The translations under genes and the position numbers were made by a program. Below the pieces are notes generated by a model. That model saw only the letters and a list, made by a program, of their open reading frames with translations. It was not told the origin of the DNA and made no database searches. Shown here piece after piece: positions 1 to 64,000 of a DNA stretch of 64,000 nt. How positions within the stretch are numbered: position 1 is the first letter of the stretch; the number at the start of each line of letters is the position of its first letter. This DNA is from Candidatus Brevefilum sp. (GTDB lineage Bacteria; Chloroflexota; Anaerolineae; Anaerolineales; Anaerolineaceae), in NCBI GenBank assembly GCA_029210815.1, contig JARGGB010000001.1, positions 138,308 to 202,307 on the forward strand, given 5' to 3'.

Positions 1-1
1 G

Positions 2-307
2 GGCAAAAGTGACATGCCCCAGGTCAGAACAATCAGAGACTCTCTTGCTGAAAGAACGCCAACTGTTCATGTTGTATCCGCCAAAGAGCTCGCGCCTGAA
101 CAACAACGCGCACTTGTTCGCACCTTCAGTGCGCTTGCTGACAGAAACGTGAACATGGAAATCGAAATAAATCCAGAGCTAATTGCGGGGATTAGAATCA
201 GGATGGGTGATCTCGTCGTTGAAAATAACCTTGCCACAGAATTGGCTGAATTAAAATCTGAAGTTATCGAAGCCCTGGAAGAGAGCGTGGATACCCAGGA
301 TGGATAA
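2..307 (+). CDS. atpF: N-type F-ATPase b/delta fusion subunit, C-terminal part (5' end outside window)
   Basis: The reading frame is open to the left edge, so this is the last 101 residues of a longer protein. The visible part resembles the C-terminal end of F-ATPase subunit delta (OSCP): a segment reading AGIRIRMGDLVVENNLATEL matches the delta signature of a G-x-x-I-R-x-G-D-x-V stretch followed by a helical tail. In alternate (N-type) ATPases there is no separate delta gene, the b subunit is long and its gene directly precedes alpha; that order is seen here. The product would form the peripheral stalk joining the membrane sector to the alpha/beta head. It overlaps the alpha start by 8 bp, suggesting translational coupling. 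Only the C-terminus is seen, so the b part is inferred; a plain delta subunit is the alternative. Confidence 0.72.
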   Translation, partial: GKSDMPQVRTIRDSLAERTPTVHVVSAKELAPEQQRALVRTFSALADRNVNMEIEINPELIAGIRIRMGDLVVENNLATELAELKSEVIEALEESVDTQDG

Positions 308-1970
308 AGAGAACTTCAGCTTACCCGAAGAGCAATTTGGAGATATCTCCGAAAAAATTTCATCGCGAATGAAATTATCTGTCAGTAAAGAGGATTTCCT
401 GGCGATGGTGAAAAAAAATGTCGACCTTGACCGAGAACTTAAACCACAAAAAAGATTCAAGGAAACGGTTGACAAACTTTCGCAGCAATCCAAACAAATT
501 TCAACGCGTGTTCGTTTTAGAGATGTAGGTACAGTTCATCATATTGGTAATGGGGTTGCCACCGTATCCGGGCTGCCTAACGTCAGCATCGATGAAATTG
601 TCGTATTTCCAACCGGCGTTGAAGGCATGGCATTGAACCTCGATAAAAAACGGGTTGATCTGATCATGCTGGGAAGTGAAAATGACATCCGTGGTGGAGA
701 CCTGGTTCAGGCAACAGGCAATCGATTAAAAGTTCCTGTTGGCTCACAACTGCTGGGGCGCATCATTGATCCATTGGGTAACCCTCTTGACACTGACGAA
801 CCCATTGAAGCAAGTGAATATCGGTATTTATCACGCATTGCACCCGGGGTGATCAAGCGAGCGCCTGTCAATGAATCCATGTTCACCGGCACGAAAATTA
901 TTGATACTTTATTCCCGATTGGTCGTGGACAAAGAGAGCTCATTCTTGGAGATCGTCAAACCGGGAAAACCACATTAGCCGTCGATGCGATCATCAGCCA
1001 GAAAGACTCCGATGTTCGATGTATCTATGTTGCGATTGGTCAAAAGAAATCCAGTACCCTCGCCATAATAGAAACGCTCAAAAAACATGATGCCCTATCG
1101 TACACCTCATTTGTCATCAGCGGTCCGGATGATCAACCTGCATTACGCTATCTTGCCCCTTACACAGGTATGACCATGGCAGAATTCTTCCTGGACCAGG
1201 GGCTGGATGTCTTGATAATTTTCGACGATCTAAGCAAACATGCTGATTCATATCGCGAATTAAGCTTGCTCCTGCGGCGGCCGCCAGGACGAGAGGCTTA
1301 TCCTGGGGACATATTTTACATTCACTCAAGGTTGCTTGAACGGGCTTGCAAACTAAATGAGGAAAATAAAGGCGGGTCAATTACTGCCTTACCAATTGCG
1401 ACAACCCAAAATGGGAATTTATCGGATTACATTCCTACCAACTTGATTTCTATTACCGATGGGCAGTTAATGCTGGATGCCGATCTTTTCAACCAGGGAC
1501 AAAAACCTGCGGTTGATATCGGTCGCTCGGTATCACGTGTCGGTGGTGCAGCACAAAGACAGGCTGTTCGAAAACTGGTTGGAAATTTAAAACTTGAATT
1601 ATCTCAATATGAAGAAGTTGAACATTTCACCAGGTTTGGCACTGAGGTTGACCAGGCAACAAGACAACAAATTGAAAAAGGGAAGCGCATTTTAAATATT
1701 CTTAAGCAAAAACCCAATCAGCCCCTTACCTTCCCCCTTACAGTTGTGCTTTTGTTTGGTTTGACAAATGGGTATCTCTATGACATTCCGCTACCTCTTC
1801 TGGACGCTTATCAAGATGAATTAAAAAACTACTTTCATGCAAGAGAAAGTAAACTATTGAACGATATCGACAGAGAGGGTGCCCTGACAGATGAAATCAC
1901 GAAAGACCTGGAAAGAGCATTAACCGACTTCAATGAGGAATGGGTTGAGAAGAAAGGTGCAGCATCATGA
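300..1970 (+). CDS. atpA: F-type ATPase subunit alpha (alternate/N-type family)
   Basis: Non-catalytic nucleotide-binding subunit of the F1 head, which couples ATP synthesis or hydrolysis to ion movement across the membrane. Residues 217-224 hold the alpha-type P-loop GDRQTGKT. The alpha signature PAVDIGRSVSRVGGAAQ is present near residue 403 and the Walker B stretch LIIFDDLSKHA near residue 305. At 556 residues it is longer than the usual 500-510; the excess is mainly an N-terminal extension of roughly 50 residues. Alpha is followed by gamma with no beta gene between, as in the N-ATPase order D-C-Q-R-B-E-F-A-G, where beta stands first in the operon and so would lie upstream of this window. 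The stop overlaps the next start as ATGA. Confidence 0.95.
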   Translation: MDKENFSLPEEQFGDISEKISSRMKLSVSKEDFLAMVKKNVDLDRELKPQKRFKETVDKLSQQSKQISTRVRFRDVGTVHHIGNGVATVSGLPNVSIDEIVVFPTGVEGMALNLDKKRVDLIMLGSENDIRGGDLVQATGNRLKVPVGSQLLGRIIDPLGNPLDTDEPIEASEYRYLSRIAPGVIKRAPVNESMFTGTKIIDTLFPIGRGQRELILGDRQTGKTTLAVDAIISQKDSDVRCIYVAIGQKKSSTLAIIETLKKHDALSYTSFVISGPDDQPALRYLAPYTGMTMAEFFLDQGLDVLIIFDDLSKHADSYRELSLLLRRPPGREAYPGDIFYIHSRLLERACKLNEENKGGSITALPIATTQNGNLSDYIPTNLISITDGQLMLDADLFNQGQKPAVDIGRSVSRVGGAAQRQAVRKLVGNLKLELSQYEEVEHFTRFGTEVDQATRQQIEKGKRILNILKQKPNQPLTFPLTVVLLFGLTNGYLYDIPLPLLDAYQDELKNYFHARESKLLNDIDREGALTDEITKDLERALTDFNEEWVEKKGAAS

Positions 1971-2287
1971 AAATGGTAATGGCTGTCGTACCATCCAGCA
2001 ACGCAGAAGATGTTCTTGACGCTTTAATCAATCGAGGACATACAGCAACATATGCCCACACAAAAGGAGGCATGCTCAGGCAAAGCCAATACTCACTTTT
2101 TATTGCAGTCCATAAGGACGAATTAGAAGAAGTGTTGGAAATCATCAAAAGCAGCTGCCGTACACAGGTTGAAATGAGCACCCTGGACTCCCAGGATAAG
2201 GACACGATAGGATCAGCGCCGGTCGTTGCCGATTTAGGCGGTGCAATTGCGTTTATCTGGGATATAAACCGGATTGAGACCTTTTAA
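1967..2287 (+). CDS. PII-like cyclic-di-AMP receptor (DarA/PstA, DUF970 family)
   Basis: A 106-residue PII-like protein. It shares with the DarA (YaaQ) family the N-terminal strand KMVMAVVPSSNA, the T-loop region with an HTKGGML motif (family form TTGGFL), and the C-terminal block GGAIAFIWDINRIETF (DarA: GGATVFVLDVDQF). Family members are small trimers that bind cyclic di-AMP and change loop conformation; no catalytic activity is known. The gene overlaps the alpha stop by 4 bp and ends a few bases before gamma, so it is translated as part of the ATPase operon. The second Thr of TTGGFL is Lys here and the following G-N-T-T segment is altered, so ligand specificity may differ. Family membership is firm; c-di-AMP binding and a role in ATPase control are inference. 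Confidence 0.85.
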   Translation: MKMVMAVVPSSNAEDVLDALINRGHTATYAHTKGGMLRQSQYSLFIAVHKDELEEVLEIIKSSCRTQVEMSTLDSQDKDTIGSAPVVADLGGAIAFIWDINRIETF

Positions 2288-2295
2288 GAGTTTTG

Positions 2296-3189
2296 ATGTC
2301 ACAAAATTTTGAACGCGCAAAATCTCGCCTTGAGAATATTTCCACCATTGAACCCTTGCTTGGGGCACTCAGGACCATGTCAATGGGTACATGGCAATTG
2401 GCACTGAACAAAATTGACAAAATGAACGCTTATGAAGACAACTATAATCACATCATTACTGAAATCCTTCCTTATATCAACAAGAAAACTTCAAAAGCCA
2501 GAGAAAGTAAAGAAAAAGACCAAAAGATAACTGACACAATCATTTTGTTGATCGGGACAGAACGGGGTTTATGCGGCAAATTCAATGAAGCGCTTATTGA
2601 ACAATCAATAAGCTGGTTAAAAGAAGCGGACCTCCCTTCTTATCAAATTTGGGCAATGGGATCAAGATTAATACGCAAGCTTGAACAAATGAAAATTGAT
2701 ATTTCCTGGCGACAACCAATGTCAGCATCTGATCTGATGACCTACCAAAAAGCCTACCTCACAACTCAAAAGTGGGTTGAACAATACGAGGCATATGCCT
2801 TCAATCAATTTTTTGTTTTATTCAACCAGAGTGAAAAGAGCGGACAATACCAGTTCTCATCATCTAAACTGCTTCCGTATGAATTTCAACGCAATGAAGC
2901 TAATCAAGAGCAAAAGTCACAACGTTGGCCGCCACCCATCATAGAAACCGACCCAACAGGCATTTATTCAACAATCATTCAGCATCATATTGCTGCAAGC
3001 TTTTATAAGATGACTTTAAAATCAGCTGCTGCAGAACACGCAGCGAGATTTAATCTAATGCAAGAAGCAAAAGATAATGCAGAGGAAATCATCGAAGAAT
3101 TGCGTAGAATCATAAATTCAGAAAGAAAAAGAAAAATCACCCAGGAAATGCAGGAACTTGCAGCTGGTGCAGGTCTCTTACATAATTAG
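2296..3189 (+). CDS. atpG: F-type ATPase subunit gamma (alternate/N-type family)
   Basis: Central rotor-shaft subunit of F1, 297 residues. It has the family's architecture: an N-terminal helix (residues 1-55, with LRTMSMGTWQLALNKI), a middle Rossmann-like domain with the conserved ERGLCGKFNEALIEQ near residue 92, and a C-terminal helix beginning with ASFYKMTLKSAAAEHAARFN and ending with an R-K-R-K-I-T-QEM-E stretch. The sequence is divergent from housekeeping gamma, fitting the alternate gamma family. I prefer ATG at 2296; a TTG one codon upstream is also in frame. It is the last recognisable ATPase subunit, and no beta or epsilon gene follows. A small 6-bp stem (3202-3220) lies between its stop and the next ribosome binding site. 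Confidence 0.88.
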   Translation: MSQNFERAKSRLENISTIEPLLGALRTMSMGTWQLALNKIDKMNAYEDNYNHIITEILPYINKKTSKARESKEKDQKITDTIILLIGTERGLCGKFNEALIEQSISWLKEADLPSYQIWAMGSRLIRKLEQMKIDISWRQPMSASDLMTYQKAYLTTQKWVEQYEAYAFNQFFVLFNQSEKSGQYQFSSSKLLPYEFQRNEANQEQKSQRWPPPIIETDPTGIYSTIIQHHIAASFYKMTLKSAAAEHAARFNLMQEAKDNAEEIIEELRRIINSERKRKITQEMQELAAGAGLLHN

Positions 3190-3234
3190 AAATCGAATTT
3201 ATTAGAATAGACAGTTCTAAACAGGAGAGAATAA

Positions 3235-4926
3235 TTGAGCGCAAAGAAAAAATTCACAATAGGTATCAATTTTGGTGCTGAAACTGTTAGGGCGATCCTT
3301 GTAGATGTCAGTAATGGAAGTTTGGCTGCGACAAGCACATATTCGTACTACCATGGAATTATTACAGAAAAATTACCTGGCACAGATATTGAATTGGACG
3401 AAGGATGGGCATTGCAGCATCCACAAGATTATATTAATGCACTCAAACGAACCGTTCCCAAGCTTCTCAAAGAAAGTCAAATCGAAGCCTCTCAAGTTAT
3501 TGGCATTGGAACTTCTTTTGTAGGATCTACGCTTATCCCAGTAACGGCTGATGGCACACCCTTAGCACTTATCGATGATTACGCCCAAGAACCGCATGCC
3601 TGGCCAAAACATGTTTATCATCAATCTGCAAAAGAAAAAGCAGACAGGCTCACACAGTTAGCAACAGACCGATTCGAAACCTTTCTGGATCGTTATGGTG
3701 GAAAATTAAATCATCAATGGTTCTTCCCAAAAGTTTGGGAATTATATGACGATTCTTCATCAATTTACAATGCTGCCGAAAAATTAATTGAAGCATCAGA
3801 TTGGATTGTTTGGCAGCTCACAGGCGTTGAAACCCGCAATTTGTGCTCAGCAGGTTATAAAGCACTTTGGTCCAAAAGTGAGGGGTTTCCCCTGGAGACT
3901 TTTTTCAGCGCGATGGACCATGATTTGGCGAATATCGTCGACGAAAAAATGAGCCGGGAAATCTCTTCCCTGGGTCAACAGGCTGGCGAACTAACTGAAG
4001 AAGCTGCACAATGGATGAAACTTGACCCTGGAATTCCTGTTTCAACAGGGGTTTTGAGCAGTCACGCAGCAGTTCCAGCCGCTACCGTGGTTGAACCCGG
4101 GAATATGGCAATTATTATGGATTCCGATTTTCGTCACATGATTTTATCGAAAAAAGAATACCGTGTTCCGGGTATGTGCGGTATGGTTGAAGACGGCATT
4201 GTCCCAGGATTATTTGCTTATGAAGCGCGCCAGGCTGGGAGCGGCGACCACTTTTCATGGTTTATAAAGAATGCGGTACCTGAGCATTACTCAAAAGAGG
4301 CACGTCAGAAAAAAATCAGTATTTTCCAGCTTCTTGAAGAGAAAGCCGCAGCTTTAAAACCAGCGGAATCAGGTTTAGTGGCTTTGGATTGGTGGCACGG
4401 TAACCGCAGCATCCTTGTTGACGAAGACCTCTCCGGTTTGATCCTCGGGTATTCAATGAAAACAAAGCCTGAGGAAGTCTATCGTGCACTTCTTGAAGCG
4501 ACGACTTTTGGAACTCGTAAGATTTTTGAAACGTTCATTGCGAGCGGTGTACCGATCAATGAAATTATTGTGACAGGTGGAAAACCAACCACAAATAAAC
4601 TCTTGCTAAATATCTTGGCAAACGTCACCAGAACTGAAATTAAAGTTGCGAAAAGCCCATACACCTCAGCCTTGGGTGCGGCAATGTATGCTGCCGTAGC
4701 CGCAGGGGAAGCTCGGGGTGGATATGGGAATATTCAAGAAGCAAGTAAAAAAATGGCACAACTATCAACCAAAAGCTTTGTACCAAATAATAATGACAAG
4801 AAAACATACAATCGACTTTATTCTGAATATACGCTGCTCCACGATTATTTCGGTTATGGGCACAATAACGCGATGAAACGACTTAACAATCTGCGAACCA
4901 ACATTCTTGAAAAGAAACGCCGATAA
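3235..4926 (+). CDS. Ribulokinase-like FGGY-family protein, probably catalytically inactive
   Basis: At 563 residues this matches AraB-type L-ribulokinase end to end: ALQHPQDYI near residue 60, SDWIVWQLTG near 188, RVPGMCGMVEDG near 309, LVALDWWHGNRSILVDEDL near 381, and a C-terminal LYSEYTLLHDYF. The frame is intact but the active-site motifs have gone. The phosphate loop is FGAETVR (13-19) where AraB has FGTLSGR. The sugar site has GTS (92-94) instead of GID. The catalytic Asp of NVDAH is Ser275. The GTSTCH nucleotide motif is DSDFRH (296-301). AraB motifs are recalled from known family sequences, not aligned by program. It starts at TTG after an AGGAGA site, 45 bp behind atpG, and ends at a strong terminator, so it probably shares the ATPase transcript. 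No arabinose genes are nearby. A regulatory or binding role is inference. Confidence 0.85.
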   Translation: MSAKKKFTIGINFGAETVRAILVDVSNGSLAATSTYSYYHGIITEKLPGTDIELDEGWALQHPQDYINALKRTVPKLLKESQIEASQVIGIGTSFVGSTLIPVTADGTPLALIDDYAQEPHAWPKHVYHQSAKEKADRLTQLATDRFETFLDRYGGKLNHQWFFPKVWELYDDSSSIYNAAEKLIEASDWIVWQLTGVETRNLCSAGYKALWSKSEGFPLETFFSAMDHDLANIVDEKMSREISSLGQQAGELTEEAAQWMKLDPGIPVSTGVLSSHAAVPAATVVEPGNMAIIMDSDFRHMILSKKEYRVPGMCGMVEDGIVPGLFAYEARQAGSGDHFSWFIKNAVPEHYSKEARQKKISIFQLLEEKAAALKPAESGLVALDWWHGNRSILVDEDLSGLILGYSMKTKPEEVYRALLEATTFGTRKIFETFIASGVPINEIIVTGGKPTTNKLLLNILANVTRTEIKVAKSPYTSALGAAMYAAVAAGEARGGYGNIQEASKKMAQLSTKSFVPNNNDKKTYNRLYSEYTLLHDYFGYGHNNAMKRLNNLRTNILEKKRR

Positions 4927-4946
4927 CAAAGCAAATCTCAAATTCA

Positions 4947-4978
4947 GCACCAGCAGGTCTTTTTGCTGGTGCTTTTTT
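4947..4978 (+). terminator. Rho-independent terminator after the ATPase/FGGY unit
   Basis: A perfect 9-bp stem GCACCAGCA (4947-4955) / TGCTGGTGC (4964-4972) with an 8-nt loop is followed at once by six T residues. It lies 20 bp after the FGGY stop and marks the end of the operon that begins upstream of the window. Confidence 0.93.
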
Positions 4979-5072
4979 GTTTAATAAATTAAAGTTGACC
5001 AATTTACTCCAATGATTAAACAAAATTTCTTCCAATTTCCCCCTTGACTTTTCGAAAAATCGTTTTTAATCA

Positions 5073-5081
5073 TGGTATAAT
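5073..5081 (+). promoter_or_regulatory. Extended -10 promoter for the sugar-ABC ATPase gene
   Basis: TGGTATAAT is a perfect extended -10 element, 38 bp before the ATG at 5119. A TTGACT lies at 5044-5049 but the 26-bp spacing is too long for a normal -35, so the extended -10 probably dominates. The site sits between the upstream terminator and the gene, and so explains independent transcription. Confidence 0.6.
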
Positions 5082-5118
5082 TTTCTCACTAAACTTTTTA
5101 GATAGGAGGAACAAAATT

Positions 5119-6231
5119 ATGGCAAGTGTAACGTACGATCATGTATGGAAGAAGTTTGGTGATTTCGTCGCGCTCAATGATGTTAACCTGGATATTGAAG
5201 ACAGGGAATTTCTTGTGCTCGTCGGACCATCCGGCTGCGGTAAAACAACAGCTTTACGTTGTCTCGCTGGATTGGAAGATATCACCGACGGTGAAGTTAG
5301 GATTGGCGACCAGGTCGTCAACGACGTAGCACCAAAAGACCGGGATATCGCAATGGTATTCCAGAGCTACGCCCTCTACCCCCACATGACAGTTTATGAC
5401 AATATGGCATTTGGTCTTAAGCTGAGGAAACTCCCAAAAGAGGAGATTCAGAAACGTGTGGAAGACGCAGCAGAAATTCTTGGCATTGGCCAATTATTGC
5501 AGCGTAAACCAAGGGAACTCTCAGGTGGTCAACGACAGCGTGTTGCGCTTGGTCGTGCTATCGTTCGCGAGCCAAAAGTGTTCCTCTTTGATGAACCTCT
5601 TTCAAACCTGGATGCAAAATTACGCGTTCAGACCCGTGCTCAAATCAGCAAACTGCATCAACGTCTCAACACCACATTTATCTATGTGACCCACGACCAG
5701 ACTGAGGCTATGACCATGGCTACCAGGATTGCCGTGATCAACAAAGGCATATTACAGCAGGTTGACACACCGCAGCAACTGTATGACTACCCTGACAATA
5801 TGTTCGTAGCCGGTTTCATTGGCTCCCCATCGATGAACTTCTTCAACGGAAAATTCATCAAAGAAGGTGATGACATGATCATTGACCTTGGAAGCTTCAG
5901 AGTCAAAGTTCCAGAAAATCGTAAAGAGCTTTACGAAAGATTGGTGGGTCAGGAGATTATATTCGGTATCCGACCTGAAGATATTCACAACCCTGAATAT
6001 GCACCGCCTTCCATCATTGCGGAAGAGGTTGAAGTAGATGTGGACGTCACCGAGTTGATGGGTAATGAGATCTTCCTTTACCTCGTCAGCGGTGACCACA
6101 ACTTCGTTGCCCGCGTAGATCCCCGTACACGCGTTGGAATGGGCGATAAAATGACAGTCACCTTCAACATGGATAATATGCATATCTTTGATCCAGTTGC
6201 AGATCCAGATAATCCGGTCGCAATTCGATAA
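5119..6231 (+). CDS. ugpC: Carbohydrate ABC transporter ATP-binding protein (MalK/UgpC/MsmK type)
   Basis: Cytoplasmic ATPase that powers sugar import through CUT1-type permeases, 370 residues. Walker A GPSGCGKTT lies at residues 36-44. The Q-loop region MVFQSYALYPHMTV, signature LSGGQRQRVALGRAIVRE, Walker B KVFLFDEPLSNLDAKLR and switch region THDQTEAMTMA follow in order. The C-terminal 130 residues form the TOBE/regulatory domain typical of MalK, with a GIRPEDI motif. I place the start at ATG 5119 after GGAGGAACAAAATT; the in-frame upstream extension runs through the promoter and is not coding. No permease or binding protein is adjacent and the gene has its own promoter and terminator, so it is probably a shared ATPase like MsmK (inference). 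The exact sugar cannot be told. Confidence 0.93.
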   Translation: MASVTYDHVWKKFGDFVALNDVNLDIEDREFLVLVGPSGCGKTTALRCLAGLEDITDGEVRIGDQVVNDVAPKDRDIAMVFQSYALYPHMTVYDNMAFGLKLRKLPKEEIQKRVEDAAEILGIGQLLQRKPRELSGGQRQRVALGRAIVREPKVFLFDEPLSNLDAKLRVQTRAQISKLHQRLNTTFIYVTHDQTEAMTMATRIAVINKGILQQVDTPQQLYDYPDNMFVAGFIGSPSMNFFNGKFIKEGDDMIIDLGSFRVKVPENRKELYERLVGQEIIFGIRPEDIHNPEYAPPSIIAEEVEVDVDVTELMGNEIFLYLVSGDHNFVARVDPRTRVGMGDKMTVTFNMDNMHIFDPVADPDNPVAIR

Positions 6232-6251
6232 TATTTACATTTTCTATAACA

Positions 6252-6280
6252 AAGGCGATCCGCTTGGATCGCCTTTTCTT
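6252..6280 (+). terminator. Rho-independent terminator after the sugar-ABC ATPase gene
   Basis: A perfect 10-bp stem AAGGCGATCC (6252-6261) / GGATCGCCTT (6266-6275) with a GCTT loop is followed by TTCTTTT. It begins 20 bp after the stop codon. The convergent DUF1461 gene ends 26 bp beyond. Confidence 0.93.
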
Positions 6281-6305
6281 TTAAGTAAAGATTTAGAAAA
6301 AATAT

Positions 6306-6992
6306 CTACGATTTTTCAATTCTAAAATTTTGATTCATCCTGGTAATTAATATCAATATACCACCCAAAATCAAACTCAATACCCCAACAAAGATAAAAG
6401 CGTCCCTCCAAAACCGCATTGGGAACAATCGAATTAAGGTGTCAGACGTGTAAAACTGCCATGTTCCATCCGAAAAAAAGATTTGATGGAACCAGGTGAA
6501 CAATTGATTGAAACTGATTGCAACCAGCAGCAAAATTGCAGCAATCAGGCCGAAAAGCCCCCACCCACCCATATTAAAAGCTGAAATTAATAAATCCCGG
6601 CGCTTATTTTTTAGCAACACCCAAACACAAATAACCAAAATAATCAAAAATATCGCCAAAGCCACCCGCATACCCGTAACAACCCCCTTAACATCTACCA
6701 TGTGACTTAACTCCCTGTCAGTAAAGATGGGTTCACCATCATCAAATGCAAGCGCTTCCAGGTAATCAATATCTTCATTATTTACCAGATAAAGTATCGA
6801 GGGTTCGGACCACCGCAAGCGATCCTGCATTGTAAATCCATAGGGGTCTTCAGGGAAACCCGGAAGCTTGTATTCTATTTTGGCAAAAAGCGGCGTAATT
6901 AATATCCTGACAGAAATCATCAGGATCACAAATGGTGTTAATCCCGAAATCAACCATTTGGAGGTTTTCAAATACCAGGCTTGATCATTCAT
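6306..6992 (-). CDS. TIGR01906 / DUF1461 family integral membrane protein
   Basis: A 228-residue membrane protein of a family without a proven function. It shows a first transmembrane helix near residues 14-32, an extracytoplasmic loop with a conserved YGFTMQDR..W segment and LVNNEDIDYLEAL, then helices near 108-128, 140-165 and 195-222. Before the last helix stands the family motif FFSDGTWQFYTSDTLIRLFP with F-W-D following. Its ATG overlaps the stop of the spermidine-synthase-like gene by 4 bp, so the two are translationally coupled. Nothing in the sequence points to a substrate. Confidence 0.85.
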   Translation of the reverse strand: MNDQAWYLKTSKWLISGLTPFVILMISVRILITPLFAKIEYKLPGFPEDPYGFTMQDRLRWSEPSILYLVNNEDIDYLEALAFDDGEPIFTDRELSHMVDVKGVVTGMRVALAIFLIILVICVWVLLKNKRRDLLISAFNMGGWGLFGLIAAILLLVAISFNQLFTWFHQIFFSDGTWQFYTSDTLIRLFPMRFWRDAFIFVGVLSLILGGILILITRMNQNFRIEKS

Positions 6993-8542
6993 TGCAACTC
7001 TTTCGCTCCACCAGATAGGACAAAATCAACAACAATCTTATTTGTTAACCACTCAATTGGCGCACGATCATCAGTATAAACCTGTGTGGATTCAATTGGC
7101 GGCATTTTATTCAAGTAAGTCATTGTCATCGCTTCAATTAACAAGGATGGACTTGAGGTCTCTGCCAATATCGCATAATTCTGAAGAAAATTCTCCCAAC
7201 TTCCAGGCTGTTTGGTTGCAAAAAGCATGGTGTTGAATGATTCGGGGATATCCATGACAAAGGTGCTGGCAAAAACCTGTTCAACAGTTGTACCAAGGTC
7301 ATTAACCAGTGTCCTGTCCAAAGGACTTCTACCAATGTTAATTACCATTACACCGTCGTCCGTTAAATGCTGATGCACAATCTCGAAAAATTCGATTGTG
7401 GTCATATGCCAGGGGATATACGGCGGTCGATAGGCATCAACACTGATAATGTCATAGCTGTACGGAGAATGTGCCAGCCCCCAGCGACCGTCCTGAACAA
7501 AGATGTTTAGATTGGACTGCCCCATTTCAAAATACCGCTCCCCAACATCCACAATCTTGGGGTCAATTTCATACCCATCAATTTCGATGTTTTCATAAAC
7601 AGCATTGGCTTGCCTGGCTGTTGTACCTGCTGCCAGACCAACAATGGCAATGCGTTTAACCGACTTCGGCGAGTGCGGATAAGCATTGAAATAAGGCGCA
7701 GCAAGCACTTGTGACCAGGGTCCATAATAATTCAATTGGGTTGGATGATAAACAGAATGCATGCCCTGTCCATCATTCAAGCGCAAGTAGCGAAATTCAT
7801 CGGATTCGATCACCTGGATGTAATTATAAGAAGACTCCGTCTCATATATCAAATTTTCAGTTGCCTTATCCGCCCCCCTCACACCGAAAATCCACAAAAT
7901 TACTAAAAAAACTGGCATCCAGCTAAATTTGAGCCATTTCGTAAATCCAACATAGATCAAGAATCCAATAGTCGATATCAGCATTAATACACTGCTGAAG
8001 AATAGAAAGGTGCGATAGGTGCCAATTAGAGGAACCAAAATTAATACGGGTAAAAAGGTGCCGATAAACGAGCCAAGGGTTGAAATCGCTGAAAGTAAGC
8101 CAGCAGTCCTTCCGACTTCATCCTTATCTCTCAAGGCAAGTTTTAATGCAAATGGTGAAACCATGCCAAGCAATATCACAGGAACGATAAAGAGGATCAA
8201 TATCGTAACAAAGGATCCAGCAAGAATTGCCACCTGATAGCGGTCAAAGGCATTCGCCGTCAGCCTTAAAATTGGACGAGAAGCCATGGGAACCAGCGCG
8301 ATGGCAAGGCTTGCCCACATCAGTAACCGATAAAAGAAATGGAAATTCGGAAATTTATCCGCCAGTTTCCCACCAGCCCAGTAACCCACGGCAAGATAAA
8401 TCAATATCAATCCAATGACACTTGCCCAAACCAGATTACTGCTGCCGTAAACATTGCCAATCAACCGGGATGCGGACATCTCCACAGCTAAGGCGGTCAT
8501 CCCTGAAAAAAATACGGTGATAAATAGATAATACTTTTTCAT
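6989..8542 (-). CDS. Membrane-fused spermidine synthase-like protein
   Basis: A 517-residue fusion. Residues 1-215 form about seven or eight hydrophobic helices, beginning with FFSGMTALAVEMSASRLIGN, a hallmark of membrane-bound spermidine-synthase-like proteins. Residues 225-500 form a Rossmann methyltransferase-type domain: LRLNDGQGMHSVYHP, the cofactor motif IVGLAAGTTARQ, the acidic residue in EIDGYEIDPKIVDVG, and the aminopropyltransferase active-site region SVDAYRPPYIPWHMTTIEFF. The family transfers aminopropyl groups from decarboxylated S-adenosylmethionine, but the membrane-fused members are mostly uncharacterised, so true spermidine synthesis is unproven. It is co-transcribed with the DUF1461 gene and divergent from the methyltransferase at 8627. 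No speD or speA/B homologue is in the window. Confidence 0.82.
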   Translation of the reverse strand: MKKYYLFITVFFSGMTALAVEMSASRLIGNVYGSSNLVWASVIGLILIYLAVGYWAGGKLADKFPNFHFFYRLLMWASLAIALVPMASRPILRLTANAFDRYQVAILAGSFVTILILFIVPVILLGMVSPFALKLALRDKDEVGRTAGLLSAISTLGSFIGTFLPVLILVPLIGTYRTFLFFSSVLMLISTIGFLIYVGFTKWLKFSWMPVFLVILWIFGVRGADKATENLIYETESSYNYIQVIESDEFRYLRLNDGQGMHSVYHPTQLNYYGPWSQVLAAPYFNAYPHSPKSVKRIAIVGLAAGTTARQANAVYENIEIDGYEIDPKIVDVGERYFEMGQSNLNIFVQDGRWGLAHSPYSYDIISVDAYRPPYIPWHMTTIEFFEIVHQHLTDDGVMVINIGRSPLDRTLVNDLGTTVEQVFASTFVMDIPESFNTMLFATKQPGSWENFLQNYAILAETSSPSLLIEAMTMTYLNKMPPIESTQVYTDDRAPIEWLTNKIVVDFVLSGGAKELQ

Positions 8543-8626
8543 ATAATTTGACGTGTCTCAAGAATGTCTAAACAGAAATTATAATTGACAATAGTTATAC
8601 CTTAAACCAATCGGTAATTCTGAAAT

Positions 8627-9391
8627 ATGAAAAAACGCACTAATTACGACGAAATTGCCAGCACATACAACCAGCGATACACTGGGAACGCGTATCCGGG
8701 CACGCTCAAGGCACTCAGACGCATTCTAAGCGAAGAACGGCATCATAAGGTTCTGGAGGTTGGATGTGGTACAAGCCATTGGCTAAAAGCCCTGAGAACA
8801 ATTCGAGAGATTTCATATTTCGGAATTGATTCCTCTTTCAACATGCTTAAAAAATCGCAGCATCCCGATGGCATTCACCTCACCCAGGGCATGGCAGAAA
8901 ATTTGCCTTTCTCAGACAATTTATTCGATTTCATTTTTGTTGTCAATGCTGTACACCACTTTTCAAAGAAAATTGCCTTCCTTAAAGAAGCGTACCGCGT
9001 GTTAACCGAAAACGGCAAGCTCTCAATCATCGGTATGGACCCGGCAGATAGTCGGAACAAATGGTACGTTTACCAATTTTTTGAAGGCACCTTCGACCGT
9101 GATATCACGAGGTTCCCAACACAAACGCAGCTCGAAAAGTGGTTATTACGAACCGGCTTCAAAATTCTTGGTATTGAAGATGTCGAAATGATACACGATC
9201 CTAAAATTGGGAGAAATGTTCTTCAAGACGCTTTCCTTAAGAAAAATGCGTGCTCACAATTAGCAATGTTAAGCGATAAAGAATATAAGGATGGCCTGAT
9301 TAAAATTAACGACAAACTGAACACCACGGATGGAGAAAATTTTAAATTTGAGAATGATATCGTTTTGAAAATGATCACGGCTGAAAAATAA
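8627..9391 (+). CDS. Class I SAM-dependent methyltransferase
   Basis: A 254-residue cytoplasmic methyltransferase of the UbiE/Methyltransf_11 type. Motif I is KVLEVGCGTSHWLKAL (near residue 40), followed by the acidic GIDSSFNML, motif IV LPFSDNLFDFIFVVNAVHHF (near 95), and post-motif LKEAYRVLTENGKLSIIGMD. The C-terminal half, with EKWLLRTGFKILGIE, is of the substrate-binding type. The substrate cannot be predicted. It stands alone, divergent from the membrane spermidine-synthase-like gene; I found no convincing Shine-Dalgarno before its ATG. Transcription ends at the hairpin shared with tRNA-Gln. Confidence 0.88.
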   Translation: MKKRTNYDEIASTYNQRYTGNAYPGTLKALRRILSEERHHKVLEVGCGTSHWLKALRTIREISYFGIDSSFNMLKKSQHPDGIHLTQGMAENLPFSDNLFDFIFVVNAVHHFSKKIAFLKEAYRVLTENGKLSIIGMDPADSRNKWYVYQFFEGTFDRDITRFPTQTQLEKWLLRTGFKILGIEDVEMIHDPKIGRNVLQDAFLKKNACSQLAMLSDKEYKDGLIKINDKLNTTDGENFKFENDIVLKMITAEK

Positions 9392-9409
9392 TTGCTGGAA
9401 TATTTATCA

Positions 9410-9434
9410 AAAAAGCCCATTTCCTGGGCTTTTT
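9410..9434. terminator. Bidirectional terminator between the methyltransferase gene and tRNA-Gln
   Basis: A perfect 10-bp stem AAAAAGCCCA (9410-9419) / TGGGCTTTTT (9425-9434) with a 5-nt loop. It gives a T-tract on both strands, so it can end the methyltransferase mRNA on the plus strand and the tRNA transcript, whose 3' end is at 9437, on the minus strand. Confidence 0.88.
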
Positions 9435-9436
9435 AG

Positions 9437-9507
9437 CTGGGGGTGAAGGATTCGAACCTCCATATACAGATTCAGAGTCTGCTGTCCTGCCGTTAGACGA
9501 ACCCCCA
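9437..9507 (-). tRNA. tRNA-Gln (anticodon CUG)
   Basis: On the minus strand a full cloverleaf folds. The acceptor stem is TGGGGGT (9507-9501) with ACCCCCA (9444-9438), and the discriminator is G at 9437. The D arm contains GTCTAACGGCAGGAC. The anticodon stem-loop has loop CTCTGAA, so the anticodon is CUG (9475-9473). The T arm contains GGTTCGAATCC with one G-U pair. Length is 71 nt without an encoded CCA. The bidirectional terminator follows directly. No integrase or repeated 3' end is found nearby, so it is not an occupied attachment site. Confidence 0.95.
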
Positions 9508-9669
9508 ATAACTTAATTGGGCTATATTTTACCAAATCCGCTTAAAAGTATCAAGAGGAAACCACAATTTTTTGCATTCATTTTTAGTAACTACTATCAA
9601 ATCGCATGAAAGTTTAAATTTAAAGTGCCACAAGGTAAAATTTAGATAATGAGAAAAAGGAGAAAATTT

Positions 9670-12093
9670 ATGACCGCGTTCAATGAGTTGAAACCCAGCG
9701 AACTATTTCGAAAATGTGATCCTTCCCAACTTGGCTTCGCATCCACCGATGAAATCAAAGAAACTGTGAGCATTTTTGGGCAGGAACGTGCTTCAGAAGC
9801 CATTGAATTTGGTATGAACATCGCCTATCCAGGATACAACATATTCGTTTTGGGTCCAACTGGTATGGGGAAACGCGAAGTTGTCCAGAATTTTTTCGAA
9901 GAGAAAGCAACAACAGACCCCACCCCTTCTGACTGGATTTTTGTCAACGATTTTGCAAATCCGGACAAACCTGATGCCATCGAACTACCCCCGGGATTAG
10001 GTTCACAATATCAACAGGATATCAATAATCTGATTGATGAAATGCAAACAGCCTTATCTGCTGCCTTTGAAAGTGAAGAATATCAAAACCGCAGGCAGAC
10101 AGTTTTTGAGTCCTTTAAAGATAAACAATCAGAATTATTTACACAATTACAGGAAAACGCAAATAAACATGACCTTGCCATGATCAAAACGCCATCAGGT
10201 ATCACCTTCGCGCCAAAGGATGAGGAAGGCGTTCTTACGGCAGATGAGGTAAACGAATTAAGTGAAGATGACCGTGATGAAATTAAACAAAACATTGGGG
10301 GATTGCAAGAACAGCTTCAAAAGATTCTTCAACAGGTGCCGATATGGCAGCGAGAAGCCCAGGATGAGATAAGAGAATTAAATAAAGAAATGGCAAATTT
10401 TGCCATTGGTGGGTTGATAAATGAAATCATTGATAAATATAAAGAACATAAAGAAATTGTTGAGCATATTGAACAAATCCAGGACCAAATTGTAGAAAAC
10501 GCAGACGCTTATTTATCAGGAAACGGCGGTGAACCAAGCAGTTTTCTCGAAGCAGTATCACAGCATAGCTATAGGCAGACATCATTAATGGATCAATTTA
10601 AAGTAAATGTCATTGTTGATAATAAGGATTTGCAAGGCGCGCCAGTTGTTTTTGAAAACAACCCCACCTACGCCAATCTTATCGGTAGAGTTGAACATTA
10701 TGCACAAATGGGAACCCTGAGTACGGATTTCAGGATGATAAAAGCCGGCGCAATGCACAAAGCCAATGGCGGATATTTGGTCCTTGATGCCCGTAAATTA
10801 TTATCTCAACCCTATTCATGGGATGGATTAAAAAGAGCGCTGCAATCCAAAGAGATTGAGATTGAATCAATTGGACAAGCGCTCAGCCTGATTTCAACGG
10901 TTTCACTCAGACCAGAACCCATTCCACTAAATTTGAAAATTGCCCTGGTTGGTGATCGACTGCTTTATTACCTCTTACTGCAATACGATCCGGAATTTTC
11001 CGAACTATTCAAAGTAGAGGCCGATTTTGAAACAGAAATTGAATGGGACAACCACAATCAAGATCTCTATGCGAAATTAATTGCTTCAATTATTGAAAAG
11101 GAAAACACAAAACCCTTCAATAATACGGCTGTTGCCAGGTTGATCGAACAGAGCGCACGCCTGGCAAACGATACAGAACGCTTGAATACAAAAGTTCAGG
11201 ATTTACATGAACTCATTGTTGAGGCTGATTACTGGTCAAAGAAAAACGAACACCTTCATGTTACATATGATGACGTGCAAAAAGCTATTGACTCACAAAT
11301 AAAAAGGGCTGATCGGCTTAGAGAAAAAATGCAGGAATCAATCCTGCGAGATATCAACTTGATCAGCACTGAAGGCGAAGTAACCGGACAAATCAATGGC
11401 CTTTCAGTGTTTTCATTAGGTTCCTTCATGTTCGGTAAGCCAACACGGATAACTTCCCAGGTCAGTCTTGGGAAAGGACAGGTCATCGATATTGAACGAG
11501 AAGTTGAAATGGGCGGACCGATTCATTCAAAAGGGGTTCTGATTTTGGAGGGCTTTCTCAGAGGTCGATATGCCCAGGACATCCCATTGAGCCTGTCTGC
11601 AAGCCTGGTCTTCGAACAATCTTACGGCGGTGTTGATGGTGACAGTGCTTCATCAACTGAGCTTTACGCTCTTTTGAGCAGTATTGCTGACGTGCCTATT
11701 AAACAAAGCATTGCAGCCACTGGATCGGTCAATCAATTTGGACAGGTTCAGGCAATTGGCGGGGTTAATGAAAAGATCGAAGGATTTTTCGATATCTGCG
11801 AAAAACGGGGACTGACTTCAGACCAGGGAGTTATCATTCCAAAAGCCAACGTCAAACACCTGATGTTAAGGCAGGATATCATCAATGCTGTTGATGCAGG
11901 AAAATTTCACATTTACCCTGTTGAACATGTCGACGAGGGTATTGAAATTCTGACAGGCATACCAGCAGGCAGTAAAGATGAAAATGGCAATTATCCTGAA
12001 AGAACAATCAATGCTTTGGTAAAAGATCGACTTGAAGAGTTGGCAAACAGGTTGACACAATTTGGAAAAGACAAAGGCGAAAATAGTGACTGA
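9670..12093 (+). CDS. Lon-related ATP-dependent protease (AAA_32/Lon_C type)
   Basis: An 807-residue cytoplasmic protease of the putative-protease Lon branch, not classical LonA. Walker A GPTGMGK is at residues 62-68. A long helical, acidic insertion follows (about 120-310, rich in Gln/Glu, probably coiled coil). Then come HKANGGYLVLDARKLL near 365 and AAA sensor regions. The C-terminal Lon protease domain has the Ser-Lys dyad: Ser659 in DGDSASS and Lys702 in GGVNEKIEG. I chose ATG 9670 because AGGAGA lies 6 bp before it; an upstream in-frame ATG at 9649 lacks a site. It ends inside the UspA gene, so the two are coupled; a protein-quality or stress role is inferred. Confidence 0.9.
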   Translation: MTAFNELKPSELFRKCDPSQLGFASTDEIKETVSIFGQERASEAIEFGMNIAYPGYNIFVLGPTGMGKREVVQNFFEEKATTDPTPSDWIFVNDFANPDKPDAIELPPGLGSQYQQDINNLIDEMQTALSAAFESEEYQNRRQTVFESFKDKQSELFTQLQENANKHDLAMIKTPSGITFAPKDEEGVLTADEVNELSEDDRDEIKQNIGGLQEQLQKILQQVPIWQREAQDEIRELNKEMANFAIGGLINEIIDKYKEHKEIVEHIEQIQDQIVENADAYLSGNGGEPSSFLEAVSQHSYRQTSLMDQFKVNVIVDNKDLQGAPVVFENNPTYANLIGRVEHYAQMGTLSTDFRMIKAGAMHKANGGYLVLDARKLLSQPYSWDGLKRALQSKEIEIESIGQALSLISTVSLRPEPIPLNLKIALVGDRLLYYLLLQYDPEFSELFKVEADFETEIEWDNHNQDLYAKLIASIIEKENTKPFNNTAVARLIEQSARLANDTERLNTKVQDLHELIVEADYWSKKNEHLHVTYDDVQKAIDSQIKRADRLREKMQESILRDINLISTEGEVTGQINGLSVFSLGSFMFGKPTRITSQVSLGKGQVIDIEREVEMGGPIHSKGVLILEGFLRGRYAQDIPLSLSASLVFEQSYGGVDGDSASSTELYALLSSIADVPIKQSIAATGSVNQFGQVQAIGGVNEKIEGFFDICEKRGLTSDQGVIIPKANVKHLMLRQDIINAVDAGKFHIYPVEHVDEGIEILTGIPAGSKDENGNYPERTINALVKDRLEELANRLTQFGKDKGENSD

Positions 12094-12946
12094 TGATATT
12101 CAGCCCATTTGCGTAGAAAGAATACTTGTCTCACTCGACAGCTCAAGCCACAGCTTTTCTGCACTTAAAGCTGCGGTTGAATTGGCACATCATTACAACG
12201 CATCCTTAAAAGGTGTGTTTATTCATGACAGTAAATTATTGAACCTCGCAAATATGCCGTTTTTAAGGGAGGTTGGTGAGTATACGGCAATCACACGTGA
12301 AATTTCCTCTGATGGGATTACTCGAGGCATGGTTGTGCAATCACGCTGGATCACACAAACCTTTCATAAATTAACCAACCAGACGGGTCTGCACGGTGAA
12401 TTTGAGATATTGCACGGTAATATTGACCAAATCATTGACCAGGAAGCAGAAAATTGTGATCTTCTGGTCATCGGTAAGAGCGGAACAAATCCCTTTAGAA
12501 AACGCCGATTAGGTTCTACAGCAAAGATGGTAATTAAAGAGGGGAAAAAGCCATTATTACTAGTTGAAGAAAATAATCAATTGGGGCACCCAATTTTCGT
12601 AATGTTCGATAATTCACCAGTGGGCTGGGTCAGCCTTGAAGCTGGAAGAGATCTTTTGAACATAGGTGAAAATCTCAACATTCTGATCAATGAGGATTCT
12701 GCGGAAGAATACAGAAGTGTTCAAAAGAAAATCAGATCATGGGCAGTGGAAAAACAAATAAATATCGCCTTTCAAGCATATAAAACAGAGTCTTTTGATC
12801 GGTTTTTAGATAAAATTTTCGATCTCAAGATCGGTTTGTTTATCATGCCGCGCATAATCGAGGACATGAAACAATCGTTAATTGAAAAATGCTTGAGAAG
12901 GATCTCACTGCCAATTTTATTAATACAACAACAGGCGTGTGATTGA
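12086..12946 (+). CDS. Universal stress protein, UspA family (tandem, second half degenerate)
   Basis: About 286 residues from GTG 12086, which has AAAGG 8 bp upstream; an alternative TTG at 12062 would lengthen it by eight residues. The first half is a canonical Usp domain: ERILVSLDSSSHSFSAL at the start and the ATP-binding C-terminus GKSGTNPFRKRRLGSTAKMV, fitting G-x2-G-x9-G-S, then PLLLVEE. The second half (from about residue 168) has the Usp fold order (IFVMFDNSPVGWVSLEA ... LPILLIQQ) but no ATP-binding motif. Family members bind ATP and aid survival in stress. It overlaps the Lon-like protease gene by 8 bp or more, so the pair is likely co-expressed. Confidence 0.83.
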   Translation: MTDDIQPICVERILVSLDSSSHSFSALKAAVELAHHYNASLKGVFIHDSKLLNLANMPFLREVGEYTAITREISSDGITRGMVVQSRWITQTFHKLTNQTGLHGEFEILHGNIDQIIDQEAENCDLLVIGKSGTNPFRKRRLGSTAKMVIKEGKKPLLLVEENNQLGHPIFVMFDNSPVGWVSLEAGRDLLNIGENLNILINEDSAEEYRSVQKKIRSWAVEKQINIAFQAYKTESFDRFLDKIFDLKIGLFIMPRIIEDMKQSLIEKCLRRISLPILLIQQQACD

Positions 12947-12969
12947 GTTCGGGCAAGGTAGGAAATAAT

Positions 12970-14082
12970 TTATTCTGTTCGTTTTTCCGAACGCATAGCA
13001 ACACTTTCGACCAAACCGATACCCAGCATCAAAGAAAGCAAAGAGCTGCCTCCATAACTTACAAAGGGTAAGGTTAAGCCAGTCACAGGCAAGACATTCA
13101 TATTCACACCAATATTGACAATCGATTGGAAGAATATCAAAACACCAAATCCATAAGCAATTAATGCCCCAAAGGTATCCGTTGCGTTTTGTGCGATTCT
13201 AAAACAGCGAACAATCACCACAACCAGCAAAAGAAGGACAAGCACCGTACCAACAAATCCAAATTCAGCAGCAAGCACACTGAAAATGAAATCTGTGTGC
13301 CTCACTTTCAAAAACCTTAATTGAACCTGTGTGGACTGGTTGTAACCCTGGCCAAACAAACCACCTGTGCCTATGGTGATTAATGCCTGGTCAACATTAT
13401 AAGTTTCACCATAGCGGGCGTTCGGGTCCGGGAACAAGAAATTTGTTATGCGTAATTTTTGATAATCTTCTAAGAAGGAAAATCCTGTAATTGCGCCAAT
13501 CACCAAAACAAATAAGACCAAACCAATGGCGATTAAAATGTATCGAACTCTGATTCCTGTAATCCACAAAAAAGCAGCCCAAATTACCAAAAGCACAATC
13601 GTTGTGCTTAAATTTGGTTGAAGGAAAATCCAAATTAACAAACCGCCAACGAGTACAGCACTTCTCAATATCGTTGAAAATTTCAGAATGCGATTATCAC
13701 GCTTAGCGAAAAAATTCGCCAGGGTTAGAATAATTACAATCTTTGCCAGTTCCGCCGGCTGGATCAGAATTTGTCCCACTTCCAGCCAGCGAACAGAACC
13801 AAACCTGGCTTCAGCAGTGAACACAAACAACAAGAACACCATGGTCACCAGGTACATGGGCTGTATCAAGGTCATCCAGTATTTGTAATCAACAGCGGCA
13901 ACAACAAAAAGCACAACAAGACTGATGGCCAGGAAAGTCGTTTGACGCTGTGGATGGTCAACAAGCTCAAGGTTGCCAGCAATAGAGCTGCGAATCAATG
14001 CAATACCTAAAATTGATAGGATCAGAACTGCACTGAACAGCCAGAAATCAAAATTTTGCCAGATATTTCGTAATTGTTTCAT
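12970..14082 (-). CDS. rodA: Peptidoglycan glycosyltransferase RodA (SEDS family)
   Basis: Polytopic membrane protein of 370 residues with about ten helices. SEDS hallmarks are seen: QPAELAKIVIILTLANFF near residue 108, a large extracytoplasmic loop with GSGGLFGQGY-like text (TIGTGGLFGQGYNQST), HTDFIFSVLAAEFGFVG near 250, and the C-terminal LPVTGLTLPFVSYGGSSLL. It polymerises lipid II into glycan strands for side-wall growth together with the class B PBP encoded just upstream. It is the last gene of the mreB-mreC-mreD-mrdA-rodA run, 11 bp after mrdA, which assigns it to RodA rather than FtsW. Confidence 0.95.
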   Translation of the reverse strand: MKQLRNIWQNFDFWLFSAVLILSILGIALIRSSIAGNLELVDHPQRQTTFLAISLVVLFVVAAVDYKYWMTLIQPMYLVTMVFLLFVFTAEARFGSVRWLEVGQILIQPAELAKIVIILTLANFFAKRDNRILKFSTILRSAVLVGGLLIWIFLQPNLSTTIVLLVIWAAFLWITGIRVRYILIAIGLVLFVLVIGAITGFSFLEDYQKLRITNFLFPDPNARYGETYNVDQALITIGTGGLFGQGYNQSTQVQLRFLKVRHTDFIFSVLAAEFGFVGTVLVLLLLVVVIVRCFRIAQNATDTFGALIAYGFGVLIFFQSIVNIGVNMNVLPVTGLTLPFVSYGGSSLLSLMLGIGLVESVAMRSEKRTE

Positions 14083-14093
14083 AAGAATTTAAC

Positions 14094-16181
14094 TTATGGT
14101 TGAACGGGTGTGTCAATCAGTTTGAGTTCAAAATACGCATCAATTACCTGTCGCACAATCGGGGCGGAAAAAGTTGCGCCCTCAGTTCCATTATAGATAA
14201 ATGCTACAACGGCAATTTCAGCATCATCCCAGGGAGCATACCCAACATACCAGGCATGGGATGGCCAGGCACCGAACTCACATAAACCTTGTGCCTGGGC
14301 AACATTGTCGCAATACTCAGCCGTACCGGTCTTTCCCGCTGATCTGCTGGTGTCATTTCTAAACAAGTCATCGTGACGATCGGTCTCATACCGACTGGCG
14401 GTACCTTCTGTCACGACCATACGCATTCCCTGGTTAGCCAATTCAATCACCCAGGGTTCAACTGTCTTGGTTTCACTTGTTTCAACATTTCCATCATACA
14501 TATTGATCACGGGATCTTTGGTGATATCCCATCGAACGCTGGGAGTCATTTGCTGAACAATCTCGCCATCCTGGTCAATCACTTTATCCACAATCGTGAC
14601 ATCCATCAATTTGCCGCCGTTGGCAATCGTGGAAATTGAATTCAACACCTGAAGCGGCGTTGCCAGCACAAATCCCTGGCCAATTGCCGCTGTATAGGTA
14701 TCCCCTGTCGCCCAGTTTTCACCCAGGGTTAAACGTTTCCATGTAGGGTTAGGAACAAGCCCATCCGATTCACCTGGCAATTCAATACCAGTTACAGACC
14801 CATAGCCAAGCGCCTGGGCGTATTCACTCATCAACCAGGGTCCTAAACCACCGTCTGGAACTTCATCACCAAACCCGCCTGCAACTTTATGCCAGTATAT
14901 ATTACAGGATAATGCGACCCCTTCTAAAAAGTTGACCATCCCATGGCCGTTACGGTCCCAACAGACAAATTGACGTGGTACACCCGGATCATTTTCATAA
15001 AACCGCTGGATTACCGTAATCATTCCTGGATCTTCGATCTCATATTCCGGGGTAACGACGCCTTCATTCAATACACCAAGGGCAGATGTCATTTTGTACA
15101 CAGACCCAGGGGGATGCTCGGCTGATATCGCGTGATTAAATAAAGGACGCTGGGGATCATTGCTCAATTGCTCGTAATAATAACCCGGAATGATCCTTTC
15201 CATCCGATTGTTTTCATAATTGGGGTAGGACACCAAAGCCAATACTTCGCCGGTTTTTGGATTCATCGCGATCACAACCCCGTTATTAGAAATTGTCCTG
15301 CCGGAATAAGTATTCCAATAATTAAGTTCATTGATTAATGCTTCTCGCGCAATCGATTGCAGACGGGAATCAATCGTCAAGTAGACATCCTGACCAGGTG
15401 TCGGTTCTACCGGTTCTTCCAAAGTCCGTATGATCTCCCCAGCCACATTGACCTCGACGAGTTCTCTGCCGTTTCTTCCAGCAAGAATATCATTTAGTGA
15501 TTGTTCAACGCCAGCGTAACCAACCTTATCCCTGTTAGCAACAAATCCCAGGTCGACATAATAATCTTCAAGCACAGCAGGAACCGGACCTAAAAAACCA
15601 ATAATTTCCGACGTCAATTCGCCGGTTGGATAATGCCTGACTGATGAAATCTCAACATCGATCCCTGGCCAATCTTCACTGTTTTCCATCACAACCATAG
15701 CGACATCCTGGGAAACATCACATTTCAAGGCAGTGGACTGAAAAGGCCAGTTCGTGGTGGCAATAAAAACAATTTGGGAAATGCCTAGATCATTGTAGCA
15801 GGGTGTAAAATTACGCACCGTTTCTTCATCTGTATCTCCCTGGCTGATAGGCATATCAATCAGTTCCGCAAGTTCCCTGAAGATATCCTGAATATCTCCC
15901 TCATCTGCAGGCAGATAACCGGGGGTAACAACCACATTATACGACGGCACATTTTGAGCAAGGATATACCCATTACGATCATAAATGGTGCCTCGAATGG
16001 CAGGCTCATAGATCACCTGTATTCGATTGTCATTTGCCTGAGCAATAAAATCTTCCCCCTGGATGATTTGAATATCAAACAAGCGAAGGATATAAAAGCC
16101 AAAAATTGTCCCAATTAGAATAAAAAGCACCAAAAAGCGCCAATTTTCAAATTTACTGTTCCGTTGAGGGAAAACACTCAT
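14094..16181 (-). CDS. mrdA: Penicillin-binding protein 2 (elongasome transpeptidase)
   Basis: A 695-residue class B PBP that cross-links peptidoglycan during elongation. One N-terminal membrane anchor (about residues 13-33) is followed by the PBP dimerisation domain beginning RGTIYDRNGYILAQNVP, and a transpeptidase domain with the serine motif SVYK (within PPGSVYKMTSALG), the SCN motif in VALSCNIYWHK, and KTG in AGKTGTAEYCDN. The C-terminus has HAWYVGYAPWDDAEIAVVAF. It overlaps mreD by 4 bp and precedes rodA, its SEDS partner. The length is slightly above the 600-650 usual for MrdA, with an acidic stretch near residues 110-140. Confidence 0.95.
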   Translation of the reverse strand: MSVFPQRNSKFENWRFLVLFILIGTIFGFYILRLFDIQIIQGEDFIAQANDNRIQVIYEPAIRGTIYDRNGYILAQNVPSYNVVVTPGYLPADEGDIQDIFRELAELIDMPISQGDTDEETVRNFTPCYNDLGISQIVFIATTNWPFQSTALKCDVSQDVAMVVMENSEDWPGIDVEISSVRHYPTGELTSEIIGFLGPVPAVLEDYYVDLGFVANRDKVGYAGVEQSLNDILAGRNGRELVEVNVAGEIIRTLEEPVEPTPGQDVYLTIDSRLQSIAREALINELNYWNTYSGRTISNNGVVIAMNPKTGEVLALVSYPNYENNRMERIIPGYYYEQLSNDPQRPLFNHAISAEHPPGSVYKMTSALGVLNEGVVTPEYEIEDPGMITVIQRFYENDPGVPRQFVCWDRNGHGMVNFLEGVALSCNIYWHKVAGGFGDEVPDGGLGPWLMSEYAQALGYGSVTGIELPGESDGLVPNPTWKRLTLGENWATGDTYTAAIGQGFVLATPLQVLNSISTIANGGKLMDVTIVDKVIDQDGEIVQQMTPSVRWDITKDPVINMYDGNVETSETKTVEPWVIELANQGMRMVVTEGTASRYETDRHDDLFRNDTSRSAGKTGTAEYCDNVAQAQGLCEFGAWPSHAWYVGYAPWDDAEIAVVAFIYNGTEGATFSAPIVRQVIDAYFELKLIDTPVQP

Positions 16182-16681
16182 GCCTCCACCTCCAAAGGGT
16201 AAATTCGCCCGACCACATCACTAACAACCGCATAAACCGGAAGAGCGAATATTAAATTCAATAATAAGCTTGGCAAAACAATATGATCAACACTTGTGCT
16301 GAAAGAAAATACAGCACCGGTCATTCGGAGCACAAAAATATAGACACCATGTTGAAAAATTGTGCCAACCAATGTAACGATAAACATAGCCAGTATTGGA
16401 TTACGCCACACACGTCTCTGTAATAGTTTTGAGATGCTAACGACTCCCAGGTAAGCAATCAAAGGTGCAAAAAACGGCATTGCAGACGCTAAACTAATCA
16501 AAACACCGGCGATAAAAGTCCACAACCAGCTGTTCTTCACCTGTTCATGCAATGACCAGGCAGCCAGGAACAACAAAACAACGTCAGCGGTACCAGAAAT
16601 TAAGTTAGCCTGGGAGAAAATGGCCGTTTGCAAGCTATAAAATACCACAAGTGACAGTGCACACACAAGGTGGGAAATCAA
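16178..16681 (-). CDS. mreD: Rod-shape-determining protein MreD
   Basis: A 167-residue, very hydrophobic protein with about five helices and only short loops, of the normal MreD length. Identification rests on topology, on a weakly conserved C-terminal LPSLLLNLIFALPVYAVV, and on position between mreC and mrdA. MreD is a membrane component of the elongasome. The start is probably TTG 16681, immediately after the mreC stop, with GGAG inside the end of mreC as the ribosome site; it overlaps mrdA by 4 bp. Confidence 0.88.
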   Translation of the reverse strand: MISHLVCALSLVVFYSLQTAIFSQANLISGTADVVLLFLAAWSLHEQVKNSWLWTFIAGVLISLASAMPFFAPLIAYLGVVSISKLLQRRVWRNPILAMFIVTLVGTIFQHGVYIFVLRMTGAVFSFSTSVDHIVLPSLLLNLIFALPVYAVVSDVVGRIYPLEVEA

Positions 16682-16683
16682 AA

Positions 16684-17523
16684 TTATGGCTCCGGAATTA
16701 GGGGTGAAATGTTGATAGCCTCAAAATTATCAATCACCAACACAGCATTGATACTCTCAAAATTTACAATGGGTTGAACGGAAGCCGTTTGGAATAGGGC
16801 ATTTTCGCGCTGCTGGGTGGATAAAACCTGCCCCACAAAGATATTCGGGGGATAATTTCCACCTAATCCGGAAGTTAAAACAACATCCCCTGGTTCGACC
16901 GTTTCGTCTAAGGGGATCATATCCAATGACAAATCACCGGTTAATGAGCCAATTAATTGCGCTTCTAATGCCGCTGATTGCAAGCGTATGTTTACCACGG
17001 AAGTAGAATCAGTAATTAATTTCACACGCGAAGCCCTGGCAATCACAGCATCAATGCGGCCTACCAATCCTTGCTGTGTGACGACAGGCATGCCATAACG
17101 AACGCCATTCTCTGTTCCCTTATCAATAATTATATACTGCAGAAATGGGCTGATCTCACGTCCAATGACTGTGGCGGCAATGTAATCATATTGAGGATTT
17201 GTACGCCCAAAATCCAATAAAGCAAAACAAACCTGTGCCTCTCCAAGCCGCTCTTCCATTTCAATCAACTGGGTTTGAAGTTGGGTCACCTGCGAATCAA
17301 GGATCGCATTTTGTTCACGCAGCTGCACAACATCACTCGGCGTTGTCAAGAAGTCACGTGCTGATAGATATCGGACAGACAGCCATCTTTGGAATGAAAC
17401 AAGCGGATTCAAGGACAAATTAAATAACGGGGTTAAGTAGCCGCTTAAAGCCAAAAACAATAAGCCGGCAACTACAACAATAATGACGATTGTCTGTGTG
17501 TTTTTTGAACTAAGGAATTTCAT
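16684..17523 (-). CDS. mreC: Rod-shape-determining protein MreC
   Basis: A 279-residue bitopic protein. It has a signal-anchor helix at about 11-32, a coiled coil at about 65-92 (LREQNAILDSQVTQLQTQL), and the beta-rich MreC domain with FLQYIIIDKGTENGVRYGMPV, GLVGRIDAVIARASRVKLITD and VLTSGLGGNYPPNIFVGQV. MreC is the extracytoplasmic scaffold that activates the PBP2/RodA pair. It lies 67 bp after mreB and directly before mreD. Confidence 0.94.
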   Translation of the reverse strand: MKFLSSKNTQTIVIIVVVAGLLFLALSGYLTPLFNLSLNPLVSFQRWLSVRYLSARDFLTTPSDVVQLREQNAILDSQVTQLQTQLIEMEERLGEAQVCFALLDFGRTNPQYDYIAATVIGREISPFLQYIIIDKGTENGVRYGMPVVTQQGLVGRIDAVIARASRVKLITDSTSVVNIRLQSAALEAQLIGSLTGDLSLDMIPLDETVEPGDVVLTSGLGGNYPPNIFVGQVLSTQQRENALFQTASVQPIVNFESINAVLVIDNFEAINISPLIPEP

Positions 17524-17590
17524 AGCTAAGCGATCCCCAAATCGAAAGAAGGTTCAAAGAGATCAGAATATTGGAAAAATGAGTCAAAGA

Positions 17591-18664
17591 TCAGGATAAG
17601 GTCCGTGTTACAGGTTCTCTCTCAAGACCAACCAGGAAACTAGAGTATTCATCAATATTTTCCAAAATAATGCCACACCCCCGTGCAACGCAAGTCATTG
17701 GGTCTTCTGCAACCCAAACACGTACCCTGAGATCTGAAGATAAACGTTGATCCAGGTTTGTTAATTGAGCGCCGCCGCCTGCTAAACAAATGCCGTTATC
17801 TATCAAGTCCGATAAAATTTCTGGTGGGGCTTCATCTAATGCGTCACGAATTGTTTTGACAATAACACCGATCGAGCCAGAAATCGCCTCTCGAATTTCA
17901 ACAGACGAAATCTCTATTGATTCTGGTAAGCCAGTAATTAAATTACGGCCGCGTACATCGATTGTTTTTTCTTCTTTCATCGGGAAAGCAGATCCGATCG
18001 CAATTTTTACTTTCTCCGCCATGCGTTCACCAATAAATAAATTGTATTTATTGCGTACGTAATTAATGATATCCTGGTCAATCTCATCACCAGCCACACG
18101 TAAAGAACGTGAAACAACGATTCCACCTACTGCAATGGCGGCAACTTCAGTTGTACCGCCGCCAATATCAACGACCATTGTGCCCGAAGGACCATTCACC
18201 GGTAATCCAGCACCAATTGCTGCAGCGCTGGGCTCGGGAACCATATTAACCTGTCTTGAACCTGCAGCCATAGCAGCATCAAATACGGCTCTCTTTTCGA
18301 CTTCCGTTGCACCTGATGGAATACCAACTACAATTCTTGGCTTAGGCAACGGCACAATACTTTGCTGGTGTGCTTTGCCAATAAAATATTCCAACATAGC
18401 CTGAGTAATCTCATAATCAGAGATAACACCGTCACGTAAAGGCCTGAGCGCCACTATCGATGCCGGTGTTCGCCCGACCATTGCTCTTGCTTTTGCACCA
18501 ATCGCAACAGGCTCACGGGTACGTTTATCAATAGCCACCCAGGAGGGCTCGTTAATAACAATGCCCTTACCACGAATATTGATGATTGTATTTGCAGTTC
18601 CTAAATCAATGCCGATATCAAGGGAAAATAATCCCCAAAACCAGTTCAGGGGAGAAAACGCCAA
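17591..18664 (-). CDS. mreB: Actin-like cell-shape protein MreB
   Basis: A 357-residue bacterial actin. It has phosphate-1 SLDIGIDLGTANTIINI, phosphate-2 MVVDIGGGTTEVAAIAVGGIV near residue 165, the adenosine motif GICLAGGGAQLTNLD near 287, and GVISDYEITQAMLEYFIGK near 80. It polymerises under the membrane and directs elongasome movement. The start is TTG 18664, with AAGGAG about 6 bp before it. This is the first gene of the shape operon; an extended -10 at 18723-18731 and a perfect palindrome at 18689-18710 form its leader. Confidence 0.96.
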   Translation of the reverse strand: MAFSPLNWFWGLFSLDIGIDLGTANTIINIRGKGIVINEPSWVAIDKRTREPVAIGAKARAMVGRTPASIVALRPLRDGVISDYEITQAMLEYFIGKAHQQSIVPLPKPRIVVGIPSGATEVEKRAVFDAAMAAGSRQVNMVPEPSAAAIGAGLPVNGPSGTMVVDIGGGTTEVAAIAVGGIVVSRSLRVAGDEIDQDIINYVRNKYNLFIGERMAEKVKIAIGSAFPMKEEKTIDVRGRNLITGLPESIEISSVEIREAISGSIGVIVKTIRDALDEAPPEILSDLIDNGICLAGGGAQLTNLDQRLSSDLRVRVWVAEDPMTCVARGCGIILENIDEYSSFLVGLEREPVTRTLS

Positions 18665-18688
18665 GGTAAAACTCCTTATTTATCAAGA

Positions 18689-18710
18689 TTGGTAGTGGTT
18701 TCACTACCAA
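18689..18710 (-). promoter_or_regulatory. Perfect palindrome in the mreB leader (operator or 5'-end RNA hairpin)
   Basis: TTGGTAGTG (18689-18697) and CACTACCAA (18702-18710) are exact inverted copies around GTTT. It lies 24 bp before the mreB start and about 12 bp downstream of the -10, so it should begin within the first dozen bases of the transcript. It could be an operator just past the start site or a stabilising 5' hairpin; with no T-tract behind it, it is not a terminator. Confidence 0.6.
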
Positions 18711-18722
18711 TTTATCCTCGCA

Positions 18723-18731
18723 ATTATACCA
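18723..18731 (-). promoter_or_regulatory. Extended -10 promoter of the mreBCD-mrdA-rodA operon
   Basis: The minus strand reads TGGTATAAT, a perfect extended -10. No convincing -35 lies 16-18 bp further upstream. The gap 18732-18925 upstream of it holds no gene; it contains one isolated TTATCCACA at 18854-18862. Confidence 0.6.
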
Positions 18732-18925
18732 CAGGACGGATTTTTAACATTTAATCAAGAAAAAAGTTTACCTTTGACGATACGACATGTCAATCACCTT
18801 ACCCCTTCCGCATGAGTGTGAAATTCATTTTCTCAAGCAAAACAGGGATAAAATTATCCACAATTCATCAAAATTATTTATTTCTATACGAAACTCATGC
18901 GTTTTTCTTTAGGTTTCTCAATATT

Positions 18926-20254
18926 CTATACCCTTCGATACATCATTCGAGAGTCGATTGTGAATTTTGATGAACCTAATGCCATTGATAAGTCATCACC
19001 ATATCGAATAACAAAAGTCATAATTCCCTGAGCAGTGAATTTATCTTTCAGCAAGCTTACACCTTCCTCGCCGCCAAAACTGCTCTGGTCAATTAATATC
19101 ACCACTGGCATCAACCCCCGCTGGATCAAATCCATCACCACTGTCAATAGTTTTTCATCATTCGAAGGGGTGATCAATATCATCGTGGTTCCCCGAGCCA
19201 GGTGACTGATTTGAGAACTGACGAGATGCCAAAATGGAATTTCTCCCTTTGCCTGTACAACAGCCAAAGTCTCCAGGATCTTTCCCAGCTGGCGTTCACC
19301 TCGTTCTGCAGGCAAAATTGAGTAATTTTGACCGGCAGAAACCAGGCCCACTTCCCGGCTTTGTTGAATGTAATATTTCGCCAGCGACGCTGCAATAGAA
19401 ATGGCATACTCTTCAGTATCATCTGGCAAGGCATACTCGGGCGCCTTCTTCATCCATGAGTACTTAACCAACCAGTATTCCCTCGTGCTCTGAAATTCTG
19501 GTACCTTTGTTTTAACATGCATTTCCGCCTGGGCATCAATGAAAATCCACACTTCAGCTAGAGGATCCTTTTCAAATTCTTTGACGATTAGTTTTTGCTG
19601 TCGAGCTGATGAAGGCCAATGAATGCGTTTTAATGGATCTCCTGGTACAAATTCTCTGACACCAGCAGCATAAGGTGTGACTTCAAGCGTTTTTTGCCTT
19701 AAAGCTCTTCCGCCTGGCAAATTACCAAAGGGTGAAGGAAAACCTTTTACATCAAAGGTATGTGGGATGATAAGCAGTCTCGAATATGATTGAAATGTCT
19801 TTCGAATAAGAAATAAGCCAAAAATATCCCCCGACTCGACCGTTGTTGGACTCAAAGTGAACCAGCCACGGTTCTCGAGTAAAGAATAAGCTAAATAGGC
19901 GTAATTTTGCTGTGATCCAAGCCAGGTGATAATTCGCGACCCTGCAACGCCTGATAAGGCTGCCTGATCCGTGATTTTTAACCAATTTTTTGGGATAATT
20001 GATTTGTTGTGCACCTCAAAATTTTCAGTAAAAATCTCTCCAACTTGTTTTCTTGAAATCCTTGATTTCCTTGAAATATTAATGCCAGTAAGTGAAAAAC
20101 CTGCCCAAATGGCATTGACAAATAAAATGATCAATAATGTGACCAACAAGCGGGTATAGATGGGGTTACTGGCTAATTCAGGTATCCGCGTTAACAAAAA
20201 GCTCACACCAATTAATGTCAGCAACCACCAGAAAGACCGCCCAAGCTTGATCAC
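18926..20254 (-). CDS. DUF58 domain protein (MoxR partner)
   Basis: A 442-residue membrane-anchored protein with two N-terminal helices (about 8-22 and 31-50), then a beta-rich region with [14 protein letters not shown], and the DUF58 core [20 protein letters not shown] near residue 203, followed by a von Willebrand-A-like domain ([40 protein letters not shown]). MoxR/DUF58 pairs are thought to act as chaperone-like systems, but their targets are mostly unknown. Its GTG start overlaps the moxR stop by 4 bp. No transglutaminase follows, unlike the second such locus at 35657. Confidence 0.87.
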
Positions 20255-21222
20255 ACCCCACCGTCCTCCAAATCACCGCCGGGAACGGGGACGCTCTCTA
20301 AAATCTCCCGCACGATTTTTTCAGAACTGATATCTGTTAACCTTGCTGCAGGTCCAACAACAACGCGGTGGGGCAGCACGTAAGGTGCCAAATACTTAAT
20401 ATCATCTGGTAAAACATAATCCCGCCCATCAAGAGCAGCACGAGCCTGTCCCGCACGAAACAAACCTAAACTGCCCCTTGGACTTGCGCCTAAGAATACT
20501 TCTGGATGCGTCCTTGTTTTCCGGACTATCTCAACAATATATTTTTTAATTGGGTCAGATACGTGAACCTGTTTTATGGCTTCCTGAGCATAAAGAATTT
20601 CTTCAACCTCTAAAACCGGCTGCAATTCTACAATCGGGTGAACCAATCTTTGTTTTTCAAGAATTTTGATCTCATTGCTTGCTGATGTGTAGCCCAGGTC
20701 AATTCGCATCAAAAACCGATCCAACTGCGCTTCTGGCAGTGGGAATGTCCCTTCATATTCAATGGGATTCTGTGTAGCCATCACCATAAATGGCGCTGGT
20801 AGTTTATAGGTAGTACCATCAACCGTTATTTGGCGTTCTTCCATCGCCTCAAGCAAAGCCGATTGCGTTTTGGGTGTTGCCCTGTTGATCTCATCTGCCA
20901 ACACAATTTGAACCATGAGCGGACCTGGACGATATTCAAACTCTCGTGTGTTTTGGTTGTAAATCGAGACACCAGTAACATCACTTGGAAGCATATCAGG
21001 GGTGAACTGGATACGTTTAAAACTGCATCCAAGGGATTTAGCAAGGCTGCGCGCCAACATCGTTTTTCCAACACCCGGGACATCCTCAATTAAAATATGT
21101 CCCTGGCTCAAAACTGCAATCACGGTTAGCGCTACTGTGCGTTCTTTTCCGATAATGACAATGTTGAGATTGGACTTCAACTTATAGCCCAATTTAAGAA
21201 CTTGCGAGATATCTACAGCCAT
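20251..21222 (-). CDS. MoxR-family AAA+ ATPase
   Basis: A 323-residue AAA+ ATPase with Walker [17 protein letters not shown] (near residue 46), Walker [21 protein letters not shown] (near 105), sensor 1 [26 protein letters not shown] and sensor 2 [18 protein letters not shown]. The family assembles or activates partner complexes carrying VWA/DUF58 domains. The ATG has AAGGAG upstream. It is closely similar in layout to the MoxR at 35657, so the two loci are probably paralogous. Confidence 0.93.
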
Positions 21223-21262
21223 GTCTTTGCTCCTTGGAATCGATTAATTAATCAAAGGTTTA

Positions 21263-21271
21263 ATAATATCA
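21263..21271 (-). promoter_or_regulatory. Possible extended -10 promoter for the moxR/DUF58 pair
   Basis: The minus strand reads TGATATTAT, 41 bp before the moxR ATG. It fits the extended -10 form used elsewhere in the window; no clear -35 is seen. Confidence 0.4.
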
Positions 21272-21338
21272 TCCTTATTCTATCTCAATTCCCCAATTTT
21301 ATCCGAAAATCAAGTCAATCATAAAGTCGATTATCTAG

Positions 21339-21552
21339 GAGCCAATCAACAAATTTTCGGTTTAATATGGTGCATTATTAAGGCAAATATTCTTTCTAAG
21401 GCTGCCACAGAGGGCAGCCCCTACAAAAATAATTAGTAGATTGCGAATTAAGTAAATCTAACAAAAGTTTTGTGTGGGTGGGGCTCTGTCCCCACCCGCT
21501 GTTAAAGATAAAAACACAAAGCAAATTGTATATATTGACTTTGCGATCGTCC
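21339..21552 (+). repeat. Dispersed repeat, copy 1 (two internal hairpins)
   Basis: This segment matches the reverse complement of 30704-30916 along its whole length with a few small indels; by eye about two thirds to three quarters of positions agree. Shared blocks include CAACAAATTTTCGGTTTA, GCAGCCCCTACA, GTGGGG-CT-TGTCCCCACCC, AAATTGTATAT-TTGACTTT and GCGA-CG-CC. Hairpin A is GGCTGCC (21400-21406) / GGCAGCC (21413-21419). Hairpin B is GGGTGGGG (21476-21483) / CCCCACCC (21490-21497). No long reading frame and no terminal inverted repeats are seen. The rest of the 566-bp gap (21223-21338, 21553-21788) shows nothing I can name. Confidence 0.85.
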
Positions 21553-21788
21553 TAATTCGAAAATATTTCCATTTCTCAAGCATCTTCAGGTTCGGTAAAC
21601 TTGTTTAGTCTCCCTGATAGTTTGAATCTTAATCCCCAATATCCGAGAATCTAAATAATTATTTCCGACTTGTTGCCACTTTTTAAGTTAATCGGATGAA
21701 ATAAATAGAAAATCTGATCACGACTTAATGATAGAATTGATTTGAAGCAATTACAATATAACCGTTACACTTTTGAAAGGTTTAATCG

Positions 21789-22490
21789 ATGAGTGAAGCC
21801 CTTAACCTTTATCGGTTGCAAAAAATTGATACGCAAATTCACCAGATCACGGCGCGCCTGGGTGAAATTGAGAAAAAACTAAGCGATGATTCCCGTGTAA
21901 AACGAACTCAAAAGATTTTAGAAAAAGCGCAAACTCAAGCAAGACAAAAACGCATTGAACTCAATCAAATTGAGGATAAAGTCGAAGCACAAAGAATTAA
22001 ACGGAAGACAACCCAGGCTGCCCTTTTTGGTGGAAAAATCAAGAACCCAAAAGAATTACAGGACCTGCAAATGGAATCCGAAGCCCTGAAACGGTATATC
22101 AGCCAGTTAGAAGATGAACAACTGGATGCAATGATTGCCAATGAAGAGGCTGAAAATGCAGAAAAACAAGCTATTCAAGCACTCAAGCAAATCAAAGGTA
22201 CTGTTGCAGAAGAAAATGCGTCCATGCTGGGTGAAAAGAATAAACTTGAAACTGATCTTGAAAGGCTCACACGAGAAAGAGATGCTGTATTCCAATCAGT
22301 ATCTTCTAAAGCGCTTCACCTTTATCAAGAATTACGCAAAAACAAGCACGGCACCGCTGTCGCTGCGGTTTCCGAAGGTGGATGCAGCATCTGCGGTCAG
22401 TCCTTAACCCCCTCTGATCTCCAATCGATCAGGGCTTCTAACAGACTTATCTTTTGCCCCACATGTGGAAGAATATCATTTGCTGAATAA
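21789..22490 (+). CDS. Coiled-coil protein with C4 zinc ribbon (DUF164 family)
   Basis: A 233-residue protein of the CT398-like family. Residues 5-175 are a long charged coiled-coil hairpin rich in Gln, Lys and Glu, with the conserved ALFGGKIKNPKELQDLQ at about 77-93. The C-terminus is a zinc ribbon with CSICGQSL (near 200) and CPTCGRI (near 223). Family members have been proposed to bind nucleic acid or envelope partners, but function is unsettled. It is monocistronic and convergent with the yggT/yggS run; its stop is 2 bp from the yggT stop. Confidence 0.85.
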   Translation: MSEALNLYRLQKIDTQIHQITARLGEIEKKLSDDSRVKRTQKILEKAQTQARQKRIELNQIEDKVEAQRIKRKTTQAALFGGKIKNPKELQDLQMESEALKRYISQLEDEQLDAMIANEEAENAEKQAIQALKQIKGTVAEENASMLGEKNKLETDLERLTRERDAVFQSVSSKALHLYQELRKNKHGTAVAAVSEGGCSICGQSLTPSDLQSIRASNRLIFCPTCGRISFAE

Positions 22491-22492
22491 CA

Positions 22493-22753
22493 TCAACTTA
22501 TCCCACGCATTAAAGCAACCAAAATCGAACCGAGCACCTGTAATAAAATGATCAAAACCAAAGGGCTCAGGTCGATGCCGCTCATCGGGGGAATGCGGTT
22601 TCTGATGGGACTCAACATTGGCTCAACAATTTGAGAGAGCACATTTTGTAACGGGTGGTACGGGTTCAAGAAAAAGCTTAATAATGAATATAAGAATACA
22701 AGCAAGCTCAGTACCCTGACGGTAATATTGATGAACGTAATAAGAATTCCCAA
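22493..22753 (-). CDS. yggT: YggT family membrane protein
   Basis: About 86 residues with two hydrophobic helices flanking the family segment NPYHPLQNVLSQIVEPMLSP, followed by IRNRIPPMSGIDLSPLVLII. YggT proteins are small membrane proteins usually found behind yggS and near division genes; the role is not settled. I favour the TTG at 22753, preceded by GGAGG with a 5-bp spacing; an in-frame TTG at 22765 overlaps that site. It follows yggS on the same strand. Confidence 0.85.
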   Translation of the reverse strand: MGILITFINITVRVLSLLVFLYSLLSFFLNPYHPLQNVLSQIVEPMLSPIRNRIPPMSGIDLSPLVLIILLQVLGSILVALMRGIS

Positions 22754-22779
22754 AATTGCCTCCAAAATTTATTAAATTT

Positions 22780-23526
22780 TCAGACTACCGGCCTCGAACC
22801 AAATATATCAGTGCCAATCCTGACCATTGTTGCGCCTTCTTCAACAGCTACCGGGTAATCAAAACTGGTGCCAATAGAAAGCTCATCCCAATCCGACTCA
22901 GAAACTTTCTTCTTCAAAAAATGCTGCAAGCGCTGCAGTTTTCTGTAAATGGGTCGGCTATCTTGCGGGTCATTAAACATGGGCGGCATGGTCATTAGAC
23001 CCCGTACTTCAATGTTCTGGTAAGCACAAATCTGCCGAAATTGGTCCGCTAATTTTGGCCAGGAGCTTTCGTCGGATGCATCCCAACCATATTTGCTTGC
23101 TTCACCACTCACATTGACCTCAATCAATACTGGCATAACCCTGTTCTGTTCTTTTGCATACCTATCCAGGAACCTGGCAATTTTCATCCGATCAAGGGAA
23201 TGGACCATGTCAAAATATCGGCTGACCGTTTCTGCTTTTCGACTTTGAATGTGCCCGATCATATGCCACTCAATATCAACTCCTTTTCCAACGAAATCAA
23301 TTTTTTCAGCTGCCTGTTCAGCATAATTCTCGCCAAACCGACGAATGCCCACCTCTATTGCCGCATTAATCACATCAACCGGCATCATTTTCGTCACAGC
23401 AATCAATTTGACTTCATCCGGATCCCTTCCAGCTTTTTCAGCAGCTTCAACAATGCGCTGGTTTACAAGCTCCAGATTCGTCCTGATGTTTTTTCCAATT
23501 TGATTAATCTTATCTTCATGCATCAT
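22780..23526 (-). CDS. yggS: Pyridoxal-phosphate homeostasis protein (YggS/PLPBP family)
   Basis: A 248-residue TIM-barrel protein that binds PLP and balances vitamin B6 and amino-acid pools, with no known catalytic reaction. The cofactor Lys lies in VKLIAVTKMMPVD (near residue 46). Further marks are RRFGENYAEQAAEK, WHMIGHIQSRKA near 85, LIEVNVSGEASKYG near 136, the LMTMPPMF segment and the phosphate-binding end LSIGTSFDYPVAVEEGATMVRIG. Length is slightly above the family norm of about 230. It is part of the minus-strand pgeF-yggS-yggT run. Confidence 0.95.
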   Translation of the reverse strand: MMHEDKINQIGKNIRTNLELVNQRIVEAAEKAGRDPDEVKLIAVTKMMPVDVINAAIEVGIRRFGENYAEQAAEKIDFVGKGVDIEWHMIGHIQSRKAETVSRYFDMVHSLDRMKIARFLDRYAKEQNRVMPVLIEVNVSGEASKYGWDASDESSWPKLADQFRQICAYQNIEVRGLMTMPPMFNDPQDSRPIYRKLQRLQHFLKKKVSESDWDELSIGTSFDYPVAVEEGATMVRIGTDIFGSRPVV

Positions 23527-23541
23527 AATTTCCCTCCCACA

Positions 23542-24330
23542 TTAATGACCCTTAAGACTCATCAAAACCCCAAATCGACCAGTCGTGCCGTTTTCTGCAC
23601 GGTGAGAAAACCAATATTCGAGATGGCAAGCTGTGCAGATACCGGATACTTCGATGTTGGATACGCCTGCTGATTTTAATGTTATTCTATTTGCTTCCCA
23701 TAAATCCAGAAGTAATTGATCCTTTTTGGTTTTAAAGAACAATTCAGCCTGGTCACCAAAGCTGGCAACAAATGAATCATAAACCTCACGCCCCACCGGA
23801 TAACAGGATTGACAAATTGATGGTCCTATTCCCGCATGAATGTCACTGGGATTGGTACCGTAACAATTCTGCATCTTTTCAACTGCTTTTTGGGCTACCT
23901 TCAGTGAGGTTCCCTGCCACCCGCCATGAATGATCCCAATTACATGTTTAACTGGGTCAACCAGTAGAATTGGGACACAATCAGCGAAACGCATGAACAA
24001 ACTAATGTCAGGATTGTTTGTCAGGATACCATCAGCCTTTTGATGGTCTGAATCAAGATCTCTTGGGTTGTCTGCACAAACAATATCCGTTCCATGCACC
24101 TGCCACACATCAAACCGTGATGAGTAATCAAAACCGAGGAATTGATAAGTCTTTTGATGATTTTTGAGAACAGCAGCCGGGTCGTCACCCACAGTTCCCC
24201 CAAAATTCAAGCTGTCAAAAGGCGGATTGCTGAACCCGCCCTGCCGGGTGAAGACAGCATGAAAAATAGGCAATGCTTCAAATGATTTAAATTGGAAATA
24301 ACGCAGTCCTTCCTTTTCGATGAAGGGCAT
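23542..24330 (-). CDS. pgeF: Polyphenol oxidase/laccase-domain protein (PgeF/YfiH family)
   Basis: A 262-residue zinc-dependent protein of the YfiH family; members act as purine nucleoside phosphorylase or deaminase and, in some bacteria, as a peptidoglycan-editing factor. Metal-site blocks are visible: QVHGTDIV near residue 78, MRFADCVPILLVDPVKHVIG followed by IHGGWQGT near 130-140, and GIGPSICQSCYPVG near 168. The C-terminal HRAENGTTGRFGVLM is also typical. Pairing with yggS and yggT is common in Gram-positive cell-division clusters. Confidence 0.93.
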   Translation of the reverse strand: MPFIEKEGLRYFQFKSFEALPIFHAVFTRQGGFSNPPFDSLNFGGTVGDDPAAVLKNHQKTYQFLGFDYSSRFDVWQVHGTDIVCADNPRDLDSDHQKADGILTNNPDISLFMRFADCVPILLVDPVKHVIGIIHGGWQGTSLKVAQKAVEKMQNCYGTNPSDIHAGIGPSICQSCYPVGREVYDSFVASFGDQAELFFKTKKDQLLLDLWEANRITLKSAGVSNIEVSGICTACHLEYWFSHRAENGTTGRFGVLMSLKGH

Positions 24331-24332
24331 TG

Positions 24333-25334
24333 TTAATCCTTCTCTTTGGAAATTTGTTTCACAATTGCGTACTTTAATGCCATTTCATTCCGATTTTCCT
24401 GCACTGATTCTTCGAGATAGGGGTAACCGAACCAGGCGGTTGCCAGGCCGAAAAACAATCCTGTTAATGACCGCAAAAATGGTGTGCTTTCCCGCAAATT
24501 GAGCCAGTTAAAAATCCCTAAACCGGTTTGGCTGAGAAGTTGGGAAAATCCATCCAATCCAATTGGACCAAGACCAATGATTATCCACAAGTACCAGGGC
24601 AACGGCTTCATCTTCTTTCCAGTTAAGCTGAAAATCAATCCAAAAATAAAGATGGCACCATAAATTGCAATATCACGCTGACACAAAGCCATCTTATAAC
24701 CCAGCGTTTCATTACCCAAAAAGTTTCTAGCATCTTGAAGATCGTTTTCATCTAAACCCGTAGCTTGTCCATAGGTGATCATACCTTCAACACCAGCCAA
24801 TTCTCTCGGGTAATAGGGCTGTTCTCCAAACAAAAAGAATGACCGAAATGCAAGTTGGTGACAGAGCGGACTGTAAACTTTATAGATGACTTTTGCCGGT
24901 CTATCCCAACCCACCTTCATAAAAATCGGTGCAAGCACAGCAAGAAAAAGGTAGAGAAAAACGAAGCCATTTAGCATGAACATATAATGTTTAGAAAACC
25001 AGTGTGAGAATCGATCAGCGCCTGTCATTTTTACTGGTTGGGTAATGTGCCTGACCATTGTTTCATTGCCCTTCAATTTGGCTTCTTTTAATCTTTCATC
25101 GGCTTTTGATATAGCATATTTGATCTCTTCTTTATCAAAGGATTTGATAAATCGGAAGAGGCCTACATCAAGAACCGGTGCTTTATCTTCAAATGCATGC
25201 GTTAATACAGGGTCTTTTTGTATGTCAATAATGTGTAATTGATGTGGAAATTCTCCCTGCAGTTCAGAAAGATTTCTCTCAATCTCCAGCCGTTTCGTAT
25301 CATCCCCTGCAATAAACAATGTAACTTGTATCAT
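24333..25334 (-). CDS. DUF2085 membrane protein with cysteine-free glutaredoxin-like N-terminal domain
   Basis: A 333-residue fusion. Residues 1-90 follow the pattern of a small glutaredoxin-like (DUF836) domain: strand VTLFIAGDDT, helix, HQLHIIDIQKDPVLTHAFED, cis-Pro-like APVLDVGLFRF. The active-site CxxC position reads AGDDTKRL and the domain has no cysteine. Residues 125-320 are a DUF2085 membrane region with about four or five helices and conserved SPLCHQLAFRSFFLFGEQ, ALCQRDIAIYGAIFIFG and LGPIGLDGFSQLL. DUF2085 function is unknown. It sits between pgeF and the tlpA/ccdA redox pair. Confidence 0.8.
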   Translation of the reverse strand: MIQVTLFIAGDDTKRLEIERNLSELQGEFPHQLHIIDIQKDPVLTHAFEDKAPVLDVGLFRFIKSFDKEEIKYAISKADERLKEAKLKGNETMVRHITQPVKMTGADRFSHWFSKHYMFMLNGFVFLYLFLAVLAPIFMKVGWDRPAKVIYKVYSPLCHQLAFRSFFLFGEQPYYPRELAGVEGMITYGQATGLDENDLQDARNFLGNETLGYKMALCQRDIAIYGAIFIFGLIFSLTGKKMKPLPWYLWIIIGLGPIGLDGFSQLLSQTGLGIFNWLNLRESTPFLRSLTGLFFGLATAWFGYPYLEESVQENRNEMALKYAIVKQISKEKD

Positions 25335-25336
25335 GC

Positions 25337-25963
25337 TTATTTCACACCAATTCCGGCTAAATATTCTGCCAGGTAAACCTCATTTAATTCACCAATATGA
25401 ACGCCCTGCAGCAAGCCTTCGGCGTCAATGAACAGGGATGTCGGTAAACCTGGTACCCTGTAAAGATCGGATACGCTGTTGCTTGGATCCATTAAAAAAT
25501 TTATAGCATCCAAATTATGGCTGTTGACAAAATTCTCAACTGCCGGGCTTTCTTCACCTGCATTGATTGCCAAAACAACCAGTTGATCAGGATGCGCAGC
25601 GGCAAAGTTTTGAATGATGGGCATTTCATTTCGACAGGGCGGACACCAGGTAGCCCAGAAATTGACCATTACTGCTTTTCCCAGGTGATCTGACAAAGCA
25701 ACGTCTTCCCCATCCAAATTATTTAAATTAAAGGCCAAAGCTGGCGCTGCACTTGATTGGGTTGATGTCTGTTCAGCAAGCTCCGGAGAAAATGCCGCGT
25801 CTGGCGTATTTCGAGAAGCCGCTTCAATTTCATCTCCAGATATTTTACGATCATCAATCATCTGATCTACGCGGTAATAAATGATCGCTGCCATAACAAG
25901 AATGGTAACGACAATCAGTATGTCAATAATGTATTTTCGATTTTTCGAAGGTCGATTTTTCAT
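25337..25963 (-). CDS. tlpA: TlpA-like thiol:disulfide protein, membrane anchored
   Basis: A 208-residue extracytoplasmic thioredoxin-fold protein. An N-terminal anchor (about residues 10-26) and a short linker precede the AhpC/TSA-type domain with VNFWATWCPPCRNEMPIIQ (CPPC near residue 110), then AINAGEESPAVENFV and PTSLFIDAEGLLQGVHIG with the cis-Pro. It is probably kept reduced by the adjacent CcdA-type protein (5 bp away), which would pass electrons across the membrane. Cytochrome maturation genes are absent here, so the substrate is open. Confidence 0.92.
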   Translation of the reverse strand: MKNRPSKNRKYIIDILIVVTILVMAAIIYYRVDQMIDDRKISGDEIEAASRNTPDAAFSPELAEQTSTQSSAAPALAFNLNNLDGEDVALSDHLGKAVMVNFWATWCPPCRNEMPIIQNFAAAHPDQLVVLAINAGEESPAVENFVNSHNLDAINFLMDPSNSVSDLYRVPGLPTSLFIDAEGLLQGVHIGELNEVYLAEYLAGIGVK

Positions 25964-25968
25964 TGTAC

Positions 25969-26694
25969 TTAGATTCCAAAATCGATTAATGATTCAAAAG
26001 TAACCAGCTGCTGATAAATGCCCAAAAACAACAAGATACCCACAATGATCAACAAAGCGCCCATTACGATTTGTGCGATTTGCATGGCTTTGCTGTACTT
26101 TCTCAGGATTTCAGTCACCCAACCAACCCCTAGTGCTGCCGCGAGGAAAGGTATGCCCATCCCCAGGGAATAAGAACTGAGCAGGAATACTCCCTGCCCC
26201 GTGTTGCCGCCCTGTATAGCCAATGTTAATATTACGCCGAGGGTTGGTCCAACACAGGGAGACCAGCCAGCCGAGAAAAACACACCCATCAAGAAAGATG
26301 AGAGCAGGCTGCTGCCTTTCCCGACCCTGGACTGAATTCGAAAATCATAATCTAAAAATGGAAGATGAAGCAGTCCTGTCATATGTAAGCCAAAAAGAAT
26401 GATGATCACCCCGCCAATTTTTGCCAGAATTTCCCTGACCTGGAAAAAGAATTGGCTTAATACTGAAAAGGCAAGGCCTAAAGAGACAAAAACAAAACTA
26501 AAACCAAGGACAAAAGCCACACCGTGAAAAAAAGTGCCCATCCGATCAATGGTTGTAGATTCTATGGATTTTGAAAGAGAACGACCGCTCAGGTAACCAA
26601 TGTAAGCCGGAACGAGAGAAAAAACACAAGGTGAGAAAAAAGATGCTAAACCAGCTAATAAGGCTAATCCAATTGATATATTCATACCGCTCAT
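25969..26694 (-). CDS. ccdA: CcdA-family transmembrane thiol-electron carrier
   Basis: A 241-residue membrane protein with six predicted helices. The two conserved half-family motifs are present: FFSPCVFSLVPAYIGYLSG near residue 20 and FFSAGWSPCVGPTLGVIL near 143, each with the redox Cys. CcdA/DsbD-beta proteins move reducing equivalents from cytoplasmic thioredoxin to extracytoplasmic thiol proteins. It is placed directly before tlpA, its probable acceptor. Confidence 0.93.
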   Translation of the reverse strand: MSGMNISIGLALLAGLASFFSPCVFSLVPAYIGYLSGRSLSKSIESTTIDRMGTFFHGVAFVLGFSFVFVSLGLAFSVLSQFFFQVREILAKIGGVIIILFGLHMTGLLHLPFLDYDFRIQSRVGKGSSLLSSFLMGVFFSAGWSPCVGPTLGVILTLAIQGGNTGQGVFLLSSYSLGMGIPFLAAALGVGWVTEILRKYSKAMQIAQIVMGALLIIVGILLFLGIYQQLVTFESLIDFGI

Positions 26695-26703
26695 CTTATT
26701 CAG

Positions 26704-27834
26704 TTAATCGTAAATGACTTCTACTTTTGTGGATTTATTCTGACCTTGAATGACAAGGTCACCCGGATAATAGTCAACTTTTGGTTCTGTCCAACGCCAT
26801 ATCCATTTAGCGTCCTCTGGTTTAGTGTTTACACAACCATGAGACCCAGGAATACCAAATTCATTGTGCCAGTAGGTCGCGTGGATTGCTGCGCCATGAT
26901 TATCAAAAAGCGTTGTCCATCCAATTCCTGATAGATCATACCCGCCAACAATGGTACCACTCATGTGCGTTGAAAGGATCTTTCGCCAAATTGTATGTGT
27001 CCCTAGCGGCGTTTGCCATTCGCCTTCCTTATCTTTCCAGCCTGTTGTTACCTTTGTGAAAAAGACCTCCTCATCACCCTCATAACAAGAAAGCGTTTGA
27101 TAAAGCAAGTTAACAATAATATGTTTATCCTCTGCATCAGGATGAATCGGGGATATTTCTTCAGGCGTAATTTGACGACAAACAGTCGCATCAATCCAGT
27201 ATTCATCAGGAAGTGCGCCATAAAGCTGCTTTAGACAATATTCAGTTTTTCCATTTTCGGGATTTGTCCTGATATCAAATGCCCAAAAAATTTGGGAGTA
27301 GTAAATACGTGGGTTTATTGTTTCCCGCACCCATGTTTGCGCAGGAGGCTTGGCAAAGGTCATACCTGTGTATGGGGTGACAATTTCTACCCACATGCCC
27401 CTTTCACCAGAAGGAGTCTGGGGCAATTCGGCTATAGGTTCTTGTGGGATGTGTTTTATCTTTTGAACATATTGGGCATAAATATAACCTGCTTCGGTTT
27501 CAACCCATCGTTGATTTATCCGGATTGGGTCAAGCTGCTTTGCGATAACTTCCTTTTTCCACTCGAAGACATCATCTCGCCACGCAGTTCCAACCTCTGG
27601 CGCATCCCAATATGGCTCACTCTTTATTGGAAAATGTGCACCCGGATCCCCCGAGCAAATCCGTCCCAGGGTTTTATTCAGAGGAAATTCAGGTTGAATA
27701 AGCTGCGGATTTATCGAAAAACCGCTTTCAGCAAATACTCGATCCAATGAACTTCGACTTAAAGCTAGACCACCCAGGGTCAAGCCAAGTAATTTAATAA
27801 ATTCGCGTCGTGAATAATTGTTAACTGGTTTCAT
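26704..27834 (-). CDS. L,D-transpeptidase (YkuD family) with Tat-type signal
   Basis: A 376-residue exported protein. The N-terminus NYSRREFIKLLGLTLGGLA is a twin-arginine signal (S-R-R-E-F-I-K). The C-terminal YkuD domain has GTHTIWRK, the GWTTLFDNHGAAIHATYWH segment and the catalytic GSHGCVNTKPEDAKWIW block (His and Cys). Such enzymes make 3-3 cross-links or attach proteins to peptidoglycan. The middle region (about 40-230) has a conserved appearance without a domain I can name. It precedes ccdA on the same strand. A Tat-exported enzyme with a catalytic Cys is compatible with the neighbouring thiol-reduction genes (inference). Confidence 0.9.
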   Translation of the reverse strand: MKPVNNYSRREFIKLLGLTLGGLALSRSSLDRVFAESGFSINPQLIQPEFPLNKTLGRICSGDPGAHFPIKSEPYWDAPEVGTAWRDDVFEWKKEVIAKQLDPIRINQRWVETEAGYIYAQYVQKIKHIPQEPIAELPQTPSGERGMWVEIVTPYTGMTFAKPPAQTWVRETINPRIYYSQIFWAFDIRTNPENGKTEYCLKQLYGALPDEYWIDATVCRQITPEEISPIHPDAEDKHIIVNLLYQTLSCYEGDEEVFFTKVTTGWKDKEGEWQTPLGTHTIWRKILSTHMSGTIVGGYDLSGIGWTTLFDNHGAAIHATYWHNEFGIPGSHGCVNTKPEDAKWIWRWTEPKVDYYPGDLVIQGQNKSTKVEVIYD

Positions 27835-27874
27835 AATATGATTAATCTAATCCAATTTATCATCAAAGTCAACT

Positions 27875-29422
27875 TCAAATAGTTTTGAATGACGTTAATC
27901 TTTCATTCAAAACCAGATTTTTTACTTCATCAATTTCAGGACTCCACCATGCATCCCCCGCCTGATAAGGCACATCTTCACGGATCAGGGTGTAAGCTTT
28001 TCCTGTACCCTTCCCCAGGACCAGGTCCGGGTCCTGCCTCAAGCGCAGGTCTAACGCCCTGGCTGCGGTATAGAGTTCAATTGCAAGTACATGCGCAGTA
28101 TTAGCAATGATCTCTCTGGTGTGCCTGGCTGCTGTCATTGCATTTGCATTGTGATCTTCCTGTTCCGCAGATGTTGGCAAAGACCTTACAGAATCAGGAG
28201 AAGCAAGCGTCTGGTTCTCAAGTACAAGGGATGCCGCCGTATATTGCGGCATCATCAAGCCAGAGTTCAATCCCGCAGCCGATAACCGATCAACCAGCAT
28301 GGGTGGGAGATCAGCATTTAAATGGCCATCGGTTAATCTAAAAACGCGCCTTTCAGAAATTGAAGCAACTTCCGACATGACAATGCTCAAAAAATCCATC
28401 ACAACACCAACTGGTTCGCCGTGAAAATTCCCACCCGATACAGCTACACCCGGAGAGAACAAAAGGGGATTATCAGTGGCTGCGTTAATTTCTGTTTCTA
28501 TGATTTTCTTTACAAAGTCCAGGGTATCCCAGGCAACGCCCTGAACCTGGGGCGCACACCTCAACGAATAAGCGTCCTGCACTCTGCCATAAGCATTGAT
28601 CAGCGAGCTCCCATCGGTCAGCTCTCTGACTGATTTTGCCACTCGTGTTTGTCCATCATGCCCTCTTGCTTGATGTAATCGTTCATCAAATGCCGCTGAA
28701 CACCCCATCACGGCTTCTAATGTCATCGAAAGAGATACCTCCCCGGCATTCAACAAAGTCTCAGCATCATGAACTGCCAAAGCTCCAATTGCGGCAGAGA
28801 ATGTTGCGCCGTTATTAAGTGCCAATCCCTCTTTTGACCCGAGCAAGATTCGCTTAATCCCTGCTCGCCTCATTGCTTCCTTGCCGGTTAACACCTCTCC
28901 TTCAAAAACTGCCTGTCCCGATTCTTTCTCATCATCTTTCTCACCTCGGGTGAAAACGAGGGCAAGGTGTGAGAGAGGTGCAAGATCACCTGATGACCCC
29001 AATGAGCCTTGAGAAGGAACAACAGGAACGACATTTTTGTTTAACAATGCGATCAAAGTTTCGACCACATCAACCCTGACTCCTGAAAACCCCTTTGCAA
29101 GCGTATTCGCGCGAACAAGAATCGCAGCCCTCACAATCTCATCATCCAATGTGCTTCCCGTGCCAACCGCATGACTCAGGATCAGATTGCGGCTTAATTG
29201 TGCGGAATCTTCAGATGGAATTTGATAATCAGCGAAAATACCAAAACCGGTATTAATTCCGTACACAGGTTCACCACGGCTCACAATTTGTTCGACCCAA
29301 TGGCGCGATTCTCTAATCGCTTCCTTTGCTGATTCTGCAAGCGCAACCTTTGCACCGTGCCTGGCGACTGAAATAACATCCTCAATTTTAAGGCTCTGAC
29401 CATCAATAATTATTTGTTTCAA
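27875..29422 (-). CDS. hutH: Histidine ammonia-lyase
   Basis: A 515-residue enzyme that deaminates L-histidine to urocanate. It has YGINTGFGIFA (near residue 54), NLILSHAVGTG (near 79), the MIO-forming region GSLGSSGDLAPLSH with the prosthetic-group tripeptide at 143-145, NGATFSAAIGA near 205, NFHGEPVGVVMDFL near 326, and QYTAASLVLENQTLASP then LPTSAEQEDHNAN near 410. The tripeptide is Ser-Ser-Gly rather than the usual Ala-Ser-Gly. The start is TTG 29422 with AGGAG 9 bp upstream. No other hut gene is in the window, so a full histidine degradation pathway cannot be inferred. Confidence 0.93.
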   Translation of the reverse strand: MKQIIIDGQSLKIEDVISVARHGAKVALAESAKEAIRESRHWVEQIVSRGEPVYGINTGFGIFADYQIPSEDSAQLSRNLILSHAVGTGSTLDDEIVRAAILVRANTLAKGFSGVRVDVVETLIALLNKNVVPVVPSQGSLGSSGDLAPLSHLALVFTRGEKDDEKESGQAVFEGEVLTGKEAMRRAGIKRILLGSKEGLALNNGATFSAAIGALAVHDAETLLNAGEVSLSMTLEAVMGCSAAFDERLHQARGHDGQTRVAKSVRELTDGSSLINAYGRVQDAYSLRCAPQVQGVAWDTLDFVKKIIETEINAATDNPLLFSPGVAVSGGNFHGEPVGVVMDFLSIVMSEVASISERRVFRLTDGHLNADLPPMLVDRLSAAGLNSGLMMPQYTAASLVLENQTLASPDSVRSLPTSAEQEDHNANAMTAARHTREIIANTAHVLAIELYTAARALDLRLRQDPDLVLGKGTGKAYTLIREDVPYQAGDAWWSPEIDEVKNLVLNERLTSFKTI

Positions 29423-29439
29423 AACATAACTCCTGATAT

Positions 29440-30147
29440 CTAGAAGACAATCATCCCAATAATAACTGAGACAAGCGGTATGCTGAGGTTATCAATGTTT
29501 TCAAAAGGCAGCGATTCAATAAAGGCAGAAATTAGCGCAATGAATAAAATAGGTAAAATTGATTCACCAGGTGTGAGATCTAAATACCCCTGACTGATAA
29601 ATACCCAGACCATCATAAAGGCAAATACAAAACCCCCAACTAGCACCGTCATTGAACCTGCAAGCGTCTTCTTTGGTGACCAGGGCAGCTTGTAGCCGCC
29701 CACATGATTGCCAATAATATCAGCCAGGCCGTCACCCCCGCATAAGATCATTAAAGCCACGATACCAACTGCTGAATTACGCCAAAACACAATCGTCAGA
29801 ATGACAAATACTAGTCCATAAAAAAGCGGTCCTTTAAGTATCTCTTTTCGATCTCCGGAACGTGACATTGCTTCTACAGCGGATGGATCTTTGATAATAC
29901 CTGAACCGACGAGGGCAAATTGTAAGGTGATCCCTAAGGGTACAAGGGCAGCAACAAAAGGCGCGAATGGTGAAGATTTAAAAAGCAGCCAGCATAAAAC
30001 AAAAATTGGACCGGTGCCTATATGAATAATTTTTCTGCTGGTTTTGCTGGTCACCCACCCTTTATGTGCAAAATAATCGTTAATGCGCAGCCACAATAAA
30101 GCAATAACCAGTGTTATTGCAAGAGCGATGAGGTTATTATTTAACAC
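29440..30147 (-). CDS. CTP-dependent polyprenol/phytol kinase-like membrane protein (phosphatidate cytidylyltransferase family)
   Basis: A 235-residue protein with about six or seven helices. It carries the dolichol/phytol kinase pattern: SRKIIHIGTGPIFVLCW near residue 40, LFYGLVFVILTIVFWRNS, then GGDGLADIIGNHVGGYKLPWSPKKTLAGSMTVLVGG given here in two pieces (GGDGLADIIGNHVGG and SPKKTLAGS). Enzymes of this class use CTP to phosphorylate long isoprenoid alcohols or phytol. Substrate is not predictable. The likely start is GTG 30147, without a strong ribosome site. Confidence 0.82.
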   Translation of the reverse strand: MLNNNLIALAITLVIALLWLRINDYFAHKGWVTSKTSRKIIHIGTGPIFVLCWLLFKSSPFAPFVAALVPLGITLQFALVGSGIIKDPSAVEAMSRSGDRKEILKGPLFYGLVFVILTIVFWRNSAVGIVALMILCGGDGLADIIGNHVGGYKLPWSPKKTLAGSMTVLVGGFVFAFMMVWVFISQGYLDLTPGESILPILFIALISAFIESLPFENIDNLSIPLVSVIIGMIVF

Positions 30148-30192
30148 AAGATCGTCGCTTTCATGAAATTATGATCAAATTCATGGCTAATT

Positions 30193-30651
30193 TTACCGAT
30201 CCCGACGATCCAACGTTCGTTCAACTTCTCGTTCCATGTCGCGTTTCTTAATCGACTGCCGTTTATCATATTGGCGCTTTCCTTTTGCCAATGCAATTTC
30301 TAGTTTTGCGAGCCCATCCCGAAGGTACAGCATCGTTGGTATGATTGTCATTCCTTTCAAACGAACGCCATCCCATAACGCATTGATTTCGCGTTTATGC
30401 AGCAATAACCTTCGCTCACGTTCAGGATCATGGTTAAACGCACTTGCCTGATCATATGGGGCGATGTGTGCCCCAACCAACCATGCCTGGCGTCCATTAG
30501 TCCTAACGTATGCCTCTGAAAGAGAAACCTGCCGGGCACGGATAGACTTTATTTCCGACCCTCGAAGCTCTATTCCGGCTTCATAAGTGTCAAATAATTC
30601 GTATTCAAATTTTGCTTTTCGATTTCTCGAAATAATCTTTATTCCATTCAT
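30193..30651 (-). CDS. smpB: SsrA-binding protein SmpB
   Basis: A 152-residue small basic protein that delivers tmRNA to stalled ribosomes. It shows KIISRNRKAKFEYELFDTYE, AGIELRGSEIKSIRARQVSL, the LHKREINAL segment and the basic tail GKRQYDKRQSIKKRDMERE. I use ATG 30651; GTG 30669 would add six residues. No ssrA gene was found in the window. Confidence 0.95.
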   Translation of the reverse strand: MNGIKIISRNRKAKFEYELFDTYEAGIELRGSEIKSIRARQVSLSEAYVRTNGRQAWLVGAHIAPYDQASAFNHDPERERRLLLHKREINALWDGVRLKGMTIIPTMLYLRDGLAKLEIALAKGKRQYDKRQSIKKRDMEREVERTLDRRDR

Positions 30652-30703
30652 AGTGACTAATTTTAACACAGACTGATATGTTAATAAATCACCTTAACAT
30701 TTA

Positions 30704-30916
30704 GGGCGGTCGCAAAGTCAAAATATACAATTTCCCTTTAGTGTTTATCTATAAGGGTGGGTGGGGACAAAGCCCCACCTCTAAACACTTTTATTTCATT
30801 TACGCAATTCACAATCAAATAAAATTTCTGTGTAGGGGCTGACCACTTTGGCAGCCCGAAAAATAACTTTTGTCACACTAATACATCCTAATAAACCGAA
30901 AATTTGTTGTTTGGCT
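30704..30916 (-). repeat. Dispersed repeat, copy 2 (inverted relative to copy 1)
   Basis: The reverse complement of this segment aligns with 21339-21552 over its full length. Hairpin B is well kept: GGTGGGG (30760-30766) / CCCCACC (30773-30779). Hairpin A has drifted: on the minus strand GGGCTGCC pairs with GGTCAGCCC with a bulge. The copy lies in the divergent gap between smpB and the patatin gene, as copy 1 lies in the divergent gap between moxR and the zinc-ribbon gene. Of the rest of this 382-bp gap, 30917-31051 holds only the promoter and ribosome site of the patatin gene. Confidence 0.85.
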
Positions 30917-31000
30917 GCTGAATAATCAACCTTGCGACCATACTACCTCACCAAAATACAGCGAGATATGATAATTTATCATCAATAAGCCAGCGACTCA

Positions 31001-31010
31001 TGGGTATAAT
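31001..31010 (+). promoter_or_regulatory. Probable -10 region for the patatin gene
   Basis: TGGGTATAAT has a perfect TATAAT 42 bp before the ATG, with TG one base further away than in the canonical extended -10. AAAGGAG at 31034-31040 is the ribosome site. Confidence 0.45.
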
Positions 31011-31051
31011 AATGATTCGAGAGAAAAATCTTAAAAGGAGTGAGTTACTGG

Positions 31052-31972
31052 ATGGAAATTACACTGGCTTTAGGCGGTGGCGGCGTTCGAGGCATCGCTC
31101 ACATTGGCGTTTTGAGAGCCTTAGAAAACCACGGTTTCAAAATTAAAGCAATTGCGGGCACAAGTGCTGGCGGACTGGTTGGGGCAGTTTACGCAGCGGG
31201 ATTCAGCACTGAAAAAATCGAGAAAACAGTCAACGAAATGGATGCAAACCGGTCGTTCTGGCACCAATCAAACGACCAGCCTTCTCTTTTAGGACTTTCA
31301 GGTATTACCAAAATCCTCTCAGAGCTATTAGCAGATCGCACTTTTGAAGAATTAAAAATCCCATTTGCTGCAACTGCGGTAAGTTTGTATTCCGGTGAAG
31401 AAATCATTTTAACCAAAGGGAAGGTCATTGATGCTGTCCTGGCAACCATTGCTGTTCCAGGTGTTTTCCCCAGCCAGGAAATAGGCGGTCGAATATTGAT
31501 AGATGGCGGTGTTTTGGATCCCGTTCCCGTACAGGTCGCCCGTTGGATGTGTCCGGACCTTCCTGTAGTTGCAGTCATGCTTCACAAAACACCAGAAGGC
31601 TGGGTTCCAGACGAACTTCCCCTCCCCATCTCAATTCCAGGTCCAAGTTCAATCGTGGAGCGGCTAACAAAATTACGCCCGGTACAGGCGCTCAAAATTT
31701 TCACACGATCAATCGAGGTTAGCAGTAAACACTTGTCAGAATTGTCTATGCAGGTTCATAAACCCGAAGTCATCATCACACCCCGGGTTGGGCATATCGG
31801 TTTGCTTCAAACCGTCGATGCTGAGGAAATGATCCGGGAAGGGATGAATGCTACGGAAGAGGTTCTAAAACAAATTGAATCGGAAGCAAACTGGATGAAA
31901 AAGCTTCAGCGAAAAGTAAAGGGAAAGTTCATACCTGGTGAAAAGCCCGAAATTTGGGGAGCGTTTGATTAG
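31052..31972 (+). CDS. Patatin-like phospholipase
   Basis: A 306-residue lipid hydrolase of the RssA/YlbK type. The oxyanion loop LALGGGGVRGIAHIGVLRAL is at the N-terminus, the nucleophile elbow GTSAGG at about residue 36-41, and the dyad Asp in DGGVLDPVPV near 152. I start at ATG 31052, 11 bp after AAAGGAG; the GTG at 31040 overlaps that site. No signal peptide, so it acts in the cytoplasm or at the inner membrane face. It precedes an esterase gene on the same strand by 31 bp. Confidence 0.92.
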   Translation: MEITLALGGGGVRGIAHIGVLRALENHGFKIKAIAGTSAGGLVGAVYAAGFSTEKIEKTVNEMDANRSFWHQSNDQPSLLGLSGITKILSELLADRTFEELKIPFAATAVSLYSGEEIILTKGKVIDAVLATIAVPGVFPSQEIGGRILIDGGVLDPVPVQVARWMCPDLPVVAVMLHKTPEGWVPDELPLPISIPGPSSIVERLTKLRPVQALKIFTRSIEVSSKHLSELSMQVHKPEVIITPRVGHIGLLQTVDAEEMIREGMNATEEVLKQIESEANWMKKLQRKVKGKFIPGEKPEIWGAFD

Positions 31973-32003
31973 AAATTAATAATTCAAGGTGATATAGAAA
32001 AAA

Positions 32004-32657
32004 ATGAGTGAAAACAATAATCCCCAAAGAATAGTAATCAATAATTGGACCTTCAGGATCAAGCAACCACCCCAATTAAGCGATCAATCACGAATCATGC
32101 TGCTGCTTCACGGTTACATGGGAAATGAAAATGTGATGTGGATTTTGACAAATCCTTTTCCAAACACACATCTCTTCATTGCGCCGAGGGCACCTGTAAA
32201 AATTGGGGCAGAGCAATTCGCCTGGCATAAAATCACACCACAGTGGCCGGGACTTGACACGTATCGAAAACTGGCAGATCAGCTAATGGATCGCGTCGAT
32301 GTATGGCTGGAGGATAATGGAATAAAGACTGACAGATATGACATCATGGGGTTTAGCCAGGGTGCAGTGATGGCTTATGCTTTAGCCTTTTTGTATCCTG
32401 AAAAAATCAATAAAGTCGCAGCTCTGGCAAGTTTCATCCCTCAAACATGGCGATCATCCATCGACACTGACGGGATTAAGAAAAAAGATTTTTTCATTGC
32501 GCATGGCTCTCAAGACGAGATCATACCGATCGAAAAAGCATCTGAATCAGCAAAATGGCTTGAAGAACATCAAGCCAATGTCACTTTTTGTGAAGCGGAT
32601 ATTGGTCACAAGTTAAGTGCGGATTGTTTTAAGGGATTGGGGAACTTTTTCAGGTAA
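32004..32657 (+). CDS. Alpha/beta hydrolase, phospholipase/carboxylesterase type
   Basis: A 217-residue alpha/beta hydrolase without signal peptide. The oxyanion region is LLHGYMGNE, the nucleophile motif GFSQGAVMAYALA (near residue 119), the Asp in HGSQDEIIPI near 167, and the His in DIGHKLS near 199. Family members cleave carboxylic esters, including lysophospholipids; the neighbouring patatin gene suggests a lipid-related role (inference). AAGGTG lies before the ATG. Confidence 0.88.
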   Translation: MSENNNPQRIVINNWTFRIKQPPQLSDQSRIMLLLHGYMGNENVMWILTNPFPNTHLFIAPRAPVKIGAEQFAWHKITPQWPGLDTYRKLADQLMDRVDVWLEDNGIKTDRYDIMGFSQGAVMAYALAFLYPEKINKVAALASFIPQTWRSSIDTDGIKKKDFFIAHGSQDEIIPIEKASESAKWLEEHQANVTFCEADIGHKLSADCFKGLGNFFR

Positions 32658-32663
32658 TAAACT

Positions 32664-33299
32664 TTATCGACCGCTGATCAGGGCAATAACCCCAAGAAAT
32701 AATCCTAAAGATCCGAGACCAACAATAATCAATCCGACAGGAACACCACCCACGCCCCCGTTATTCACTTCAGAAGTGAAAGTAGGAATTTCCAAGGGAG
32801 GTGGCTCGGTAAACGTGGGTAATCGTGTTGAATCCGGCGTGATCAAGAATTGAGCAGCCAGCGTTGGGTCAACCGTTTGCGTCATATTCGGGGTAGATGT
32901 TGGCGGGGGTTCCAGCAAAGGTAAATTTCCACCAAAAATGGAGACGTAATTCCCATAGATCCAGGCTTTACCACCCGGTATTCCCGGGTATTCAATTTGA
33001 ACCCAATCGCCATACCGTCCAAGGGCATTTGCTTCCTGGCCGACAATTAATACCCCGACCTTTTCAGTTAAAACACTGGGACCAGCGCGGACATTAATTT
33101 GGGTTTCATTAGCAGCAATCGCATTCACGATCACATAAGGTCCGCGCGGTGTACTGGTTACTGTGGGTATCACACCTGTGGGCTGCTGTGTGAGCGGTCC
33201 CGCCTGAACCTGCCCCACAAGGCTCAAACCAACAATAATCATCAAAAAAAATATCACAAAAGATGCACGAATTAAACGATTTTTCATAAAGAACAGCAT
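32664..33299 (-). CDS. Exported SH3-domain protein with C-terminal membrane helix
   Basis: A 211-residue envelope protein. A signal sequence or anchor covers about residues 5-30 (IRASFVIFFLMIIVGLSLVG). A bacterial SH3 (SH3b) domain lies at about 55-115, with INVRAGPSVLTEKVGVLIVGQEA split over strands and WVQIEYPG. A proline/threonine-rich stretch (about 120-170) leads to a C-terminal helix near 183-207. SH3b domains often bind peptidoglycan or peptides. Start: ATG 33299 has AGGA upstream; ATG 33287 is the alternative. Convergent with the esterase gene, 6 bp apart. Confidence 0.8.
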   Translation of the reverse strand: MLFFMKNRLIRASFVIFFLMIIVGLSLVGQVQAGPLTQQPTGVIPTVTSTPRGPYVIVNAIAANETQINVRAGPSVLTEKVGVLIVGQEANALGRYGDWVQIEYPGIPGGKAWIYGNYVSIFGGNLPLLEPPPTSTPNMTQTVDPTLAAQFLITPDSTRLPTFTEPPPLEIPTFTSEVNNGGVGGVPVGLIIVGLGSLGLFLGVIALISGR

Positions 33300-33400
33300 A
33301 TAATCTAGTCCTATCAACCTGCAAAGGGATTATAATCCATGGTGAATAATTAAGAAAGTGAAGCAAGAACGGTACTATTCAAGCTCAGAAAGGTTTTTCA

Positions 33401-33997
33401 ATGCCAGATACCCGCTTCTTTCATGGTGATCTAAAACCCAGCGATTTTGCCCGCGATATCATTGCCTATTTCAATCGCGGATCTTACATTGTTCAGCAAA
33501 TTGGTCGCGACCCAAAGCTTGCTGTTCAGATCTCCACGCACCAGGCTGCACGTTCTGGTGGACAAACAGCCCTGACAATCACTTTACACGAAGTCGAGGA
33601 TGGGGTTTCAATCCAAATTGGCAAACAAGCCTACCTGGGTGTGGCTGCCAGTCTTGGCTACACAGCTTTAAGCGCGCTGCGCAACCCCTTATCCCTGCTC
33701 GGACGTATTGATGACATCGCTCAGGACATTGAATCCATTTCTCTTGCTGACGAGTTGTGGGAAGTTGTAGAAAAAACAGCCCGACAGCATGGTGTTGGTA
33801 AAGCCCTATCTGAGAAATTACAGAGAAATATTTGTCCATATTGCAATACAGCGAACCCTATCAGTGAAGGGCGATGTATTGCTTGCGGTGCACCCCTGGG
33901 AGATATTCAGCCCCGAACCTGCATGAATTGCGGTTTTGTGGTTCGAAATTTAGACCGTGAATGCCCTAATTGCCATGCAATACTTCCGCCGCAATAA
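33401..33997 (+). CDS. Uncharacterised protein with two C-terminal zinc ribbons
   Basis: A 198-residue protein I cannot assign to a named function. Residues 1-95 form a mixed alpha/beta region starting RFFHGDLKPSDFARDIIAYF with TALTITLHEVEDGVSIQIG, resembling a small sensor or lipid-binding-like fold. A helical linker follows. Two zinc-ribbon motifs close the protein: CPYC...CIAC (about 147-168) and CMNC...CPNC (about 178-193). It is divergent from the SH3 protein gene. A link to membrane or nucleic-acid binding is speculative. Confidence 0.75.
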   Translation: MPDTRFFHGDLKPSDFARDIIAYFNRGSYIVQQIGRDPKLAVQISTHQAARSGGQTALTITLHEVEDGVSIQIGKQAYLGVAASLGYTALSALRNPLSLLGRIDDIAQDIESISLADELWEVVEKTARQHGVGKALSEKLQRNICPYCNTANPISEGRCIACGAPLGDIQPRTCMNCGFVVRNLDRECPNCHAILPPQ

Positions 33998-34047
33998 ATA
34001 AAGCCACAGAATTCTTCATTGTTTTTCAGGATTAACAGGCTGATCGC

Positions 34048-35547
34048 TTAATTCTCGCGCCATTTCCTGCCATCATCACGGATAAAATCATCTGCGCCAT
34101 GCGGTCCCTGGGTGCCAGCTTCATAAACCGGCAAATTTTCCAAATCCTGGGAAGCCCAGGCTTCGATGATGCCATTCGTCAAACGCCAGGCTTCTTCCAC
34201 TTCATCACTTCGCGTAAACAATGTTGCATCGCCCAGAAGGCAGTCTAACAACAATCGCTCATATGCTTCAGGAGGCTCCCCCCCAAAGGCTTCAGCATAA
34301 CTGAAATGCATCCTAACGGGTTCAATCCGCATCTGGTTGCCCGGTGCTTTTGCACCAAGATACAGGGTGATCCCCTCATCAGGTTGAATGCGAATGATCA
34401 GCACGTTAGGCGCTTCTCCCGCTAAATTGCGCTGACCAAATAAAGCCAATGGTACCTGCGTAAACTGAATCGAAATTTCAGTGACGCGTTTAGGCATCCG
34501 CTTGCCAGATCTCAAGTAAAACGGGACGCCTGCCCAACGCCAGTTATTAACAAACAAGCGCGCTGCCATATAGGTTTCTGTTGTTGATTCCGCTGCAACA
34601 TCCGGTTCATCGCGATAGCTTGGAACCCTTTTTCCGTCAATGGTTCCACTGACATATTGCGCCCTGAATGTATTTTCAAGCGCTTTTTCACCGGAAATAT
34701 CATTAATTGATTTCAACACTTTTACTTTTTCATCACGAACAGATTTGGCATTAAATGCGGCAGGTGCTTCCATTGCCGTCAATGTCAATAATTGTAAAAG
34801 ATGATTTTGGAAAACATCCCTTATCACCCCTGCCTTGTCGTAATACCCCGCCCGTGTGCCAACCCCATCAGATTCCGCCATGGTGATTTGAATGTGATCA
34901 ATGTACTTACGGTTCCAAAGAGGTTCAAAAATACCATTTCCGAAACGAAATGCGTGAATATTCTGAACCGTTTCTTTGCCCAGGTAATGATCCATACGAT
35001 AAATTTGCTCTTCTGAAAATACAGAATGAAGTTTTGCATCAAGGGATAAGGCAGTTTCAAGATCGCGCCCAAAGGGCTTCTCCACGACAATCCTTCGCCA
35101 TCCATTGGCGCAAGCTTCCATTTCCGTTGCACCAATATTTTCAACGATTGTTGAATACCAGCCAGGCGGTGTCGAGAGATAAAATAAAGTGTTTTGAATA
35201 CCCAGTTGATTAATAGACTCTTGAAGCTTCTTGTATCCTTCCTGATCTTGAAAGGTTGACTCAACATAATAGGCATTATCCAACAAACCATCCAAAACTT
35301 TTTCATCAATGGGTTTTGTTCTGCCATAATCTACAACACCCTGGTGAAGGACGTCACGCATTTTTTCATGGCTCCAGGGGCGCCTTGCAAAGCCTAAAAT
35401 ATAAAAAGGTTCTGGAAGGCGTCCAATTTTCGCATTCTCATAAAGTGCAGGCATCAGCTTCCGCCTTGCCAGGTCACCTGTCACACCAAAAATAACTACG
35501 GCAACACCTTCTGAGCAAGGTTCAAGATTGACATCAATTTCTGGCAT
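34048..35547 (-). CDS. zwf: Glucose-6-phosphate 1-dehydrogenase
   Basis: A 499-residue cytoplasmic enzyme oxidising glucose 6-phosphate to 6-phosphogluconolactone with NADP, the entry to the oxidative pentose-phosphate pathway. The dinucleotide motif is VIFGVTGDLARRKLMPALY, and the active-site block is RMDHYLGKETVQNI near residue 180. Also present are VVEKPFGRDLETA, PFYLRSGKRMPKRVTEI near 345 and GEPPEAYERLLLDCLLGDATLF near 425. It is monocistronic, with an AGGAG site; gnd and pgl homologues are not in the window. Confidence 0.97.
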   Translation of the reverse strand: MPEIDVNLEPCSEGVAVVIFGVTGDLARRKLMPALYENAKIGRLPEPFYILGFARRPWSHEKMRDVLHQGVVDYGRTKPIDEKVLDGLLDNAYYVESTFQDQEGYKKLQESINQLGIQNTLFYLSTPPGWYSTIVENIGATEMEACANGWRRIVVEKPFGRDLETALSLDAKLHSVFSEEQIYRMDHYLGKETVQNIHAFRFGNGIFEPLWNRKYIDHIQITMAESDGVGTRAGYYDKAGVIRDVFQNHLLQLLTLTAMEAPAAFNAKSVRDEKVKVLKSINDISGEKALENTFRAQYVSGTIDGKRVPSYRDEPDVAAESTTETYMAARLFVNNWRWAGVPFYLRSGKRMPKRVTEISIQFTQVPLALFGQRNLAGEAPNVLIIRIQPDEGITLYLGAKAPGNQMRIEPVRMHFSYAEAFGGEPPEAYERLLLDCLLGDATLFTRSDEVEEAWRLTNGIIEAWASQDLENLPVYEAGTQGPHGADDFIRDDGRKWREN

Positions 35548-35620
35548 TGGATACTCCTAATAATTTCAGGATTCTTTTTACGGACATTCAATAAATCATA
35601 TTATTCAATTAGTTTATCGT

Positions 35621-35626
35621 TATAAT
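35621..35626 (+). promoter_or_regulatory. Possible -10 element for the second moxR operon
   Basis: A perfect TATAAT lies 31 bp before the ATG at 35657; a TATACT at 35630-35635 is a competing candidate. No good -35 is seen. Confidence 0.35.
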
Positions 35627-35656
35627 ATTTATACTCTATAAAAGGATGGCACATCC

Positions 35657-36604
35657 ATGGAATTAATACCTGTTATCGAAAAAATCAAGAAAAATATTGC
35701 CAATGTCATCGTAGGGAAAGATAACGCTGTTGAACTGCTTATGGTTGCCTTACTTTGCCAGGGGCACGTATTGATTGAAGATGTTCCGGGTGTTGGTAAA
35801 ACAATGTTAGCACGCTCTCTGGCAATCAGCCTTGGGGGAAAGTTCAAACGCTTGCAATGCACGCCCGATTTGCTTCCTAACGACATTACTGGTGTTTCCA
35901 TCTTCAATCAAGCCTCACAAGATTTCGAATTTCGACCGGGTCCCTTATTTGTAAATGTCTTACTGGTTGATGAGATCAACCGTGCCACCCCACGCACCCA
36001 ATCTGCCCTGCTTGAATCGATGCAAGAAAGCCAGGTGACTGTGGATGGTAATACTTACCCACTTCCTCAACCCTTTATCGTCTTAGCTACACAAAATCCA
36101 ATTGAATATGAGGGTACCTTTCCCCTCCCTGAAGCACAATTGGATCGATTTATTCTCATGCTTGATCTGGGGTACCCTACACATGAAGAAGAAAAAGAAA
36201 TTCTTAATCGCATCAAAGGGATTCATCCTGTTGAATTCCTGAAATCAATTGTTGAGCCTGAAGTGATTAATGAATTAAGAACTAAAATTTGGGATGTGAA
36301 TATGGATGATACAGTAATTGACTACATCATCCGCCTTATCAACGCTACTCGTAACCATAGTGATATCCTTTTGGGAGGGAGTCCCAGAGCAACCTTAGCA
36401 TTATCGACAACGAGCCGTGCCCTGGCTGCCATTCGAAACCGGGATTACGTCCTGCCGGACGATGTAAAATATCTCGCTGTACCCGTTTTATCCCATCGTT
36501 TGATAGTTAAACCCCAGGCAGAATTAAGAGGACTCACCAGTGAAAGTTTGATCAAAAAACTTATCGAAGAAACCCCTCTCAAACTTAAAGATCAGGAAGA
36601 ATAA
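35657..36604 (+). CDS. MoxR-family AAA+ ATPase (first gene of five-gene operon)
   Basis: A 315-residue AAA+ ATPase. Walker [17 protein letters not shown] is near residue 41, Walker [21 protein letters not shown] near 100, sensor 1 [20 protein letters not shown] near 138, and sensor 2 GGSPRATLALSTTSRA near 235. It begins an operon with two DUF58 genes, a DUF4129-type membrane protein and a transglutaminase; such clusters are widespread but poorly understood. The gap to the next gene is 2 bp. Confidence 0.93.
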   Translation: MELIPVIEKIKKNIANVIVGKDNAVELLMVALLCQGHVLIEDVPGVGKTMLARSLAISLGGKFKRLQCTPDLLPNDITGVSIFNQASQDFEFRPGPLFVNVLLVDEINRATPRTQSALLESMQESQVTVDGNTYPLPQPFIVLATQNPIEYEGTFPLPEAQLDRFILMLDLGYPTHEEEKEILNRIKGIHPVEFLKSIVEPEVINELRTKIWDVNMDDTVIDYIIRLINATRNHSDILLGGSPRATLALSTTSRALAAIRNRDYVLPDDVKYLAVPVLSHRLIVKPQAELRGLTSESLIKKLIEETPLKLKDQEE

Positions 36605-36606
36605 TA

Positions 36607-37794
36607 ATGACAGATTATCTGCCATTGATCGTTTTTTTAATGATTCTGGCAGTCCTACTCAGAGCTGAATCCGCCCTGACAGTCTTATACATGATCGTCG
36701 GGACCTTTTTGATCGGATTCTGGTGGAATAAACGTGCGATACGTCACATCGAGTTCAAACGCGAATTTGATGATCACGTTTTTTTAGGGGAAAAAATAGA
36801 TGTAGATCTAACAATCAAGAACCAAAGCTTATTACCAATCCTTTGGCTTGAGATCCATGAGAGTACACAGCCAAACTTAAGTGCTGGAAAATCAATAAAC
36901 GAAGTTTTTAGCCTAGGGATTTATGGTGAAAAAAATATCACATACGCATTAACCGCATTGAAGCGAGGCTATTATAAATTGGGGCCATTAACAGCCAGAA
37001 CTGGTGATCCACTCGGATTGGTCAAACCGAGCCAGGTGGTATTTCATGATGATCCAATCATCATTTATCCACAAATAATTGACCTGTCGTCCTTTACACT
37101 CCCCTCCCGATCACCCTTTGGTACCATAAAACACAAAAACCCAATTTTTGAAGACCCCAGTCGGTTATTAGGTAAAAGAGATTTCAGCGTTGGCGATTCC
37201 GTTCGTCGAATTGATTGGAAAGCGACAGCGTCGACGGGCAAACTTCAAGTAAAACTATACGAAGCCTCCATCGCCCTGGATGTTCTTGTCATGCTGGATT
37301 TGCATCGTGAGAGTTATGAGATAAAATCACTTTTTGATGCGTCTGAACTCGCAATAACAGCTGCAGCATCCATCGCCGCCTGGGGTAATAACAAACAGCA
37401 GTCTGTTGGATTGATCACCAATGGTACGGATCCTTTGATGGACAACCGTACGCCAGCTCCGCTCCTTCCACACAAAGGCTCTGGACACTTCATCAACATC
37501 CTGGAAATCCTTGCGAGGATCCAATTAGGAGATGAGCCCTCCATTGAGAATTTGCTCCGGGAAAATTCAACCAACCTTTCTTGGGGAACGACGATTATAT
37601 TACTCTCGGGCGGGCTTAAACAGAACATCCTTGAGAGACTTTACAAACTTCGAAAACGGGGGCTGATGCCTGTGGTTATACTGACTGCAAACACGCCAAA
37701 TTATCCCAAACTACGAAGTTTGTCAGAGTTCTTTTCAATTCCATTGTATACCGCATCAAAAACAGAACATTTGAAAACACTGGGGATGGGCTGA
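36607..37794 (+). CDS. DUF58 domain protein (first of two in this operon)
   Basis: A 395-residue membrane protein. Two N-terminal helices (about 4-20 and 22-38) are followed by a beta-sandwich with NQSLLPILWLEIHES, then the DUF58 motif SVGDSVRRIDWKATASTGKL near residue 195 and a VWA-like domain (VLVMLDLHRESYE, GLITNGTDPLM, IILLSGG, PVVILTAN). It differs clearly from the second DUF58 protein of this operon and from that at 18926, so these are not recent copies. Confidence 0.88.
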   Translation: MTDYLPLIVFLMILAVLLRAESALTVLYMIVGTFLIGFWWNKRAIRHIEFKREFDDHVFLGEKIDVDLTIKNQSLLPILWLEIHESTQPNLSAGKSINEVFSLGIYGEKNITYALTALKRGYYKLGPLTARTGDPLGLVKPSQVVFHDDPIIIYPQIIDLSSFTLPSRSPFGTIKHKNPIFEDPSRLLGKRDFSVGDSVRRIDWKATASTGKLQVKLYEASIALDVLVMLDLHRESYEIKSLFDASELAITAAASIAAWGNNKQQSVGLITNGTDPLMDNRTPAPLLPHKGSGHFINILEILARIQLGDEPSIENLLRENSTNLSWGTTIILLSGGLKQNILERLYKLRKRGLMPVVILTANTPNYPKLRSLSEFFSIPLYTASKTEHLKTLGMG

Positions 37795-37798
37795 AATC

Positions 37799-39424
37799 AT
37801 GAATAACCAGCCGAAAGAGCAGCATTCTAAAGAATATTTTCAAATAATCACGCTTCTCAATTTCCTGTTAATCAGCTTGATGCTTGCATGTCTTGCATTT
37901 GTTTTGGGAAAATTTATCCAAATCATTAATCCGGGTTTTCAAGCTGTAGTATTCCAATCATTGTCATTTTTCGTCGCGCTCGAATCACTTCTGTTGAGAA
38001 ATTTTCAGCGCAAGGAATCTCGCTTTTCTCAAAATCTGGTAATGGGGACTGCATCAGAAATTATTTTTATCATTTTAATTACTAAATTTCTCAACATGCT
38101 GGTAGAAGGTTTTTCGACACTTTGGGCTCAGATCAGCTCATGGCAGCAAGATTTTTGGATCAACTTTTTCGATGAAAACACATTGCTAAATGTGGGTGGT
38201 ATCCTGCTTATCTGGATGTTAACCTGGGTTTTCAGCCATCCTTTAACCCAGCTTGAAGAAGATCATTCATTAATGGCGCAGGAAAAACTGGGAATCGTCT
38301 TTACCGATCGAAGGAAAGCGCGCAGAAATTTAATCAATCTGATATTTATTCTTGGCTTTTTGATGATCATGTTGATTAGTTTGATCAACTATTTTTTTGA
38401 AACCCAATTGTTCAATCAAACAGGATCAAAATCATTTTTACCGGTAGTACTCCTCTACTTTGCAGCTGGGTTTGTTTTCTTATCGATAAATCAATATGCC
38501 ATCATGAAGACATACTGGTATTTGAATGAAATTTCGGTCAATTCTGAATTAGCAAAACGATGGATTTTTTACACGATACTCTTTATCATCTTTGTGATCT
38601 TCATAATTATTTTCCTGCCAAACGATTTCACGCTTGGATTTGATCCCCTCCTGAAAATCATCGCTCAAATACTTTTATTCCTATTTTCAATTTTTCAATT
38701 TCTAATAATTTTCCCCATCGCACTTGTCATATCTCTAATTTCATCCCTTTTCTCAGATCAACCGGTTGATAATCTTATCCAGGAGCAGGTTCAGGAATAC
38801 ATCCCTGCACCTCCAGAAATAATTGGTCAAACTCCCTCCTGGTTAGCAGTAATAAAATCAGCTCTTTTTTGGTTGGTTTTTATACTAATAATTGTCTTTA
38901 CAATCCGGTTCTATTTCAAAAACAACATCAAAATAGGATCTCTTATCAATAATTTTCGTTTAGGAAATTGGATAAAAGATTTCTGGAAATGGATAATGGA
39001 TGCGTTTCGTAAATTAAAGCGGACAACTGCTAACAGTTATAATACAGGGCTTAATAATATAAAAGAATACATCAAAAATAGGCAAATAAGATTGACTAAA
39101 TTGGCGGGGGTCACTCGAAAATTGCCTCCTCGCCAGGCGTTAATCATGACTTATTTGGAATGGATCCTTTGGAATCAACAATTTGGAAGAGAACGAAGAA
39201 AATCGGAAACGCCGCTGGAGTATGCACAAACCTATAACCAATTCTTTGAAGGATCAACTAATCTCGTAAACACCTTCACAAATATTTTTATCGACGCCAG
39301 ATATTCAAAACACCCAATCAATGAAGCGCAGGTACAAGAGGCAAAAAGATTATTAACAAAATTAAAAGAAGCCTTTGAGCAAAACAAGGAGAACCAGGCT
39401 ACAAACGGTGAAAGAAAATCTTGA
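37799..39424 (+). CDS. Polytopic membrane protein with C-terminal DUF4129-like domain
   Basis: A 541-residue protein with about nine hydrophobic segments across residues 15-375, including two helix pairs around 170-250 and 258-320. A basic soluble C-terminus follows (about 385-541). Its end, SETPLEYAQTYNQFFEGST followed by IFIDARYSKHPINEAQVQEA, fits DUF4129, a domain usually found beside MoxR, DUF58 and transglutaminase genes. Function unknown. The next gene starts inside its last codons. Confidence 0.75.
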   Translation: MNNQPKEQHSKEYFQIITLLNFLLISLMLACLAFVLGKFIQIINPGFQAVVFQSLSFFVALESLLLRNFQRKESRFSQNLVMGTASEIIFIILITKFLNMLVEGFSTLWAQISSWQQDFWINFFDENTLLNVGGILLIWMLTWVFSHPLTQLEEDHSLMAQEKLGIVFTDRRKARRNLINLIFILGFLMIMLISLINYFFETQLFNQTGSKSFLPVVLLYFAAGFVFLSINQYAIMKTYWYLNEISVNSELAKRWIFYTILFIIFVIFIIIFLPNDFTLGFDPLLKIIAQILLFLFSIFQFLIIFPIALVISLISSLFSDQPVDNLIQEQVQEYIPAPPEIIGQTPSWLAVIKSALFWLVFILIIVFTIRFYFKNNIKIGSLINNFRLGNWIKDFWKWIMDAFRKLKRTTANSYNTGLNNIKEYIKNRQIRLTKLAGVTRKLPPRQALIMTYLEWILWNQQFGRERRKSETPLEYAQTYNQFFEGSTNLVNTFTNIFIDARYSKHPINEAQVQEAKRLLTKLKEAFEQNKENQATNGERKS

Positions 39425-40706
39425 AATCAAACTAAAGCTCAGGATCGGGCTCCTGCCTGTGTCATTGGTCCTTTTATTGATGCTGGCAATTATTTTCCCC
39501 TTTAAAGGTTGGTGGATCCCCCTACTTGCCTTAGGTCTATCATTCATGTTCGGTGCTTATTCAATTCACAATTTGAAAAATAATCTATCAATTGTGAGAG
39601 AAATGAGATACAACTTTGCTAAGGTTGGTGATGTTGTTGAGGATCGAATCACGGTTAAAAATAAAAGCATCGTACCAACAACCTGGCTTGAAATTGTCGA
39701 CCAAACCAACATTCCGGGAAGTAAATCATCCATTGGTATCAACATTGATCCACATAACAGCTACACCTGGCGAAAAAGACATGTATGTACTCGTAGAGGG
39801 CTGTACCGGTTAGGTCCAACAACAATCAACACCTCGGATTTATTTGGCTTATATGATCTTTCCATTCATGATCCATCCGAAGCAAATATTCTGATCACGC
39901 CGCCTGTTGTGCCGCTGCCTCAAATCCAAGTTGCAAGCGGGGGTCGCACAGGGGATGGGCGCATGGATAAAAGCATCATTGAACAGTCCGTCGCTGTCAG
40001 TACGGTCAGAGATTATCAACCCCAGGATCCTTTGAGGTATATCCATTGGCCGATTACAGCAAAAAGGAATGAGCTCAGCTCTCGGGTTTTTGAGAACACA
40101 CCTACCGGTAACTGGTGGATTCTTCAGGATATGTATGGTCCAGTGCAGTGTGGTGCAGAAAATAATAACACACTTGAAGTTGGCATTATTCTGTCCGCAT
40201 CTCTGGCAATAAAAGGTCTTCGAGATGGAAAAGCCGTCGGATTGATCGCCAATGACCGCCAGCACACATGGATCACCCCGCAGCATGCAAATGATCAGGC
40301 AATGAAAATTATGCGTGCCCTTGCACTGTGTGAAACAGGAAGCCTCCCATTGAAAGATCTACTGCGCAAATCTCTGGGAGGATTTAAACAAAAAGCCAGT
40401 GTGATCATCATAACACCTGACATATCGATGGATTGGTGGGATTCATTAATCTGGATGAAAGCCAAAGGATTAATACCCACACTCCTGGTTTTTGACCCTC
40501 TAAGTTATGGCGCTGAAGGTTCTTCCGAAATCGTCCTAAAACAGCTTGTGAAAGCCAACATTCAGGCATATGCCATTAAATCTGAGATGTTCAGGGAGCA
40601 CACGGTGGTAAGGGAAGAACCGCTTTGGGAATGGCGTATTTCCGGTACTGGAAAGGCGATCCCCATCAAGAAACCAGGGGATCTTTCCTGGAAGAGGTTA
40701 GAATGA
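39408..40706 (+). CDS. DUF58 domain protein (second of two in this operon)
   Basis: About 432 residues from GTG 39408. The upstream in-frame TTG at 39375 precedes the AAGGAGA site, so I prefer the GTG although the spacing is long. Two N-terminal helices are followed by NKSIVPTTWLEIVDQTNIPG, GLYRLGPTTINTSDLFGLYD, the DUF58 motif QPQDPLRYIHWPITAKRNEL near residue 205, and a VWA-like region ending VIIITPD and PTLLVFDPLS. It overlaps the membrane-protein gene upstream by 17 bp and the transglutaminase gene by 4 bp (ATGA). Confidence 0.87.
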   Translation: MKENLEIKLKLRIGLLPVSLVLLLMLAIIFPFKGWWIPLLALGLSFMFGAYSIHNLKNNLSIVREMRYNFAKVGDVVEDRITVKNKSIVPTTWLEIVDQTNIPGSKSSIGINIDPHNSYTWRKRHVCTRRGLYRLGPTTINTSDLFGLYDLSIHDPSEANILITPPVVPLPQIQVASGGRTGDGRMDKSIIEQSVAVSTVRDYQPQDPLRYIHWPITAKRNELSSRVFENTPTGNWWILQDMYGPVQCGAENNNTLEVGIILSASLAIKGLRDGKAVGLIANDRQHTWITPQHANDQAMKIMRALALCETGSLPLKDLLRKSLGGFKQKASVIIITPDISMDWWDSLIWMKAKGLIPTLLVFDPLSYGAEGSSEIVLKQLVKANIQAYAIKSEMFREHTVVREEPLWEWRISGTGKAIPIKKPGDLSWKRLE

Positions 40707-43024
40707 AATCGAAACCTTTTCCTTTAGTCGGCAAATTTCACCTTGGATGGGCAATTTTCTGGGTGTTGGCAGTACTTCTCGTCTTTTCTGTCACATCCGG
40801 AATGGATGATTCCATTCGTAATTTTCCATTAACATGGATGTTTATTTTTGGTCTAATTGCATTTTCTTCTGGCTGGGTTATTTCAGGCGGCAGACAAAGG
40901 TCAACCATAAAATTTTTCTGCGGTTTGTTAACGGGTATGGTGTTATTGATGTTGATCAAATCTGGAGCATACCGCAATTTATATTTCGCGATTGTAAATG
41001 GGTTCAGGCTGAATAGAATGGATTTGCCCTTCACACGATATCCAATGGATGTCAATCTGTTCATGTTTTTTCTCCGCAGTTCATTTGAAAATCTATTCAA
41101 TCTAAGCAGCGAATTTGTTGGTTGGATTTCCAGGCTGGGCAAGGAACAGGCGATTTTTAATCCGAAGATAAACGATGTATTTTGGGGGACAATTTTATGG
41201 ATTGCCACCTTTGCATCGGGTTGGATGTTTCGCCGAAAGAACCATGCCTTTACAGCCAGCTTACCAATTTTGTCAATACTGATCGGAATTCTTGGTTATA
41301 CACGGCAGAACACGCAGGGATTAATTCTTGCGCTGGCTGTTTTACTATTGATGATTGTCGTATTCGAACATCTACGTCATGAAGAAGAATGGGATACGCA
41401 TAATATTGATTATTCAGAAGCTTTACGGGGAGATGTTGCCTTCCTGGGGATCCCAACCATTCTGGCCATCATGTTAATAGCAAGCGCTTTACCAAACATC
41501 CCCTATGACGCTATTACCGAATTTCGCAGTCAAATGAATTTCATGGAAGATCAAAATCAGTCTCGTTTTGATAAATCGCTTGGTTTGCAAAAAATACCGC
41601 AAGAACCATTTCCCGGTTCAACTTCCGGCGTTCTTCCAAGGCAATTTTTAATCGGTTCGGGATCAGAATTATCAGAAAATCTCGTGATGGAAATTGATAC
41701 AAGAGAAGTTTTCCTTCCCCCTGAAATTGATATTAACAGCACCCTGCCAAAATATTATTGGTTTGGGCGTTCATACGATACATATACGGGAAATGGTTGG
41801 GTAAACAGTGAGATTGCAACAAAGACTTATTCTGAGAATGAAATCATAATAGCTGCAGATTTAAATCATTCACGCCTTCTCAACCAAAAAATTAACAAAT
41901 CAAATACTGCATTAGAAACCCTTTATGCTTCAGGTATCCCGCAAACGGTTGATCACAGGATCACTGCCGGCTGGCGTGAAACAACTAATGAATATTATTC
42001 AGCTCAAATAAACGCTTTGTCTTACGAAGTCAATTCTCCTGTCCTGCTTTTATCTGAAGAAGAACTGCGCCAATCAACCGAAACAATTCCAGAAGAAATC
42101 CTGCAGACTTACCTGCAAATACCTGAAGAAATGCCCCAAAGGGTTTATGAGCTTGCGTCAACCATTACACAAGATTCAAGCAGTGTGTATGATAAAGCAA
42201 AAGCAATTGAATCCTATTTACGTCAATTTGAATACAGTTTAGATATTCCAACGCCAAATCCGAATTTGGATGTTGTGGACTATTTTCTTTTTGATTTACA
42301 GAAAGGGTATTGTGATTATTTTGCAAGTGCAATGGTAATCTTATCTCGATCTGTAAATATCCCAGCCCGGATCGCTGTTGGTTATGCAACCGGACAATAT
42401 GATTATGCCAGGCAAATTTTCGTGGTCACAGAAGATAACGCCCATGCCTGGCCTGAGATTTACATCCCCCCTTACGGATGGGTACCTTTTGAGCCGACAA
42501 CCAGTCTAATTCCTTTTTCATGGGACACTCATAGCGATTACTCAATGACGTTCCCAAATGTTAATGATCCTGGTGATATGGCGAATGAAGAAAGTTCAAT
42601 CTGGTTAAATTTGTTTATCCTGGCTGGAAGCATTTTTGTTTTACTGGTTGCAGGATTTGTATGGTACAGACTCTCAACATTAAAAACAAGAAAGTCACAA
42701 GTAAACCAACAAATAGAGAAGATTTACCAGAGGATGAATAAGCACCTGACAGGTGCTTTTATCTCACCACAGCTATCACGAACACCCCACGAGCTTTATC
42801 AAGATGCTGCTGATTTTCTCAACAAACAAGGATCATCACAATTGAATAAGCGTTTAAAAAATCAGATTGAAAAGAACATTCATAATATTACGAACCTTTA
42901 TATTCAAGGCATTTATTCCCCTGGTCCATTATCAATTAGCCAGGTAAATACAGCAAGACAAAATTTAAGTAAACTCCTAACCCAAACAAGGATCTTGAAA
43001 ATCTTCTTAATCATCTCAAGATAA
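40703..43024 (+). CDS. Membrane-bound transglutaminase-like protein (TgpA type)
   Basis: About 773 residues from ATG 40703, which overlaps the preceding stop as ATGA; the longer in-frame extension lies inside the DUF58 gene and is not needed. Five or six N-terminal helices (to about residue 260) precede a large extracytoplasmic region. The transglutaminase-like core holds Cys in KGYCDYFASAMVILSRS, His in EDNAHAWPEIYIPPYGW, and FEPTTSL after it. One more helix (about 635-655) and a C-terminal DUF4129-like tail with TPHELYQDAADFL follow. The biochemical activity of the family is largely unknown; cleavage or cross-linking of envelope peptides is possible. Confidence 0.9.
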   Translation: MKSKPFPLVGKFHLGWAIFWVLAVLLVFSVTSGMDDSIRNFPLTWMFIFGLIAFSSGWVISGGRQRSTIKFFCGLLTGMVLLMLIKSGAYRNLYFAIVNGFRLNRMDLPFTRYPMDVNLFMFFLRSSFENLFNLSSEFVGWISRLGKEQAIFNPKINDVFWGTILWIATFASGWMFRRKNHAFTASLPILSILIGILGYTRQNTQGLILALAVLLLMIVVFEHLRHEEEWDTHNIDYSEALRGDVAFLGIPTILAIMLIASALPNIPYDAITEFRSQMNFMEDQNQSRFDKSLGLQKIPQEPFPGSTSGVLPRQFLIGSGSELSENLVMEIDTREVFLPPEIDINSTLPKYYWFGRSYDTYTGNGWVNSEIATKTYSENEIIIAADLNHSRLLNQKINKSNTALETLYASGIPQTVDHRITAGWRETTNEYYSAQINALSYEVNSPVLLLSEEELRQSTETIPEEILQTYLQIPEEMPQRVYELASTITQDSSSVYDKAKAIESYLRQFEYSLDIPTPNPNLDVVDYFLFDLQKGYCDYFASAMVILSRSVNIPARIAVGYATGQYDYARQIFVVTEDNAHAWPEIYIPPYGWVPFEPTTSLIPFSWDTHSDYSMTFPNVNDPGDMANEESSIWLNLFILAGSIFVLLVAGFVWYRLSTLKTRKSQVNQQIEKIYQRMNKHLTGAFISPQLSRTPHELYQDAADFLNKQGSSQLNKRLKNQIEKNIHNITNLYIQGIYSPGPLSISQVNTARQNLSKLLTQTRILKIFLIISR

Positions 43025-43071
43025 GTAAAGCAAATCTTGAAAAACGAGTAAGAAGGGAGAATTGAATTAGT

Positions 43072-43077
43072 TATAAT
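43072..43077 (+). promoter_or_regulatory. Possible -10 element for the degV-like gene
   Basis: TATAAT 35 bp before the ATG at 43113; GGAGAA at 43099-43104 is the ribosome site. No -35 at proper distance is clear. Confidence 0.4.
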
Positions 43078-43112
43078 CATTCTATTCATTTTATTATCTA
43101 GGAGAATTTATT

Positions 43113-43955
43113 ATGACAAAAATCATAGCCGATACCACCTGCGGCCTGCCGCTTGATGAATTGAGTGTGCTTGGAATCGATGTAATCCCACAGATCATCA
43201 TTTTTGACGATCAACCATTTCGAGATGATACGGAAATCGACACGCCCACCTTCCTTTCGAAATTAGAGAAGGCAAAGGATCTTCCAAAAACCGCTGCCCC
43301 ACCGCCAGCCCTTTACGAACCTTTATTTGAAGCCTGCGCAAAGGCAGGGGAATCCATTGTCATCCCGACGCCTTCAAAAGATCTCAGCGGCACTTTCAGA
43401 TCAGCAGAAATTGCTGCCGAAAATGTACCTGACGCCGATGTCCACATCATCGATACTCGCACGGTTGCCGGTGGATTAGGGGTCCTGGTCAAGATGGCAA
43501 AAAAATGGGCAGATGAAGGCCTGTCGGCAGAAGTAATCGTCCAAAAGATTATGGAGTTAAGCCAGCGGGAAGTAGTTTACTTTTTAGTTGATACCCTGGA
43601 GTATTTGTACAAAGGTGGGCGAATCGGAAATGCCTCGTATTTGTTAGGCAGTGTATTACAGATGAAACCCATCCTGGGCTTACTTGACGGCAAAGTAAAT
43701 GCAATTGAAAAACAACGCACCTCCGCAAAAGCGTTGAACCGCCTTAAAGAACTGGTCCTGGAAGAATGTCCAAAAGGCGAAATTTCTCACATCACCGTAA
43801 GTCACTGCGGCGGAGAAGAACGAGCGACGAAATTAGCAGGAGAATTAGCCAAAGCATTGAATATCGAAACGATCCCCGTCTATGTCGTTCCACCTGCAAT
43901 CGTTGTGCATGCGGGTCCTGGCGTGATTGAGGTGAGTTTCTTCAAATCTGCCTGA
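43113..43955 (+). CDS. DegV family fatty-acid-binding protein
   Basis: A 280-residue cytoplasmic protein of the DegV/FakB family. It starts with KIIADTTCGLPLDEL and has KTAAPPPALYEPLFEACAKA near residue 58, IPTPSKDLSGTFRSAEIAA near 88, DTRTVAGGLGVLVKMAKKW, and VDTLEYLYKGGRIGNASYLL near 155. FakB proteins present fatty acids to the kinase FakA; no fakA-like gene is adjacent. It is monocistronic and ends at a hairpin terminator. Confidence 0.93.
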   Translation: MTKIIADTTCGLPLDELSVLGIDVIPQIIIFDDQPFRDDTEIDTPTFLSKLEKAKDLPKTAAPPPALYEPLFEACAKAGESIVIPTPSKDLSGTFRSAEIAAENVPDADVHIIDTRTVAGGLGVLVKMAKKWADEGLSAEVIVQKIMELSQREVVYFLVDTLEYLYKGGRIGNASYLLGSVLQMKPILGLLDGKVNAIEKQRTSAKALNRLKELVLEECPKGEISHITVSHCGGEERATKLAGELAKALNIETIPVYVVPPAIVVHAGPGVIEVSFFKSA

Positions 43956-43978
43956 TGTGAATTTCACACATCATAATT

Positions 43979-44001
43979 ACAGCCCGGTAAATCCGGGCTG
44001 T
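43979..44001 (+). terminator. Rho-independent terminator after the degV-like gene
   Basis: A perfect 9-bp stem ACAGCCCGG (43979-43987) / CCGGGCTGT (43993-44001) with a TAAAT loop, followed by TTGTTAAT. It also separates the convergent alcohol dehydrogenase gene, but on that strand it has no T-tract. Confidence 0.82.
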
Positions 44002-44004
44002 TTG

Positions 44005-45171
44005 TTAATATGCCTCTTCTAAAATCCCCAGCAGCTTATCTGTATCCAATTTTACTGGGTTTTTCTGCATACTTGATGAAATACTCGCTTTTTCAATAAT
44101 GCTTCCAAAATCACTTTTCTTTATCCCGATAGTCTTTAATCCAGGGATATTTAATTGCCTTGCCAAATTCTCAATCCAGGCAATCCCCTCGTCAATAGTT
44201 GCATCGGGTTTGCCGGTAATCCATTGTGCAATTTCGGCAAATTTTTTCTGAACAACGTCCATATCCCCGCGCCGTGAAATCTCAAGGGCATTGAATTTCA
44301 TGACAGAAGGCAGAAGGCTCGCACAAATGGCTCCATGCGGCGCATTGAACATGCCTCCAATTGGACCTGCAAAGCCGTGTACCGCACCCAATCCGCTGTT
44401 TCCTAAAACTATGCCGCCGAAAAGACTCGTCAGCGACATATCATACCTGGCATGCAAATCGCTGCCATTTTGGTAGGCGGTTAATAAAGCCTTGCTCCCC
44501 CGAATGATGCCCTCTTTTGCCAGGGCATCCGTCATTGGGTTGGCTTTATTGGAAACATAGCCTTCAATTACCTGCGTTAATGCATCCATTCCCGTGCTTG
44601 CAGTGACTGATGGCGGCATGGTTATGGTCAATTCAGGGTCAACGATTGCGAGTTTAGGGATCATCAAGGGACTGCGCATGCTGACCTTTACATGATGAAC
44701 CTCAGAAGCAATCACAGCATTACGGGTAACCTCAGTCCCAGTCCCGGCTGTTGTTGGAATGGCAATCATCGGCGCGGGCGAATTGACGATCTTCTTCCCG
44801 CCACCGATGACTTCAAGGTATTCCATCACTTCACCCGGGTTGGTCATCATCGCCGAAATTGCTTTGGCAGAATCAAGGACAGACCCGCCCCCATAACCAA
44901 TGACAAATGTGCTCCCGGAAGATTTTGCGCATGAAAGACCATCTTCAATTGTTGAAATATTCGGTTCTCCCTCAACACGAAAGATCTCATAAGTAATCCC
45001 CCCTTCTTCCAGAAAGTTGATCAATTTATCTAACGGCACAGATCCGCTGCCGCACACCAGCAGCACCTTCAGACCAAAGCCTTGTGCTGCGTCCTTTACT
45101 TGAGCAAGGGAACCATTCCCAAAGACAATTTTTTCAGAGGTAACAAATTCAAAGCTTTTATCTAGAGCCAT
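44005..45171 (-). CDS. Iron-containing alcohol dehydrogenase
   Basis: A 388-residue group III NAD(P)-dependent alcohol dehydrogenase. The cofactor motif is [20 protein letters not shown] near residue 92. Then come [18 protein letters not shown] near 138, the family signature [20 protein letters not shown], and the metal ligands in [19 protein letters not shown] near 265-282. Substrate is not predictable; relatives reduce or oxidise small alcohols, aldehydes or 1,2-diols. The ATG has AGGAGAAG upstream, and the gene overlaps the end of the LsrG-like gene by 10 bp, so the two are translationally coupled. Confidence 0.93.
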
Positions 45172-45470
45172 CTATCTTCTCCTGGATAGAGGTTATTGAA
45201 TATTTGTTTCGTGCGTGGGACTGCCATCATGTCAGCAACAGTTTCATTCCAGGTGTGGTAATGCGCTGTTTCTTTATGACTGGCTGTGTCTTCTTTTGTG
45301 CGGTAAACTTCAACCAGCACAAAATGGTTTTTTTCTTCGCGGTCTTGTAAAACATCAAATCTCAAAATCCCAGGTTCTTTTACGCTTGCCCTGGCATTTT
45401 CTAAACTCGCAGCGATGAAATCATCCACTTTTTCAGGTTTAACCTGGATAAAAACATGAACGATAAACAT
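45162..45470 (-). CDS. LsrG-like antibiotic-biosynthesis-monooxygenase (ABM) domain protein
   Basis: A 102-residue ferredoxin-like fold protein. It resembles LsrG, the isomerase of phosphorylated autoinducer-2 breakdown, in [35 protein letters not shown] (catalytic-type His region) and [15 protein letters not shown]. Close relatives are also annotated as quinol monooxygenases, so the name is family-level only. ATG 45470 follows AGGAGATTTT. It is coupled to the downstream Fe-alcohol dehydrogenase. No lsrK, lsrF or lsr transporter is in the window, so autoinducer-2 use is not supported. Confidence 0.85.
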
Positions 45471-45559
45471 AAAATCTCCTTTCAATAGCCTTTCCTTCGT
45501 TCATTTTATCATCATTACATATGGATAAAATTGATCGTTTACTAAACAAAGAGCACTTT

Positions 45560-46255
45560 ATGACCACCCAAACACCAAATCTTATTTTTGAAAATCAGGA
45601 TCTGCAAATTATCGATAAACCAGCTGGATTATTGTCTGTACCGGATGGCTACGATCCGCAGCTCCCCCATTTACGAAGTTTATTAGAGCCAATTTACGGC
45701 AGACTCTGGATGGTGCACCGGCTCGATAAAGACACCAGCGGCGTTATGGTCATTGCTCGAAACAGCAATGCCCATCGTATATTGAATGAAGCATTCAAAA
45801 ACCGGGATACTGAAAAAACTTATCACTGCCTGGTATTTCCTGCTCCGGATTGGCGTACAAAGGACATTCAACTCCCCTTAAGTGTCGACGCAGATCGCAG
45901 ACATCGGACAAGGGTCGATGAAAAACACGGGAAACCTGCCCGATCAATTTGCGATGTTAAAAAACATCTCAACGATGGTGCACTTATTGAAATAAAAATT
46001 CTTACAGGAATAACACACCAAATCCGGGCACATTTACGAGAATTGAATCTGGCAATATTAGGCGATGCGCTCTACAGCGCTGGTCTTCCAGAACCGCCGA
46101 TTGATGTCCCAAGGATGATGCTGCACGCGCGCAGCCTAAGCTTCCCTGATCCAAGAACAGGAGAAATACTGAACTTTTCGGTGAATTATCCGGATGATTT
46201 TCGCCAGGCTTATCAAATGCTCAAGCTGCCCACAAACCTGGATGAAGTGTTTTGA
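45560..46255 (+). CDS. RluA-family RNA pseudouridine synthase
   Basis: About 231 residues from ATG 45560; ATG 45521 would add 13 residues, and neither has a strong ribosome site. The active-site motif is MVHRLDKDTSGVMVIARN (catalytic Asp). The N-terminal NQDLQIIDKPAGLLSVPDG and the C-terminal TGITHQIRAHLRELNLAILGD are typical. There is no S4 domain, which fits RluA/TruC-like enzymes modifying rRNA or tRNA. Its 3' end overlaps the convergent radC gene by 35 bp. Confidence 0.92.
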   Translation: MTTQTPNLIFENQDLQIIDKPAGLLSVPDGYDPQLPHLRSLLEPIYGRLWMVHRLDKDTSGVMVIARNSNAHRILNEAFKNRDTEKTYHCLVFPAPDWRTKDIQLPLSVDADRRHRTRVDEKHGKPARSICDVKKHLNDGALIEIKILTGITHQIRAHLRELNLAILGDALYSAGLPEPPIDVPRMMLHARSLSFPDPRTGEILNFSVNYPDDFRQAYQMLKLPTNLDEVF

Positions 46256-46928
46256 TCGATGTTGTTCCTCGAGAACCCACCACGACATGATCCAGGATTG
46301 GTAATTCAAGCATTTTTCCAGCCTCAATTAACATCCTGGTCAGATTAACATCCTCAGGGCTGGGTGAAGGATCACCGCTTGGATGGTTATGAACAATTAT
46401 CAATGCTGCTGCATTGTGTCGTATCCCCGCCTTGAAAATCTCCGCTGGACGGACCGTGCTTGCATTGAGAGAGCCTCGATAGAGTTGTTCTGTTCTCAAA
46501 TGATGATTTCGAGTGTCCAGCAATAAAACCCACAATTCTTCTTGCTCTAAAGCTGCCATTTTATACTGAACCTGGTCAGCGACATCTTGTGGGCTTGAAA
46601 TCAACCTTCGTTCTTCTGCCTTTGTTTTGGAAATCCGTCTGCCTACTTCAATTGCTGCTTTGATTTGTGCTGCTTTTGCCGGACCTACCCCCTCCACATT
46701 GCACAGCTCAACGAAACTTGCACGATGTAAACCTTCCATACCGCCAAACAGGTATAACAAGCGCTGCCCAATTTGAACCGCGCTAGCCCCTTTCATGCCA
46801 ACCCGCAGCAAAATTGCAATTAATTCCGCATCGTTGAGTACTTCTGCGCCCTGGCTTTCAAGTCGTTCTCGAGGGCGTTGTGATTCCTGGAGATCTTTAA
46901 TTCGGTATCCCTGCAATGAATCTGCCAT
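46221..46928 (-). CDS. radC: RadC family protein (JAB1/MPN-type)
   Basis: A 235-residue protein. The N-terminal helix-hairpin-helix region has PRERLESQGAEVLNDAELIAILLR and VEGVGPAKAAQIKAAIEVG, here quoted in parts. The C-terminal JAB domain has GSLNASTVRPAEIFK and the metal motif HNHPSGDPSPSPEDVNLT. RadC was named as a DNA-repair protein but its role is uncertain; relatives occur on mobile elements, while the chromosomal context here is ordinary. ATG 46928 follows AGGAGAAATC. Confidence 0.94.
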   Translation of the reverse strand: MADSLQGYRIKDLQESQRPRERLESQGAEVLNDAELIAILLRVGMKGASAVQIGQRLLYLFGGMEGLHRASFVELCNVEGVGPAKAAQIKAAIEVGRRISKTKAEERRLISSPQDVADQVQYKMAALEQEELWVLLLDTRNHHLRTEQLYRGSLNASTVRPAEIFKAGIRHNAAALIIVHNHPSGDPSPSPEDVNLTRMLIEAGKMLELPILDHVVVGSRGTTSIKTLHPGLWAA

Positions 46929-46989
46929 GATTTCTCCTGTGAAATGAGCGATGTATTTACGGATTGTTGTGAATTAACAATCTTCACCA

Positions 46990-46998
46990 TGTTATAAT
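46990..46998 (+). promoter_or_regulatory. Extended -10 promoter of the stress-signalling operon
   Basis: TGTTATAAT, 31 bp before the ATG at 47030. It fits a vegetative extended -10, so the anti-sigma module appears to be expressed by the housekeeping polymerase. Confidence 0.55.
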
Positions 46999-47029
46999 AT
47001 CATCAAATTGGTCAAAGAATGGAACGACA

Positions 47030-47365
47030 ATGGAAATTATCATCACAGAAGAACAAAAATGTGACGTGATTAAAATTATTGGTAGGATCGATAGTTATAC
47101 GACGCCAAACATCAAAGATTCAATCCAGAACTTGATTAATGACGGACATACCAATCTCGTCATGGAATTGAGCAGCGTGAATTATCTGTCAAGCTCCGGA
47201 ATTTTAATGTTTGTAAATTTCCATAAACAATTATTGAAAAACAAAAACGGTAAGCTGGTCTTTTCTAATGTGCCAGAATTGATCTATTCAAACATAAAAT
47301 TAGCTGGTTTTGACAAATTGTTTCAATTTGCTGATGATATAGCCGCCGCTATTGACTGCTTTTAG
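47030..47365 (+). CDS. STAS-domain anti-sigma factor antagonist (RsbV/SpoIIAA-like)
   Basis: A 111-residue STAS protein. The phosphorylation loop reads NYLSSSGILMFVNFHKQL near residue 56-73, keeping the Ser in the S-S-G-I position but with Ser in place of the Asp of DSSG. Such proteins, when unphosphorylated, sequester an anti-sigma kinase. The next gene, 11 bp on, encodes a kinase of that type, and the third a PP2C phosphatase, giving a full partner-switching set. Confidence 0.92.
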   Translation: MEIIITEEQKCDVIKIIGRIDSYTTPNIKDSIQNLINDGHTNLVMELSSVNYLSSSGILMFVNFHKQLLKNKNGKLVFSNVPELIYSNIKLAGFDKLFQFADDIAAAIDCF

Positions 47366-47376
47366 GAATTAATTGA

Positions 47377-47787
47377 ATGGCAAAAAAAACCTTTCCCGGG
47401 AATTTTAGAAGTTTAGAACTTATCAGTGAATTTATTGTCGCCCATGCACAACAAGCTGGATTTGAACCTAAAGATGTTTATGCCATTCAAACTGCTGTGG
47501 ATGAAGCCTGTTCAAACATTATAGACCATGCATACGGCGGCGAAGATTTAGGAAATATTGCGATCAAAGTAAAAGAAACTGATAGTGCCCTACAGATCAT
47601 TCTCAGGGACAAAGGTAAAGAATTCGACCCGGATGATGTACCAAAACCCGATATCGAATCTCCCCTGGAAATTCGCAAAGAACGAGGCCTTGGGATCTTT
47701 TTCATGAGAAAATTGATGGATCAAGTTATCTTTGAATTTTCTAAAGAAAAAGGGAATAAACTCACACTCATAAAAAACAAAAGGTAG
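47377..47787 (+). CDS. Anti-sigma factor serine kinase (RsbW/SpoIIAB-like)
   Basis: A 136-residue GHKL-fold kinase. The N box is AVDEACSNIIDHAYGG (near residue 46), G1 is LRDKGKEFDPDDVP and G2 is ERGLGIFFMRKLMDQV. It would phosphorylate the STAS protein and bind a sigma factor or another target. It lies 11 bp after the STAS gene and 5 bp before the phosphatase gene. No sigma-factor gene is in the window. Confidence 0.93.
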   Translation: MAKKTFPGNFRSLELISEFIVAHAQQAGFEPKDVYAIQTAVDEACSNIIDHAYGGEDLGNIAIKVKETDSALQIILRDKGKEFDPDDVPKPDIESPLEIRKERGLGIFFMRKLMDQVIFEFSKEKGNKLTLIKNKR

Positions 47788-47792
47788 TTATC

Positions 47793-50700
47793 TTGACTCC
47801 GATTCAAGATGCTCAAGAGGGTATGAACCTTTCCCACGAACAGATCATAGCTTTGGGCAAAAAATTGGCGTCCCTTAGGAATTACCAGGAGCAAAACGCC
47901 CATCTTACTGGATTTTTGAATAAATATTTCAGGGCAACATCTCATGTTTGGTTAAAATACCCCCTCAAGCACAAACCTCAACTGAAAGCTTCATTCCCCT
48001 TTGACCCGTTGATAGTATTAACTGATGAATTTGCCGAAACCAATGACATCCTGACAATAAACAGGGATGAACAATATTGGACCTTGGCGACTTTAGACGC
48101 TGGGAATGAAGTTATTGGATTGATCATCATCAATCGTCAATCCCAGCTTACTGAAACAGAATTAGAAAAGTTCAAGGCTGTCTCATCTGTATCTGCAATC
48201 GCAATTTACAGCAATCTTCAAACAGAATTGAAAAATTGGCGCCAAAAACAACTCAGTCTTGTCCGTTCTGTCTCAGCACAAATCTCCCAAATTACAGAAT
48301 TAAGAGTCCTCACACGGACGATCACTGAACTTGTTCAGGAAACATTCGGATTTTATTATGTGGCAATTTTCCTCGTCAGCCACGACACAGAGCGGCTTCA
48401 CTTTAAAAACAGCGCTGGCGCAGAACATGGCGACCGACCGGAATTTGAAAACAGCGCTCATCCGGGCTTTGAGTTGGGTGAACACATCATTGGTCATGTC
48501 GCTAAAACTGGCTTGGAAGTTATCGCCAATGATGTGTCTCAAGAACCCCGATATCAAGTTGTTGATTCCCTGGCAAAAACGAAATCTGAAGCGGTCCTCC
48601 CCCTTAAAATTGAAAACGAGGTTCTGGGTGTCTTTGATGTTCAATCAGATGAAATTGATGCCTTTAATGAAGACAACTTACTTGTGCTCAGGGCACTCGC
48701 TGATAACATTGCCATTGCAATTAAGAGCACACAATTATTCCAGGAAGCCCATAACCGGGCTGAACAACTGGCAACCGTGTCCGAAGTCTCACGTGCGGTT
48801 ACCTACATTCTTGATACAGATGAATTGCTCCAAAAGATTGTCGATTTAATCAACGAAAGATTTGATTTCCCCTTTGTTCATATATACACAGTCGACCCCG
48901 TTCAGGAGAGCTTGGTTTTTAAAGCCGGCAGCGGTGACAGAACAGCTCTTTATTTGCAATCAGCAGTAAGCTACAAACTTGATGCAGAAAAAGGTATTCT
49001 CCCTGCGGTTGTTCGGGAAGGGAAAACAAAACGGATAAATGATGTCGAGAAAGAGCCATTGTTTCTTGAATCACCCTTCGAAACAGCGCTTTCCGGGTCA
49101 GAAATGGCCGTCCCCCTCACCTTCGGCGGCGAAGTTTTGGGTATTCTTGATATCCAAAGTGAAGAAATAATGGCGTTTACAGCCGAAAATCAGCAGCTTA
49201 TGGAAACGCTTGCGGATAATCTTGCCATCGCTATACGAAACGCCGGTCTTTATCGTTCGGAAAAATGGCGGCGGCAGGTTGCCGAATCATTGCGAGATGT
49301 CGCTGGTATGCTTTCAGAGAACACAGATTTACAACAGGTGATGGATGCCATCCTTAAGCAGCTTCAAAAAAATCTTCCCTGTGATGTTGCTGGCATCTGG
49401 CTGTTCAATGAAGATGCCCAGGATGCTGATGTCTACAATTCTCGCGACTTAGTTTTAAAAGCTTTTTATACTTCTGATGGATATCAACCCGATGGGCTTG
49501 ACAAAATTGTTCTGCATCCTGATCAATGGGTAGAAAACGCTTTAAAACAAAAACAGCCACGGGTTCGAAAACGTGACGACCCAATTGGCCCTATCGGTTT
49601 GAAATACAACCTGGACAAAAACTATTCTTCCATCGCTGCCCCACTTATAACTGGGGATGAAATTTTGGGGATGCTGACATTGATCCACCACGAACCGGGT
49701 CGGTATGGAAACGAATCCCAGAAAATTACTTCCGCTTTTGCAAGTTATGCGGCGATCGCCATTGACAACAATCGCCTTATCAGATCTTCCCAGGAACAAG
49801 CCTGGATTTCGACCATCCTGCTGCAAGTTGCCCAGGCAACGCAATCGTTGACAGATCTAAATGAACTTGTTGGGACAATTGTACGCATCACACCCATGGT
49901 TGTGGGTGTAAAAGGTTGTGCATTATTCCTAAGAGAACCAAACAGCAAAATTTTCTCATTGTTTGATATATACGGGATCGATCCACCAGTGCTTGACGCG
50001 ATTCCAGAATTGCCCTATCCTGTTTTGGAAGCACCTGTTTTTCAAAATCTCATTTCGACGCAGCAGCCATTGACAATAACAGCGCCTGAAACAGAACTCA
50101 ATTTGCCTCCGCAACTGGCAAAAGAATTGTCAGAACATACCTTAATCCTGCTGCCATTAGCTTCCAGGAACGATTTATTAGGCGCCTTACTGCTTGCAAA
50201 TGAAAAACAAGGAGATTCCAGTGAGGTAAATGCGAAAATCTTTGGAGATGACCAGTTAAGAATTGTCCAGGGCATTATCCAGCAAACAGCAGTAGCAATT
50301 GAAAATATTCGCCTTATTGAAGACAAGCAGGAAGAAGCTTACGTATCTGCCGTCTTGTTACAATCTGCCCAGGCGATCGTAAGCGGCGGAACCTTGAGTG
50401 ACACCCTTGATTCAATCGTCAGCATCCTGCCCATCCTGGTTGGTATTGACGCAAGTGCTATATATTTGTGGGATGATGTTGAAAACTGTTTTGAAATTTC
50501 ACATGTGATTGGCAGCAAAGACAGGGAAAACGCAGAACTGATTGGAGAAGAATATCCACCTGGAGATTTCCCAATGTTGGATGCAGTTTTCCAGAACAAT
50601 CAGCCCGTTGTTTATCCATTTATTGAGACTGTTCTCCCTGTTGAGGATTGGGATCTTGCGTTACCAGATGAAGGACAGCAAAACCCGACGCCAATTCTAC

Positions 50701-51659
50701 AAAGCCGCTACCCATTATTGATGGGTTTCCCTCTATCAGTAAAAGACCAGGTTTTTGGCGTGCTGATAGCAATGGATAAAAATTTCTCTACCAATCGAGA
50801 ACGGCGGTTTGAGCTCCTGAACGGGATTTCTCAACAAGCCTCCCTGGCAATTCAAAATGATATCCTCAACAAAGAAATGCTTGACAGGCAGAGAATTGAA
50901 AGAGAATTCCAACTCGCCCGGGAGATTCAGCAAACATTTTTACCTGACCAAATTCCAGAAATGCCGGGCTGGGAGATGGCTGTCCACTGGGAAACCGCCC
51001 GGCAGGTAGGCGGGGACTTTTATGATTATTTTCTCCTGCCTGATGGACGGTTGGCTATCGTAATTGCAGATGTATCTGACAAGGGGCTTGCAGCCTCTCT
51101 TTACATGACCGTCACTCGAACACTTATAAGGGCTGTTGCATTAGAATCAAATTCTCCGGCAAGGACACTTGAAAGGGTGAACGATTTACTGCTCGAAAAC
51201 TCCCAAAATGGCTTATTCATCACCACCTTTTATGGCGTTTTGTCCCTAAAAACAGGCAAACTCACGTACACGATAGGCGGACACAATCCGCCATTGATCC
51301 TCCGCTTCAATTCAGAACTGGTCATTTCGTTGGGGAAAGGCGGTATCGCCCTGGGGGCACTCCCTGATATTGAATTGGAAAACCAGCAATTAATCCTTAA
51401 TCCAGGAGATTGCCTGGTTCTATATACAGATGGTGTAACAGAAGCTTTTAATTTCCAGGATCAAATGTACGGCGAAGACCGGTTAATCCGAATCCTTGAA
51501 TCTTCAATCGGGAAAAACGCCCGGTTTACTTTAGAGAAAATAGAAAATGATCTCGATGAATTTAGAGGGGCTGCGCCATTAAGTGATGACACGACAATTT
51601 TAACCATTTGTCGTTCGCTGCTATTGACAGATCAAAACGGGGATTTGGGTTCCTCGTAA
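47793..51659 (+). CDS. Multi-GAF SpoIIE/PP2C-type serine phosphatase (RsbU-like)
   Basis: A 1288-residue cytoplasmic signalling protein starting at TTG with AAAGG upstream. Five or six GAF-type units follow: a divergent one (about 20-145), then about 165-320, 345-490, 510-675, 685-840 and 850-1020, each with recurring IAIxN/S ends such as ADNIAIAIKS and ADNLAIAIRN. A short helix (MLDRQRIEREFQLAREIQQ) leads to the PP2C domain (about 1040-1280) with GGDFYDYF, IADVSDKGLAASLY, LYTDGVTEAF and the closing DDTTILT metal ligands. It should dephosphorylate the STAS protein in answer to several inputs. No membrane helix. It overlaps the convergent USP fusion gene by 39 bp. Confidence 0.93.
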   Translation: MTPIQDAQEGMNLSHEQIIALGKKLASLRNYQEQNAHLTGFLNKYFRATSHVWLKYPLKHKPQLKASFPFDPLIVLTDEFAETNDILTINRDEQYWTLATLDAGNEVIGLIIINRQSQLTETELEKFKAVSSVSAIAIYSNLQTELKNWRQKQLSLVRSVSAQISQITELRVLTRTITELVQETFGFYYVAIFLVSHDTERLHFKNSAGAEHGDRPEFENSAHPGFELGEHIIGHVAKTGLEVIANDVSQEPRYQVVDSLAKTKSEAVLPLKIENEVLGVFDVQSDEIDAFNEDNLLVLRALADNIAIAIKSTQLFQEAHNRAEQLATVSEVSRAVTYILDTDELLQKIVDLINERFDFPFVHIYTVDPVQESLVFKAGSGDRTALYLQSAVSYKLDAEKGILPAVVREGKTKRINDVEKEPLFLESPFETALSGSEMAVPLTFGGEVLGILDIQSEEIMAFTAENQQLMETLADNLAIAIRNAGLYRSEKWRRQVAESLRDVAGMLSENTDLQQVMDAILKQLQKNLPCDVAGIWLFNEDAQDADVYNSRDLVLKAFYTSDGYQPDGLDKIVLHPDQWVENALKQKQPRVRKRDDPIGPIGLKYNLDKNYSSIAAPLITGDEILGMLTLIHHEPGRYGNESQKITSAFASYAAIAIDNNRLIRSSQEQAWISTILLQVAQATQSLTDLNELVGTIVRITPMVVGVKGCALFLREPNSKIFSLFDIYGIDPPVLDAIPELPYPVLEAPVFQNLISTQQPLTITAPETELNLPPQLAKELSEHTLILLPLASRNDLLGALLLANEKQGDSSEVNAKIFGDDQLRIVQGIIQQTAVAIENIRLIEDKQEEAYVSAVLLQSAQAIVSGGTLSDTLDSIVSILPILVGIDASAIYLWDDVENCFEISHVIGSKDRENAELIGEEYPPGDFPMLDAVFQNNQPVVYPFIETVLPVEDWDLALPDEGQQNPTPILQSRYPLLMGFPLSVKDQVFGVLIAMDKNFSTNRERRFELLNGISQQASLAIQNDILNKEMLDRQRIEREFQLAREIQQTFLPDQIPEMPGWEMAVHWETARQVGGDFYDYFLLPDGRLAIVIADVSDKGLAASLYMTVTRTLIRAVALESNSPARTLERVNDLLLENSQNGLFITTFYGVLSLKTGKLTYTIGGHNPPLILRFNSELVISLGKGGIALGALPDIELENQQLILNPGDCLVLYTDGVTEAFNFQDQMYGEDRLIRILESSIGKNARFTLEKIENDLDEFRGAAPLSDDTTILTICRSLLLTDQNGDLGSS

Positions 51660-53363
51660 AACATCATCAACCGTACTGCCAAAAAAGACTTCAAGCAGCG
51701 GTGGAAAACCATAGCCGCCAATTAACAGCATATCTGCGCCTTTTTCTTTCGCTGCTTCTAGGATGGTCTGGCTTACCCCATTTTTCGCCTTTCGCATGAT
51801 TGAACTGACACAAATTTTTCCCAGGTATGCCTTAGCCTTTTCCAGAAGTTCATCCCCCTGATCTTCTTTTTCACAGACAACAAGCAAACTGATGTGCTTA
51901 TGATATTTTTGACCGAGATATTTGCCAATATACAAGGCTTCTTCACCCTTTGGACTGCCGTCATAAGCCAGCAAAAGATGATTCATGGTGCTAACCTGGT
52001 CTCTTACTATCAGTATCGGACGGGTGCTTTGACGGATAATCGTCCGCATCCCGGATTTTAGCCTGGAGATAAATTCAGGTCTTGGTGGATGTGATAACTT
52101 TAAAACAATAAGGTCATTAACCTGAGCGCGGTCAAGGATTGTGTCAGCAATTTTCCCATGTTCAAAAACCAGGTTGCCATTAATACCTGATTGACCCAAC
52201 CGTTCACTAAATGCTCTTTCTAAATCTCCATGATTCAGATATCCAATTTCTGCCTTGCCTTCCACAATCAAGCCTTTAATTTCAGATCCTTCAAGCTCAG
52301 CAACAACAATAGCTTGTTCTAGAGCGATCCATCCTTCTGCACGACCATTCGTGGCTAACAATATGTCCTCAAAAAGGTTTTGGCTCTCGAGCTGTTTTTG
52401 CGCATGCCATTCGCCTGGTTTCGAAAAATCCTCCAGTTGTTTGGGCAAAAGTAATCGCAAAAAGTCTTCAAATTTGCGTTGTAATAACCGTATGAATCTT
52501 CGCCCCCTGACCGCAACCAGGTCTGCAGCGGCTTTCTCAGGGCGAATAGACCATCCCAATTCTTCCTGCATATAAGTCTGATGATCAAGAACCCAAATGT
52601 AGAGGTCTGTTTCAGTTTTGTCCGGAAATTCTTTCAAAATATTTTGCTTTTGAATGATAGCCACAATCGGTTGATACACATTTTCAAACCAATGCCGTAC
52701 TGCTTCTTCCCATGGAATTTCCCGTTCCTGCTCCAAACCCATATAATGACGATGGACACGAATATGCTCTTCCAAAGTGTTGTATTGACCTGGAAAAGTA
52801 AGTCTCAAGGGCACTCCCGGGACAATTTCATCAAATCGGGTTGCCTGTAAAAAGTCAGTATATTCAGCTTTTAAAATAATATCTTCCGGCGAATCGTCAG
52901 GTGATAACGGCACTTTTGTTTTTATTTCAACCACATGCGCTTCTAATTTTTCGATGCCCATTTGTTTGGCTATCGAAACCCTGTGGTTGCCATCCAGCAC
53001 AAAATATGCTTCGCCAATTTGGTAAACCCTGATCGGTGGTAAGCCTGGACTGCCAGGGGAAGTCATCATAGCTTTAACCCGTGCCCAACGCTCAACATCC
53101 TCATTTCGTAATGGTAAGAAATCTTTGTCAAAATCCTGATAACGATTTACGCTTCCAACAATAGCATCCAATGGAATTTCTTTGATCCCCTTTGAAGAAA
53201 GGCCTTCAATGTGCATCTTTCGCGTAATATCATCATACTGCAGAAGTTCATCTGATTTGCCTGTTATCGATGCCCAAAGATGCTGAAGCCGCGCTTTCGC
53301 CCTGGCACTGTGGAAGTCTTCTATTGCTCTCGAATATTCAACGGCACTTTTGTTGTCTGACAT
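51621..53363 (-). CDS. ParB/Srx-like domain fused to two universal-stress-protein domains
   Basis: A 580-residue protein. Residues 60-150 contain a ParB/sulfiredoxin-like region: IKEIPLDAIVGSVNRYQDF and YFVLDGNHRVSIAKQMG. A central helical region (about 170-320, with DLYIWVLDHQTYMQEELGW) resembles DUF4032. Two Usp domains follow: about 335-440 (ILLATNGRAEGWIALEQA, divergent ATP motif) and about 445-580 (LLLAYDGSPKGEEALYIGKY, then IGGYGFPPLLEVFFGSTVDD, matching G-x2-G-x9-G-S). I know of no assigned function. It may sense nucleotide through the Usp part and act through the ParB-like part (inference). It is monocistronic and convergent with the stress phosphatase. Confidence 0.82.
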   Translation of the reverse strand: MSDNKSAVEYSRAIEDFHSARAKARLQHLWASITGKSDELLQYDDITRKMHIEGLSSKGIKEIPLDAIVGSVNRYQDFDKDFLPLRNEDVERWARVKAMMTSPGSPGLPPIRVYQIGEAYFVLDGNHRVSIAKQMGIEKLEAHVVEIKTKVPLSPDDSPEDIILKAEYTDFLQATRFDEIVPGVPLRLTFPGQYNTLEEHIRVHRHYMGLEQEREIPWEEAVRHWFENVYQPIVAIIQKQNILKEFPDKTETDLYIWVLDHQTYMQEELGWSIRPEKAAADLVAVRGRRFIRLLQRKFEDFLRLLLPKQLEDFSKPGEWHAQKQLESQNLFEDILLATNGRAEGWIALEQAIVVAELEGSEIKGLIVEGKAEIGYLNHGDLERAFSERLGQSGINGNLVFEHGKIADTILDRAQVNDLIVLKLSHPPRPEFISRLKSGMRTIIRQSTRPILIVRDQVSTMNHLLLAYDGSPKGEEALYIGKYLGQKYHKHISLLVVCEKEDQGDELLEKAKAYLGKICVSSIMRKAKNGVSQTILEAAKEKGADMLLIGGYGFPPLLEVFFGSTVDDVLRGTQIPVLICQ

Positions 53364-53513
53364 GACATACTCCCGTCATGAATTAATTAAAGTTTATTTT
53401 TTAGATTATCTCAGAATTCAAATTAATTAACTATAGTACAAAATTTGATAATGAAAAGTATTAATTTCACAAAACAAGAAAAGAATAAGAAAATAACGCC
53501 TGCTGACCATTCA

Positions 53514-53522
53514 TGCTATAAT
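53514..53522 (+). promoter_or_regulatory. Extended -10 promoter before the PfkB gene and parAB
   Basis: TGCTATAAT, a perfect extended -10, 80 bp before the preferred ATG at 53602. The 238-bp gap here (53364-53601) holds no other recognisable feature. Confidence 0.5.
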
Positions 53523-53601
53523 TTCAAAGAGTAATTTTTAGCTAATTACTTGAAGATTGACATTTTACTTATATTTACGATTAATATTTCAACCTAATCA
53601 T

Positions 53602-54474
53602 ATGAAAACTAAAAACCAAAACAAATCAATCTTAACACAAAAGTCGCTTGACTATCTAGTTATTGGTCACCTCACTGCAGATCTGACCGAGGATGGAACG
53701 GAGCTCGGTGGAACCGTTGCTTTTTCAGGGCTAACTGGGCAGGCTCTGGGATTAGAAACCGGGATCATCACATCTTGTGCAGATGATTTAGACACAGAAG
53801 GGCTGGACAATCTTCAATTATTTAAAATCACATCAAACCAAACGACAACATTTAAAAATATTTCCGATGGTGTCCATAGAGATCAATACCTCTACCACAT
53901 TGCTGACCCAATTACAAAAGATATGCTGCCAGCCTTTCTTCATCCACCAGCGATCATTCACCTGGGACCTGTTGCCAACGAAGTCGACCCTGCAATTCTT
54001 GACGCCTTTCCTGACAGTCTTAAATGCCTCACCCCTCAAGGATGGTTTCGGCGAAGAAATCAAGACAATAAGGTTGAACTTCACCCATGGCAAAATTGGG
54101 AAAAAATTATTTCAAAGGCTGAGGCTGTTGTGATCAGTATTGACGATGTCCAAAAAGATGAAGAAATTATCTCCAAAATGGCAGCCGCAACCCCGGTTTT
54201 TGTCGTAACAGAAAATTATCTGGGCGCACGAGTGTACTGGAATAATGATGCAAGGTTTATCAACGCGCCTGAGGTAAAATATCTGGATGATACGGGTTCA
54301 GGTGATATTTTTGCTGCTGCATTCTTTTACAGGTACTACATGACAAGAGATCCCTGGGAAGCTGGTCGTTTTGCAGTTTTACTGGCGTCCTGGTCAGTAA
54401 CCAGTAAACGTCTTGAGAGCATTCCAAACTCAGATGAAATCAAAAAAGCAAAACAGGAATTGATGGCACATTAA
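53602..54474 (+). CDS. PfkB-family carbohydrate/nucleoside kinase
   Basis: About 290 residues from ATG 53602; an earlier in-frame start at 53557 would add an unconserved AT-rich leader. The protein has the ribokinase-fold N-terminus DYLVIGHLTADLTEDGTE with GGTVAFSGLTGQALG, and the second signature DDTGSGDIFAAAFFYRYY with the catalytic Asp in GSGD (near residue 240). Substrate is not predictable. It stands 10 bp before parA on the same strand, probably in one transcript, though a functional link is not evident. Confidence 0.87.
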   Translation: MKTKNQNKSILTQKSLDYLVIGHLTADLTEDGTELGGTVAFSGLTGQALGLETGIITSCADDLDTEGLDNLQLFKITSNQTTTFKNISDGVHRDQYLYHIADPITKDMLPAFLHPPAIIHLGPVANEVDPAILDAFPDSLKCLTPQGWFRRRNQDNKVELHPWQNWEKIISKAEAVVISIDDVQKDEEIISKMAAATPVFVVTENYLGARVYWNNDARFINAPEVKYLDDTGSGDIFAAAFFYRYYMTRDPWEAGRFAVLLASWSVTSKRLESIPNSDEIKKAKQELMAH

Positions 54475-54484
54475 GGGCATAAGC

Positions 54485-55288
54485 ATGGGACTCGGAAAAA
54501 TTTATACAATCGTAAACCAAAAAGGCGGGGTCGGAAAAACAACGACGGCGATCAATCTTGGATCATATCTTGGTTTCTACGGTCAGCGGGTTCTAATTGT
54601 CGATATAGACCCTCAAGCGAACGCCACCTCCTGCCTTGGCATTGATAAAAATACGATCCAGGGTGGTACTTATGATGTGCTGATTGGCGCTCAACCCATC
54701 CTGACTCAAATCCTCCACAATCCACGGTTTAAACTTTCCTTACTCCCTGCATCCCCGGCATTAGCAGGTGCAGAAATTGAATTAATCGAAATGGAGAAGC
54801 GCGGCAATCGTCTGCAACAGGTTCTAAACCCAATTAGAAATCGTTACGATTACATCCTCGTTGACTGTCCGCCCTCTCTGGGGCTCTTAACATTGAATGG
54901 GTTGGTCGCAGCACAGGATGGACTGCTTATTCCCGTACAATGCGAATACTTGGCTCTGGAAGGTCTCGGGCAGCTGACCCAGACCATAAATCGTGTCAAA
55001 AGTTCATTATTTCCAAATTTATCTATACGCGGCGTGATTCTGACGATGTACGACAGTCGGACCAACCTCGCCGCAGATGTCGCTTCAGAGGTCAGAGGTG
55101 CATTTGACTCCCTGGTCTTCGACACAATGATCCCGAGGTCAATCAGGTTAGCAGAAGCACCATCTTACGGCATGCCGATCTCTGTTTTTGAGCCAGGGTC
55201 AAGCGGTGCGCGAGCCTATCGAGCACTTGCCAAAGAATTAATGAATAAAGATAATGTTCAGGTACCAATCATCCAGGAGGCTATGTAA
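54485..55288 (+). CDS. parA: Chromosome-partitioning ATPase ParA (Soj)
   Basis: A 267-residue deviant-Walker ATPase. Walker A is VNQKGGVGKTTTAINLG (near residue 9), Walker A' VLIVDIDPQANATS, and Walker B YILVDCPPSLGLLTLNGL near 122. The C-terminus has TMIPRSIRLAEAPSYGMPI. It binds DNA non-specifically in the ATP form and moves ParB-parS complexes. Its stop overlaps the parB start by 1 bp, and GGAGG lies just before. Confidence 0.96.
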   Translation: MGLGKIYTIVNQKGGVGKTTTAINLGSYLGFYGQRVLIVDIDPQANATSCLGIDKNTIQGGTYDVLIGAQPILTQILHNPRFKLSLLPASPALAGAEIELIEMEKRGNRLQQVLNPIRNRYDYILVDCPPSLGLLTLNGLVAAQDGLLIPVQCEYLALEGLGQLTQTINRVKSSLFPNLSIRGVILTMYDSRTNLAADVASEVRGAFDSLVFDTMIPRSIRLAEAPSYGMPISVFEPGSSGARAYRALAKELMNKDNVQVPIIQEAM

Positions 55289-56157
55289 TGGCACGTCGAC
55301 CCGGTTTAGGAAAAGGTTTAAATGCATTAATCCCGGAAAGCGAAGAAACGAAAAAAGATTCTAACCTCACTTCCGATCAGGGAATTATCCAAATACCCAT
55401 TACGCAAATTCAACCCAACCCGCAGCAGCCCCGGTCTAAGATCGACGAAGAAGCATTGGGCGAATTATCGGCATCCATCCGTGAGCATGGCATTATCCAG
55501 CCTTTAATTGTCAGCAAAGATGAGGATGGGGCATACACCCTGATCGCCGGTGAAAGACGCTGGCGAGCGGCACAAAAAGCGGGATTAACAATGGTGCCGG
55601 TGATTGAGCGCAGTGTGTCAGAGCAAGAGCAGCTTGAATTAGCATTGATTGAAAACCTGCAGCGGGCAGACCTCGCACCCTTAGAAATGGCAGAAGCTTA
55701 TCACACCTTATCAGAAAATTTTTCACTCACCCATGAGCAAATTGCGGAACGGGTCGGTAAAAGCAGAACGAGTGTTACCAACACGCTTCGCCTCCTGAAC
55801 TTACCTGACCAGGTTAAAAATGCCCTTGCTGAAGATTTAATTAGTGAGGGACATGCGAGGGCGCTTCTGAGCCTGACTACACCCAATGCCCAAAGAGCAG
55901 CATTAAGCACCATCCTGAACCTCGGGCTGAATGTGAGGCAAACCGAAGCCCTCGTTAAGAAACTGAGCGGCGAAAAACCCCCATCAAAACCCAAACCAGC
56001 CCCTTCGCCAGAAGCACAAGCACTTGAGAGTCGTTTAAGAAATTTTTTCGGAACAAAAGTTAACCTGAATCAATCAAAAAATGGCGGCAGCCTGGTGATT
56101 TATTATTATTCCGATGAAGAATTGAACGATATCCTGGATAAAATTCTGCCAGAATAA
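55288..56157 (+). CDS. parB: Chromosome-partitioning protein ParB (Spo0J)
   Basis: A 289-residue CTPase and DNA-binding clamp. It starts RRPGLGKGLNALIPE, the region that stimulates ParA. The ParB domain has IQPNPQQPRSKIDEEALGEL and the CTP/box-II motif LIAGERRWRAAQKAGLTMVP near residue 86. The HTH region holds ERVGKSRTSVTNTLRLLNLP near 160, and the C-terminal dimer domain ends YYSDEELNDILDKIL. I found no parS-like palindrome in the window. Confidence 0.96.
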   Translation: MARRPGLGKGLNALIPESEETKKDSNLTSDQGIIQIPITQIQPNPQQPRSKIDEEALGELSASIREHGIIQPLIVSKDEDGAYTLIAGERRWRAAQKAGLTMVPVIERSVSEQEQLELALIENLQRADLAPLEMAEAYHTLSENFSLTHEQIAERVGKSRTSVTNTLRLLNLPDQVKNALAEDLISEGHARALLSLTTPNAQRAALSTILNLGLNVRQTEALVKKLSGEKPPSKPKPAPSPEAQALESRLRNFFGTKVNLNQSKNGGSLVIYYYSDEELNDILDKILPE

Positions 56158-56161
56158 ACCA

Positions 56162-57760
56162 ATGAAAATTTACTACAACGCAAATATTTACCCACCCGGA
56201 CAGCCGCAAAAAACAGCCTTTGTCGTTGACCATGGCACCTTCATTGCACTTGGATCAGATCAAGAAATATTAGATTCCTTTTCGCAAGTTAAATGTTCAG
56301 TAAACCTTCAAAACAAGACAATTTGGCCTGGCTTAACGGACAGCCACGTCCACCTCCAAACACTGGCAGACAGCATGGCAATTGTGGATTGTGAAACCCC
56401 CACAATAGAAGCTTGCCTTGAACGCGTAAAAGAAGCAGCAGAAAAATTACCAGCTGGTGCATGGGTTCGAGGACATGGATGGAATCATAACCGATGGAAA
56501 AATGGTTTCGGTTCGGCGAAATTACTGGATTCTTTTACAGGAGATCATCCCGCTTACCTGACAGCAAAATCTCTGCATGCAGCATGGGCAAATTCAAAAG
56601 CTTTGGCACTTGCAGGGATAGGAAGCCAAACACCTGATCCACCCTCAGGCATCATTCAAAGGGACAATAAAGGAAATCCTTCCGGCATTTTATTTGAGTC
56701 GGGTGCGATGTCGATGCTCGAATCTGCTATCCCTAAACCAGGCCAAAAGGAAATCATTTCAAACATTAGAAATTTGATACCCAAACTATGGCAAATGGGT
56801 TTGATTGGCTTACATGATTTTGATGGATTAGACTGCTGGCAAGCCTTGCAAACACTTTATCAAAACCAGGAACGATCTATCAGAGTCAGGAAAAGTGTAC
56901 CCTTCAAGGATCTTGATACCTTCATCAATGCCGGCTTACGAACTGATTTTGGGGATGATTGGCTGCAAGTTGGTAGTGTGAAGCTTTTTGCTGACGGTGC
57001 CCTCGGACCTCAAACGGCAGCGATGAAAAAGCCTTATCTCAACAGCGAAAACACCGGCACGCTGCTGTTATCAGAAGACGAGATTTTTGATATTGGGAAG
57101 TATGCGGTCGCGCATGGACTTGCTTTAGCCATCCATGCCATTGGTGACCGGGCAAACGAAGTCGTCCTGAACGCTTTTTCAAAACTTCGAGCCTATGAAG
57201 CTGAAAATAAGCTCCCCCATTTTAAGCACCGGATTGAACACGTCCAGATCATTGACGACAAGGATTTGCAGTGCATGAAAGATCTGGACATCACGGCATC
57301 AATACAAGCCATCCACGCGCCTTCAGATATGGCTATGGCAGACCGCTATCTGGGGGAAAGAACAAAAAACGCTTATGCCTACCGCTCGATGATAAATCAC
57401 GGCATAACAATTCTTTGCGGCTCTGATGCACCTGTGGAACCCATCAATCCATTTTACGGGCTTCACGCAGCAGTCACTCGCAGAAACTTGAACGGGTTAC
57501 CCGACGTAAATGGCTGGCATCCTGAACAAAGGTTAACAATAGAGCAGACTTTAAAAGGTTTCACGTATAATCCTGCTGTGAGTGCATCGCGCGGTGGGCA
57601 TCTTGGCAAAATCCAATCGGGTTACAAAGCAGATTTTCTGGTTCTTAATAAAGATCCACTGAAAATTGATCCAGAATTATTAGCAAACATCAAACCGCTT
57701 GCCACCTTCATCGAAGGCAATTGTGTGTTCAAAGATGATGTCTTGGATATGGATTTTTAA
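56162..57760 (+). CDS. YtcJ-like metal-dependent amidohydrolase
   Basis: A 532-residue amidohydrolase of the Amidohydro_3 group. Metal motif LTDSHVHLQT is near residue 58, with GHGWNHNRW near 103, KLFADGALGPQTAAM near 275, the His in LAIHAIGDRANEV near 320, HRIEHVQIIDDKDL near 355 and CGSDAPVEPINPFYGLHAAV near 418. The C-terminus has ASRGGHLGKIQSGYKADFLVL. Substrates are N-acyl or cyclic amides; none can be named. It follows parB by 4 bp, perhaps by chance. Confidence 0.9.
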   Translation: MKIYYNANIYPPGQPQKTAFVVDHGTFIALGSDQEILDSFSQVKCSVNLQNKTIWPGLTDSHVHLQTLADSMAIVDCETPTIEACLERVKEAAEKLPAGAWVRGHGWNHNRWKNGFGSAKLLDSFTGDHPAYLTAKSLHAAWANSKALALAGIGSQTPDPPSGIIQRDNKGNPSGILFESGAMSMLESAIPKPGQKEIISNIRNLIPKLWQMGLIGLHDFDGLDCWQALQTLYQNQERSIRVRKSVPFKDLDTFINAGLRTDFGDDWLQVGSVKLFADGALGPQTAAMKKPYLNSENTGTLLLSEDEIFDIGKYAVAHGLALAIHAIGDRANEVVLNAFSKLRAYEAENKLPHFKHRIEHVQIIDDKDLQCMKDLDITASIQAIHAPSDMAMADRYLGERTKNAYAYRSMINHGITILCGSDAPVEPINPFYGLHAAVTRRNLNGLPDVNGWHPEQRLTIEQTLKGFTYNPAVSASRGGHLGKIQSGYKADFLVLNKDPLKIDPELLANIKPLATFIEGNCVFKDDVLDMDF

Positions 57761-57863
57761 TATAATCCGAAAAACAAAAATTTCACCCCAAAATTTAGGT
57801 CGATAAGCTATAATCATCTTAACAATATTTGATCTGCTACAATATGAATTCATTGGAAAAAAC

Positions 57864-58523
57864 ATGGAAAAAATTGTTGAACGCATTAAGAAAATTCGAA
57901 AATTAAAATATCGCAGTGTACATGATTGCGCAAAGGTTCTCAACATACCCAAAGAACGCTATCATCATTTTGAGGAAGGCAATGGTGTTCTCAGCTTACC
58001 CGAACTCGAATTATTAGCGATTTTTCTTGAAGTCCCACTGCAATCATTTTTTCAAGACTCAGACCTGGAATTGGATAAGGCTGCGCTGCTAAGCGAAGAA
58101 AAAATGCCCATTTACAAAAATTTGAGAGATAAAATAATCCGAACGAAACTCAATCTTGAAATAGAAAACAATGGAATATCAGTAGAAAATTTGAGTGATA
58201 ATACAGGCATCTCACTGCAAACCTTAAAGTCCTATCAAGAAAATGGCGAGTCGATTCCGTTTGATCATTTAACCCGAATAACTGAACTCCTTGGTATTCC
58301 AATTAATTCGCTTCTTCAAGACACAATAGAATCAGATGAAGAATTTGTTGTAGAAAAAGATCAAGAACAAACCCAATGGCAGCCCGAATACCAGGATGGT
58401 AGAGAAATACCAGTTGAAGAAGAAACCCCACAAACGGTGTTGCTCGAGGCAGTCAAAAGCTTGTCAATGACAGGGCAAGCAGAAATCGCAAAGCTGCTGC
58501 TGGAGAAATTAAAAGCCGCCTGA
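57864..58523 (+). CDS. Putative transcriptional regulator with two HTH (XRE-like) domains
   Basis: A 219-residue protein with two similar units. The first (about 1-65) has SVHDCAKVLNIPKERYHHFE and the second (about 100-155) has GISVENLSDNTGISLQTLKS then IPFDHLTRITELLGIPINSL, both in the style of cro/C1 HTH domains. The C-terminus is acidic with a short helical end (SMTGQAEIAKLLLEKLKAA). Ligand and targets are unknown. A candidate extended -10, TGCTACAAT at 57835-57843, precedes it closely. Confidence 0.72.
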   Translation: MEKIVERIKKIRKLKYRSVHDCAKVLNIPKERYHHFEEGNGVLSLPELELLAIFLEVPLQSFFQDSDLELDKAALLSEEKMPIYKNLRDKIIRTKLNLEIENNGISVENLSDNTGISLQTLKSYQENGESIPFDHLTRITELLGIPINSLLQDTIESDEEFVVEKDQEQTQWQPEYQDGREIPVEEETPQTVLLEAVKSLSMTGQAEIAKLLLEKLKAA

Positions 58524-58580
58524 TCACCTGTTAATAAAACAATTCCAATATGGATTGACAAATAGCTGTAAAGGTTTCTA

Positions 58581-59450
58581 ATGCTTAATGATAAAGCAAG
58601 TCCGAAAAAACCTATGATTATCACCGAAGCAAAACCTGAACATTACGATCAAATTGCCAGTTTCCTTAACGAAAACAACCAAATTCATCGACACCTGGAC
58701 TGGTTTGGCACCCTGGATTGGCTTGGGTACCAACCTTATTTATTGTTGATAAAAGATAAGAAAATTAATGCCGTTTTATGTGCGACACCTGAAAATGACA
58801 AATCAGCCTGGGTTCGAACCTTTGTGGCAAAAATAAATCTGCCGCTCGAAGAAACGTGGCAGGGACTTCTTGATAAAGCGATCAATAAACTCAAAGAGAG
58901 TGGAATAAATCAATTGGCTGCACTGGCACTGCACAGCTGGTTTGAAGGGCTGCTGTCCATTTCTGGATTTACACATCAACAAAATATCGTCGTGCTCGAA
59001 TGGGGAGGAAAGCTGCCTTCAGAGGTGCCGATAAAACCAGAAATAGAAATTCGCCCAATGAACTTAACAGATCTCCCTGAAGTCCACAATCTGGATAAAA
59101 TCGCTTTTCAACCATTATGGCAAAATTCTCTTGCTGGGTTGACGAAAGCATATGAACAACCAGGGATCAGCACCGTCGCAGTTTGCCAGGGAAAAATTAT
59201 CGGCTATCAAATCAGCACTTCCATGACCATTTACGGTCACCTTGCACGACTTGCAGTCAACCCTGAATACCAGCGAAGGGGAATTGCATCGGCCCTGGTC
59301 TATGATTTGCTGCGTCAATTCGATCAACAAGGGTTTTGGCGGGTAACAGTAAACACACAATCTGATAATTCCCCCTCACTCAAACTCTATAATACATTCG
59401 GGTTTGAACGAACCGGGGAAGAAATCCCGGTCTATAAATTGAATTTATGA
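58581..59450 (+). CDS. GNAT-family N-acetyltransferase (two-lobed)
   Basis: A 289-residue protein. The C-terminal half (about 155-289) is a canonical GNAT domain: IRPMNLTDLPEVHNLDKIAF, ARLAVNPEYQRRGIASALV (the R-R-G-I-A acetyl-CoA loop) and SLKLYNTFGFERTGEEIPVY. The N-terminal half (1-135) has a weak GNAT-like layout without an acetyl-CoA loop. Substrate unknown. It follows the HTH regulator gene by 57 bp on the same strand. Confidence 0.87.
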   Translation: MLNDKASPKKPMIITEAKPEHYDQIASFLNENNQIHRHLDWFGTLDWLGYQPYLLLIKDKKINAVLCATPENDKSAWVRTFVAKINLPLEETWQGLLDKAINKLKESGINQLAALALHSWFEGLLSISGFTHQQNIVVLEWGGKLPSEVPIKPEIEIRPMNLTDLPEVHNLDKIAFQPLWQNSLAGLTKAYEQPGISTVAVCQGKIIGYQISTSMTIYGHLARLAVNPEYQRRGIASALVYDLLRQFDQQGFWRVTVNTQSDNSPSLKLYNTFGFERTGEEIPVYKLNL

Positions 59451-59546
59451 CCAAAATTATTTTCCCTGATTTTTAAGAAACGATTTACAATTAGACTTCA
59501 ATAAAAATCCAGAATAATTTTCACACCAAAATTACTGAGAGTGACG

Positions 59547-60212
59547 ATGACAAGCAACCAAAACAAACGCGAATTACTACGCCAAAAAAGAAAAGAACAA
59601 AAGCGTCGGAAAATTTATACGACGGCAATTATCACAGTAGCTGTGCTGGCAGTTATTGGCTTATTAGCTTTCTTGCCAAAATTGCTTTCTAAACCCGCCG
59701 ATTACGATTCCAGCCAGGGTTTTTCCCTCGGAGACCCAAATGCGCCTGTAAAGGTCGTTGCGTTCTCAAGCTATACTTGCGGATACTGCAAAATATTTTC
59801 TGAAAGCCTTGAAAAGGATTTTATTGAGGATTATGTAGATACTGGAAAAGTTTTTTATCGTTACGTGAATATGGCTAACGCCAGTGAAGAGTCAATGAAC
59901 GCTGCAGAAGCATCCCATTGTGCCGCAGATCAAAACAAATTCTTTGAATATAAAGGGTTTCTTTATACCTATGCAAGTGCCGCAGAGGGATTTTCTTTAG
60001 AAAATCTTATCCGGTACGCAAAATCAGCCGGGCTTGATGCTGAAGCATTCGAAGCTTGCATGCTCAGCGACCAATATTCAAAAGCCTATCTCGATGATCG
60101 AAGATTTGCCCAATCCAATGGCGTGACGGCAACACCAACTTTTCTTGTCAATGACCAGCTGGTTTACAGCAATGAATTAATCAATACTGTTGAAGATCTT
60201 TTATCAAATTAA
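59547..60212 (+). CDS. DsbA-like thiol:disulfide oxidoreductase, membrane anchored
   Basis: About 221 residues from ATG 59547 (GTG 59541 is also in frame). A strongly basic N-terminus (RKEQKRRKIYTT) precedes one helix (about 27-47). The thioredoxin-fold domain has FSSYTCGYCKIFSESLEKDF with a CGYC active site and the cis-Pro loop GVTATPTFLVND. It would act outside the membrane on protein thiols. Convergent with the DUF554 gene. Confidence 0.9.
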   Translation: MTSNQNKRELLRQKRKEQKRRKIYTTAIITVAVLAVIGLLAFLPKLLSKPADYDSSQGFSLGDPNAPVKVVAFSSYTCGYCKIFSESLEKDFIEDYVDTGKVFYRYVNMANASEESMNAAEASHCAADQNKFFEYKGFLYTYASAAEGFSLENLIRYAKSAGLDAEAFEACMLSDQYSKAYLDDRRFAQSNGVTATPTFLVNDQLVYSNELINTVEDLLSN

Positions 60213-60252
60213 GAAAGATCACATCTCATTGGTCTGAGAACAAACAATAGAA

Positions 60253-60969
60253 TTACAAACCCCCAAAAAATCGTTCAATAATAAACACAATCAATGGTGT
60301 AACAAATAACGCTGGAAGGAAACTGCCAGTTCTGATTTTCTTGATCGTTAAAAGGCTGCTTATGGCAATTGCCATCAAAATTAAGCCGCCGACTGCAGTC
60401 ATCTCTGTCATCATTCCAGCCGAAAAATACTGACTGAAAAAACCCGATAACAAACTGATCAAACCCTGGTAAATAAGTATGGACAAGGCTGAAAAAGCGA
60501 CGCCAATCCCAAGTGTAGAAGCAAAAGCAATCGAGGCAAAGCCATCCAATATTGCTTTAATGGTCAGCATTTCATAATTTCCGGTTAATCCATCTTGAAT
60601 TGACCCAAGGATCGCAATTGGACCAATCACGAAAACCAGAGAGGCAGTGACAAAGCCCTCCACAAAACGCCTTTGTGAAGCATTTTCCTGGTCATTTTTC
60701 ATAACTGCATTTCTCAGGGTTATCCCAATTCTTTCAAGCCCTTCCTCAATTTTCCACCATTCACCCAGCATAGCACCAATTAACAATCCACCCAGGGGCA
60801 CAAGTGCATTTTGTGTGTCGATAAAGGAGATTAAGCCATAACCCAGTGTAAATAAACCCAATCCGGCAACAATTGTTTCGCGCAGTCTTTGGGATAGTCG
60901 GCCGCCAATTAAAACGCCAATTAATGAACCAAGCAGAATAGTTCCTACATTGATAAAAGTGCCGATCAC
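60253..60969 (-). CDS. DUF554 membrane protein (YdfK family)
   Basis: A 238-residue membrane protein with about seven helices. It starts IGTFINVGTILLGSLIGVLI and has ETIVAGLGLFTLGYGLISF, LLIGAMLGEWWKIEEGL and FVIGPIAILGSIQDGLTGNY, all typical of DUF554. Function unknown; transport is often guessed. The GTG start is 3 bp after the adenosyltransferase stop, with AAGGGG as ribosome site. Confidence 0.92.
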   Translation of the reverse strand: MIGTFINVGTILLGSLIGVLIGGRLSQRLRETIVAGLGLFTLGYGLISFIDTQNALVPLGGLLIGAMLGEWWKIEEGLERIGITLRNAVMKNDQENASQRRFVEGFVTASLVFVIGPIAILGSIQDGLTGNYEMLTIKAILDGFASIAFASTLGIGVAFSALSILIYQGLISLLSGFFSQYFSAGMMTEMTAVGGLILMAIAISSLLTIKKIRTGSFLPALFVTPLIVFIIERFFGGL

Positions 60970-60972
60970 GCC

Positions 60973-61521
60973 TTATGCCCCTTTTACCAATCGAACACCA
61001 GGACCAGATAATGATGCTTCGTAAACCTCAAGAATAAACAATAATGAGGATAAGCGGTTCAAGTAAGAAATCAGGATTTCCTTAGTGATTTCCTTTGCTT
61101 CAAATAAAGCAATTGCTTTGCGCTCTGCTCGTCGAACAATTGTACGGGCAAGGCTCAACGCGCCGCTTGATGGATTTTCTCCGGGGATGATAAATTCTCG
61201 CTTCAAATCTACCAGGCTTTCGACAGACGCAATTTTCTCTTCAAGCCAATGAATTTCGTTTTCACCGATCTTATCAAAACGATCACTGACATCCGGTGAT
61301 GCAGACAGCTCAGACATTAAAAAATATAGCTGTTTTTGAATCTCTAATAAGATATCTTTCGTGTTCTGCCCAAGGGAAATCGACCTTGCAAACCCTATCG
61401 CAGCATTGGATTCATCAACACTGCCAACAGCGTCGATTCGCAATGAGTTTTTAGAAATCCGCCCTTCTCCTAAAAACCCTGTATCCCCGGTATCCCCTTT
61501 TCCAGTAAAAAATGAAGCCAT
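60973..61521 (-). CDS. pduO: PduO-type ATP:cob(I)alamin adenosyltransferase
   Basis: A 182-residue enzyme making adenosylcobalamin from cob(I)alamin and ATP. The N-terminal ATP loop is GKGDTGDTGFLGEGRISK, then RIDAVGSVDESNAAIG. The second half has IIPGENPSSGALSLARTIVR followed by RAERKAIAL, and ends with LNRLSSLLFILEVYEA. ATG 61521 follows GGGAAGGA; the longer frame lies in the preceding gap. No B12-dependent enzyme or cobalamin riboswitch is seen nearby. Confidence 0.92.
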   Translation of the reverse strand: MASFFTGKGDTGDTGFLGEGRISKNSLRIDAVGSVDESNAAIGFARSISLGQNTKDILLEIQKQLYFLMSELSASPDVSDRFDKIGENEIHWLEEKIASVESLVDLKREFIIPGENPSSGALSLARTIVRRAERKAIALFEAKEITKEILISYLNRLSSLLFILEVYEASLSGPGVRLVKGA

Positions 61522-61531
61522 TAATCCTTCC

Positions 61532-63235
61532 CTATTCAGCACTATCAGTTGCTTCTATGTTATTTTCGCCATTCGTATTCACGCCAGACAGAATGTACCA
61601 CTCATGAACGTTGTTGAAACGGTCACTGGGTTCAAACAGCGGACCCAGCTTGATCCCATTAATATCTTCCGTGACTGCGTACGTATAAACAGGATAAAAT
61701 AGCGGCAAGGAAGGCAGTTCTCGCATGAACAAAACCTGGAAATTTCGATATAAACGTTCTCGTTCGCCAATATCAGACGTCATACGAGCCTGCTCTAAAA
61801 ATTCACTTGCTGAACGGTTATCCCATTCCGCGTAATTTTGGCCCGACTGAACCTGTGCCTGCCCCCAAAATGGATAGGGGTCCGGGTCGGGTGATCGAGT
61901 GAAATTGATGTCCACCAGGGCAGTTTCATAATTCCGCAATGAAAGATCCTCTAATACATTCTCATACGGTTTAGATTCCAAAGTAACATTTACACCCAGT
62001 TTTTCCCAATCAGCCTGGATTTGCTCTGCAATCTGCGTGTGTTCTGCCGTATCAGGATGCAGTAAAGTCAAAGAGATTTCAAGATCCGTTTCACTTCGAT
62101 ATACTTCAGCCTCTTCGTCAAAGGTCACACCTGTTGATTCAAACAAGCGTTTTGCTTCGACAAAATTAAAAGGCACTTTTTCCAGGTCATTATAATGTGC
62201 CCAGGTTCCTGGCAGAATTGGCCCATTCGCCTGAACGGCTTGTCCATTGAATACTTGCTCAATAATCGCATCCCGATTGATTGCCGCCAGCAAAGCTCGC
62301 CTGAAATCTGGGTTCTGAAGAAAGCCTACTTCAGGATTGTTGAGATTCAGGTAAGTCATCGTTAAAAGTGGTTCTCGGGTTGTGTAGACCGATAAATCAG
62401 GTTCAGACAGGATATCCGATAGAATGGATGAATGGACTTTTCCTATGCCCTCCACCTCACCTTCCCGGAATGCAGCTAAAGCGTCCTGTGAACTCGGATA
62501 ATAGCGGAAAATGAATTCATCCAAATAAGGACGTTCTTGAAAATACGCATCAAATGCTTCAAGAACGACACCAGCAATTTTTTCATTTTCAACAATCAGA
62601 CGCTGAAAACGAAAAGGTCCTGTCCCGACTGGCGCAAGATTATAGGGGTGATCCACCAAGTCATCCATCCCAAGGCCGCCCAAGATGTGCTCTGGGAGGA
62701 TGCCAAAACTCAAATAATCTAAGAATGGGGCAAAGGGTTCCGGCAATAAAAATTGCAGCTGGACATCAGAAAGTGCAACAACCTCAACCTCAGCCCAAAA
62801 ATTTCGCAAATCCACGGGAATTAAATTATGCTGGCTTTGGAGCAGCCCGGTCGTATACAATACATCCTGACTGTTAAAAGGTTCACCATCATGCCAGTAC
62901 ACATCCGTTCGCAGGCTAAAATTGTAAACCGTGCCGTCTCTTGAAACGCCCCAGGATTCAGCTAAATCACTTTGTGGAATACCTCTTGAGTCAAATTTCA
63001 CCAGGTTGTTAAAAATTAGCTGATCAACAGCTCGATCCGGTTCATTATACAAATCCAAAAAGGGATTTAACCGCATAAACTCACCAATCAATGCTTCAGT
63101 ATAAACACCGCCTGAAATTGGTGATGGGGTTGATTGGATTTCTTCCCCATCATCCATTTGCTGAATAATGAGCAATATTCCCACAATCAAACCGGTTACA
63201 AGAACGATCAGTAGTTGCCAACGATATTTTTTCAT
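61532..63235 (-). CDS. ABC-type peptide-family (family 5) solute-binding protein, membrane anchored
   Basis: A 567-residue extracytoplasmic binding protein. The N-terminus has one helix (about 7-25) with no Cys after it, so it is a signal anchor and not a lipoprotein. The SBP_bac_5 domain has LAESWGVSRDGTVYNFSLRT and VYWHDGEPFNSQDVLYT near residue 110, LVDHPYNLAPVGTGPFRF near 190, NPDFRRALLAAINRDAII near 312 and the C-terminal YRNFQVLFMRELPSLPLFYP. Family members bind peptides, nickel, heme or sugars. No permease or ATPase gene is adjacent. Confidence 0.9.
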   Translation of the reverse strand: MKKYRWQLLIVLVTGLIVGILLIIQQMDDGEEIQSTPSPISGGVYTEALIGEFMRLNPFLDLYNEPDRAVDQLIFNNLVKFDSRGIPQSDLAESWGVSRDGTVYNFSLRTDVYWHDGEPFNSQDVLYTTGLLQSQHNLIPVDLRNFWAEVEVVALSDVQLQFLLPEPFAPFLDYLSFGILPEHILGGLGMDDLVDHPYNLAPVGTGPFRFQRLIVENEKIAGVVLEAFDAYFQERPYLDEFIFRYYPSSQDALAAFREGEVEGIGKVHSSILSDILSEPDLSVYTTREPLLTMTYLNLNNPEVGFLQNPDFRRALLAAINRDAIIEQVFNGQAVQANGPILPGTWAHYNDLEKVPFNFVEAKRLFESTGVTFDEEAEVYRSETDLEISLTLLHPDTAEHTQIAEQIQADWEKLGVNVTLESKPYENVLEDLSLRNYETALVDINFTRSPDPDPYPFWGQAQVQSGQNYAEWDNRSASEFLEQARMTSDIGERERLYRNFQVLFMRELPSLPLFYPVYTYAVTEDINGIKLGPLFEPSDRFNNVHEWYILSGVNTNGENNIEATDSAE

Positions 63236-63251
63236 ATGTTTAAGATAAAAG

Positions 63252-63276
63252 GGGCAACCCTTTTGGCGAGTTGCCC
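63252..63276 (-). terminator. Probable terminator after secG
   Basis: On the minus strand GGGCAAC and GTTGCCC form a 7-bp stem with an 11-nt loop, followed by CTTTTATCTT. The T-tract is imperfect, so termination may be partial and some reading into the binding-protein gene is possible. Confidence 0.55.
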
Positions 63277-63326
63277 GATAGTTTTAAGTGAGATTTTTTC
63301 GCCAGGATGCTCCGAAATTTTTCGGA

Positions 63327-63554
63327 TTATGCACCAAACATGACTGTTAATATGGTTAACAAGAAAAATAATACACTCAATCCAATTGTCACCCAAAACA
63401 AAACTTTCTCAACGCCTCGGCGCTGCGTATAAACGCCGCCCGTGTCGCCGCCGCCTGTTAATCCTCCCAATCCCACACCCTTACTTTGAAGGATAATGCT
63501 CGCTATTAAAGCGATTGACGTTATAATTAATGCAACACCAAAATAATTTGCCAC
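63327..63554 (-). CDS. secG: Protein translocase subunit SecG
   Basis: A 75-residue subunit of the SecYEG channel. It has two helices (about 6-24 and 53-72) joined by the family loop LQSKGVGLGGLTGGGDTGGV and RRGVEKVLFW. The start is GTG 63554 with AGGAGG upstream; the longer frame from 63590 is not supported. Confidence 0.93.
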   Translation of the reverse strand: MANYFGVALIITSIALIASIILQSKGVGLGGLTGGGDTGGVYTQRRGVEKVLFWVTIGLSVLFFLLTILTVMFGA

Positions 63555-63613
63555 TCGTGCCTCCTTTTTAACAGAGATGATTATACCCACAACCTGAAAA
63601 TTACGTCAACCCA

Positions 63614-64000
63614 ATGAATGAATCAAAATTTGCTTTACACATACATACCACCTACTCTGACGGCCGCGCGACCCATAATGAACTCATCGAAATCGCGCGA
63701 AAAACTGGGCTTGATGGCATCATTACCACTGACCACAATATTTGGGTAGAAGGGCTTGATGGCTATCATGGTGATGTCAAACACAAAGTAATGCTGCTTG
63801 TTGGCGAAGAAGTCCATGATAGAGACCTTGAACCACCCGGCAACCACATGCTGATCTTAGGGCAAAATAAAGAACTTTCTCCTTTTGCCAGCAATCCCCA
63901 GAGGTTGATTGACCAGGTTAATAATGGCAAAGGACTTACTTTCCTTGCACATCCAGTTGAAGATCCCCTGGAGCGGTTCAGTGAAAAAGAATTTTCCTGG
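63614..64000 (+). CDS. PHP-domain metal-dependent phosphoesterase, N-terminal part (truncated by window end)
   Basis: An open frame of 129 codons runs from ATG 63614 off the window. It begins SKFALHIHTTYSDGRATHNE, the first PHP motif (H-x-H-x2-Y-S-D-G), then GLDGIITTDHN, LLVGEEVHDRDLEP with the Glu ligand, and LTFLAHPVEDPLE with the later His. PHP proteins include small-molecule phosphatases such as 3',5'-nucleoside bisphosphate phosphatase and polymerase exonuclease domains. It is divergent from secG. Function beyond the family is open because the C-terminus is missing. Confidence 0.85.
   Translation, partial: MNESKFALHIHTTYSDGRATHNELIEIARKTGLDGIITTDHNIWVEGLDGYHGDVKHKVMLLVGEEVHDRDLEPPGNHMLILGQNKELSPFASNPQRLIDQVNNGKGLTFLAHPVEDPLERFSEKEFSW

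Follow-up and report, generated by a model that had tools for sequence, protein, structure and literature searches.

The last gene of an N-type ATPase operon in a Brevefilum-like member of the Anaerolineaceae encodes a protein which, judged by its sequence, is a ribulokinase by descent and not by the active-site features examined. It is very probably a retained pseudokinase: its catalytic motifs are absent and its gene is under purifying selection. The history that we somewhat favour is that a former ribulokinase was captured by the ATPase operon and took on a non-catalytic role, after which catalysis became dispensable. The gene lies in the window, which is the whole 64,000-nucleotide stretch of DNA analysed here, taken from a MAG (G000) that is 95.9% complete.

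The ATPase operon and its last gene

The operon runs in the order atpD-C-Q-R-B-E-F-A, PII/DarA-like gene, atpG, araB-like gene, terminator. Its parts are as follows.

300..1970, + strand: atpA, alpha subunit of the N-type ATPase (profile match)
L045:9423-13615, upstream and mostly outside the window: rest of the operon (beta, epsilon, Q, R, a, c, b/delta fusion)
1967..2287, + strand: PII-like / cyclic-di-AMP-receptor-like protein (CdAMP_rec), 106 aa, between alpha and gamma
2293..3189, + strand: atpG, gamma subunit, directly upstream of the AraB-like gene with a 45 nt gap
3235..4926, + strand: AraB-like FGGY gene, very probably a pseudokinase, 563 aa, TTG start (homology and orthologues)
4946..4973, + strand: strong intrinsic-terminator-like hairpin after the AraB-like gene, closing the operon

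The AraB-like frame has no internal stop in its 563 codons, and its TTG start is preceded by AGGAG. The protein scores 609.9 bits against NCBIfam PRK04123 (cut-off 428) and 591.5 bits against TIGR01234 (curated cut-off 583.25), and both FGGY_N and FGGY_C are found in it, which is the full-length FGGY architecture. Its top PDB match is 3QDK, the Bacillus halodurans ribulokinase, at 618 bits over residues 5-554, and the printed alignment of the two is gap-free. A sequence-only reading of this DNA had proposed a full-length ribulokinase homologue with an intact frame; the PRK04123, TIGR01234 and 3QDK scores bear out the homology, and the frame is whole here and in 12 genomes. Given scores above curated cut-offs, automatic annotation would label the protein a ribulokinase.

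N-type ATPase operons have the order beta-epsilon-X-X-a-c-(b/delta)-alpha-gamma and no separate delta (PMC11738941). The window operon shares this gene order and the b/delta fusion, likewise with no separate delta, but adds the PII-like gene between alpha and gamma and the AraB-like gene after gamma. Its alpha subunit scores 603 bits against TIGR03324, below the curated cut-off of 750.5; since only one of 61 relatives reaches that value, the model may be too narrow here for members of this phylum. Neither the PII-like nor the AraB-like gene occurs in a second N-type ATPase operon, which is present in this genome (L144, G000:C52) and in two relatives (L145, L146).

The order alpha, PII-like gene, gamma, AraB was found in 12 genomes, 11 of the genus and one of a sister genus (G098), and the genus copies have a TTG or GTG start. 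The predicted co-transcription of the AraB-like gene with the ATPase, already thought probable in the sequence-only reading, is supported by this conserved order, by gaps of 38-59 nt after gamma in the 12 genomes, and by a terminator-like hairpin that follows AraB in nearly all of them, the genus copies included.

The 12 operon copies form one clade (100/100) when compared with 22 non-operon AraB copies from other genera and families. No ATPase genes were found beside non-operon AraB at the ten loci examined, and several non-operon loci adjoin araA by coordinates. One ribulokinase gene adjoining araA (L017, G025:C12:21637-23307) is interrupted within the match by a TAG and a TAA, and its translation has two stops. 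In N-ATPase operons of other Anaerolineales genera, some of them represented by short stretches, no AraB was detected after gamma and the PII-like gene is present; because of this, AraB probably joined the operon later, and the capture of an AraB by a pre-existing operon is the simplest history. No operon-type copy was detected in genus members without this ATPase operon, whose genomes are 69-81% complete, and several genomes in the comparison are incomplete MAGs.

Loss of catalytic motifs and constraint after the loss

Residues were mapped by aligning the window protein onto 3QDK numbering. D11, T14, T95, D274 and C299 of 3QDK correspond to N12, A15, V96, S275 and R300 of the window protein, and the GTS loop corresponds to D296-S297-D298.

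3268..3288, + strand: phosphate loop 1, N12-F-G-A15-E-T-V; D12 and T15 of active relatives lost
3514..3531, + strand: sugar-site loop S94-F-V96-G-S-T99; canonical form D-F-T-(A/G)-(C/S)-T
3859..3861, + strand: retained Lys209 (3QDK Lys208, L-ribulose contact; alignment; PMC4880283)
4057..4059, + strand: Ser275 codon AGC at the catalytic Asp position (3QDK Asp274; alignment; PMC4880283)
4120..4137, + strand: second phosphate loop, DSDFRH replacing GTS(T/I)CH (alignment)
4222..4224, + strand: retained Glu330 (3QDK Glu329, L-ribulose contact; alignment; PMC4880283)

In 3QDK, L-ribulose is contacted by Asp274, Lys208 and Glu329, and in the related kinase SePSK the residues D8, T11 and D221, which match the lost Asp/Thr residues, are required for activity (PMC4880283). 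The sequence-only reading had held that all active-site motifs were replaced. The four motifs which it named (phosphate loop, sugar site, catalytic Asp to Ser275, GTSTCH to DSDFRH) are indeed changed in the 3QDK alignment, with Ser275 standing at the Asp274 position, but the word "all" went too far: K209, E330, H301, Q333, W386-W387 and the adenine-side GG(448-449)...N454 are kept. An orthologue from a separate assembly, 94% identical, carries the same SS and DSDFRH motifs, so the substitutions are not sequencing noise. The window protein thus has in common with AraB (3QDK) a full-length two-domain match above equivalog cut-offs and the Lys208/Glu329 contacts, and differs from it in the loss of Asp274, D11/T14, the sugar loop and the GTS loop, in a genome without araA or clear araD, and in being encoded by the last gene of an ATPase operon. 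We infer from these residues that the protein is catalytically dead, and the kept Lys209, Glu330 and adenine-side motif may be compatible with ligand binding or residual activity. An AlphaFold2 model made with 10 orthologues had a pLDDT of 47.7, too poor for use.

Four genus members (G010, G011, G003 and G015) have a canonical or near-canonical Asp, both phosphate loops and sugar loop. The Asp is lost in six genus genomes and in the sister-genus genome: it is Ser in G000, G012, G014 and G013, and Asn in G008, G009 and G098. The Asp position and the residue after it read, by lineage, S-S, S-S, S-P, N-N and N-A, and positions 12, 15 and 96 and the GTS loop also differ among the lost-Asp lineages. 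In G001 the Asp is present, together with the changes T15->I and T297->P. In the 20 outside AraB copies compared, the Asp is invariant.

A tree of RpoB+RpoC scatters the lost-Asp genomes, nesting G014 (lost Asp) with the Asp-bearing G011, and a single clade of the six genus members is rejected (p-AU 1.1e-56). The operon tree scatters them likewise. If the Asp is taken as ancestral and never regained, about five losses are needed on both trees, and counting strongly supported branches alone the minimum is two to three label changes. In the AraB gene tree the six genus copies without the Asp fall together (90/93), and fewer losses would be needed if that tree were true. The operon topology is compatible with the AraB alignment (p-AU 0.20, or 0.47 without the motif columns), which prefers the AraB tree to the exact RpoB/C topology (p-AU 0.016, 0.025). 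The best reading of the six-copy grouping is convergence or long-branch attraction. The RpoB/C tree rejects the idea that the genus copies lost the Asp only once, though the AraB tree alone groups them.

Both G000 and G012 carry the SS and DSD motifs, which places the differences between them after the loss; dN is 0.027-0.033, dS 0.66-0.75 and dN/dS 0.040-0.044. For G008 and G009, both NN, dN/dS is 0.03-0.06 with dS near saturation. Codon-model omega for AraB is 0.043 in the lost-Asp set and 0.021 in the Asp set. The corresponding values are 0.050 and 0.027 for alpha, 0.027 and 0.008 for beta, and 0.102 and 0.041 for gamma, and because omega of these neighbours rises by similar factors there is no relaxation peculiar to AraB. 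Omega of the PII-like gene in the lost-Asp set is 0.044. A dN/dS of about 0.04 after the loss resembles that of the ATPase alpha subunit and leads us to reject neutral decay, and with 0.03-0.06 in the loss-sharing pairs and a whole frame in 12 genomes, the retained pseudokinase suspected from the letters alone holds up well.

Within the protein, constraint is lost only locally: in the Asp copies conservation is higher at the site (0.89-0.94) than elsewhere (0.81-0.85), and in the lost-Asp genus copies it is lower at the site (0.66-0.73) than elsewhere (0.74-0.82). The site holds 18 of the 27 changed invariant positions (Fisher p 1e-4, a descriptive value, since the site windows were drawn after seeing the alignment).

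Arabinose genes and the PII-like neighbour

The araA gene was found in G010, G011 and G015 (cut by a contig end in G015), and a clear araD was found in the same three genomes, all of which have the intact Asp. All six lost-Asp genus genomes are without araA and have weak araD-family matches below cut-off, among them the 95.9% complete source genome of the window. In G003 and G001, which are 75% and 66% complete, araA was not found. The association of araA with the catalytic Asp is 3/3 vs 0/6 among the genomes scored, but well-supported branches yield only two independent pairs (sign test p 0.5). This suggests that active-site residues decay where arabinose is not used, and it is a lead rather than a statistically shown association.

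An unusual XylB-like FGGY kinase, separate from the operon copy, adjoins araD in G010, G011 and G015 and is probably a non-AraB L-ribulokinase. The XylB-like loci are L141:8317-10621, L143:7811-10165, L180 and L182, and the gene also lies beside araA in G010 and, at a contig end, in G015. G013 has a XylB-like kinase and neither araA nor clear araD. Because G010, G011 and G015 carry this other FGGY kinase beside araD, the operon copy need not be an arabinose kinase, and the idea that it is simply the arabinose kinase of araA-bearing genomes is weakened. The operon copy could be an L-ribulose sensor.

The 106-aa neighbour scores 63.2 against Pfam CdAMP_rec (cut-off 27) and 62.6 against NCBIfam DarA (cut-off 140). 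Compared with LmPstA, T28 is kept and N41 and G47 differ, and a diadenylate cyclase domain was found in all 12 genomes. An input of c-di-AMP through the PII-like protein is possible, its predicted ligand pocket being conserved only in part; more broadly, the protein may feed a c-di-AMP or nucleotide signal into a rotary ATPase. A PII-like CdAMP_rec gene follows alpha in N-type operons of many Anaerolineales genera (L147-L176), a distribution far wider than that of the AraB-like gene.

Possible roles of the retained protein

If a former ribulokinase was indeed captured, an L-ribulokinase gene would have entered the 3' end of the operon in the ancestor of the genus and its sister genus. The captured protein, produced alongside the ATPase and the operon's PII-like protein, would then have acquired a job that involves no phosphate transfer; most likely it would be a partner of the ATPase with an accessory, assembly or ligand-sensing function. 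The catalytic site would have become expendable and been lost separately in several lineages, including that of the window, with the fold remaining under strong purifying selection. The protein would most likely act by binding, either to an operon partner (the ATPase head or the PII-like protein) or to a ligand by which that partner is tuned. Since constraint has persisted beyond the end of catalysis in separate lineages, the non-catalytic function should be older than the losses and also present in the intact copies.

How far the ATPase itself is involved is judged from synteny, which is the sole basis both for the physical or regulatory contact that we infer and for tying the role of the AraB-like protein to the ATPase, a proposal whose chances seem about even. 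That the protein is, with the PII-like protein, a true accessory or regulatory part of the N-type rotary ATPase, its ATPase role having come first and catalysis being repeatedly dispensable, is put forward tentatively.

A retained non-catalytic protein may instead have no ATPase role, for example a sugar or nucleotide sensor which uses the ATPase promoter for steady expression. The window copy retains the sugar contacts Lys209 and Glu330, and the full set of arabinose genes occurs only in genomes with the catalytic Asp, which hints at a link to sugar. However, the place directly after gamma is kept in every gene-bearing genome across two genera, and the 69-81% complete genus genomes without the ATPase operon yielded no such copy, so that a role unrelated to the ATPase seems rather unlikely. 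It is more doubtful still that the protein remains a kinase, one whose catalytic base has moved or whose substrate is new. Pseudokinases can prove to have other transferase activities (PMC10211241), and the full-length fold, the high conservation and the remaining ligand residues would fit; yet the replacements differ by lineage, whereas a single new motif should have become fixed if a new activity had arisen, and the two acids gained by the GTS loop of the window protein (DSD) would be unfavourable for ATP phosphates. It is very improbable that the intact copies are working ribulokinases and the gene elsewhere a leftover decaying in the operon after arabinose use was lost: the araA and araD distribution fits this, but the frame is free of stops and frameshifts, a dN/dS of about 0.04 at dS 0.66-0.75 contradicts it unless the dS estimate is badly wrong, and the three arabinose genomes have the separate XylB-like kinase beside araD.

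With pseudoenzymes and pseudokinases generally the AraB-like protein shares the loss of catalytic motifs and the keeping of the frame and of fold-wide constraint. It differs in the FGGY sugar-kinase fold, in the recurrent loss among close orthologues and in the tie to a rotary ATPase operon; a literature search found no paper describing an FGGY pseudokinase or an ATPase operon that contains a ribulokinase. One genus offers a natural series in which the active site ranges from intact through partly eroded to dead, with the operon position unchanged and every copy under constraint. This series makes the transition from enzyme to pseudoenzyme directly testable, as the intact copies should already have the non-catalytic function. 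Should the protein prove to act on the ATPase, rotary ATPases would have a partner of a new kind.
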